Of a stretch of 34,992 nt of DNA, positions 1 to 34,992 are shown piece after piece. Below the pieces are notes generated by a model. It had not been told where the DNA came from, did not search any database, and saw nothing but the letters and a program-made list of their open reading frames with translations. Origin of the DNA: Bacteroidota bacterium (lineage in GTDB: Bacteria; Bacteroidota; Ignavibacteria; Ignavibacteriales; Ignavibacteriaceae); contig JAKAJV010000060.1 of the NCBI GenBank assembly GCA_021813585.1, positions 1 through 34,992 on the forward strand, given 5' to 3'. Positions within the stretch are counted from its first letter, which is position 1. The number at the start of each line of letters is the position of its first letter. Position numbers and translations under genes: made by a program.

Positions 1-1
1 C

Positions 2-280
2 GATTGGCTGGCACCAATATCTATTAAAGTTAATCTTTTGTTTAACAACGATAATAAAGAGATTAGCAAAGCTATAATGAATGCAAAGGAATCAGAGGCA
101 GATGCAAAGAAATTATTTGATATTCTTGATAAAGAATTATTAAAAAAATATGGAAATTATATATCCGAACATAGTCTTTTTGGCATTACGAGGTATTCAT
201 GGTTTGGAGCAGGAGGATCGATGGTAACCTTAACATGTGAAAGCAAAAAGACAAGATTACAAGTAATGGTTTTCAAATAA
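2..280 (+). CDS. 3' end of an unrecognised gene, cut by the window edge
   Basis: The reading frame is open from base 2 with no stop, so the first TTG (38) is probably not the true start and the gene continues to the left. The visible 92 residues begin DWLAPISIKVN and end in LQVMVFK just before TAA. A charged, probably helical stretch (KEISKAIMNAKESEADAKKLFDI) is followed by a small Gly-rich strand region (WFGAGGSMVTLTC). There is no membrane segment and no motif that I recognise. Base composition is more AT-rich than the housekeeping genes further right. The function cannot be inferred from this fragment. Confidence 0.5.
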   Translation, partial: DWLAPISIKVNLLFNNDNKEISKAIMNAKESEADAKKLFDILDKELLKKYGNYISEHSLFGITRYSWFGAGGSMVTLTCESKKTRLQVMVFK

Positions 281-344
281 TCTTATAAAAATTTTCACTA
301 CTAACCGACAAAAAAATATTTAAATCTATTTGCAGTAGCTTTTT

Positions 345-525
345 GATCCTCTACGAGAATCCAGAAACTTGTTGGTTATTGTTTACTACAATAATTAAAC
401 ATCTAAGATGTTTGTTTGACCTCGTAGAGCCTGCCTCTACCTATCGGTAGACAGGTGTCGGCAGGCAGAGTCAAATTATTGTTGAAAAATCAACCGAGCC
501 GATTCCTCAATCTTCGTAGAGGATT
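345..525. repeat. Large imperfect inverted repeat, about 181 bp
   Basis: The left arm (345-398) starts GATCCTCTACGAGA and ends ACAATAATT. The right arm (472-525) is its imperfect reverse complement, starting AAATTATTGTTG and ending TCGTAGAGGAT. The outer ~13 bp and the inner ~9 bp pair almost perfectly; the middle pairs loosely. Between the arms are an 8-bp palindrome (397-413, AAACATCT/AGATGTTT around one base), a third copy of CTCGTAGAG (421-429) and a REP-like palindrome (429-466). No target duplication is obvious. It may be a decayed MITE or a structured RNA; the sequence alone does not decide. Confidence 0.55.
429..466. repeat. REP-like palindrome (GCCTGCC...GGCAGGC)
   Basis: Outer arms GCCTGCC (429-435) and GGCAGGC (460-466) enclose a second palindrome, CTACC-TATC-GGTAG (437-450 region). 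Similar TGCCTG/CAGGCA cores occur at 24351-24363 and 26992-27011 in this window, always between genes. That suggests a dispersed palindromic repeat family of this genome. Confidence 0.5.
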
Positions 526-889
526 AACAAATACTTTAATAGCAAAATTATTACTGAGGTGTTACAAAAAATGGCTAATGTAAAAAAAGCATTTTCAACA
601 GTAGCAACCTTGGTACATTTAATAAGTTTATTAGATGTATTTTAGTTGTTAAAAAATATAAAAAGGACATATGCAAAGAACAAACCGGCAAACCTTACTC
701 CAAGCTTATTCCCAGTATAACTCGGTGAGGTCTGCCTTTAAGAATGTGAGATTTTGTTTGAATATTCTTAGTATTCTAAATTTTTTTATCAAAACTAAAT
801 TTTAGTCGGTTGATAGTGAAAAATTTTGGAATTCTTTTATCTTAAATTATAATCAAAAATCTTTAGTCGTACTTTAGAGAAAACAAGGC

Positions 890-1003
890 GAGGGTGTCCG
901 AAAAGTAATTATCATCCCGATTTAATTGGGACTGTGAAAATCCGTTAAATCCGTGTCATCTGTGTTCTATTCTTCATTTAAAAATTACTTTTTGGTCAAC
1001 CTC
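890..1003. mobile_element. MITE-like element with about 21-bp terminal inverted repeats
   Basis: The left end GAGGGTGTCCGAAAAGTAATT (890-910) matches the reverse complement of the right end (983-1003, GAGGTTGACCAAAAAGTAATT) with four mismatches. The interior is only about 70 bp, codes for nothing, and contains a small TCCCGAT/ATTGGGA hairpin and a stretch reading ATCCGTGTCATCTGTGTTCT. I recall that last stretch as widely repeated in environmental bacterial genomes, but have not checked it here. Terminal repeats without a transposase fit a non-autonomous element mobilised in trans. Target-site duplication is unclear. Confidence 0.55.
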
Positions 1004-1054
1004 TAATTCACTTACGCGGAACTCTTTATGCTTCTATAGATTTTATTAAATTAA

Positions 1055-1657
1055 CTAGAATTTGCACTCGATGCGGTAAGCTTTATCGAGCAGAGCAGTG
1101 TATTCTTCGAATGAAATTTCTTTAGCGCCGAACATTTTCAAATGCTCAGTCATGTACTGTACATCCAGCACTACGAACTTTTTTTCTGTTAAATGCTGCA
1201 ATAGGTTTGCAAGCGCAGCCTTTGAGGCCTGAGGAATAACGGAAAACATCGATTCACCGAAGAAGGCTCCTCTGAATGAGATTCCGTAAAGCCCCCCGAC
1301 TAATTTGTTATTCAACCACGCTTCAACTGTGTGCACGAAGCCGAGCTTCTCCAATCTTAAATAGGCTTCTATCAGCTCGTCAGAGATCCATGTTTTTTTT
1401 CTGTTAGCGCAGCCCTTTACGACGGCTAAGAAATCGGAATCATATTTAATCTCAAATCCCTTTGCCGGCAGTTCTTTCCTTAAAGACCTGGGTATATTAT
1501 AATCGTCCAGAGGGATTATCGTCCTGATCTCCGGCATGTACCAGTTGATTAGTCCGCTCTCTTCATCGGCCATGGGGAAAGCCCCGTTCGCATATAGGCG
1601 AATCATATTGTTGGGGCTTAGCAATTCGGACTGATCGATATTTTTCCTACCTGTCAT
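1055..1657 (-). CDS. aat: Leucyl/phenylalanyl-tRNA--protein transferase
   Basis: This cytoplasmic enzyme moves Leu or Phe from its aminoacyl-tRNA to the N-terminus of proteins that begin with Lys or Arg, creating an N-degron read by ClpS/ClpAP. The 200-aa length is typical. Family landmarks run in order: NGAFPMA (25-31), the WYMPE..R..IPLD region (39-52), TWIS (89-92), TVEAW (110-114), the long conserved LVGGLYGISFRGAFFGESMFS region (about 119-139), KAALANL, and LDVQ near the C-terminus. The ATG start is 6 bp after the stop codon of the DUF2721 gene, so the two are probably co-transcribed with aat second. All key regions look intact. Confidence 0.95.
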   Translation of the reverse strand: MTGRKNIDQSELLSPNNMIRLYANGAFPMADEESGLINWYMPEIRTIIPLDDYNIPRSLRKELPAKGFEIKYDSDFLAVVKGCANRKKTWISDELIEAYLRLEKLGFVHTVEAWLNNKLVGGLYGISFRGAFFGESMFSVIPQASKAALANLLQHLTEKKFVVLDVQYMTEHLKMFGAKEISFEEYTALLDKAYRIECKF

Positions 1658-1663
1658 ATAGAC

Positions 1664-2143
1664 TTATTCATCAACTTTAATTTCAAGATGAATTATATCG
1701 TATCCTTTCTTGGTCTCGTACGCTGCAAATATAACCCCGATTAAAACCAGAACCATGCCTATAAGAAAGAGGAAGGTTACAACCATGTTTAATTTTTCGG
1801 AATCGGTTGCATATTGAACACCGATAAATATGGAAGTAAGAACAAAGAAAGCAACCGCCACAGTGTACGATAAAACCGCATTACGAACGAGCTTTACTCT
1901 AAAGGTTAATTCTTTCAGCTGCATCGAGATGCTTTCCAGCCTTATATTTTCTTCGTACTGAAAATCTCTTTCTCCTGCCTTGCTGAAAAATTTTCTTCTT
2001 TCCTCATTTAAAAGTCTTATTCTGTTAACCACTAGAGAGTATTTGTTGTTCATCCCCAAAAGTAGAAGTCCGCAGGCGGATATCATTAATCCCGGTGCGA
2101 GCATTAGCTGAATTACTTGTACTATTGAAATTTGATTTCCCAT
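1664..2143 (-). CDS. DUF2721 family membrane protein
   Basis: A 159-aa protein with the DUF2721 layout. Residues 8-28 form a first membrane helix (VIQLMLAPGLMISACGLLLLG). A basic, cytoplasmic-looking segment with NRIRLLNEERRKF follows, then a charged helix. Two further membrane helices lie near residues 88-107 and 119-142, and the C-terminus is short and acidic. The family is widespread in bacteria and its function is unknown. The gene lies 6 bp upstream of aat on the same strand, which implies one transcript but not a shared function. The ATG start is the first in frame. Confidence 0.8.
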   Translation of the reverse strand: MGNQISIVQVIQLMLAPGLMISACGLLLLGMNNKYSLVVNRIRLLNEERRKFFSKAGERDFQYEENIRLESISMQLKELTFRVKLVRNAVLSYTVAVAFFVLTSIFIGVQYATDSEKLNMVVTFLFLIGMVLVLIGVIFAAYETKKGYDIIHLEIKVDE

Positions 2144-2409
2144 TTTGCTTGCCGTTATTTTCTTAAAAAAAATTCATTAGGGTCATTTCATTGTTTAATC
2201 TGCTAAGATATCTATCCTTGCTTTTTAAATAAACGCAAGAAACAACCGTTTAAATTTAACCCAATGAAATTTTTTTAGCTAATTATTACAAATTTTTTTT
2301 AGTTGGCTAAGCCGGGTTTATTGCATTCGTATAACAATGGGGCAAGGCAAGCGATGTGTGCCTGGTAAGGCAATCTGCTTATAGATGAAGAAGAACTGCA
2401 ATATATGGA

Positions 2410-2748
2410 TTAAACCAGCCTGCCGGAACGGCGAAAGAAATGCGGTTTAAAATGAAATAGGCGTTTAACGTGAGCTACTATTTTTTCTAACCCGGCGTCG
2501 AAATTAAAAATAGAGACCCGTAAACGGAAATCAGAATCTAATCCTCGCAACATATCCATCAAGTCAGTGTTCCGGTTTACGGGCTCAGTAAAATCAAACA
2601 AAACCAGGTTGGGTTTTTCTTTCTGAATAACATTTACCGCTTCATACCCGCTGCATTCATAAATGTTGCCGGTGTTCTTAGTCCTTTTGTTTGATTTAAG
2701 AACAGAACTATCTTTGTTCGTCTCGCTTATGTAAATTATCTTTTTCAT
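2410..2748 (-). CDS. Small receiver-like protein (degenerate CheY fold)
   Basis: 112 aa. The N-terminus MKKIIYISET resembles receiver strand beta-1 but lacks the acidic pair that binds Mg2+ (SET instead of DD). Residues 34-54 (GYEAVNVIQKEKPNLVLFDFT) closely follow the pattern of receiver domains (GYEA...L..EKPDLVLLDI), which puts D52 at the phosphoacceptor position. The region after this does not show the usual conserved Thr/Ser and Lys. The C-terminus is basic and rich in His, Phe and Arg (LFHFKPHFFRRSGR). I infer a receiver that is probably not phosphorylated normally. No kinase is adjacent; the nearest is the fragment at 17050-17475. Function unknown. Confidence 0.55.
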   Translation of the reverse strand: MKKIIYISETNKDSSVLKSNKRTKNTGNIYECSGYEAVNVIQKEKPNLVLFDFTEPVNRNTDLMDMLRGLDSDFRLRVSIFNFDAGLEKIVAHVKRLFHFKPHFFRRSGRLV

Positions 2749-2991
2749 TGCCCAAACTTCGTAAATAAATCAAGTCAACGCTTCCAACACATCAAATAGT
2801 TCTGAGGCAAATTTAATTATACTTTCAAGTATTATATGTGATACGAAAATCTGCGGTGTTCTACGGCAAAGCTAAGATAAGTAGGTAGAATATTCGGTTC
2901 AAAAAAAAATGAAAACGTTGAAATGCTTTTGAGCAAATAGCAATAAAAATTACCTGTAGCAGAAGCGGGATTAAATAGAAATTCCCGGAAA

Positions 2992-3723
2992 TTACAGCCA
3001 CGTTCGCTTAATAAAGTCGACGATTATTTCATCCTTAGATTCAAGCAGATCATTCGGCTTGCCGGTAAAATAAATTTTGCCTTCGTACATCATTGCAACT
3101 TTATCTGCTATATTTTTTACGCTGTACATATCGTGCGTAACCACCACCGAAGTAACCTGTATCTTGTGGCTCAGGTCCCTTATCAAATTATCTATAGAAT
3201 CGGACATGATCGGGTCGAGCCCGGTCGTAGGCTCGTCGTATAAAATATAATCCGGATTGGTTACCAGGGCTCTCGCAAGTCCCACTCGCTTCTTCATCCC
3301 GCCGGAAAGCTCTGAAGGTTTCAAATTTCCGATGCCCGGCAGATCAACAAGCTCCAGTTTATCTTCCACAATTTTTTTTATTTCGGATTTTTTAAAACTG
3401 TTGCCTGACTCTACAAGCGGCAGCGACACGTTTTCCTCCACAGTCATGGAATCGAAAAGCGCAGCGCCCTGAAAAAGATAACCGAATTTTTTCCTAATCT
3501 CGTAAAGCTCTTTTGTATTAAGTTCGCTTATAACCCGGCCTTCAACATTTACAAACCCTGAATCGGGATACAAAAGCCCGACGATGTGTTTTATCAAAAC
3601 GCTCTTCCCGCATCCGCTCTTGCCTATAATTGCAATCGTCTCCCCTTTATCAATATGTAGATTAACGCCGTTTAGTACTTTGTTGCCGCCGAAACTCTTG
3701 TGGAGATTTGAAATTTCAATCAT
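2992..3723 (-). CDS. mlaF: MlaF-type ABC transporter ATPase (phospholipid/organic solvent transport)
   Basis: This is an ATP-binding subunit of the Mla/Mce-type lipid transporter class, which moves phospholipids between the inner and outer membranes. All ABC motifs are intact in the 243 residues: Walker A GKSGCGKS (34-41), a Q-loop in LFQGAALFDSMTVEENV (83-99), signature LSGGMKKR (139-146), Walker B ILYDEP (160-165) followed by TTGLDP, and H-loop H197. The sequence FQGAALFDSMTV and the paired PTTGLDPIMSD are typical of MlaF. The family usually sits beside an MlaE permease and an MlaD/MCE protein, but neither is adjacent here. The neighbours are the receiver-like gene and, divergently, sppA. 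The partners must be encoded elsewhere. Confidence 0.85.
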   Translation of the reverse strand: MIEISNLHKSFGGNKVLNGVNLHIDKGETIAIIGKSGCGKSVLIKHIVGLLYPDSGFVNVEGRVISELNTKELYEIRKKFGYLFQGAALFDSMTVEENVSLPLVESGNSFKKSEIKKIVEDKLELVDLPGIGNLKPSELSGGMKKRVGLARALVTNPDYILYDEPTTGLDPIMSDSIDNLIRDLSHKIQVTSVVVTHDMYSVKNIADKVAMMYEGKIYFTGKPNDLLESKDEIIVDFIKRTWL

Positions 3724-3937
3724 CTGAATTACGAAAAGGTTTTTAATACTCGTAATAAAGATAATTAAAAATCTTTAGAATTATTTTGTCTATGTACCTC
3801 AGTTTTATTAAATGACAGAAAAACCTTCCTGGCTTTTAATCAATTCTTTTTTCCTATGTCGAATTTGAGGATTTTTATTATGCTGTCTATTCGTAAAAAA
3901 ATTACTACTTTTCGAGCATGATTATCGGAGCGGAAAA

Positions 3938-6352
3938 ATGAAAATATACTTACTGGCGTTTTTTCTGGCGGCGGTGCTCGTCAGGCCGTTATGCGCACAG
4001 ACATTCAGTCAATCTTATTATAACGAGGAACAGTTCGGACTTACTTCCCCCGGTGCGATGAAGTACGGCTTATACGGCTACGTAAATCCGGCAATCTTGG
4101 CCGATATCGATCAGGGTAATATTTATTTTGCATGGACTGATGCTGCCGGCAAATGGAGCGAATTCAATAACTGGGGTTTATTTGCTTCGATACCCAATCT
4201 GGGATTTGATATTGTTCATCAAGATATTTTTGGAGATCAGGTTACTAATTATAAATTATCTGCCGCATTCGGGAGCCGGGCTTTCAGCTACGGAATAGGC
4301 TACGGCTGGTCGAGCGGTAATGCGTCCGGCAGCCTGCTTTCCGATGTTTATACTCTTGGTGTTCTTGTAAGGCCTAACAGATACTTATCGCTCGGTATAG
4401 TCGGTAATCTTCCCACGCGTCAGCAGAAGGAAGGCATACTGGATTTGGCGGTGCGCCCGCTTGGAACCGAATTGATATCTTTGTTCGGCGATTATGTAGT
4501 TAAGAAAAATGTCTTCCCGGGTGAAAATACCTGGAGCGCCGGCGCAGCAATAGAAGCTGTGCCGGGAATAAGAATTACCGGAAGATATTTTGAATCCAAG
4601 TTCTTCAGCCTTGGTGTAGATTTAAGCCTGGGCAGAGTAGGATTTACTTCCGGCGTTAATATTAACGATGCAGGTAAACGCTCATATAATATTTACGGCG
4701 TGCGCGTCGGGGCGTATGATAGAAATCCCCTTGCCGCTTTTTCAAGCAAGGATAAGTATGTCGATCTTAATCTGCTCGGTCCGTTAAAATATCAAAAGTA
4801 CAGATACTTTGATAACTCCAATACGTTATTAAATCTAATAGAAGAAATTAATGCCGCTCAAAAAGACAGGTCGGTTGCAGGTGTTGTTATAAATACTTCC
4901 GGCATGAAAATAAATTATGAGATGATCTGGGAGCTGAAGCAGAAGCTTAGTGAATTTAAAGCCGCCGGCAAACATGTTGTCATTTACATCGATAGGCCGG
5001 ACATAGAAACTTACTACCTTGCGTCGGTTGCAAATAAAATTGTAATGGATCCGCAGGGTATAATTCTGCTTCAAGGATTTTTATTCGGCAGACAGTACTA
5101 TAAAAATACGCTGCAAAAGCTCGGGATAGGATTTCATGAGTGGAGATACTTCAAATATAAATCCGCTTTAGAAACTTTTTCCCGGGATAAGATGAGCGAG
5201 GCAGACAGCGCTCAATGGCAAAGCTTAATAGATGACTTTTACTCAACAGCCAAGAGCGATATTTGCTCGGGCAGAAATATACAGCCCTCAAAGTTTGATG
5301 AGCTGGTAAACAGCCGGACAATTTTTCTTGCGGACGACGCATTAAAATACGGACTGGTAGATGCCGTAGGAAGATGGGATACGGTAAAGAAAATTGTAAA
5401 GGAACTTGACGGCAGCGGCGAGGACTTTGTTAAGCCCGGCAGTCTGGATGAATTCAATCTTCCCCACGATAATTACTGGGGAGAAAAGCCCAGGGTTGCG
5501 GTTATATATGCACTGGGCATTTGCGCAATGGACGAGGGCATTACCGCTAGGAAGCTTGTTAAAGATGTGGAAGCTGCTGCGTACAACAGAAACATTAAAG
5601 CAGTTGTTCTCAGGGTCGATTCCCCGGGCGGCGACGGACTTGCATCCGATATAATTGCAGAGGCGATAAAAAAGTGCAGGGAATTTAAACCGGTTATTGT
5701 ATCCCAGGGAGAGGTAGCTGCCAGTGGTGGATACTGGCTATCGATGTATGCCGATACGATTGTTGCCGCTCCGAATACAATGACGGGATCAATCGGAGTA
5801 ATCGGCGGATGGGCATACAATAAAGGATTCGACAGCATGATTGGGGTTACTACAAGTCATGTTCAGGTGGGCGCTCACGCCGACCTGGGCTTCGGGTTCA
5901 CCTTTCCTTTCCTTGGAATTACTCTGCCCGATAGAGACCTAACGCCTGATGAACAAGCTAAAGCAGAATCATCAATTGAGACTATGTACCATGAATTTGT
6001 AGGTAAAGTAGCTGCAGCAAGGAATCGATCATATTCATATATCGATTCCATCGGACAGGGAAGAGTTTGGTCCGGTACCGCCGGATTTAAGAATGGTCTT
6101 GTGGATGTAATCGGCGGATTATCCACGGCGATAAAAATAGCAGCGGAAAAAGCCGGGCTTAAAGGACGCGAATATGATATTGTTGAGTTTCCGAAACCCG
6201 GTCTTTTTAATTTCAGCTCTCTTCTACCCAAATTCAGCGGATTCGGATTCGAGCAGAGCGGCATATTAAACGATTTGAAGTTTAGGCTTAAGAACAACGG
6301 AAGACCGATGCCGATGCTTCCACTTGAAGATATGATCTACACGGGAGAGTAG
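3938..6352 (+). CDS. sppA: SppA-type signal peptide peptidase with an N-terminal outer-membrane-like domain
   Basis: A serine protease of family S49, 804 aa. The signal peptide MKIYLLAFFLAAVLVRPLCA|Q lacks a lipobox. Residues 21-270 are not typical SppA: they alternate Gly, aromatic and polar residues (FASIPNLGF, YGIGYGWSSG, LSLGRVGFTSG) like a beta-barrel or barrel-associated domain. Two S49 halves follow. The N-terminal half (about 275-500) contains YFKYKSA with the expected catalytic Lys408. The C-terminal half (about 518-745) contains RVDSPGGD and VAASGGYW with the nucleophile Ser596, then TGSIGVIGG. There is no inner-membrane anchor, so the protein probably acts in the periplasm or at the outer membrane. 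GGAG lies 7 bp before the ATG. It diverges from the MlaF gene. Confidence 0.88.
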   Translation: MKIYLLAFFLAAVLVRPLCAQTFSQSYYNEEQFGLTSPGAMKYGLYGYVNPAILADIDQGNIYFAWTDAAGKWSEFNNWGLFASIPNLGFDIVHQDIFGDQVTNYKLSAAFGSRAFSYGIGYGWSSGNASGSLLSDVYTLGVLVRPNRYLSLGIVGNLPTRQQKEGILDLAVRPLGTELISLFGDYVVKKNVFPGENTWSAGAAIEAVPGIRITGRYFESKFFSLGVDLSLGRVGFTSGVNINDAGKRSYNIYGVRVGAYDRNPLAAFSSKDKYVDLNLLGPLKYQKYRYFDNSNTLLNLIEEINAAQKDRSVAGVVINTSGMKINYEMIWELKQKLSEFKAAGKHVVIYIDRPDIETYYLASVANKIVMDPQGIILLQGFLFGRQYYKNTLQKLGIGFHEWRYFKYKSALETFSRDKMSEADSAQWQSLIDDFYSTAKSDICSGRNIQPSKFDELVNSRTIFLADDALKYGLVDAVGRWDTVKKIVKELDGSGEDFVKPGSLDEFNLPHDNYWGEKPRVAVIYALGICAMDEGITARKLVKDVEAAAYNRNIKAVVLRVDSPGGDGLASDIIAEAIKKCREFKPVIVSQGEVAASGGYWLSMYADTIVAAPNTMTGSIGVIGGWAYNKGFDSMIGVTTSHVQVGAHADLGFGFTFPFLGITLPDRDLTPDEQAKAESSIETMYHEFVGKVAAARNRSYSYIDSIGQGRVWSGTAGFKNGLVDVIGGLSTAIKIAAEKAGLKGREYDIVEFPKPGLFNFSSLLPKFSGFGFEQSGILNDLKFRLKNNGRPMPMLPLEDMIYTGE

Positions 6353-6463
6353 CTCGAGGCATTCGGTAATAACTGTTTTTTTTTTGAGGCGAAAAGAATT
6401 CCAATAATATTAGCGGTTAATCCGAAAGGAGTAATAACTGTTATTTGTTTTACTCAGGGAGAT

Positions 6464-8605
6464 TTATTTGTAGTAGATAAATGTTTTGGTGTTAACTTCT
6501 TTTCCCGATAATTTATCCTTTATTATTAGGGTTAAGATATAATTTCCTGCCGGGTAGCTGTTCATATCAAACTGGAAATAAGTACGGGGGCTTTTATGAT
6601 GCGATTGATAGTTGGCGGTTACTACAACTCTGTTCTCTTCCCTGCCGAGGCCGAAGATGTTTAAGAACGAATTGAATGCGCCGCCAATAAAAGAGGATTT
6701 GTCTTCTTTCTCCAGGATTAATTTCTGCTCGTAGCTGCATATGCCTGTGCTGTCCTGTTTCAAGTTATACAATTCATAATAGATGTAAATAGTCTGGTTC
6801 GGATAAAAAATATGAGTGGGGTTAGGCAGTATGCTTACGTTACCTCTCTGCATGCTGTATGCTTGTGCCGAATTCTCGGCAATGCGGCTTGCAAGCACTA
6901 TGTCGCTTATTCCCAATTTATAAGGCTCAAATTTCTCAGGCGTAAATCTAAAATGATTTGTCGAGACACCCTTATCCGATTTCCTTTCTATTTCAAACGC
7001 CATGTTACCGGAATCGGGATAGACTGTCATCTCGAGCGAGTTAATTAGTAAATTCTTACCGCCCGGTAAATTAATTTCTCTATCGGTAGGGAACTGGTCG
7101 ATAACGCCTTCCTTCCTTACAACGGGATTAAAGACGGAATCAAAGAAGAACAAGCCCCACTTATGAGGGTAAATGAATTCACTCCCTTTCTTAATAGAAT
7201 CCGCTGCATATAAGCCGTAATTAACGTAGACATCTGTATAGTTGTATTTTTCACTTTTAAGCTGGACGATATTATAAGGCACGTCAAATACCGGTCCGTC
7301 AAATGCCGGTGTATATCCGTTGAACTGGGCTTTGCGCAAATATTCAATTAACATCGGGGTGTCTCCGCCGAACTGCGGTATATACATGCTGCCCGGCAGC
7401 GGCTCGCTGAAAACATATTTCCCGTTCATAAACTGGTCGGTAAACCCGAATGTGAAATTCTTATATTCCCATACGTCGGTACTCATGTTAATTTGAGTCC
7501 TACCGCCCGAGCTTATGTAAGCCCGGTACCTGGTTCTTAGTAATGGCTGGCCGTAGCGGAGTATTACTTCCCCTCTGTCAGTCTTCCAACCGGACTGTAA
7601 GGGGGGCGAGCCGGGATGATTCTTGTCCTTTATTGAATACCGTAGGTTTGCATAAGCCACGCGGGAATAATGTTCAAGCAGCCGTTCGTTATAATCGGTT
7701 AGATAAAGAGGATCGTTTATCTTCCAGAAATAATTTATAATCTTCTTCAGTTCGTCGTCAGTATATTTCTTAAAGTTGTCTCCGAATATCGGCTTTAACA
7801 GCTCTTTTACTGAGTTAAAAGTGAAGTCGTTTCTCTCCTCCTCGCTCATTAGGCTTAAAGCTTTTTGGTATTCTTTAAGAGCATTTTCAATTTTGTGCGA
7901 TTCATAAAAAAGCAGGCCAAGGTAAAGGTGCGCCTCCATGTCCTCCGTGTAAATCTTTTGTAGCTTTTCTAAAAAGGGGATGCCTTTCTCAGGCTTACCG
8001 TCATCCTCGTACAAAAAGCTAATATGCAGGTACGCTTCGCGGTTCAGAGAATCGAAACGTAAAGATTTTAAGAGATAAGATTCGGCAGTCCTGTAATCTT
8101 CCTGTGCAAACTTTTCAAAGCTTAGCGGTGCATACGGCTCGGTCTGGTAAACTGAGTTATGCAGGTCGGCAAAATCTTCTTCCTTAATTCTGCCCATGTT
8201 ATACAGGGCTTTTGCAGAGGTGCTGTCTAATTTAAGAATTTGCTTATATATATCGTACGAAAGTCCGCTGCTCTCACGCTCCAGAATTTCTGCCATTAAA
8301 AATTTATATTGAATATTTCCCGGCTCCTTCAGAATAGCATCGTTCAATAATGAGCGGGCTTCAACCCTTTTTGTAACGGTATTTATATGGAAATATATTT
8401 TTGCAAGCTGGTACAACGATTTGGAATCGCGGTAATCCCTAATAGATTTCTTAAAAAAAATTTCGGCTGCGGCAGTATCCTTTTCAGACAAAGCTTTCAT
8501 GCCTAGCGAGTAATTATCGGCAGATACAGAACCGGATGACTGCGCGTATAAATTTATATGGAAGGTGAGCAATAAGAAGGAAACATATAGTAAGTTTTGT
8601 CTCAT
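6464..8605 (-). CDS. GWxTD domain protein with TPR repeats, secreted
   Basis: 713 aa. A signal peptide (MRQNLLYVSFLLLTFHINLYA|Q) is followed by tetratricopeptide-like helices over about residues 27-255 (for example LGMKALSEKDTAAAEIFFKKS, AHLYLGLLFYESHKIENALKEYQKAL). Next comes the GWxTD domain: FWKINDPLYLTDYNERL (293-309), then GWKTDRGEVILRYGQP (339-353). The remaining half is beta-rich, with a late region that could be an Ig-like or membrane-proximal domain. GWxTD proteins are common in Bacteroidota and relatives; their role is unknown, though they are exported. The gene converges on sppA with 111 bp between them and has no close partner upstream. Confidence 0.82.
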   Translation of the reverse strand: MRQNLLYVSFLLLTFHINLYAQSSGSVSADNYSLGMKALSEKDTAAAEIFFKKSIRDYRDSKSLYQLAKIYFHINTVTKRVEARSLLNDAILKEPGNIQYKFLMAEILERESSGLSYDIYKQILKLDSTSAKALYNMGRIKEEDFADLHNSVYQTEPYAPLSFEKFAQEDYRTAESYLLKSLRFDSLNREAYLHISFLYEDDGKPEKGIPFLEKLQKIYTEDMEAHLYLGLLFYESHKIENALKEYQKALSLMSEEERNDFTFNSVKELLKPIFGDNFKKYTDDELKKIINYFWKINDPLYLTDYNERLLEHYSRVAYANLRYSIKDKNHPGSPPLQSGWKTDRGEVILRYGQPLLRTRYRAYISSGGRTQINMSTDVWEYKNFTFGFTDQFMNGKYVFSEPLPGSMYIPQFGGDTPMLIEYLRKAQFNGYTPAFDGPVFDVPYNIVQLKSEKYNYTDVYVNYGLYAADSIKKGSEFIYPHKWGLFFFDSVFNPVVRKEGVIDQFPTDREINLPGGKNLLINSLEMTVYPDSGNMAFEIERKSDKGVSTNHFRFTPEKFEPYKLGISDIVLASRIAENSAQAYSMQRGNVSILPNPTHIFYPNQTIYIYYELYNLKQDSTGICSYEQKLILEKEDKSSFIGGAFNSFLNIFGLGREENRVVVTANYQSHHKSPRTYFQFDMNSYPAGNYILTLIIKDKLSGKEVNTKTFIYYK

Positions 8606-8695
8606 CCGTATTTTTTATTATTTGCAATACGATAATTTAACAAAATAGAATAAAATAGAAACGCTAAAAATTAAAGATGTAATGACTACTGCGGA

Positions 8696-8929
8696 TTAAG
8701 ATAGTGCCCCGTTTGCTTCGCCGTTTTTAACCAGGGAATTCATGTTTAAATTTATCAAGCTCGTCTTTTTCTCATGGAAAATTCCCAACGGCTTCTGGCA
8801 TTGGCCGCAAAAATATATATACCGGAGACCGATTATGGAATTTAATTTACAAACCCATACCAGGTTTATTTCTTTTGAGCAGTTGTTACAATAGGCGTGT
8901 ATTATCTCTTTTTCGATTATCTTTTCCAT
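8696..8929 (-). CDS. Small zinc-ribbon protein, function unknown
   Basis: 77 aa with two cysteine pairs, CNNC (14-17) and CGQC (41-44), separated by 23 residues. This spacing suits a zinc ribbon. The N-terminus is charged (MEKIIEKEIIHAY) and the C-terminus is plain. There is no signal peptide or membrane helix, so it should be cytoplasmic. The ribosome binding site is weak. It lies 90 bp upstream of the GWxTD gene on the same strand, so co-transcription is possible. I do not recognise the family. Confidence 0.55.
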   Translation of the reverse strand: MEKIIEKEIIHAYCNNCSKEINLVWVCKLNSIIGLRYIYFCGQCQKPLGIFHEKKTSLINLNMNSLVKNGEANGALS

Positions 8930-9194
8930 TTGAGCTTTTATTTGATACTATTTAGACTTACAAAACCACAATAAGTTACTGACTTTTTAAATTATTTTTG
9001 AACAAGCCGTAAATTGTATAGAAAGAAAAATATTTATGAATATAAATCAAAGCGGGGAAATAATAATAATTACACTTACCAAATTAATGTTTTTTTATAA
9101 TAACGCAACCTAAAATTGAGGAACTTAGAAAATTTCCGAAAAGATATTTTCCAATTCGCAAAAGATTCTTTGCATTAATTAAACGATCGATCGT

Positions 9195-9515
9195 CTATTT
9201 GTCGGAAGAACTGAGTCCGGCCATCTTTATTAGGTCGCACGCAAGGCAAGAGGTTGCAGGAACTTCCAGATTCTTCTTCCACCATTTATGCAGGCTTGAA
9301 CCGGCTAGCTGGCCGGTAAAAAAGGCACCGACTAAGATAGGATAAGTGATAAATGCAAATCCCAGGCCGAATAAAAATCTTAGCCCAACTACAACTGGAA
9401 CGGGTATATGGATAGCAAGCGCCCAATCGATTGAAAATTTTTTTACGTTGTCTCGCCAGTACCCGAAAGGAATGTTCAAAAAGAAAACTATTACTGCCGT
9501 CTCAAAGAGTTTCAT
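9195..9515 (-). CDS. Small conserved membrane protein, function unknown
   Basis: 106 aa from the ATG at 9515; an in-frame TTG at 9527 would add four residues (MNFK) but has no better ribosome site. A short hydrophobic segment (ETAVIVFFLNIPFGYW, with DNVKKFS after it) is followed by a longer one (residues about 35-70: VVVGLRFLFGLGFAFITYPILVGAFFTGQLAG), probably two helices, then a basic loop (HKWWKKN). The C-terminus holds CLAC. Hydropathy and codon use look like a real gene. I cannot assign a function; it has no close neighbours. Confidence 0.6.
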   Translation of the reverse strand: MKLFETAVIVFFLNIPFGYWRDNVKKFSIDWALAIHIPVPVVVGLRFLFGLGFAFITYPILVGAFFTGQLAGSSLHKWWKKNLEVPATSCLACDLIKMAGLSSSDK

Positions 9516-9623
9516 CTTAAAGTTCAAATTTATTTTTGATGTTTAAAAATAATTAAGTTTTGAAATAAAACTAAAAATAAGATTCAAAAGAATTATATTT
9601 GCCATTCAAAATCCGGTGGTAAA

Positions 9624-10223
9624 ATGGAAATAAAAAAAGTGTGCGTGTTTTGTGCTTCAAGCGATTTTTCAGATCAGCTGTATTTAAATTCGGCATACAG
9701 GCTAGGCGAAATTTTGGCCGGCGAATCAATCTCCGTTGTTTACGGCGGCGGTTCGGCCGGCTTGATGGGCCGTCTGGCTGAAGGCGCTCTCTCCAGGGGC
9801 GGTAGTGTATACGGAATAATTCCTAAGTTTATGTACGACCTTGAATGGGGACATAACGGAATTACCGATCTTAAAATTGTAGATACAATGAATGAGAGAA
9901 AGGAGTTGATGATAAAGGATACCGACGCTGCTATTGCTTTGCCCGGCGGCTCCGGAACTTTTGAAGAACTTTTTGAGACCATAACTTTAAAACGGCTGGG
10001 AGTATACCTCAGTCCGATCATCTTTGTGAATATTAACGGCTTTTTTAATCCGTGCATCGAGCTTTTGGAAAGAGCAATCTCGGAAAATTTTATGGATGAA
10101 AGAAACAGACTAATGTGGAAAGTAGTAAGTGAGCCGCATGAAGTAGTTCAAGCAATAAAGGATTCACCGGAATGGTCTGTAGAGGCGAGGAATTTTGCTA
10201 CTCTAAAAAAAGAAAGCCTGTAA
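9624..10223 (+). CDS. LOG family nucleotide phosphoribohydrolase
   Basis: A 199-aa TIGR00730/LOG (Lonely Guy) family protein. These proteins cleave the N-glycosidic bond of nucleoside 5'-monophosphates; plant members activate cytokinins, while bacterial members are usually AMP or general nucleotide hydrolases. Visible motifs are the N-terminal VCVFCASSD, the nucleotide-binding GGGSAGLMG (41-49), MNERK (89-93) and the family signature PGGSGTFEEL (107-116) that carries the catalytic Glu. All are intact. A TATATTTG box (9594-9601) just upstream resembles the Bacteroidota -7 element but has no matching -33 box. A strong hairpin terminator follows at 10297-10329. Confidence 0.9.
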   Translation: MEIKKVCVFCASSDFSDQLYLNSAYRLGEILAGESISVVYGGGSAGLMGRLAEGALSRGGSVYGIIPKFMYDLEWGHNGITDLKIVDTMNERKELMIKDTDAAIALPGGSGTFEELFETITLKRLGVYLSPIIFVNINGFFNPCIELLERAISENFMDERNRLMWKVVSEPHEVVQAIKDSPEWSVEARNFATLKKESL

Positions 10224-10296
10224 ACTATTTAACATAAAAAGCCGGCTTAGTATAACAGTGCGCTTTACAACTTGAGCATAAATTTTTTTAAAATCA

Positions 10297-10329
10297 AAAA
10301 AGCTGTCCCGCTTTAACAGGACAGCTTTT
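10297..10329. terminator. Bidirectional hairpin terminator after the LOG gene
   Basis: Arms AAAAAGCTGTCC and GGACAGCTTTT form an 11-bp perfect stem around a 10-nt loop. The A and T ends of the stem supply a U-tract in either direction. It lies 74 bp after the LOG stop codon. It could also stop transcripts from the DinB-like gene, although that gene ends almost 400 bp away. Confidence 0.75.
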
Positions 10330-10721
10330 GAAATGACTCTGTCTTTAGCTTGATTACACATATTCTTATTCTAATCATCGAACTATCATTTCCCCGGATA
10401 TAAATTCCAGAATCATTTTAATTTATTTTTTAAGAGCTTTTTGTATTCTGCCTGCCCGTCCTTTAAGAGGATAGGAAGGCGGAAATATTTTCCCGGCCTT
10501 TGTAGTAACCGTCCGGGGCTTATCAAATTGATTTCAGAAATATTTACTGAATTCAATTGATTAGACTAAACAAAGTATGCTTTGGTTTCATTCAATTTGA
10601 TGGATGGCAAATATGTGTGATTCGAACAACGGTTCGGTGATAAACGGAAGGAATTAGAAATTTGGTTCTTACTATTGCATTGTAATCTTAAATCATATCT
10701 TTTCAGCACGCATAAATTTTT
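10330..10721. other. Intergenic stretch with inverted repeats
   Basis: No gene is seen. An imperfect inverted repeat pairs TCAAATTGATTTCAG (10523-10537) with CTGAATTCAATTGA (10547-10560), and a related TTCATTCAATTTGAT follows at about 10588. Smaller palindromes are CAAAG-TATG-CTTTG (about 10570-10583) and CGAAC-AACG-GTTCG (about 10623-10636). The stretch lies downstream of both flanking convergent genes, so these may be transcript-end structures or decayed repeats. Confidence 0.4.
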
Positions 10722-11168
10722 CTAACATCCAATTATTCTTCTGTGGTAATTTATCTGCCCCAGATGGTAATTTAAATGTGTAGTTAAATGAACAAGAAAA
10801 AAGCCGGTGGTCATCTGTCCGTTGAATACTTCAACCGGGTAAATTTTTTCAAGATCATCTTCGCTAAGCGACTCGATTGTATTAGCCACAACAGTCTGGG
10901 TCTCATCTATCATTTTTAATAATTCTTTTTTAGGGAAGCCTTTATCAGTAAACTCCGCATCCCTATTCCTAACGTAGCCAGAATTACCGAGGACGCCGCC
11001 GATAAACTGGTTTAGATTTCCGATTATATGTAGACATAAATTGCCGCCGGAGTTTTTAATATTTTTATCAGTAATCCAAAGTTTATTCTCATCTTCATAT
11101 AGATTGGTCTCAATTCTTAATTTGTTCAGGTCTCTTTCAAAAATTTCCAAAAGCACTTTTTGTATCAT
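10722..11168 (-). CDS. DinB-like (DUF1572 type) putative metal-dependent protein
   Basis: 148 aa with the four-helix DinB/YfiT layout. The expected metal-binding histidines are present: H47 in LCLHIIGNLNQF at the end of helix 2, and H127, H131 and H135 in VHLTTHLNYHLGQINYHRR near the C-terminus. The HxGQI ending is the best family mark. DinB superfamily members include thiol-transferring enzymes (such as bacillithiol-dependent transferases) and many proteins of unknown role; there is nothing here to narrow the substrate. It is cytoplasmic. The gene stands alone, with the MITE at 11259-11403 less than 100 bp upstream of its ATG, so its promoter may lie in or next to that element. Confidence 0.75.
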   Translation of the reverse strand: MIQKVLLEIFERDLNKLRIETNLYEDENKLWITDKNIKNSGGNLCLHIIGNLNQFIGGVLGNSGYVRNRDAEFTDKGFPKKELLKMIDETQTVVANTIESLSEDDLEKIYPVEVFNGQMTTGFFLVHLTTHLNYHLGQINYHRRIIGC

Positions 11169-11258
11169 GTTAATATCCCTTTAATTTTATTGATAAGATA
11201 AATAAGCATTTTAATTTTGACGGAACTTATGATTATTAAGTTTTATAGTCAATAAATA

Positions 11259-11403
11259 ACTCATGTTACACAAAATTATAAAGCTTGAGTGTCATACCCG
11301 CGAAAGCGGGTATCCAAGATGCGAAAATATGATAAAAAATGGATTCCCACTTTCGTGGGAATGACAATGCAGACATCAAAATGTATTCCTGCGTAACATG
11401 AGT
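11259..11403. mobile_element. 145-bp MITE with 14-bp terminal inverted repeats and paired hairpins
   Basis: The ends are ACTCATGTTACACA (11259-11272) and TGCGTAACATGAGT (11390-11403), complementary at 13 of 14 positions. AAATA on both sides (11254-11258 and 11404-11408) looks like a 5-bp target duplication. The interior has two perfect hairpins: ATACCCGC-GAAA-GCGGGTAT and ATTCCCAC-TTTC-GTGGGAAT. These are inverted copies of each other, so the whole element can fold back on itself. The copy starting at 34901 matches the first 92 bases with one difference. There is no coding capacity, so it must be mobilised in trans. The 284 bp between the flanking genes holds little else. Confidence 0.85.
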
Positions 11404-11452
11404 AAATAATTTCATTCACTTGTTGTTTATTCTGAAATTAAATAACTAGTTG

Positions 11453-14400
11453 TTAATTCAACTTCCTTGCAACCACCACAACCGTCTTCATCGTTTCCAG
11501 AACGGCGGAGGACTGGTTTAATGCCTCCAGGTAAATAATGTATATGCCGATCCGCAATGGATGCCCGTCGTCATTAAGACCGTTAAAGACAATCGATCCC
11601 TGTGAGCCGCTCGGTTGATTGTTCAACAGGTTTCTTACAACCCTGCCCCGGCTGTCGAAGATCTTTATTCTAACCTGCGATGTTGCCTGGCTTAGACTGT
11701 AATTTATTATTGCAAAATCTTCAAAGCCGTCGTTATCCGGCGAGAAAGGATTGGGAGAAACGGATAATTTGGATTCGCTCTTTTGTATTTCGGAGTAGAT
11801 GCTGTTTTGCCTGCCGGGAGTAGCGCCGGCAGTTGAACTGCTCCAATTCAACGCATCGTTGCCGTTAAGCCGGGGGTTTATTCTCTCCAGCGAGATGTTT
11901 TGTGTTGATATAAAATTTTTATTATGCCATTTTGAAGAATAATGCAGGGAATCGATTGCATTGCCTTTCAGGTCCTTCAGCAATAATATTTCTTCGCTGT
12001 TGTTCAATCCCAGGTCAGTAGTGTTGAGTATGGTTTTATAAGGATAATCGAAAATTTTATAATAGGATAACACCGAAGAATCTGCAGCAAGCACAAAGTA
12101 ACTTTTTGAAGGAATAAAGAATGCAGTATCACTTAGGTTTGATAAATTGCCGCTTTCATCTGCCATCTTCCACCCGCCGATATTTATAGGAACCGGGCTT
12201 AGATTGTAAAATTCTACAAATTCGTTGCAGCCTACGCCGGGCTCGAACATTATTTCGTTAAATACCAGATCGTTCCGGTAATAGCCGGGCGCGCTTAAAA
12301 TTGAATTTACTTCGCCGGGTGTCGAATGTCCGGCGTTAAGCGAAGTAGACCAGTTGCTGCTGTCGTTCGTCGGATTTGAAAGAGAGAATCTTTCGAGTGA
12401 AAACCCGTTCTTGCCTCCCCAGGTTGATTTGTACGAAAGGCTGTCTATAATTGCGTTCCGAAAATCATAAACGATAATTCCGTCCTCAGTATTTCCCAGC
12501 GTACCGAAATTCACAATCTTTATTTTTGAATTCGTGCCGGGGTAATAATTATAAAACGAGGTATCCCTGGCTGCGATAAAAAATTCTCCCGGCTCAATAA
12601 TTAAATCGGAATTGGTTATGTAGCTCTTAGCCGGCCCGGGCAGTATATCGCTAACAGACCAGTTTATTAAATTTACTTTTTCATTGGAGGCATTAACGAG
12701 CTCAATCCATTCCGGCATACCGTCTTTAGGCGAATACATTACTTCATTAATCTTTACCAGGCCGGCATTATACCCGGTTTCTAAAAATTTCTCGGAATAA
12801 TTGTTATAAGGATTTTCATCATCGGCAAACACAATCTTTGCCGCAGTAAGAGTCTTCTGATCATCGGCATTTACCTGCACGGCGGATACAACATCCAGCG
12901 AATCACCGGAATTCAAATTTAAATTTAGCCTGGTATCTGCCAGCTTATCTGCAGTGCCGTTCGAATCGCTGTCGATATAGAATTCGACTGCAAAGTTTTC
13001 CGCATTGGCTGAACCGTAATTCCTTACCAGCAGTTGAAGACTTACTTTTTCTCCGGTAACCGGGAACCTGGGATTAAATGAAAGCTTGTCTGCTGCCAGA
13101 TCGAATCTTTTTTCTGTTATGCTGTTTATTCTTCCGGGTGTGCTCATTTCCAAATCTGCGGATGAAGCCCAATTACCGGGGAGCGTAGAATTAATATTTA
13201 CTGACTTTCTCTCAAGTGATCTTCCTTCGCCTCCGCCTCCTTCGGAATGATAAAGTACCGAATCAATCGTAATCCCTCTTTCGTCCTTTAATACTACACC
13301 ATCGTAATCATTATTCAAAACCGGCAAGGCGGCTTTTACAATAGCAGAAGGAATTATTCTATGATAGTTTGTTATTGAGCTGTCCTTTGTAATAACTATG
13401 TATCCATTCGGCGGTATATTATTTCCGGTCTTTAAAACGCATTGGACAGGCGTTGTAACAACATCTGTAAGAGACCAGTTGTTGATACCGACAGAATCTT
13501 TGGAGTTATTGAACAGCTCTATCCATTCCGGCTCGCCGTTAGCGGGGTTGTACATTATTTCATTTATTAAAACGGTGCCCGGGTAATAACCGGGGGTTAC
13601 GCTTTGATAAAAATAATTATTGCTTGTATCCCGGTCTTCCGGTAATAGTATCTCTGCCCAAAAATCTTTCCTTGATGAAATGCCGTCAACAGAAAATTGG
13701 AGGTCTATTAATGTTGAATCGTAATGCGGGAGAGTTACGCCGGGTATTTCTTTAATTAAAAAATCCGGCAACGAATCTTTGTCAACGTCTTCGAAGAGTT
13801 TTATTGTGAATGTGCAATCCTTGGTGCCGTTGTTTTTAACATCGGCAAAGACCGATACATTGCTTCCGAAAAAAGGATAAGGCGGAGAAAAGGATAATCC
13901 TGCAAGAACGATATCGTAATCTTTTGTTGATACCGAGTTGATATAACCAGGAGTGGACTTGTACTTTGAGACAGTTGATACCCAGTTAAGCGTATCGGTT
14001 GAGCTTGCGGCAGCACTTAATCTTTCTAGCGACCTGCCTTTGCTTCCTCCCCATGGCGAAGAAAACTCAAGTGAGTCTATTGTGCGTGAAAGAGAATCTA
14101 TGAGGATAATCCTATCTCCGCTGTTATTAAGCGAAGGGAAACTGCTTATGATAAGCTCAGAATTAATTTTGTGAAATTTTCTAATGGTGCTGTCTGCGGA
14201 AAGAATTAGGTATTCACCGGGCTTTAAATTCAAAATATTTTTAACAACTCTAACTGAATCTTTTTCATCCGCAATAACATAGCCGTTAAGGTTTATTATC
14301 TTACTGCTTCGGTTAAATATTTCTATCCACTCCGGCTCCCCGTTTTCCGGCGCGTACATAATTTCATTTATAATAAGATCGTTTCTTTCTTCGTTTATTT

Positions 14401-16120
14401 TAACGCAGGGCAGCATTAGGAAAGCCGCGTTATCGGCAGTATCCTCATCCGGGGTAAAGTCAATCAACGCAATAAAGCGGTTTATACCCCCGGTAAAATC
14501 TTTTGTTGCGTAGTTAAATTGCACGCTGTCTTTGGAGCGCAGGTAATTTCCGTTAAATGCGGTTATAAATTCATTCGTCTGTGCAGATGAATCCGAATTT
14601 ATGTCGCGGTAAATTTTTAACAAAAAATTATTTGCATCGCTCAAGCCGTTATTAGTTACCTGGATGACTAGTTCTATTTCCTCTCCTTCAATGCCGTATT
14701 TAGATAGAGACTTAAAGGCGGAAATTTTAAGGTTGAAATTTTTCGGAGTAAGAGAATTTATTTTACCCGGCGTTGCTTTAAGCTTGTTCGCGCTTGTTCC
14801 CCAATTGCCGGGCAGATTGGTCCCGTCTTTAGAATTGATCCTTTCCAACGACTTACCGCCGAAGCCGCCCCATTCAGGCAAATAAAAAAGACTATCGATA
14901 ACATATCCAAGCGAATCCTTTATTACCACCGCATCGCCGGTATTGTTAAGCGAGGGCAGATTTAATATCGCAAAAGGCGAATCGAAAGAATAAAATTCCT
15001 TTATCGACGAGTCGCGGGCGATTACAATGTATGCATCCGGATTTATCACAAAGCTCTCTTTTGCAATAACTGCCGAGCTTGTCCTGTCGTAAATTCTCCA
15101 TCCTTTAATATTAACTGCATAGTTCGATTGATTAAATAATTCCACCCACTCCGGCTCATCCTGGATTGGAGCGTACATAATTTCATTTATAACTAGATCA
15201 TTAAATAATGCCGCCGGCGGACTTACTTCAAAGCTGAATATTAAAATATTGTTTAAGCTGTTTTCATCTTTCTGGAAATTAGCTTTTGCAATAACTGTAT
15301 ATTTACCTGGCTGAATACGGCTTAGTACAGATTCAATTGTAACCGAATCGCCTGCATTTAATTTTTCAAGTGAACTTCGATAGATTAACTCATCCGGCGA
15401 AGTGGAGGAATCTTTATCGGCATCATTATAAATTTCGGCGGAGAAGCCGTCTGCAGATAGAAGCCCGTTGTTCTTTATCACCGTCCGGATAGTCACGTCA
15501 GACCCGGCTTTGGGCACCGAAGGGAAAATTTTTATCGTGCTCACCTCAAGATCGAAATTAAGCGGAGAAACGGAATTCCCAAATCCCGGTGTGCCGCTCA
15601 AGCTCCGGCAGTTTTTCCAATTGGCAGTTGAGTTGTCTTTATTCAAATTAATCTTTTCGTCTGAGTATCCTTTCGCGTTATCTGCAGAATAAATATAGGC
15701 CGCTAAAGTATCGTTTGCCGGTCCGAGCAATGTTATTTGTCTGTCAGATGAATTCGACATGCCTGAGGTACCGAAAGAGTAATCGGAAATTTTTAATACT
15801 ACGGCATTCGCCGGAATAAGCGTTTTATAGATTCCGCTTTTAAAATCGTAGTCGCCTTCAAGTATTACGGCAAAGCTTTGTGGTGGAAGGATTGGATTGG
15901 ATGACGTATCCGGAATTATATCCGGGCTGTTAGCTGCATATATAATTTTAATCTTCCTGAGGTCCAGGCTTTCGGAAGTGCTCGTATTGAATATTTCTAT
16001 GAATTCGTTTTCACCGGACTCGGGATTAAACATAACTTCGCTTAAAGTGAGCGAAGAATATGACTGCGGATAGAATGAAAAAACCGGTGATAGAAAAAAT
16101 AACAGAATAAATCTTTTCAT
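11453..16120 (-). CDS. Giant secreted protein with six lamin-tail domains and CARDB-like repeats
   Basis: 1555 aa. A signal peptide (MKRFILLFFLSPVFSFYPQ) is followed by lamin-tail domains recognisable by INEIMYxPxxGEPEWIELFN-type starts and SLERxxxxxxxxxxxNW...TPGxxNS ends. They begin near residues 23, 309, 581, 850, 1125 and 1287. CARDB-like beta domains (FDLxxxxLxFxPxxPxxGxxVxxxxxVxNxG) sit after the first four. Residues from about 1453 (SVSPNPFSPDNDG) form a FlgD-Ig-like C-terminal domain of the kind found on exported surface proteins in this phylum. The repeats imply module duplication. A structural or adhesive cell-surface role is inferred; no catalytic site is seen. GGGGAG lies before the ATG. 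Confidence 0.85.
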   Translation of the reverse strand: MKRFILLFFLSPVFSFYPQSYSSLTLSEVMFNPESGENEFIEIFNTSTSESLDLRKIKIIYAANSPDIIPDTSSNPILPPQSFAVILEGDYDFKSGIYKTLIPANAVVLKISDYSFGTSGMSNSSDRQITLLGPANDTLAAYIYSADNAKGYSDEKINLNKDNSTANWKNCRSLSGTPGFGNSVSPLNFDLEVSTIKIFPSVPKAGSDVTIRTVIKNNGLLSADGFSAEIYNDADKDSSTSPDELIYRSSLEKLNAGDSVTIESVLSRIQPGKYTVIAKANFQKDENSLNNILIFSFEVSPPAALFNDLVINEIMYAPIQDEPEWVELFNQSNYAVNIKGWRIYDRTSSAVIAKESFVINPDAYIVIARDSSIKEFYSFDSPFAILNLPSLNNTGDAVVIKDSLGYVIDSLFYLPEWGGFGGKSLERINSKDGTNLPGNWGTSANKLKATPGKINSLTPKNFNLKISAFKSLSKYGIEGEEIELVIQVTNNGLSDANNFLLKIYRDINSDSSAQTNEFITAFNGNYLRSKDSVQFNYATKDFTGGINRFIALIDFTPDEDTADNAAFLMLPCVKINEERNDLIINEIMYAPENGEPEWIEIFNRSSKIINLNGYVIADEKDSVRVVKNILNLKPGEYLILSADSTIRKFHKINSELIISSFPSLNNSGDRIILIDSLSRTIDSLEFSSPWGGSKGRSLERLSAAASSTDTLNWVSTVSKYKSTPGYINSVSTKDYDIVLAGLSFSPPYPFFGSNVSVFADVKNNGTKDCTFTIKLFEDVDKDSLPDFLIKEIPGVTLPHYDSTLIDLQFSVDGISSRKDFWAEILLPEDRDTSNNYFYQSVTPGYYPGTVLINEIMYNPANGEPEWIELFNNSKDSVGINNWSLTDVVTTPVQCVLKTGNNIPPNGYIVITKDSSITNYHRIIPSAIVKAALPVLNNDYDGVVLKDERGITIDSVLYHSEGGGGEGRSLERKSVNINSTLPGNWASSADLEMSTPGRINSITEKRFDLAADKLSFNPRFPVTGEKVSLQLLVRNYGSANAENFAVEFYIDSDSNGTADKLADTRLNLNLNSGDSLDVVSAVQVNADDQKTLTAAKIVFADDENPYNNYSEKFLETGYNAGLVKINEVMYSPKDGMPEWIELVNASNEKVNLINWSVSDILPGPAKSYITNSDLIIEPGEFFIAARDTSFYNYYPGTNSKIKIVNFGTLGNTEDGIIVYDFRNAIIDSLSYKSTWGGKNGFSLERFSLSNPTNDSSNWSTSLNAGHSTPGEVNSILSAPGYYRNDLVFNEIMFEPGVGCNEFVEFYNLSPVPINIGGWKMADESGNLSNLSDTAFFIPSKSYFVLAADSSVLSYYKIFDYPYKTILNTTDLGLNNSEEILLLKDLKGNAIDSLHYSSKWHNKNFISTQNISLERINPRLNGNDALNWSSSTAGATPGRQNSIYSEIQKSESKLSVSPNPFSPDNDGFEDFAIINYSLSQATSQVRIKIFDSRGRVVRNLLNNQPSGSQGSIVFNGLNDDGHPLRIGIYIIYLEALNQSSAVLETMKTVVVVARKLN

Positions 16121-16189
16121 TAAAAATTTACTCCCCGATTATTTTTCATTATAAACAAACTTATGGAAAATTTTTGCCAATAAAAATTG

Positions 16190-16945
16190 TCAGGTCCTCT
16201 TTGCTATTAAATCGAAAATCGAGTCGGGCAGCATCTTTAATATCTTTGCGCCCAAAACCGTGGGCAGGGGGAACTGTATAATTCTTTTCTCTTTTTTTAT
16301 CCCGTCCATTATTATTTGAGCGGCTTTTTCAACATCCATTAGGAACGGCATTTTAAAATCGTTTTTACCGGTCATGGGGGTTTTGACAAAGCCGGGCTTT
16401 ACGGTAATTACTTTTACGTTGTGTTCTGCCAGTTCAATTCTAACGCTTTCCAGTATTAAGGAAGCTGCAGCCTTACTGGCGCAGTAGAAACCGCTTTTAG
16501 GAAAACCTCTTCCGTCTGCAAGGCTAGATACTCCTGCAATAATTCCCTTTCTATTTTTTATATAGTAAGGGAGTAATGCCTCTAAGCAATTTACCAAACC
16601 AATTACATTCACATCGAATATTTTTTTTGCATCGTCGGAGTTGTAAAAATTAATCGGCGATCTTGTACTGACTCCCGAATTTAATATTGCCAAATCTATG
16701 CTGCCGAATTGATTAACTATTTCATCGATTGTTCTTTTTACTTCTTCCTTAATAGTTACATCGCAGGGAAAGGCGATTATTTTACTGCCGGTGTTTTTAA
16801 GCTGCCCTGCCAATTCATCTAAAATTTCTTCTCGCCTTGCAGCAAGAGCCAGATTACATTTTTCCGCCGCAAGCTTTTTAACAAGCGAATATCCTATTCC
16901 GCTTGAAGCCCCGGTGACAAGAATATTTTTATTGCTGAAGTTCAT
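16190..16945 (-). CDS. Short-chain dehydrogenase/reductase (SDR)
   Basis: 251 aa from the ATG at 16945. A TTG at 16999 would add 18 residues, but AGGA sits about 9 bp before the ATG, and the protein then starts at the normal distance from the cofactor motif. Classical SDR signs are TGASSGIG (11-18) for NAD(P), AARREE after beta-2 (which suits NADPH), CDV (61-63), LNSGVS (the NAG motif with S for A), a serine at 140-141 and the catalytic Y154-x3-K158 (YCASK), then KPGFVKTPM. The substrate cannot be read. It follows the lamin-tail gene's promoter side on the same strand with 69 bp between, so a shared transcript is possible. Confidence 0.9.
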   Translation of the reverse strand: MNFSNKNILVTGASSGIGYSLVKKLAAEKCNLALAARREEILDELAGQLKNTGSKIIAFPCDVTIKEEVKRTIDEIVNQFGSIDLAILNSGVSTRSPINFYNSDDAKKIFDVNVIGLVNCLEALLPYYIKNRKGIIAGVSSLADGRGFPKSGFYCASKAAASLILESVRIELAEHNVKVITVKPGFVKTPMTGKNDFKMPFLMDVEKAAQIIMDGIKKEKRIIQFPLPTVLGAKILKMLPDSIFDLIAKRT

Positions 16946-17049
16946 CTGTAAATGTCCTGTGAATTTAAACTGTAAAAACGAACCGGAATAATTTACCAAA
17001 CAGTAGTATTAAAATAGCAATTTACAGGATGAAAATAAGAAGTGTATTT

Positions 17050-17475
17050 TTAGTTTATTTCGTCGATGAAAACAGGCAGGTTTATACTGACCAGGGTCTG
17101 CTTCCCTGGGATGCTGTTTATCGAAAGTCTTCCATTGTAAATTTCCACCATCTTTTTAACGATTGATAATCCGAGCCCGGTTCCCTTTTGCTCGTACAGC
17201 ATTCTGTCGAACTGGATGAACTCGCCGATCAGCATAGTTTGCTCGCTTGTCATCCCGGTGCCGTGGTCAACTACCTGTATAACGTACTCGTTACCGCTGA
17301 AGAAACCGCTTATTAATATTTTGCCAGGCGCTTTGGAAAACTTAAGGGCGTTGTCTACAACTTCATCCAATATTTTTAATAGATGGTCTTTGGAGATTTT
17401 AATCAGTGCCGGATTGATGTTAAAAAAAATATCCGAATTAAAATATGATACGGATTGCATTACACTATCAAGCAT
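17050..17475 (-). CDS. Histidine-kinase ATPase domain only (truncated or standalone)
   Basis: 141 aa that cover just a HATPase_c domain: N-box DEVVDNALKFSK (37-48), G1 box DHGTGM (70-75), and G2 box GTGLGLSIVKKM (98-109). There is no HisKA helix with a phosphorylatable His and no sensor. Upstream, the frame meets a stop eight codons before the ATG, with no alternative start between. It is therefore either a 5'-truncated remnant of a kinase or a standalone GHKL ATPase. A six-codon frame (ATGGGAAACAGG...TAA) overlaps the start as TAATG and could couple translation. The gene diverges from the DUF3109-rpoN cluster and lies 105 bp upstream of the SDR start region. Confidence 0.65.
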   Translation of the reverse strand: MLDSVMQSVSYFNSDIFFNINPALIKISKDHLLKILDEVVDNALKFSKAPGKILISGFFSGNEYVIQVVDHGTGMTSEQTMLIGEFIQFDRMLYEQKGTGLGLSIVKKMVEIYNGRLSINSIPGKQTLVSINLPVFIDEIN

Positions 17476-17591
17476 TAAAAGCGCCTGTTTCCCATGTTAT
17501 TTATAGCGGAAGCAAAATTTTTTGTTATTTATTTTATTTAAACTTTTCAATTTCTCAACAAATTATTATCTTTTCATCAAAAATTATTCCA

Positions 17592-18176
17592 ATGTATGTT
17601 AGTAATGTAATTCCTGTTGAAGATGTTCTTATTAAATCCGAAATAACAGAAGTAAAGTTTGTATGCGATCTTGAAAAGTGCAAAGGCGCGTGTTGTACTA
17701 TAGAAAGCGATTACGGAGCGCCTCTGCTGGAAGAAGAAATAACAGAGATAGAAAAAGTTCTGGATGTGGTAATAGAATATCTTCCCGAAGTGCATAGAAA
17801 AGAAATAGAAAAGAACGGGTTTTACGATGTTAAAGACGGTGAGCTCTTAACAAGCAGCGTTAACAGAAAAGCCTGCGTGTTTGTTTACTACGAAAAAGGC
17901 ATTGCTAAATGCGGAATTGAGCGTGCCTTTCTTGACGGTAAAATCAAGTTTAAAAAACCTATTTCGTGCCACCTTTTCCCGATTAGGGTATCCAAGTTTG
18001 GCGGCGACGTACTTAGGTATGAAAAATTCGGCGAATGCAATGCGGCCCTTGAGAACGGCGCTAATCTAAATATCGATCTCGTCGATTTCTGTAAGGAGTC
18101 TCTTTCAAGATTATACGGACAAAAATGGTTTTCAACATTAAAGGAAATTATCGGAAAGCGAAATGTTAACACTTAG
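17592..18176 (+). CDS. DUF3109 family cysteine-rich protein
   Basis: 194 aa from the ATG at 17592. A longer in-frame start at 17445 would overlap the divergent kinase fragment and add a hydrophobic, low-quality 49 residues, so I reject it. Nine cysteines are arranged as CDLEKCKGACC (25-35), then C95, C107, C126, C149 and C167. This pattern resembles the YkgJ-type putative metal or Fe-S binding proteins, and the ISCHLFPIRV motif (125-132) is typical of DUF3109. It is cytoplasmic and of unknown function. Its stop overlaps the start of rpoN by 14 bp, so the two are almost certainly translated from one message. Confidence 0.82.
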   Translation: MYVSNVIPVEDVLIKSEITEVKFVCDLEKCKGACCTIESDYGAPLLEEEITEIEKVLDVVIEYLPEVHRKEIEKNGFYDVKDGELLTSSVNRKACVFVYYEKGIAKCGIERAFLDGKIKFKKPISCHLFPIRVSKFGGDVLRYEKFGECNAALENGANLNIDLVDFCKESLSRLYGQKWFSTLKEIIGKRNVNT

Positions 18177-19614
18177 TCAAAAGTTGTCTCAACAGCAAAA
18201 ACTTTCACCTCAGCAGATTCAATATCAAAAGCTGCTTCAGTTGAATACTCTGGCCCTTGAGCAGAGAATTAAAACCGAACTTGAACTGAATCCCATACTT
18301 GAAGAAGTACTGACGGAGGACATGGACCTTAACCAGGACTCAGAGGAAAAGGAAACTGCGGAGGAGGAGGAGGAATTTGAAGGCAGCGAGAAAGATGAAT
18401 TTGAGCTAGAAGATTTTATGAACGATACCGATTTCGATTCCGACCGTCTTAATAAAAGCAGGGATGAGGAAGTTTATCAGCCTTTGGCACCCGCCAGGGA
18501 AAGCTTAAGCGAGCACCTTCTGCAGCAGCTAAGCATGCTTAACCTTAACGACGACTTTTATTTTCTGGGGGAGGAGATTATAGGCAACCTGGATTCCGAC
18601 GGTTACCTGAAGAGAGACCTCGGCGAAATTCTGAGCGATCTGGAAATGTTCGAGCATGTTTTTATTACACCGGATGAAGCCGAAGCGTTACTAAAAAAGA
18701 TCCAGACATTCGACCCGATAGGAATTGCCGCAAGAAGCCTGCAGGAATGCCTTCTTGTTCAACTAAGGAATCAGCCTCACGATCCGTATTATTCCTATTT
18801 GGCAGAGGAACTGCTGGAAAAGTATTACAACGATTTTACACAGAAGCGGTACGATGTAATTAAACAGAAGATGAATCTTACCGACCAGAGCCTAAAAGCT
18901 ACCATCGATCTTATCCAGAGCCTGAATCCGAAGCCGGGCGAAGGCAACATCGATTCGGTTGAAATGAACCAGATTACTCCTGATTTTATTATAGAAAAGG
19001 TGGATGATAATTTCGTTATTACTCTTAACGATAAAAGCGTTCCTTCCGTTACGTTAAGCAGAACGTATTTGGAAATGATTGATCATAATAAAAAGGGAAG
19101 GAAGGCTTCTCCCAGGGAAAAGAACACTTACAAATTCCTACGTGAAAAATTCGAGTCGGCAAAATGGTTTATTGCATGCATACAGCAGCGCAGGGAAACC
19201 CTGATGAAGATTATGCAGGCAATTGTGGAAAAGCAGTATGAGTTTTTCGATAAAGGCCCGAAGCTGCTGAAGCCGATGATCTATAAAGATATTGCCGACG
19301 AAATACAAATGGATATTTCCACAATAAGCAGGGTGGTAAACGGCAAGTACGTCCAGAGCCCGATGGGCATCCACGAGCTGAAATATTTCTTCAGCGAGGG
19401 GCTAAGCACCGATTCAGGCGAAGAGGTTTCCAATAAGCATATAAAAGAAAGATTAAAAGAAATTTTCGAGAGCGAAGACAAGAGCAATCCTTACAGCGAC
19501 GATAAGCTTGCGGAAATTCTGAACGACGAAGGAATCCATATAGCCAGGCGTACAGTTGCCAAATACAGGGAACAGCTAAGAATTCCTATCGCAAGGCTGC
19601 GCAGAGAATTATGA
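18163..19614 (+). CDS. rpoN: RNA polymerase sigma-54 factor
   Basis: 483 aa, normal length. Region I is Gln/Leu-rich (LSQKLSQQQKLSPQQIQYQKLLQL) and includes the helices that contact activators. A strongly acidic region II follows (about residues 47-95, with EKETAEEEEEFEGSEKDEFE). Region III carries the core-binding part (AARSLQECLLVQL) and a helix-turn-helix with IADEIQMDISTISRVVNGKYVQSPMG. The RpoN box ARRTVAKYRE (461-470) for -24 recognition is intact. It overlaps DUF3109 upstream by 14 bp and the methyltransferase downstream by 4 bp (ATGA). It would work with AAA+ activators such as the one at 24472-26943. Confidence 0.97.
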   Translation: MLTLSQKLSQQQKLSPQQIQYQKLLQLNTLALEQRIKTELELNPILEEVLTEDMDLNQDSEEKETAEEEEEFEGSEKDEFELEDFMNDTDFDSDRLNKSRDEEVYQPLAPARESLSEHLLQQLSMLNLNDDFYFLGEEIIGNLDSDGYLKRDLGEILSDLEMFEHVFITPDEAEALLKKIQTFDPIGIAARSLQECLLVQLRNQPHDPYYSYLAEELLEKYYNDFTQKRYDVIKQKMNLTDQSLKATIDLIQSLNPKPGEGNIDSVEMNQITPDFIIEKVDDNFVITLNDKSVPSVTLSRTYLEMIDHNKKGRKASPREKNTYKFLREKFESAKWFIACIQQRRETLMKIMQAIVEKQYEFFDKGPKLLKPMIYKDIADEIQMDISTISRVVNGKYVQSPMGIHELKYFFSEGLSTDSGEEVSNKHIKERLKEIFESEDKSNPYSDDKLAEILNDEGIHIARRTVAKYREQLRIPIARLRREL

Positions 19615-20288
19615 CCGGCTCAATTATAGTTGTCCTTAAAATACTGCTGCTGTTTGCCTGCTTCGGCTTCATCCATTCTTTCCTTGCTTCAAATTCCGTT
19701 AAAAAAATTTTAATTGAAAAGCTGGACGGCCTTATAGCGTTTTACAGGCTGTTCTACGTTATTTTCTCGCTTCTGGTTTTCTACTGGATATATTTACTTT
19801 TGCCGAACTCGCATATAATAATTTACGACTTACCTTATCCGTTCGATTTCATTATTTTAATCCCCCAGTTTTTAAGCCTTGTGGGAATTCTTTGGACTCT
19901 CAGGTATTTTTCAGTTAAAGAATTTCTAGGCGTGAATCAAATTTTAAGATGGATAAATAAAGAATATAATACGAATGAGCTTGATGAAAAGCTAACATTA
20001 AGAATTAAAGGGCCGTATAAATGGTGCAGGCACCCGGTTTATTTCTTCTCGATCATGTTCCTGGCATTTAGACCCGAGATTAGCCTTTCTTATTTAACTT
20101 TGCTTGCTTGTATTGCAGCTTATTTTTATGCCGGTTCTGTTTATGAAGAAAAAAAATTAATAGAGCGGTTCGGGCAGGAATACATCAATTATAAAAATGC
20201 TGTACCTAGGATTTTTCCCTACAAGATATTTTACCCGTACAAACCGGGAACAGACAATAAGGAGCTTGCCGATGAAGGTAACAATTAA
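19611..20288 (+). CDS. ICMT/PEMT-like membrane methyltransferase
   Basis: 225 aa with about five membrane helices (residues about 5-25, 42-63, 76-97, 147-165 and 168-183). The cofactor region near the C-terminus reads RIKGPYKWCRHPVYF (130-144), followed by EEKKLIERFGQEYINYKNAVPRIFP. This RHPxY...E...FGxEYxxY pattern marks the isoprenylcysteine carboxyl methyltransferase / phospholipid methyltransferase superfamily, which also includes NnrU-like and methanethiol methyltransferases. The substrate cannot be told. It starts inside the rpoN stop codon (ATGA) and its end overlaps the next gene by 17 bp, so it is part of the same operon. Confidence 0.8.
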   Translation: MTGSIIVVLKILLLFACFGFIHSFLASNSVKKILIEKLDGLIAFYRLFYVIFSLLVFYWIYLLLPNSHIIIYDLPYPFDFIILIPQFLSLVGILWTLRYFSVKEFLGVNQILRWINKEYNTNELDEKLTLRIKGPYKWCRHPVYFFSIMFLAFRPEISLSYLTLLACIAAYFYAGSVYEEKKLIERFGQEYINYKNAVPRIFPYKIFYPYKPGTDNKELADEGNN

Positions 20289-22098
20289 AGCAGTATTAAT
20301 TTTGTTCCTGTTCGCTTATGCAGCCTTTGCGCAGCAGGATACGGTACTGGCAAAGGCAGGCACCCAAAATATTACCACGCAGCAGTTCAGGGAACGGTAT
20401 GAGCTCACTCCTCAGGTCTATCCGAAGGAAGGCAACAGTTATTCAAAAAGGCAGGACCTTCTTTATTCGATTATTGCCGAAAAGCTATGGGCGCAGAATG
20501 CAGAAAGATTGGGATTCGATACGACTGAAATAATGAAAACCACCTTCCACGCTCTGGAAGATATGTTCGTAAGGGATGCGCTGTACAAGATAGAGGTTAC
20601 CGATAAAATAAAAGTTACCGATAAGGAACTGGCAGACGGCTTGAAAAGACATTTTACCGACCTGGAATTACGATCGATAAAAGCGGAAGATTCGTCAAAG
20701 ATATTCAATTATTACGGTCTGCTGAAAAAAGGAATTTCATTCGATTCTCTGGCTTGGCTAGAACACCGGAAGGAAACTCCTGTGGAAATTAAATACGGCG
20801 AGATGATAAAACCGGTTGAAGACACGCTGTACGATTTGAAGAAGAACCAGTTTACCGCGCCAATAAGGTCTACGGCCGGGTGGTTCATATTCGAGCTTAA
20901 ATATAAAAAGCGCTCCTCCTATACCTCGCAGGATATCGGCTCGGCGCTTAAGGATGTTGAGCGTACAATTGAAGACCGGAAGGCAATCCGGCTTACGGAA
21001 GAATATTTAAAACATTTTTTAACCGGCAAAGAGGTTAAAGCTAACAGCAATATTTTCTGGAGTATCTCTAATAAGATTTCGAATATTCTGGCGGAAAGGA
21101 AAATTAAGTATTCCATTCCGGATACCGTGAGCGTTTATCTTAAGAGCAAGGATGTTTTGAATATAGAGAACGAGCTGGGCCCCGATACGTTAAGAATGAC
21201 TTTTATCGACTTTAAGGAAAAGCCGTTTACAGTGCAGGATTTCCTTAGGTATTTTATCTTCGAAGGATTTTTCTCCAACCAGGTTGATGCGGATACGGTT
21301 GCAGCCAAGCTGAATTCGCGCGTACGTGAAATTATCCAGAACGAGCTGCTTGCCAGGGAAGGCTACAGAAGAGGCCTGGAAAATCTGCCCGGGGTAAAGG
21401 CGGATATTCAAATGTGGAAGGATAATTACCTGGCGCAGCTCTTTAAGGATAAGATGATTGATTCTATCCATACCGTAAGCGGCAGCGAGGTCTATAACTA
21501 TTATCAAAAATTAAAAGATGAAAAAGATCCGGATAAAATTGAGGTAAATATCATCGAACTTCTTACCGACAGCCTGAACGTGATTGATTCGGTATTAAAC
21601 CAGGTTAAGCACGGCGCCGACTTTAGGAAGCTTGCAATGCTTCATACAAAAAGGAAATGGACGATTCCTAAAAACGGAGAGTTCGGATATTTCCCTTCTA
21701 CAATGTACGGAGAAATAGGAAAGAAGGCTGCGGAAATGAAAGTAGGGCAGATGTATGGCCCGTTGAAAACTCCTAACGGTTACTCGCTGTTTAAGCTGAT
21801 AGGAAAAAAAGATACTCAGAAGCCGATAGCACCTTTTGACGAATTAAAAGGCGCGCTTGAAAAAGAATATCTTGGCATTAAGCGAAGCAAATATTTTATT
21901 AATTATACAATTGGGCTTGCCGATAAATACGGCGTATCGATTAATGAAAATCTTCTATCGTCGCTTAAGCTGGAAGACTTTAACATGTACACTTACAGAT
22001 ACATGGGTTTCGGCGGAAGAATTACGGCGGTTCCTATTACTCTGCCTTTTGTCGAATGGTACAAGCCGTGGTCGGAAGGTAAAAAAATAGTACCCTAG
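20272..22098 (+). CDS. Periplasmic parvulin-type peptidyl-prolyl isomerase (SurA/PpiC-like)
   Basis: 608 aa from the ATG at 20272, which has GGAG 8 bp upstream; the longer frame from 20197 lacks a signal peptide at its start. The signal peptide is MKVTIKAVLILFLFAYAAFA|Q. An N-terminal SurA-like chaperone region follows. A divergent parvulin-like stretch covers about residues 130-212 (SFDSLAWLEHRKETPV...GWFIFELK), and a clearer rotamase domain covers about 424-513 (GADFRKLAMLHTKRKW...GEFGYFPST...VGQMYGPLKTPNGYSLFKL). It probably helps outer-membrane proteins to fold. It is last in the DUF3109-rpoN cluster, and its stop codon lies in the stem of the terminator that follows. Confidence 0.82.
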   Translation: MKVTIKAVLILFLFAYAAFAQQDTVLAKAGTQNITTQQFRERYELTPQVYPKEGNSYSKRQDLLYSIIAEKLWAQNAERLGFDTTEIMKTTFHALEDMFVRDALYKIEVTDKIKVTDKELADGLKRHFTDLELRSIKAEDSSKIFNYYGLLKKGISFDSLAWLEHRKETPVEIKYGEMIKPVEDTLYDLKKNQFTAPIRSTAGWFIFELKYKKRSSYTSQDIGSALKDVERTIEDRKAIRLTEEYLKHFLTGKEVKANSNIFWSISNKISNILAERKIKYSIPDTVSVYLKSKDVLNIENELGPDTLRMTFIDFKEKPFTVQDFLRYFIFEGFFSNQVDADTVAAKLNSRVREIIQNELLAREGYRRGLENLPGVKADIQMWKDNYLAQLFKDKMIDSIHTVSGSEVYNYYQKLKDEKDPDKIEVNIIELLTDSLNVIDSVLNQVKHGADFRKLAMLHTKRKWTIPKNGEFGYFPSTMYGEIGKKAAEMKVGQMYGPLKTPNGYSLFKLIGKKDTQKPIAPFDELKGALEKEYLGIKRSKYFINYTIGLADKYGVSINENLLSSLKLEDFNMYTYRYMGFGGRITAVPITLPFVEWYKPWSEGKKIVP

Positions 22099-22118
22099 CA
22101 AGCGTGCAGGGATTTTTT
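22093..22118 (+). terminator. Intrinsic terminator after the rpoN cluster
   Basis: CCCTaGCA pairs with TGCAGGG (7 bp with one bulged A) around AGCG, followed by ATTTTTTG. The TAG stop codon of the parvulin gene (22096-22098) is inside the left arm. The strength is moderate. Confidence 0.6.
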
Positions 22119-22318
22119 GTTTGAATAATGGATTTGAATATAATTTTTTATAAATGTAGATATGATTATAGCATCAAATTAATTGCAGCACACCCATGTT
22201 TCATAAATTTGTTATAAATTTAATTGTCAATAATTATATCTTAATCTCAAATTTATCAAATGAACGTTTTGAAATTTGATGTGAATTTAAAAATTAAAAG
22301 ACAAGCGGAGTTTATAGA

Positions 22319-22855
22319 ATGGAAATGAAAATAGAGGCGACAACCATTATCGGGCTGGTTCATAACGGCCAGTCTGCACTTGGCGGCGACGGCCAGGTTA
22401 CTCTTGGCAATACAGTTATGAAGCATAACGCCGTAAAAATAAGGAAGCTTGGCAACGGCAAAGTATTGTGCGGTTTTGCAGGCGCATCGGCAGATGCCTT
22501 TACGTTGATGGAAAGGTTTGAAGACAAGCTTGAGCAGTACAGGGGCAATGTAAGCCGTGCTGCAGTTGAACTTGCAAAGGACTGGCGGACAGACAAATAT
22601 TTAAGGAGGCTGGAGGCAATGCTGGCGGTTGTTGCAGAAGGTCAGGCTTTAATTGTTTCCGGCAACGGCGATGTAATTGAGCCCGACGATAAGATTGTTG
22701 CAATCGGCTCCGGCGGAATGTACGCATTGGCCGCTGCTAAGATGCTGAAAAAGTACAGCAGCCTGTCGCCAAAGGAAATAGTTGAAGAATCCTTAAAGAC
22801 GGCATCCGAAATTTGTATTTATACAAACGATAAAATTAATGTAGAAACCATATAA
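22319..22855 (+). CDS. hslV: ATP-dependent protease subunit HslV
   Basis: 178 aa. HslV is the N-terminal nucleophile peptidase of the cytoplasmic HslUV protease, a two-ring 12-mer. Family sequence is clear: [69 protein letters not shown] and CIYTND. Alignment in memory with E. coli HslV places the catalytic threonine at T8 (EATTIIG), so a seven-residue leader (MEMKIEA) must be removed to expose it; in E. coli only the Met is removed. GGAG lies 8 bp before the first ATG, while a second ATG two codons later would leave five residues. It is followed by hslU after 17 bp. Confidence 0.96.
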
Positions 22856-22872
22856 ATCTTAAATTGGCTATT

Positions 22873-24249
22873 ATGAAAAAATTATCTATGAAAGCATTAA
22901 CGCCCACTCAAATAGTAACCGAGCTGGACAAATATATTATCGGCCAAACAGAGGCAAAGAGAGCGGTTGCAATTGCATTAAGGAACAGATGGAGACGCCA
23001 GCAGGTTTCAACCGAGCTGCGAGAAGAAATTTTGCCTAACAATATAATACTAATCGGCCCAACCGGAGTAGGTAAAACCGAAATAGCCCGCAGGCTGGCA
23101 AAGCTGGCCGAGGCCCCGTTCATAAAGGTTGAAGCATCTAAATTTACCGAGGTGGGGTATGTAGGAAGGGATGTAGAGTCGATGATTCGGGACCTGGCGG
23201 ATTCTGCGGTGAACATGGTTAAATCTGAAAAGACGGCGGAGGTGCAGTCAAAAGCTCAGGAACTTGCCGAAGAAAAAATATTGGATTTATTAATACCGCC
23301 GGTTAAGCGCACTGCCCGCCCGGCGGAAGTAGAGACTAACGACGAAAACAGTGAGGCGTATCAGAACCAGAAGACGCGCGAGTGGATGAAGCAGAAACTG
23401 AAGAACGGCGAGCTGGACGATAAGATGGTCGAATTCGATGCAAATGCTCAGAATGCTATCGGGATGCAGGTACTAGGCCCGTTCGGCCTGGACGACCTGG
23501 GTATAAACTTCCAGGAAATAATGGGCAACTTAATGCCAAAGAAAAAGAAGAAAAGAAAAACCACTATCTCAGAGGCAAGGGTTATTCTAACACAGGATGA
23601 GGCTCAAAAATTAATTGATATGGAGGCCGTTCAGAGAGAAGCCATAGCCAGAGTTGAAAATTCAGGTATAGTATTTATTGATGAGATTGATAAAGTGGCA
23701 GGCGGGGGGAAAGGCCAGGGGCCGGATGTTTCGCGCGAAGGAGTGCAGAGGGACCTGCTGCCGATTGTTGAAGGCTCAAATGTTAATACAAAGTACGGTG
23801 CAGTCAAGACAGATCATGTCTTATTTATTGCTTCGGGCGCATTCCACGTTTCCAAGCCTTCTGATCTAATTCCGGAATTGCAAGGCCGTTTCCCGATACG
23901 TGTGGAACTGAAAAGCTTAACCCAGGATGATTTTGTTAAGATTTTAACAACGCCCCAGAATGCACTTTTAAAACAATACAATGCGCTGCTAGAAACCGAA
24001 GGCGTTAACCTTGAATTTACTCCCGATGCAATAAGAGAAATAGCGCGCATCGCCTCCGAAGTTAACGAGCAGGTAGAGAATATAGGCGCACGCAGGCTTC
24101 ATACTATCCTTACTACTTTATTGGATGAAATACTTTTCGACGTCCCGGATAAGATCCCATCCGATAAGGTTAAGATAACAGCCAGGGTTGTTAAGCAGAA
24201 ACTGGACAGCATAGTTAAAGACCGCGACCTGAGCAAATTTATCCTGTAA
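22873..24249 (+). CDS. hslU: ATP-dependent protease ATPase subunit HslU
   Basis: 458 aa from the ATG at 22873. An in-frame TTG at 22864 would add three residues and is less likely. HslU is the AAA+ unfoldase that feeds HslV. Walker A GPTGVGKT (62-69), pore loop GYVGRD (95-100), the intermediate I-domain (about 107-240, with a basic KKKKKRK run near its end), Walker B FIDEID (268-273), [12 protein letters not shown] with the arginine region (about 335-346), and sensor 2 in NIGARRLH are all present. The C-terminus ends DLSKFIL, the tail that docks into HslV. It forms an operon with hslV. Confidence 0.97.
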
Positions 24250-24282
24250 ATATTTTATATCAAGATAATTCATTTGTTTTTC

Positions 24283-24346
24283 CTTGAACTTAATCTTGAT
24301 CTTGATCTTGATCTTGAACTTGAACTTGAACTTGATCTCGAACTTG
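24283..24346 (+). repeat. Hexamer tandem repeat, CTTGAA/CTTGAT, about 10.7 units
   Basis: Ten full 6-bp units run in phase: CTTGAA, CTTAAT, three CTTGAT, three CTTGAA, CTTGAT, CTCGAA, then CTTG. It lies between hslU and the CHASE2 regulator gene. It is followed at 24351-24363 by the palindrome TGCCTG-A-CAGGCA. The complementary hexamer appears after the regulator gene (26951-27017). Confidence 0.9.
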
Positions 24347-24471
24347 CGTCTGCCTGACAGGCAAGCATTAGCGCTATATATTTCCCGTAAATTAATTCCG
24401 CACGTTTAATATAAAGGGAATTTTTTTATCTTAGATGTAGGAATCTTTCCAATTTTAACGAATAAGCATTT

Positions 24472-26943
24472 ATGAATATACCGGCTTTGTTGAGGAACAA
24501 ATTTTTAATAAAGATATTATTAGCAGCCGTATCGGTAATCCTGTTATTTTCAATTAAGAATTTTGAGACCGGCGTCGACAGGAATATTGAAGGCGTATAT
24601 TCATTGGTCAGGGGGCAGCAGCAGCCGGATACTGATATTGTAATAATAAACATTTCTTCAAACGACATAAATAACCTCGGCCATTGGCCGTTAAAGCGGA
24701 GTTACTATGCTTTGCTTATCAACAGTCTATACGGGTATGGCGCAAAGGCTATAGGGCTCGAAGTTTTTTTAAGCGCCAAATTTGTAACGCAAACATTATA
24801 CGATAACCTTGTTACAAGAGAAATTGAAAAAGCCGGCAACGTAGTTTTAAGCGCGGTAGCAGGCAATCTTTATAGTAAGGACGGAAAGTATTATACCGAT
24901 TCGTTAAGCTACCCCAGCTCAAAGCTTTTAGATGACAGACTGGTAACCGGCCACTTAAATTATTTTTCAGAAGACGGCATTAAAATACCTTTCATTGTCC
25001 ACAGCGATCATGCCAAGATAGAGGCTTTTGCTCTCCAGCTTGCAGGCAAGCAGTATTCGTTTAACGACGGCTCCCTGCTGAAGGTTAATTTTATCTCTTC
25101 CTGGAAAAAATTCCGGAGCTATTCGCTTTTAAAATATTTTCAGCTTGTAAATGAAAACAGCAGCGAGCTTAAAAATATTGCAGGTAAGTATGTTCTTATC
25201 GGCGTCAGCGATCCGCAAATTGCCACAACTACCGCTACAACCTTCGACGACCGCCTGCCCGGAGTTGCCCTGCATGCGTTTGCGCTTGATAATATACTTA
25301 TGCACCGATGGCTTAACGACGGTTATATCTTGCCTTCGGAAATTCTTTTTATCATCTTAATTGCGTTTTTAATTATTACATTGAATAAAAAACCGGGTAT
25401 TAAGCTTTCATATTTTTATCCGGCCGTTTTTTTCTCTTTTCTTATCTTAACGTTTATAACTTATTCTTTCTTTAATATCGAGCTCGGGTATTCGGCATTT
25501 CTTATTCCTCTTCTCTTAATGATTATTACCGATTCGTCCTTCTACCTTCTCGATAAAAAGCTTCTGTTGCAGGGTGTAATGGATGAATCAAACCTGCTGA
25601 AAAAACTGCTGTCGAATAAAGAGCAGGAACTTGCCAGGCTTCAGAAGGAACTGAACATCTCAGGTGAAACCGGATCGCATTCTCTGGTAGAAAAGATTCA
25701 ATTGCTTAAGGCGGATATTGAGAAGCTTAAGGAAAATGAATCCGATAAAAAAGAGGCTCCGGGAAATCCTTCCGTCCCTGCGGTTAATTTTGAAGGAATA
25801 ATATACTGCTCAAAAGCGATGAGCAAGGTTGCGGAAATAATAAAGAAAGCTGCGCCCGAGGATGCCAATGTTTTAGTCCTTGGCGAAAGCGGAACGGGGA
25901 AAGAGCTAGTTGCAAAGGCTATCCATTCCTTAAGCAAACGAAATAAGAACAAATTTGTAGCGGTTAACTGCGGCGCGCTTTCAGAAACTCTTTTGGAAAG
26001 TGAGTTGTTCGGACATGTAAAAGGAGCCTTTACCGGCGCAGTGGCCGATAAGGTAGGCCGCTTTGAAGCAGCCAACCACGGCACTATTTTCCTGGATGAA
26101 ATTGCAGAGACCACAGAGAGTTTTCAGGTAAAGCTATTAAGAGTAATTCAGACCGGCGACTTTGAGAAAGTCGGCTCATCCCAAACCTTCCATACCGATG
26201 TTAGAATTATTGCCGCAACAAACCGGAACATCGAATCGGCCGTTAAAGAAAGAAAATTCCGTGAAGATCTTTATTACAGGCTTAACGTAATTAAGATTGA
26301 GCTTCCGCCGCTGCGCGATAGAAAAGAGGATATAGAATACTTAACTAAACATTTCCTCCAAAGAGAAGCCGGTGAAAATAAATTGTCCGAAGCTGCTTCG
26401 GATGCGCTGCAAAAATATGAGTGGAAGGGCAACGTTAGGGAATTGGAAGCTGTAATCAAAAGGGCGGTTATATTTGCAAAATCTTCGGGCAGAAGCCTCG
26501 TTCAGCTGGCGGACCTGCCGGAAGAGATAATTAAAGACAGTAAGTTTTCCTTTGATGATGTTGTAATAGAATCTCTGCGCAGCAAAAAATTCTCGCGCTC
26601 ATCTATAAACGAGACTGCTAAGGAACTGGGGAATGTAAGCCGCACAATAATATCCGAGAATTTCCGAGGCTACGCGCTAAAGACGCTCGTAGAGAACAAC
26701 TTTAATTTCGATCCGGCTTCCAAAATTATTGCCGGCAGTGATGACGCTGAGGCGGCAGAAAGGGTAAAGAGCAAGCTTAGTATGTTCATTAGAAATATTG
26801 AAAGCGATTTAAAGGAGCTGCATTCAAATAATTTTGAGGAAATAAAAACCGAGTTCAGCTCGAAGTATAAAAACCTACCGCATAAATTTCACTTTTACCT
26901 CGACGAGATTATAAAAAGATATTCCGGCGAAAATATAGAGTGA
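24472..26943 (+). CDS. Transmembrane CHASE2 sensor fused to a sigma-54 AAA+ activator
   Basis: 823 aa. A membrane helix (11-28) leads into an extracytoplasmic CHASE2 domain (about 33-285; starts FETGVDRNIEGVY, with IVIINISSNDINNLGHWPLKRSYYALLINSL and later RLPGVALHAFALDNIL). Three more membrane helices follow (about 289-304, 313-334, 338-356), then a cytoplasmic coiled coil (about 366-425). The sigma-54 AAA+ domain (about 440-670) has Walker A GESGTGKE (471-478), the sigma-54-contacting loop GAFTGA (518-523), Walker B TIFLDE (538-543) and GNVRELE (653-659). The C-terminal 130 residues hold a possible helix-turn-helix (INETAKELGNVSRTIISENFRG, 712-733). It should activate sigma-54 transcription in response to a periplasmic cue. 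Confidence 0.9.
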   Translation: MNIPALLRNKFLIKILLAAVSVILLFSIKNFETGVDRNIEGVYSLVRGQQQPDTDIVIINISSNDINNLGHWPLKRSYYALLINSLYGYGAKAIGLEVFLSAKFVTQTLYDNLVTREIEKAGNVVLSAVAGNLYSKDGKYYTDSLSYPSSKLLDDRLVTGHLNYFSEDGIKIPFIVHSDHAKIEAFALQLAGKQYSFNDGSLLKVNFISSWKKFRSYSLLKYFQLVNENSSELKNIAGKYVLIGVSDPQIATTTATTFDDRLPGVALHAFALDNILMHRWLNDGYILPSEILFIILIAFLIITLNKKPGIKLSYFYPAVFFSFLILTFITYSFFNIELGYSAFLIPLLLMIITDSSFYLLDKKLLLQGVMDESNLLKKLLSNKEQELARLQKELNISGETGSHSLVEKIQLLKADIEKLKENESDKKEAPGNPSVPAVNFEGIIYCSKAMSKVAEIIKKAAPEDANVLVLGESGTGKELVAKAIHSLSKRNKNKFVAVNCGALSETLLESELFGHVKGAFTGAVADKVGRFEAANHGTIFLDEIAETTESFQVKLLRVIQTGDFEKVGSSQTFHTDVRIIAATNRNIESAVKERKFREDLYYRLNVIKIELPPLRDRKEDIEYLTKHFLQREAGENKLSEAASDALQKYEWKGNVRELEAVIKRAVIFAKSSGRSLVQLADLPEEIIKDSKFSFDDVVIESLRSKKFSRSSINETAKELGNVSRTIISENFRGYALKTLVENNFNFDPASKIIAGSDDAEAAERVKSKLSMFIRNIESDLKELHSNNFEEIKTEFSSKYKNLPHKFHFYLDEIIKRYSGENIE

Positions 26944-26950
26944 TAGGAAA

Positions 26951-27017
26951 TTTGAGTTCAAGTTTAAGTTCAAGTTCAAGTTCAAGTTGAAGCTTGCCTG
27001 CTGCAAGCAGGTTCAAG
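26951..27017 (+). repeat. Hexamer tandem repeat TTCAAG plus palindrome, inverted relative to the 24283 tract
   Basis: Units are TTTGAG, TTCAAG, TTTAAG, three TTCAAG, TTGAAG, then a palindrome (GCTTGC 26992-26997, GCAAGC 27003-27008, and CCTGC...GCAGG overlapping), then one more TTCAAG (27012-27017). TTCAAG is the reverse complement of CTTGAA, so the two tracts flank the regulator gene in opposite orientation, each with its palindrome on the right. Confidence 0.88.
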
Positions 27018-27114
27018 AATAGTCTTTCCATTTAAAATAATTACCGTACGTCATTAGAATTTTCTTTCCACCAATTTTCGCTTAGTCTTAGTAATCCGGT
27101 CGATTATTTTTGAG

Positions 27115-27132
27115 TAACATTTTGCAATGTTA
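27115..27132. promoter_or_regulatory. Perfect inverted repeat, possible activator binding site
   Basis: TAACATT-TTGC-AATGTTA is a perfect 7-bp inverted repeat with a 4-bp spacer. It lies about 120 bp upstream of the -24 element at 27251, within the usual range for enhancer sites of sigma-54 activators. That the adjacent regulator binds it is inference only. Confidence 0.4.
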
Positions 27133-27250
27133 TTGTAGTCTAAAGTTTATTCATGAAAGATTGCCGCGTACCTTGTATAAAAAAATATTTTCTGTGTACA
27201 GCATAGTGTGCAAGGTTTAATCTGAACCGGGCATTTTCTGCAATAATAAC

Positions 27251-27266
27251 TGGCACATCAATTGCC
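27251..27266 (+). promoter_or_regulatory. Sigma-54 (-24/-12) promoter
   Basis: TGGCAC-ATCAA-TTGCC. The invariant GG (27252-27253) and GC (27264-27265) are separated by exactly 10 bp, and the TGGCAC and TTGC flanks fit the sigma-54 consensus. The expected start of transcription is near 27277, which gives a leader of about 42 nt with a strong ribosome site before the ATG at 27319. Its position right behind a sigma-54 activator gene strengthens the call. Confidence 0.75.
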
Positions 27267-27318
27267 GCTTGCGCTGCCGGCAATACGTAAGTAAATAAAA
27301 ATCTAAATAGGAGGAAGG

Positions 27319-28206
27319 ATGCTTAACAAAAAAATTATTGTTCTGTTTTTAATTACACTTTTCAGCCTAACATATACTTTTGCACAGGAGGAAGAGGATA
27401 CAACCAAGGTTGAAAACGAATGGGGAAAACATCATCATAAATTTAAATGCGATCTACTGAGCCATGAATTTGAAGGCAGTCCGACGGTATCGTTGGAATA
27501 CGGATTTTCTAAGATGAATCTAAACGGTTTCGGTGAAACTTTTGCTAAGCCCAATCTCGCGGAAATTCAGCTCGGTTACACACACATGGATACGGAAGAT
27601 GAGGGTATACTTAAGTATAAATATCGTTACTTATTTCTAAGTAATTTTTCAACCGATCTTGCAGGCTCATCCGGTGCAGCCGATATAAAAACGGATATGT
27701 GGCGCTTCGGATTCGGAAGATCGATTGGTTACGGATATCAGATCGGTTCCGGCGCAATTATTCCATATCATACTTATTCTTTCGAATGGACTCAGCTCCG
27801 ATTGAAAGACGATCCGGCCAGCCAGGCGGATAAAAGTATGACCGACCTGTTCAACAAATCGTTCAGGTTCGGTACCGGCTTTAACGGCGGTATAAAATTT
27901 AAGATTATCCCTAATATAATGCTCGATGCCGGGTACGAGCGCTCGATAATATTTCCGAGGCATTTATTCTGGAAATGGCTTGGTAGCGTAGTTATTGAAG
28001 GCGCCGGCCAGGGAGCGATAGATCATTTTGTAGACAAGATTATGGATTCTTCACCATATGCTGTACCGGTGGTAAGCTTTGTCTTGAAGAATGCTCTTTC
28101 ATACGGATTATACGAGCTGCGCCGGGAAAAAATGAATTGGCCGTTTGCCTCGGCACCCCCGCTTTCATACGATCAATTTAAGATAGGAATTACATTTGTA
28201 TTTTAG
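27319..28206 (+). CDS. Putative outer-membrane beta-barrel protein, sigma-54 controlled
   Basis: 295 aa. The signal peptide (MLNKKIIVLFLITLFSLTYTFA|Q) is followed by an acidic stretch and a His-rich patch (GKHHHKFKC). The rest alternates aromatic, Gly and polar residues in strand-like blocks (AEIQLGYTHMDTED, MWRFGFGRSIGYGYQ, FRFGTGFNGGIKFKI, IMLDAGYERSIIF) and ends in FKIGITFVF, a C-terminal aromatic strand of the type recognised by the BAM complex. I do not recognise the family. A perfect GGAGG ribosome site precedes the ATG, the sigma-54 promoter at 27251 is the likely promoter, and a strong hairpin terminates it. The gene is therefore a probable target of the CHASE2 regulator. Confidence 0.7.
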   Translation: MLNKKIIVLFLITLFSLTYTFAQEEEDTTKVENEWGKHHHKFKCDLLSHEFEGSPTVSLEYGFSKMNLNGFGETFAKPNLAEIQLGYTHMDTEDEGILKYKYRYLFLSNFSTDLAGSSGAADIKTDMWRFGFGRSIGYGYQIGSGAIIPYHTYSFEWTQLRLKDDPASQADKSMTDLFNKSFRFGTGFNGGIKFKIIPNIMLDAGYERSIIFPRHLFWKWLGSVVIEGAGQGAIDHFVDKIMDSSPYAVPVVSFVLKNALSYGLYELRREKMNWPFASAPPLSYDQFKIGITFVF

Positions 28207-28216
28207 TTGGAATAGA

Positions 28217-28245
28217 CAAGCCCGGCCTTCCCTTTGCCGGGCTTG
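28217..28245 (+). terminator. Hairpin terminator after the outer-membrane protein gene
   Basis: CAAGCCCGGC and GCCGGGCTTG form a perfect 10-bp stem around a 9-nt loop, starting 10 bp after the stop codon. The U-tract is poor (CATTTG), so it may work less well than its stem suggests. It separates this gene from the lipoprotein gene. Confidence 0.65.
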
Positions 28246-28365
28246 CATTTGCTAATGAAGTATTATTTTATTATAAATTAATAACAAGGAAAATAGACTT
28301 ATTCATAAGTTTATTAAAGCAGAATAAAATATTTTATAACGATTTAATTTTAACCGGGGTAAGTT

Positions 28366-28983
28366 ATGAAAATAATTGCTGCTTTCTTTTGTTGTATTGT
28401 CCTATTAAGCTGTTCGTCGTCGCAGCTTAATAATGAAGAATTTACCAAGCCTGAACTGATTGAACAGTATCCTTTACCTCCCATTCCGTTTTACATCTAC
28501 GAGCAGAAATTTGTTATTACCCTGAATTTGTACCTTATGGAAGATGGTTCAATTAGGGAAGTTATTATTGATGACGACAGATTAGATAAGCAATGGGCTG
28601 CGCAAGCAAAAGAATCAATCTTAAAATGGAGATACACTCCTGCCCGGCTGAATAAAAAGCCGATCAAAGTGTGGATTAGCCAGAGGACGGTTATTGAAAT
28701 AGCCGAGCCGATTTATTTTATGCTGTCCGAGATTCAATTCGATTCGCTGACGGCTGCACAGCGAACATATACTTTACTGAAAGAAGGCGCCGAGTTTGGT
28801 AAGCTTGCAAATGCATATTCGGTTGCCGCATCGGGTAAGTCGAACGGCTTCCTAGGCAATGTAGATGTTCAGCGCTATCCGTCTGAATTACGCAAAGAGA
28901 TATTAAGATTGAAAAAGAACGAATTTACCCGGCCCTTAAAGTACGGAGAAAAATATGTAATATTTAAGCGGTTGAATTTGTAA
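28366..28983 (+). CDS. Lipoprotein combining a TonB C-terminal-like domain and a parvulin domain
   Basis: 205 aa. The lipoprotein signal MKIIAAFFCCIVLLSC places the lipidated Cys at 16, followed by SSS. Residues about 45-112 resemble a TonB C-terminal domain: a strand with DGSIREV, then LDKQWAAQAKESILKWRYTPARLNKKPIKVW (the usual family pattern is LDxAAxxAxxxWRFxPAxxxGKPVxVW). Residues about 117-203 are a short PpiC-type rotamase: GAEFGKLANAYSVAASGKSNGFLG, then LKKNEFTRPLKYGEKYVIFK. The lipoprotein would sit in the periplasm, tethered to a membrane. It converges on the metallophosphoesterase gene with 9 bp between. The role is unknown; envelope folding is a reasonable guess. Confidence 0.75.
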   Translation: MKIIAAFFCCIVLLSCSSSQLNNEEFTKPELIEQYPLPPIPFYIYEQKFVITLNLYLMEDGSIREVIIDDDRLDKQWAAQAKESILKWRYTPARLNKKPIKVWISQRTVIEIAEPIYFMLSEIQFDSLTAAQRTYTLLKEGAEFGKLANAYSVAASGKSNGFLGNVDVQRYPSELRKEILRLKKNEFTRPLKYGEKYVIFKRLNL

Positions 28984-28992
28984 TTGAAAAAA

Positions 28993-30138
28993 TCAATCGC
29001 CGAAATTTATCTTCAAATTTACAATCTCCGAATTACTGCCGGTTCTAACCGGCGGCCCCCAGGTTCCTGCACCGCAGGATACGTAATACTGCGTCCGGCC
29101 TTTTTTTAAATATCCCCAACTTACTTCGTAGATCATCTTTGTTATTAAGTTTGCCGGAAACATTTGCCCGTGATGCGTATGACCGGATAGCTGAAGATCG
29201 ATTCCGTTTCTTTCGGCCTCATTCAATCCTAATGGAGTGTGGTCCATTAAGATAGACGGGAATGCTTTATCAACGCTTTGGACAATTTCTTCCAGAGGCT
29301 TCCTATCCCGTCCGGTAAATTGTTTCTTAGCCCTGTCGTCCCTGCCGATAAGGTAGAATGAGCTGTCGATTAATATTGAAGTATCGCGCAGCAATTTTAT
29401 GTTGTAGCTTTGGATAAAAGCCGCGGCGCTTTCAATTCCGTTTATAAATTCGTGGTTGCCTGTAATGGCATAGGCGCCGTATTTGGATTTCAATTTTAGC
29501 AATGAGGGACCGATTTCCCTTTTATTTAAAATTTCGGCGTGGTCGTCAAAAAGATCGCCTGCAATTAAAATGATGTCCGGGTTTAAGGAGTTTATCTTAT
29601 CTACAATTTTTGAGAGGAATTTTTCGTTGTCCATAGGGGAGAGATGAATATCCGAAACCAGTGCAGCATTTAGTTGTTTGGCCGCGCTCTTTCCTTTAGG
29701 CAAATTTATGTTCAAGGTCTTAACATGTACGTTCCTTGTGTTCAAGTATCCGGCAGCGACGATTATTACGGTAACCAGAATTACAGCCGCGGCGGCAATA
29801 AATTTTGTCAATGGGTAATTCTCCTTAACAAAAGGCGGGAAGAAATTTAACTGCCAGTTGAATAATCTTATCACATCCAGCATGATTACCGCCAGCAGAA
29901 AGTAGATCATCAATGCAAACCAGAAAGAACCCGCCCAAAGGATTATATCGTACAGCAAGCCGGGAATAGCCTTTGCAAAAATTTTTGCAGCGATATAAGA
30001 CAGCGAGAGAAAAAGGAAAATGATTAAATACAATATCCTTAAATGGGGATAGATAGACAGCGCCTGCCAGCCCCTAATAAAAATATAATAGTTTATGGCG
30101 GCGTATATCGAAAAGAAAATCGAGAAGAAGACTAGCAT
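28993..30138 (-). CDS. Membrane-anchored metallophosphoesterase (YkuE-like)
   Basis: 381 aa. Four or five membrane helices occupy the first 130 residues (about 2-20, 35-54, 62-90, 111-131). A calcineurin-like phosphoesterase domain follows with all metal ligands: D163 and H165 in SDIH, D195 in GDLFDD, N228 and H229 in GNHE, H300 in MDHTP, and H320 and H322 in GHTHHGQ. The ending CGAGTWGPPVRTG is typical of the YkuE/YaeI group, some members of which act on lipid substrates such as UDP-diacylglucosamine-type or undecaprenyl compounds. The substrate here is unknown. It lies downstream of carB on the same strand across a repeat-rich gap of about 150 bp. Confidence 0.88.
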   Translation of the reverse strand: MLVFFSIFFSIYAAINYYIFIRGWQALSIYPHLRILYLIIFLFLSLSYIAAKIFAKAIPGLLYDIILWAGSFWFALMIYFLLAVIMLDVIRLFNWQLNFFPPFVKENYPLTKFIAAAAVILVTVIIVAAGYLNTRNVHVKTLNINLPKGKSAAKQLNAALVSDIHLSPMDNEKFLSKIVDKINSLNPDIILIAGDLFDDHAEILNKREIGPSLLKLKSKYGAYAITGNHEFINGIESAAAFIQSYNIKLLRDTSILIDSSFYLIGRDDRAKKQFTGRDRKPLEEIVQSVDKAFPSILMDHTPLGLNEAERNGIDLQLSGHTHHGQMFPANLITKMIYEVSWGYLKKGRTQYYVSCGAGTWGPPVRTGSNSEIVNLKINFGD

Positions 30139-30178
30139 AAATTTTATTAATTAGTTTAATAATTTTGTTATCATTTTT

Positions 30179-30253
30179 GGAATGATGGAGTAGTGGAGTA
30201 ATGGAATAGACGAATTACTCCAACACTCCACTATTCCAATTCTCCGACACTCC
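30179..30253. repeat. Octamer-period repeat that turns into its own complement (hairpin)
   Basis: Units of 8 bp read GGAATGAT, GGAGTAGT, GGAGTAAT, GGAATAGA. After the unit CGAATTAC the same motif continues on the other strand as TCCAACAC, TCCACTAT, TCCAATTC, TCCGACAC, TCC. The halves pair (for example GGAGTAGTGGAGTAA with TTACTCCAACACTCC) into a long imperfect hairpin. It lies in the carB-metallophosphoesterase gap and may end or process the carAB message. Confidence 0.75.
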
Positions 30254-30286
30254 TTTACACCAGAAAACGTTCTTGTACAAAATCTA

Positions 30287-33200
30287 TTAGTTATATTCAT
30301 CCCAGCTTTTAACCGATAGAGTATGTACATTAAGGCGGTACAAAGCTTTAACGAAACGTTTGGCTACCTGGATGTTCGTTATTAGATTTACATTCATATC
30401 AACAGCCTTTCTTCTTATAAGGTAGTCGTTGTCTAGCTCATATTTTTCTTCATTCTTCGGAATGTTTATTACGAGGTCAATCTTCCCTTCATTTAGATAG
30501 GTCATTATATTCGGCTCTTCCTTCTCCAGCGGCCAGTAGAGCACTTCTGCCTCAATGTTGTGCTGTTTTAAAAATTTTGCAGTTCCGTTTGTAGCGTAGA
30601 ACTTTAAGCCCATTGCATAAAGTTTCTTCGTTTCATTCAGGAATTCGGCCTTATCCTTTAACGTGCCGGTGGAAAGCATTACGGCCTTTTGCGGCATGCG
30701 GTAGCCCGTTGATAAAAAGCTTTTTAAAAATGCTTCGTTAAAATCGTCGCCAAGGCATGCAACCTCGCCGGTAGAAGCCATTTCTACTCCTAGAATAGGA
30801 TCCGATCCCTTTAACCTGGTAAAAGAAAATTGCGGAGCTTTTACACCCACATAATCAACGTCGAAGGATGATTTGTCGATTCTCGGCACCCGCTCTCCCA
30901 TCATAAGCTTTGTGGCAATTTCTATAAAATTAATTTTTAATACTTTGGAAACAAACGGAAAGCTCCTGGATGCTCTCAGGTTGCACTCTATAACCTTTAT
31001 CTCGTTATCCTTTGCAATAAACTGGATGTTGAAAGGTCCGGTAATTTTCAGTTCCTTGGCAATTTGCCTGGTTACCATTTTAACGCGCCGCATTGTTTCT
31101 AGGTACGTGCGCTGCGGAGGAAGTACTATAGTTGCATCGCCGGAATGCACGCCGGCGTTTTCAACATGCTCGGAGATTGCATAACAAAACAGATCGCCGT
31201 TTTCCCCTACAGCATCAACTTCTATTTCCCTGGCGTCCGTAATAAATTTGCTTATAACAACGGGGTGGTCTCTGCTAATATCCGAAGCCTTTTTAAGATA
31301 CTGTTCAAGCTCGTCGTCCGATAGAACTATGCTCATAGCTGCGCCGCTTAATACATAGCTGGGGCGTATAAGAACAGGGTAGCCTACCTTGGCTGCAAAT
31401 ATTTTCGCTTCATTTAAATCGGTCAGTTCTTTCCACTCCGGCTGGTCTACTTCTATTCTATCGAGAATCTGGGAAAACTTGTGCCGGTTTTCCGCATTGT
31501 CTATTTGTTCGGGTGAGGTGCCGAGTATCTTAACACCAGCGCTGTGCAGCTTTACTGCAAGGTTGTTGGGTATCTGTCCCCCCATTGATATTATAACGCC
31601 GCCGGGATTTTCCTTTTCGTAAATATCAAGCACTCTTTCAAAGGTAAGCTGCTCAAAGTATAGCTTATCGCAAATATCATAATCCGTGCTTACGGTTTCA
31701 GGGTTGCAGTTAATCATTATGGTGTTATACTCAAGTTTATTTAATGCCATAACCGCATTAACGCAGCACCAGTCGAACTCAACCGAAGAGCCGATTCTAT
31801 ATGCGCCGCTTCCAAGTACTATTACCTGGCTGGCTGCGGGGCTTACGGGCTTCCCGGCCATATTCCCAAACTCTATGTCGTCCTCAATACCGTGGTAAGT
31901 AAGGTACAGGTAGTTAGTCTGCGCAGGATATTCAGCAGCCAGAGTATCAATCTGCTTTACAACTGGAACAACACTCAAACTCTTCCGGTAATTTCTAACC
32001 TCAAAGTCGGTTGAGTTTGTAAGTCTGCCGATCTGGATATCCGAGAAGCCGTTCTTTTTTGCCTCGCTCATCAATTCGATGGAAATTTTATTCAGCTTCA
32101 GCCCGTTCAGTTCCTTTTCGGTCTCGATAATGTTCTTCATCTTATAAAGGAACCACGGAGTAATTTTTGTCAGCTCGTGTATCCTTTCAATTGAGTAGCC
32201 TTTCTTAAGTGCCTGGGCAATGGCATAGATTCTTTTATCTGTAGGCTGGGATAATTCTTTATCAAGATCTCCAAAAATCAGATCGTTGCCGGTAAAGCCC
32301 CTCATAGAGATGTCCAGCATTCGTATTGCTTTCTGAATCACTTCTTCGAAGCTTCTACCGAGCGACATTACTTCGCCGACCGATTTCATTTCAGAGCCGA
32401 GCTGAGTGCTTACCTGCCGGAACTTCTGCAGGTCCCACCGAGGGAATTTAAGAGCCACATAATCCAACGCCGGCTCAAAACATGCAGAGGTTTCCCTGGT
32501 AATAATGTTTTCAACTTCGTTCAGCGCATAGCCTAGAGCAAGCTTGGTTGCAATAAACGCCAGTGGGTAGCCGGTCGCCTTGGATGCGAGCGCCGAGCTT
32601 CTGCTTAAGCGCGCATTCACTTCAATTATCCTGTAGTCGTCGGAATTAGGATCTAATGCGTACTGAATATTGCATTCTCCCACAACTCCCAGATGACGGA
32701 TTAACTTTATGCCGATTGACCTGAGCATGAAATTTTCGTGCGCCGATAAAGTTTGGACGGGCGCAATTACAATGCTGTCGCCGGTATGTATCCCCATCGG
32801 GTCTATGTTCTCCATCGAGCATATTGTTATACAGTTGTTGAATTTGTCCCTGACGATTTCGTACTCGACTTCTTTCCACCCGTAAAGAGATTCTTCAATA
32901 AGGATCTGGTTGGTAAATGTGAAGGCTCTCCTGGCCTTCTCGATCAGTTCTTCTTTATTGTTCACTATTCCGGAGCCGAGCCCTCCCAACGCATAAGCGA
33001 TTCTAACCATTACCGGGAATCCGATAGTCTCGGCAGCCGCTACGGCTTCTTCAACGTTGCGCGCCGTTCTGCTTAAAGCCACCTTCAAACCTATTTCGGT
33101 AACTTTGTTCGCAAAGAGTAATCTGTCTTCGGTAGCCTGAATAGCCTCGACTGGAGTGCCGAGTACTTTAATGTTGTACTTTTCGAGGATGCCTTTTTCG

Positions 33201-33508
33201 TAAAGGTCAACGCCTACATTAAGCGCGGTTTGTCCGCCGAACTGCAGCAGTATGCTGTCGGGTTCTTCTTTTGCAATTATCCTTTCAACGAATTCGGTTT
33301 TGATGGGCATGAAATAAACTTTGTCGGCAAAGTTTTCCGAAGTTTGAATTGTTGCGATGTTCGGGTTAATAAGTACCGAAGTTATTCCGTCTTCCTTTAA
33401 TGCCTTAATAGCCTGGCTGCCGGAGTAGTCAAACTCGCCAGCCTGCCCAATCTGTAATGCGCCGGATCCTAGAATTAAAACTTTTTTTGGTTTGCCGCGT
33501 TTAATCAT
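30287..33508 (-). CDS. carB: Carbamoyl-phosphate synthase large subunit
   Basis: 1073 aa, full length. It makes carbamoyl phosphate from bicarbonate, ATP and ammonia delivered by CarA, for pyrimidine and arginine synthesis. Two homologous ATP-grasp halves are visible: the first starts with VLILGSGALQIGQAGEFDYSG, the second with VIVLGSGAYRIGSSVEFDWCC and INCNPETVSTDYD. Both contain E..ARLSRSSALASKATGYP- or ECNLRASRSFPFVSK-type ligand regions. The last 130 residues (LSTGTLKDKAEFLNETKKLY...NLITNIQVAKRFVKAL) are the MGS-like allosteric domain. Its start overlaps the carA stop by 4 bp (ATGA), so the two are translationally coupled. Confidence 0.98.
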   Translation of the reverse strand: MIKRGKPKKVLILGSGALQIGQAGEFDYSGSQAIKALKEDGITSVLINPNIATIQTSENFADKVYFMPIKTEFVERIIAKEEPDSILLQFGGQTALNVGVDLYEKGILEKYNIKVLGTPVEAIQATEDRLLFANKVTEIGLKVALSRTARNVEEAVAAAETIGFPVMVRIAYALGGLGSGIVNNKEELIEKARRAFTFTNQILIEESLYGWKEVEYEIVRDKFNNCITICSMENIDPMGIHTGDSIVIAPVQTLSAHENFMLRSIGIKLIRHLGVVGECNIQYALDPNSDDYRIIEVNARLSRSSALASKATGYPLAFIATKLALGYALNEVENIITRETSACFEPALDYVALKFPRWDLQKFRQVSTQLGSEMKSVGEVMSLGRSFEEVIQKAIRMLDISMRGFTGNDLIFGDLDKELSQPTDKRIYAIAQALKKGYSIERIHELTKITPWFLYKMKNIIETEKELNGLKLNKISIELMSEAKKNGFSDIQIGRLTNSTDFEVRNYRKSLSVVPVVKQIDTLAAEYPAQTNYLYLTYHGIEDDIEFGNMAGKPVSPAASQVIVLGSGAYRIGSSVEFDWCCVNAVMALNKLEYNTIMINCNPETVSTDYDICDKLYFEQLTFERVLDIYEKENPGGVIISMGGQIPNNLAVKLHSAGVKILGTSPEQIDNAENRHKFSQILDRIEVDQPEWKELTDLNEAKIFAAKVGYPVLIRPSYVLSGAAMSIVLSDDELEQYLKKASDISRDHPVVISKFITDAREIEVDAVGENGDLFCYAISEHVENAGVHSGDATIVLPPQRTYLETMRRVKMVTRQIAKELKITGPFNIQFIAKDNEIKVIECNLRASRSFPFVSKVLKINFIEIATKLMMGERVPRIDKSSFDVDYVGVKAPQFSFTRLKGSDPILGVEMASTGEVACLGDDFNEAFLKSFLSTGYRMPQKAVMLSTGTLKDKAEFLNETKKLYAMGLKFYATNGTAKFLKQHNIEAEVLYWPLEKEEPNIMTYLNEGKIDLVINIPKNEEKYELDNDYLIRRKAVDMNVNLITNIQVAKRFVKALYRLNVHTLSVKSWDEYN

Positions 33509-34581
33509 TTTAATGCCCTCAAAAACATGTCGAAAATAAACTCGGTATCATCCGGACCGGGCGAGGCTTCAGGGTGGAACTGGGCGGCGAAGAACGGTTT
33601 GGAAATGTGGATGATTCCTTCGTTGGTTCCGTCGTTATCGTTAACGAACCATTCACGCCAGTCGAGAGGCAAAGTTTCGGCATTAACCGCATAGCCGTGG
33701 TTCTGGGATGTTATGTAGCATCTTTTGGTTCCCATCTCGTTGCAAGGCTGGTTATGGCTGCGGTGGCCGTATTTTAATTTGTAAGTGTCGGCTCCGGCAG
33801 CAAGGGCCATAATCTGGCTGCCCAGGCAAACACCAAGCATAGGTGTACTTGTAGCCATAGCTGCTTTTGTGTTTTCAATTGTAGCTTTGCACATCTTCGG
33901 ATCGCCGGGTCCGTTGGAAATTAATATCCCGTTAACCTTCTCGCCCGAAAAATCATAATCGTAAGGGACGCGGATTACTGTAATATCCCGCTTAAGGAAT
34001 GCCTGAATAATATTGTTCTTTGTACCGCAGTCTACAAGAATTATTTTCTTCCCGCTCCTGGCGTATTCAACAGGCTCTTTAGTACAAACCTGCCCCGCAA
34101 GGTCTATCCTGTTTACATCCTCAAAATCGACCGGCTCATTTTCGTTAACAATAATTTTGCCCAGCATAGTGCCTTTTTCGCGCAGCTTCCTTGTAAGCAT
34201 TCTTGTATCTATGCCGTAAATGCCGGGAATCTTCTGTTCTTTCATCCAATCCGAAAGCGAGCGCTTTGCATTCCAGTGCGAGTAGTCTTCCGAGTAATCG
34301 GAAATTATTATAGCCCTGCAATGTATGGCTTCGGATTCGAAGTATTTATAAAGCCCGTTTTCTCTTTCGTTGCCCGGCACACCGTAGTTACCGATAAGGG
34401 GATAAGTAAATACGAGAATTTGTCCCCGGTAAGAAGGATCGGTCATGGTTTCCGGGTAGCCTACCATGCCGGTGTTGAATACTACTTCGCCGTTGGAATT
34501 GCCTGCAAATCCGAAGCTTATACCTGAGAATTCAGAGCCGTCTTCCAAAACCAGCTTTGCTTTTTTCTTTTTCGAATTCAT
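33505..34581 (-). CDS. carA: Carbamoyl-phosphate synthase small (glutaminase) subunit
   Basis: 358 aa. It is the glutamine amidotransferase that supplies ammonia to CarB. The N-terminal CPSase_sm domain (10-140) has FNTGMVGYPETMTDPSYRGQ and NERENG. The class I amidotransferase domain (178-358) has the catalytic triad Cys252 (LGVCLGSQ), His336 and Glu338 (AAQFHPEASPGP), plus ISNGPGDP (221-228) and SQNHGYAV. The CarA C-terminus is complete. The message starts at a probable promoter near 34724-34754 and first passes an intrinsic terminator (34609-34641), which suggests attenuation control. It is followed by carB with a 4-bp overlap. Confidence 0.97.
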   Translation of the reverse strand: MNSKKKKAKLVLEDGSEFSGISFGFAGNSNGEVVFNTGMVGYPETMTDPSYRGQILVFTYPLIGNYGVPGNERENGLYKYFESEAIHCRAIIISDYSEDYSHWNAKRSLSDWMKEQKIPGIYGIDTRMLTRKLREKGTMLGKIIVNENEPVDFEDVNRIDLAGQVCTKEPVEYARSGKKIILVDCGTKNNIIQAFLKRDITVIRVPYDYDFSGEKVNGILISNGPGDPKMCKATIENTKAAMATSTPMLGVCLGSQIMALAAGADTYKLKYGHRSHNQPCNEMGTKRCYITSQNHGYAVNAETLPLDWREWFVNDNDGTNEGIIHISKPFFAAQFHPEASPGPDDTEFIFDMFLRALK

Positions 34582-34608
34582 TCCATCTCTTATTTAAATT
34601 GTAAGCGC

Positions 34609-34641
34609 AAAAAAATAGTCCCGATTTTTATCGGGACTATT
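34609..34641 (-). terminator. Intrinsic terminator in the carA leader (candidate attenuator)
   Basis: Read on the minus strand, AATAGTCCCGAT and ATCGGGACTATT form a perfect 12-bp stem around a 4-nt loop, followed directly by seven T. The U-tract is only on the carA-ward side, so the terminator faces carA, 28 bp before its ATG. An upstream UCCCG in the leader (34675-34679) could compete for the 3' arm, though that pairing is only 5 bp. Confidence 0.75.
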
Positions 34642-34723
34642 AAATAATAGACTCAAAAATAACGATTATATCCGCGGGATTTGTATTGATTATCTTGTTC
34701 AATTAGCTCGTAAAAATTTTATT

Positions 34724-34754
34724 CAAATATAAAGTAAACAGTTTTTATTTTCAA
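34724..34754 (-). promoter_or_regulatory. Candidate carAB promoter (Bacteroidota-type)
   Basis: On the minus strand, TTG (34754-34752) is followed after 20 bp by TATATTTG (34731-34724). This matches the Bacteroidota pattern TTTG...TAnnTTTG with normal spacing. A start near 34717 would give a leader of about 136 nt that contains the terminator. Whether this organism's main sigma factor uses that consensus is an assumption. Confidence 0.5.
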
Positions 34755-34852
34755 TTTATAGGCAGCTTTTTTTAGTGATTAATTTCACTTAAATGAAGTT
34801 TTATAAAATAAGATTTATATAACGGGTGAATTTAGTCATAAAATTGCAGATA

Positions 34853-34876
34853 TTTACAGTGCGCTCATGCTGTAAA
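34853..34876. promoter_or_regulatory. Inverted repeat upstream of carA, possible operator or hairpin
   Basis: TTTACAG and CTGTAAA are perfect 7-bp complements separated by 10 bp. The repeat lies about 100 bp upstream of the candidate carA promoter and 25 bp from the MITE. It could be a binding site with half-sites one helical turn and a half apart, or a weak hairpin from a gene outside the window. Confidence 0.3.
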
Positions 34877-34900
34877 AGATTCATTAAATAAATATTAATA

Positions 34901-34992
34901 ACTCATGTTACGCAAAATTATAAAGCTTGAGTGTCATACCCGCGAAAGCGGGTATCCAAGATGCGAAAATATGATAAAAAATGGATTCCCAC
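34901..34992. mobile_element. Second MITE copy, cut by the window edge
   Basis: Starts ACTCATGTTACGCA and matches the first 92 bases of the element at 11259-11403 with a single difference (G for A at the twelfth base). The G makes this end perfectly complementary to the right end of the other copy. The copy runs off the window just inside the second hairpin. Confidence 0.85.

Follow-up and report, generated by a model that had tools for sequence, protein, structure and literature searches.

Putative sigma-54 and ECF-sigma type promoters before an outer-membrane barrel gene in the Ignavibacteriales

Does a sigma-54 type promoter between the gene of a membrane-bound activator and the gene of an outer-membrane protein form, together with a nearby rpoN, a self-contained regulatory circuit, or is it independent of its neighbours? 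The question is raised by contig JAKAJV010000060.1 of a Bacteroidota bacterium of the family Ignavibacteriaceae (assembly GCA_021813585.1), of which a stretch of 34,992 nucleotides, here called the window, was analysed. As a first-pass annotation of the sequence had stated, rpoN and the activator gene are both in the window, and profile matches support them: sigma-54 is encoded at 18163–19614 (Sigma54_DBD 2e-59; TIGR02395 430 bits, cut-off 277) and an 823-aa membrane-bound sigma-54 activator at 24472–26943 (CHASE2 4e-27; Sigma54_activat 5.1e-70). They are followed by the gene of a 295-aa outer-membrane protein at 27319–28206, and all three genes are on the forward strand.

The outer-membrane protein, first put down as unrecognised, is not wholly so, as it matches PF13505 (OMP_b-brl) with 38.2 bits against a cut-off of 28.7 (2.2e-9). 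It has a signal peptide, an N-terminal helix at residues 2–18 and an eight-stranded barrel at residues 54–294, followed by the final F295 (model mean pLDDT 89.4, pTM 0.79); the last residues, ITFVF, bear out the barrel-type aromatic end that had been read from the sequence. Family score, signal peptide, eight strands and aromatic end all place it among the PF13505 barrels. It is like NspA, OmpX and OmpA in its signal peptide, strand number and final aromatic residue, and differs from them in a helical hairpin of about 57 residues (214–271) that the model puts between strands 7 and 8, a connection that we take, by the usual topology, to lie on the cell surface. The nearest solved fold is NspA (Z 15.7, rmsd 3.2, 149 aligned), which is also the top Foldseek match (9e-7), and the OmpA barrel matches with Z 14.0; the hairpin entered the structure search as part of the whole protein, and the matches are uninformative about it. 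A PDB sequence search with the protein gave no match at E ≤ 0.1. In an alignment of 16 sequences, 15 of the 30 invariant columns fall in residues 214–281; a larger alignment was gathered with peptide patterns from the hairpin region, and invariance there was therefore discounted. Just behind the gene, at 28220–28242, a hairpin GCCCGGC-N9-GCCGGGC, noted by eye and with a loop too long for the scan rule, is a possible terminator and would possibly make the barrel gene a single-gene unit. About 2 kb downstream of the barrel gene, the window carries carB (30287–33508) on the other strand; in some genomes of a second family, f2 (L330, G093), the barrel gene comes after carB and a response-regulator gene.

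Upstream of the barrel gene, TGGCACATCAATTGCC at 27251–27266 of the forward strand reads as a sigma-54 type -24/-12 site. The GG-N10-GC spacing is exact, as claimed at first reading (T27251 G27252 G27253; T27262 T27263 G27264 C27265 C27266), and the site lies where it had been placed, with 52 bases between it and the ATG at 27319. Transcription from it would be expected to start at about 27277. The strong ribosome-binding site said to follow it is indeed a good one, AGGAGG at 27309–27314 (forward strand), and GGAGG-like sites are aligned with it in the genus. By itself, TGGCACATCAATTGCC does not exceed what chance would give: with up to one mismatch allowed, a -24/-12 match turns up in 75 of 100 shuffled versions of the window, and TGGCAC-N5-TTGC occurs once in the whole genome, as against seven times for the reversed control pattern. 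A matrix built on 21 sites found elsewhere in this genome, with the window site excluded, gives it a score of 11.4 (p = 0.03), which is a middling match. An inverted repeat ATTGCCG-N10-CGGCAAT (27261–27284), which spans the -12 box in the window only, was set aside since it is absent from the aligned genus regions. The sole Rfam match, MicC, was below threshold (27.6 bits, where the cut-off is 90; E 0.16) and was taken as chance, and a scan for sigma-70 promoters and terminators was uninformative (7 and 1, against shuffle means of 4.9 and 1.3).

The genome was scanned for further -24/-12 sites, as the first-pass annotation had proposed. The canonical form TGGCAY-N5-TTGCW, with one place against six for the reversed control, seemed to speak against a sigma-54 regulon; this was overturned by the looser form YGGCAY-N5-TTGNW, which admits any base after TTG and showed both an excess (76 places against 43 for the reversed pattern) and a placement before genes. 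Of the 76 sites, 28 are not in a reading frame and 21 have a gene start no more than 200 bases away; the corresponding numbers are two and none for the control loci, which are the 30 of the 43 reversed-pattern places that had loci and entered the comparison (p = 0.0007). Twenty of the 21 genes behind these sites were searched against Pfam; eight matched no family and twelve did, namely HSP20 (n = 2, loci L116 and L132), universal stress protein, FliL, CcmB, NADH dehydrogenase chain 3, GH9, SdrD_B, CarboxypepD_reg, SPW, DUF6600 and HEAT. Several of the unmatched genes start with an apparent lipoprotein signal, as judged by eye. The -12 box before genes of this genome is TTG followed by A, T or G: C follows TTG in none of the 21 promoter-like, one of 28 intergenic and 13 of 48 in-gene sites (p = 0.013), and among the barrel-gene sites of relatives in just 5 of 29, with GG-N10-G kept. 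The canonical GC may not be the rule in this lineage, and the TTGC of the window would be an exception.

A homologue of the barrel gene is present in 39 of 41 relatives, in 12 of the 13 genomes of the genus and, at E ≤ 1e-15, in 100 of the 113 genomes of the order that are 90% complete or more. In each of the 12 from the genus, GG[CT]A[CT]-N5-TTG stands upstream of the gene, with the GG at -51 to -77, and it is kept at 53–62% protein identity; the pattern was found in 0.22% of shuffled regions. Most genus sites outscore the window site on the 21-site matrix. Two sites, in G002 (p 0.62) and in G026 (p 0.25), do not pass this matrix and retain the GG-N10-G spacing; G002 is counted as having a site by the pattern and as having none, its score being too low, by the matrix. 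With a fixed threshold and position and an independent matrix, the site was recognised in 26 of 52 barrel-gene regions of family f1, to which the genus belongs, leaving the other 26 without one, in three of four of f3 and in none of 30 of f2 (controls: 60 of 17,600 shuffles, 0.34%; 1 of 176 offset regions). These 86 regions comprise 79 from the 100 genomes of the order with the gene (45 of 46 f1, 30 of 50 f2, with 20 f2 genomes unsampled, and 4 of 4 f3) and seven from f1 genomes less than 90% complete. The set excludes G014 (contig end) and G034 (split frame); of the extra gene copies, the second ones in G019 and G024 were scored on the 21-site matrix and not counted, and the third one in G024 was not scored. 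The start codons of the relatives' genes were chosen by script, and the matrices were trained on sites picked by pattern, so that their fixed letters hold by construction. The first-pass annotation had made its promoter depend on conservation in close relatives; this is complete in the genus and partial beyond it, and with the many gene-preceding sites in the genome it makes a sigma-54 promoter before the barrel gene credible.

Four conserved blocks stand out when the upstream regions of the 12 genus genomes are aligned: CCGnnnTTCAT-like sequence some 270 bases ahead of the gene (27044–27057, forward strand), GTAAC...GTC at about -200, a TGTnnA-N6-TRTTCA-like direct repeat, and the -24/-12 site. 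The first of these is retained also where the activator gene is missing. The second is, in the window, an ECF-sigma type element GTAAC-N19-GTCTAA at 27114–27143 of the forward strand (p = 0.01, score 19.6). Its spacer exceeds by one base that of 16 of the 17 reference promoters from which the matrix was made, all of them promoters of genes other than the barrel gene. At p ≤ 0.05, where 5% is expected by chance, this matrix found the element in 24 of 30 f2, 4 of 4 f3, 8 of 12 genus and 14 of 40 other f1 regions; G007, G011, G009 and G005 are the four genus genomes that miss this level, and in G006 the best-scoring place is elsewhere, at -300. The setting of GTAAC-N18-GTC differs among the families. 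It stands alone in f2, as TGTAAC-N17/18-CGTCTAA at -53 to -70 and with no sigma-54 site, at -118 to -127 in f3, with a sigma-54 type site nearer the gene (that of G026 below threshold), and about 200 bases upstream in the genus.

The exact ECF pattern is rare, with 10 places across 12 genomes (control 1): five precede the barrel gene, one an ECF sigma gene, two DUF4097-like genes and two the genes of other exported proteins. For the genus form GTAACnTTT-N12-14-GTCWWA, 24 places were found across nine genomes (control 9), before ECF sigma (n = 6), DUF4097-like (n = 6), barrel (n = 4) and TolC-like (n = 2) genes and that of one other exported protein, with five places lacking a clear target. Pooled, the 34 places point to few targets, with nine before the barrel gene, seven before an ECF sigma gene and eight before a DUF4097-like gene. 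The window's own genome has two exact places, one before the ECF gene, which starts 36 bases after the element begins, and one before the DUF4097 gene. Targets were assigned by Pfam in this genome (Sigma70_r2 3.8e-17, DUF4097 2.8e-25) and by eye in the others. The ECF gene (L326) overlaps the gene of a 175-aa protein that has a single hydrophobic stretch and reaches no Pfam cut-off, and this one-helix membrane protein is probably an anti-sigma factor. The element before the barrel gene is shared with the ECF gene's own promoter, and the barrel gene looks like a member of an ECF-sigma regulon, a point absent from the first-pass annotation.

We regard it as probable, on the strength of these sequence comparisons, that the barrel gene is a surface or envelope-response gene read from two promoters, an older distal one of ECF type and one of sigma-54 type. 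The elements, their conservation and the lack of association between site and activator are observed directly, and from them we infer that both promoters would function, which sigma factor each may use, the signals involved, the role of the barrel protein and the order in which the promoters arose. By one route, the distal promoter would make the gene part of a small regulon, together with the DUF4097 gene and an ECF sigma factor that regulates its own gene, and this sigma factor, once freed from its membrane anti-sigma, would bring about transcription of the barrel gene. By the other, in f1 and f3, the putative sigma-54 promoter lies between the ECF element and the gene (in the window at 27251–27266), and sigma-54 polymerase would wait at the -24/-12 site until an AAA+ activator sets it going. 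The CHASE2 protein next to it may be such an activator, and the promoter is retained also without it. The direction from an old ECF to a new sigma-54 promoter is taken from the spread over the three families rather than from a reconstruction. We suggest with some reserve that control of one conserved outer-membrane protein may have been handed from an ECF envelope-stress sigma factor to sigma-54 within one order. The stages could have been, just as tentatively, an ECF promoter only, then both in tandem, then a sigma-54 promoter near the gene with the ECF element distant or missing, while the adjacent activator came and went.

The first-pass annotation had proposed a closed circuit of sensor, sigma-54 and target, in which the CHASE2 protein would sense the periplasm and activate the adjoining barrel gene via sigma-54. 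The activator comprises a CHASE2 sensor, four predicted membrane helices, a coiled coil, an AAA+ domain with GAFTGA, and C-terminal helices. The GAFTGA loop is invariant save for one residue among 18 sequences, with S at one residue in some relatives. In the model (pLDDT 80.6, pTM 0.46), the membrane helices are at about 10–27, 286–306, 312–334 and 341–366, with the CHASE2 fold between the first two, and the C-terminal helices at 694–704, 711–718 and 724–741, modelled with modest confidence, could form a DNA-binding helix-turn-helix. Like NtrC-type enhancer-binding proteins, the activator has an AAA+ domain with GAFTGA and a lid, and its best PDB sequence matches are NtrC, FleQ and NifA domains; unlike them, it has a membrane CHASE2 sensor, a long C-terminal extension and no helix-turn-helix found by Pfam. 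The retained loop and the potentially DNA-binding helices are consistent with a closed circuit, as are the adjacency of activator and barrel gene in 23 of 52 f1 genomes, 13 of them with the site, and the conserved direct repeat upstream of the site. This repeat, TGTACA-N6-TGTGCA at 27195–27212 of the forward strand, is the block between both promoters in the genus alignment and tentatively a candidate activator site. It lies upstream of just one of the 21 other sigma-54 type sites in the genome. An activator-specific site that vanishes with the activator was rejected, because the repeat is still present in the activator-less genomes G003, G005 and G010, and being kept there it is no help to the closed circuit. 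Just after the activator gene, a tandem repeat of short aagttc-like units (26956–26996) is found, within the genus alignment, in the window only, and one stop is reported in the activator frame of G006.

The distribution of the activator argues against the circuit. The full activator is present in 60 of 113 genomes of the order (E ≤ 1e-110). Within f1 the site is equally common with it (16 of 32 genomes) and without it (10 of 20; Fisher p = 1), with the same outcome when only genomes of 90% completeness or more are counted (14 of 29 and 7 of 16; p = 1), and it is present in 13 of 23 genomes with the two genes adjacent as against 13 of 29 with them apart (p = 0.58; adjacency tallied by hand from gene places), the counts being from related genomes and thus not independent events. 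The site is kept and the activator missing in ten f1 genomes (G003, G005, G010, G016, G046, G052, G061, G066, G068 and G070) and in G028 and G030 of f3; G003, G052, G061, G066 and G028 are 98–100% complete, and four of the twelve are drafts below 90% (G005, G010, G016 and possibly others). In G003, G010 and G005, hslU and the barrel gene stand side by side, with the activator gone and the site kept, and the tree places G003 and G010 on one and G005 on another of two separate, well-supported branches within the genus; G016 (L263) has the same arrangement. No activator remnant is claimed for the interval from hslU to the barrel gene in any of these four, as tblastn matches were short, with E 0.77 or worse. 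In nine genomes, from genera g2, g13 and g31, activator and barrel gene adjoin each other and the matrix test recognises no site. The barrel gene is lacking in G008, which has the activator, and in f2 the activator is present in 11 of the 30 sampled genomes, nowhere adjacent, with no sigma-54 site before the barrel gene. Five stand-alone activator loci (L138, L142, L144, L146, L149) have no intergenic sigma-54 type site with a score of at least 11, and thus no other target of the activator was found. Regulator, promoter and barrel gene, whose staying together the first-pass annotation had wished to see checked, therefore do not stay together: the activator is missing on two genus branches that keep the site, and the nine genomes just named have the adjacency alone. 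Because the site is kept where the activator is gone, a closed three-part circuit is unsupported and we consider it unlikely; the dissociation of the two across genomes marks the pair as an old neighbourhood of which the promoter is independent. The rpoN of the window is likewise there by inheritance of the gene order rpoN-hslV-hslU-activator, and a general sigma factor has no need to be encoded near its targets. In this species, the CHASE2 protein may be one activator of the barrel promoter and not a fixed partner.

We give even less credit to the ECF promoter alone being used, with the sigma-54 site a relic or bound without activation; the ECF element across all three families and the half of f1 lacking a recognisable sigma-54 site would fit this, but in the genus the sigma-54 site is kept throughout, at the protein identity given above, and the ECF element varies more. 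That the -24/-12 site is a chance match could be held on the window alone, where single-sequence tests do not rise above chance, but the idea was dropped as scarcely credible after conservation in relatives and placement had refuted it as far as conservation can.

Reading of the barrel gene from both an ECF-type and a sigma-54 promoter would have parallels in E. coli rpoH and P. aeruginosa algD, which each carry both kinds of promoter and are thus likewise single genes read by an envelope-stress sigma factor and sigma-54. It would differ from them in that the target is an outer-membrane barrel protein and that the promoter mix changes between families. In the neighbouring Bacteroidota species Flavobacterium psychrophilum, according to the available part of a published study (PMC9723704), there is one sigma-54, and SM4-class promoters precede genes for protein quality control, envelope stress, gliding and exported proteins. 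The same part of that study describes a surface operon with a sigma-54 and a second type of promoter, both proven by reporter and mutation, the second being of class SM5 as against the ECF type here; a further class, SM6, with a CGT box, is ascribed to an ECF sigma factor, and neither a CHASE2 activator nor this barrel gene is met there. Two further sources, likewise available in part, tie sigma-54 to the bacterial exterior in a wide comparison (PMC3162934) and report that sigma-E activity lowers rpoN expression in Stenotrophomonas (PMC10433810).

Our literature search found nothing on CHASE2 with sigma-54, nor on sigma-54 in Ignavibacteria or Ignavibacterium, and the present account is thus a first outline, open to test, of a sigma-54 regulon and an ECF regulon in this group, with a shared cell-surface target. 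Adjacency of an activator gene and a promoter is poor evidence that the one regulates the other, and the probable history of two promoters holds more interest than the closed circuit. The families offer a natural series in which the switch of a gene from one sigma factor to another can be studied, and if the handover is true, such a change would be visible stepwise in living lineages.
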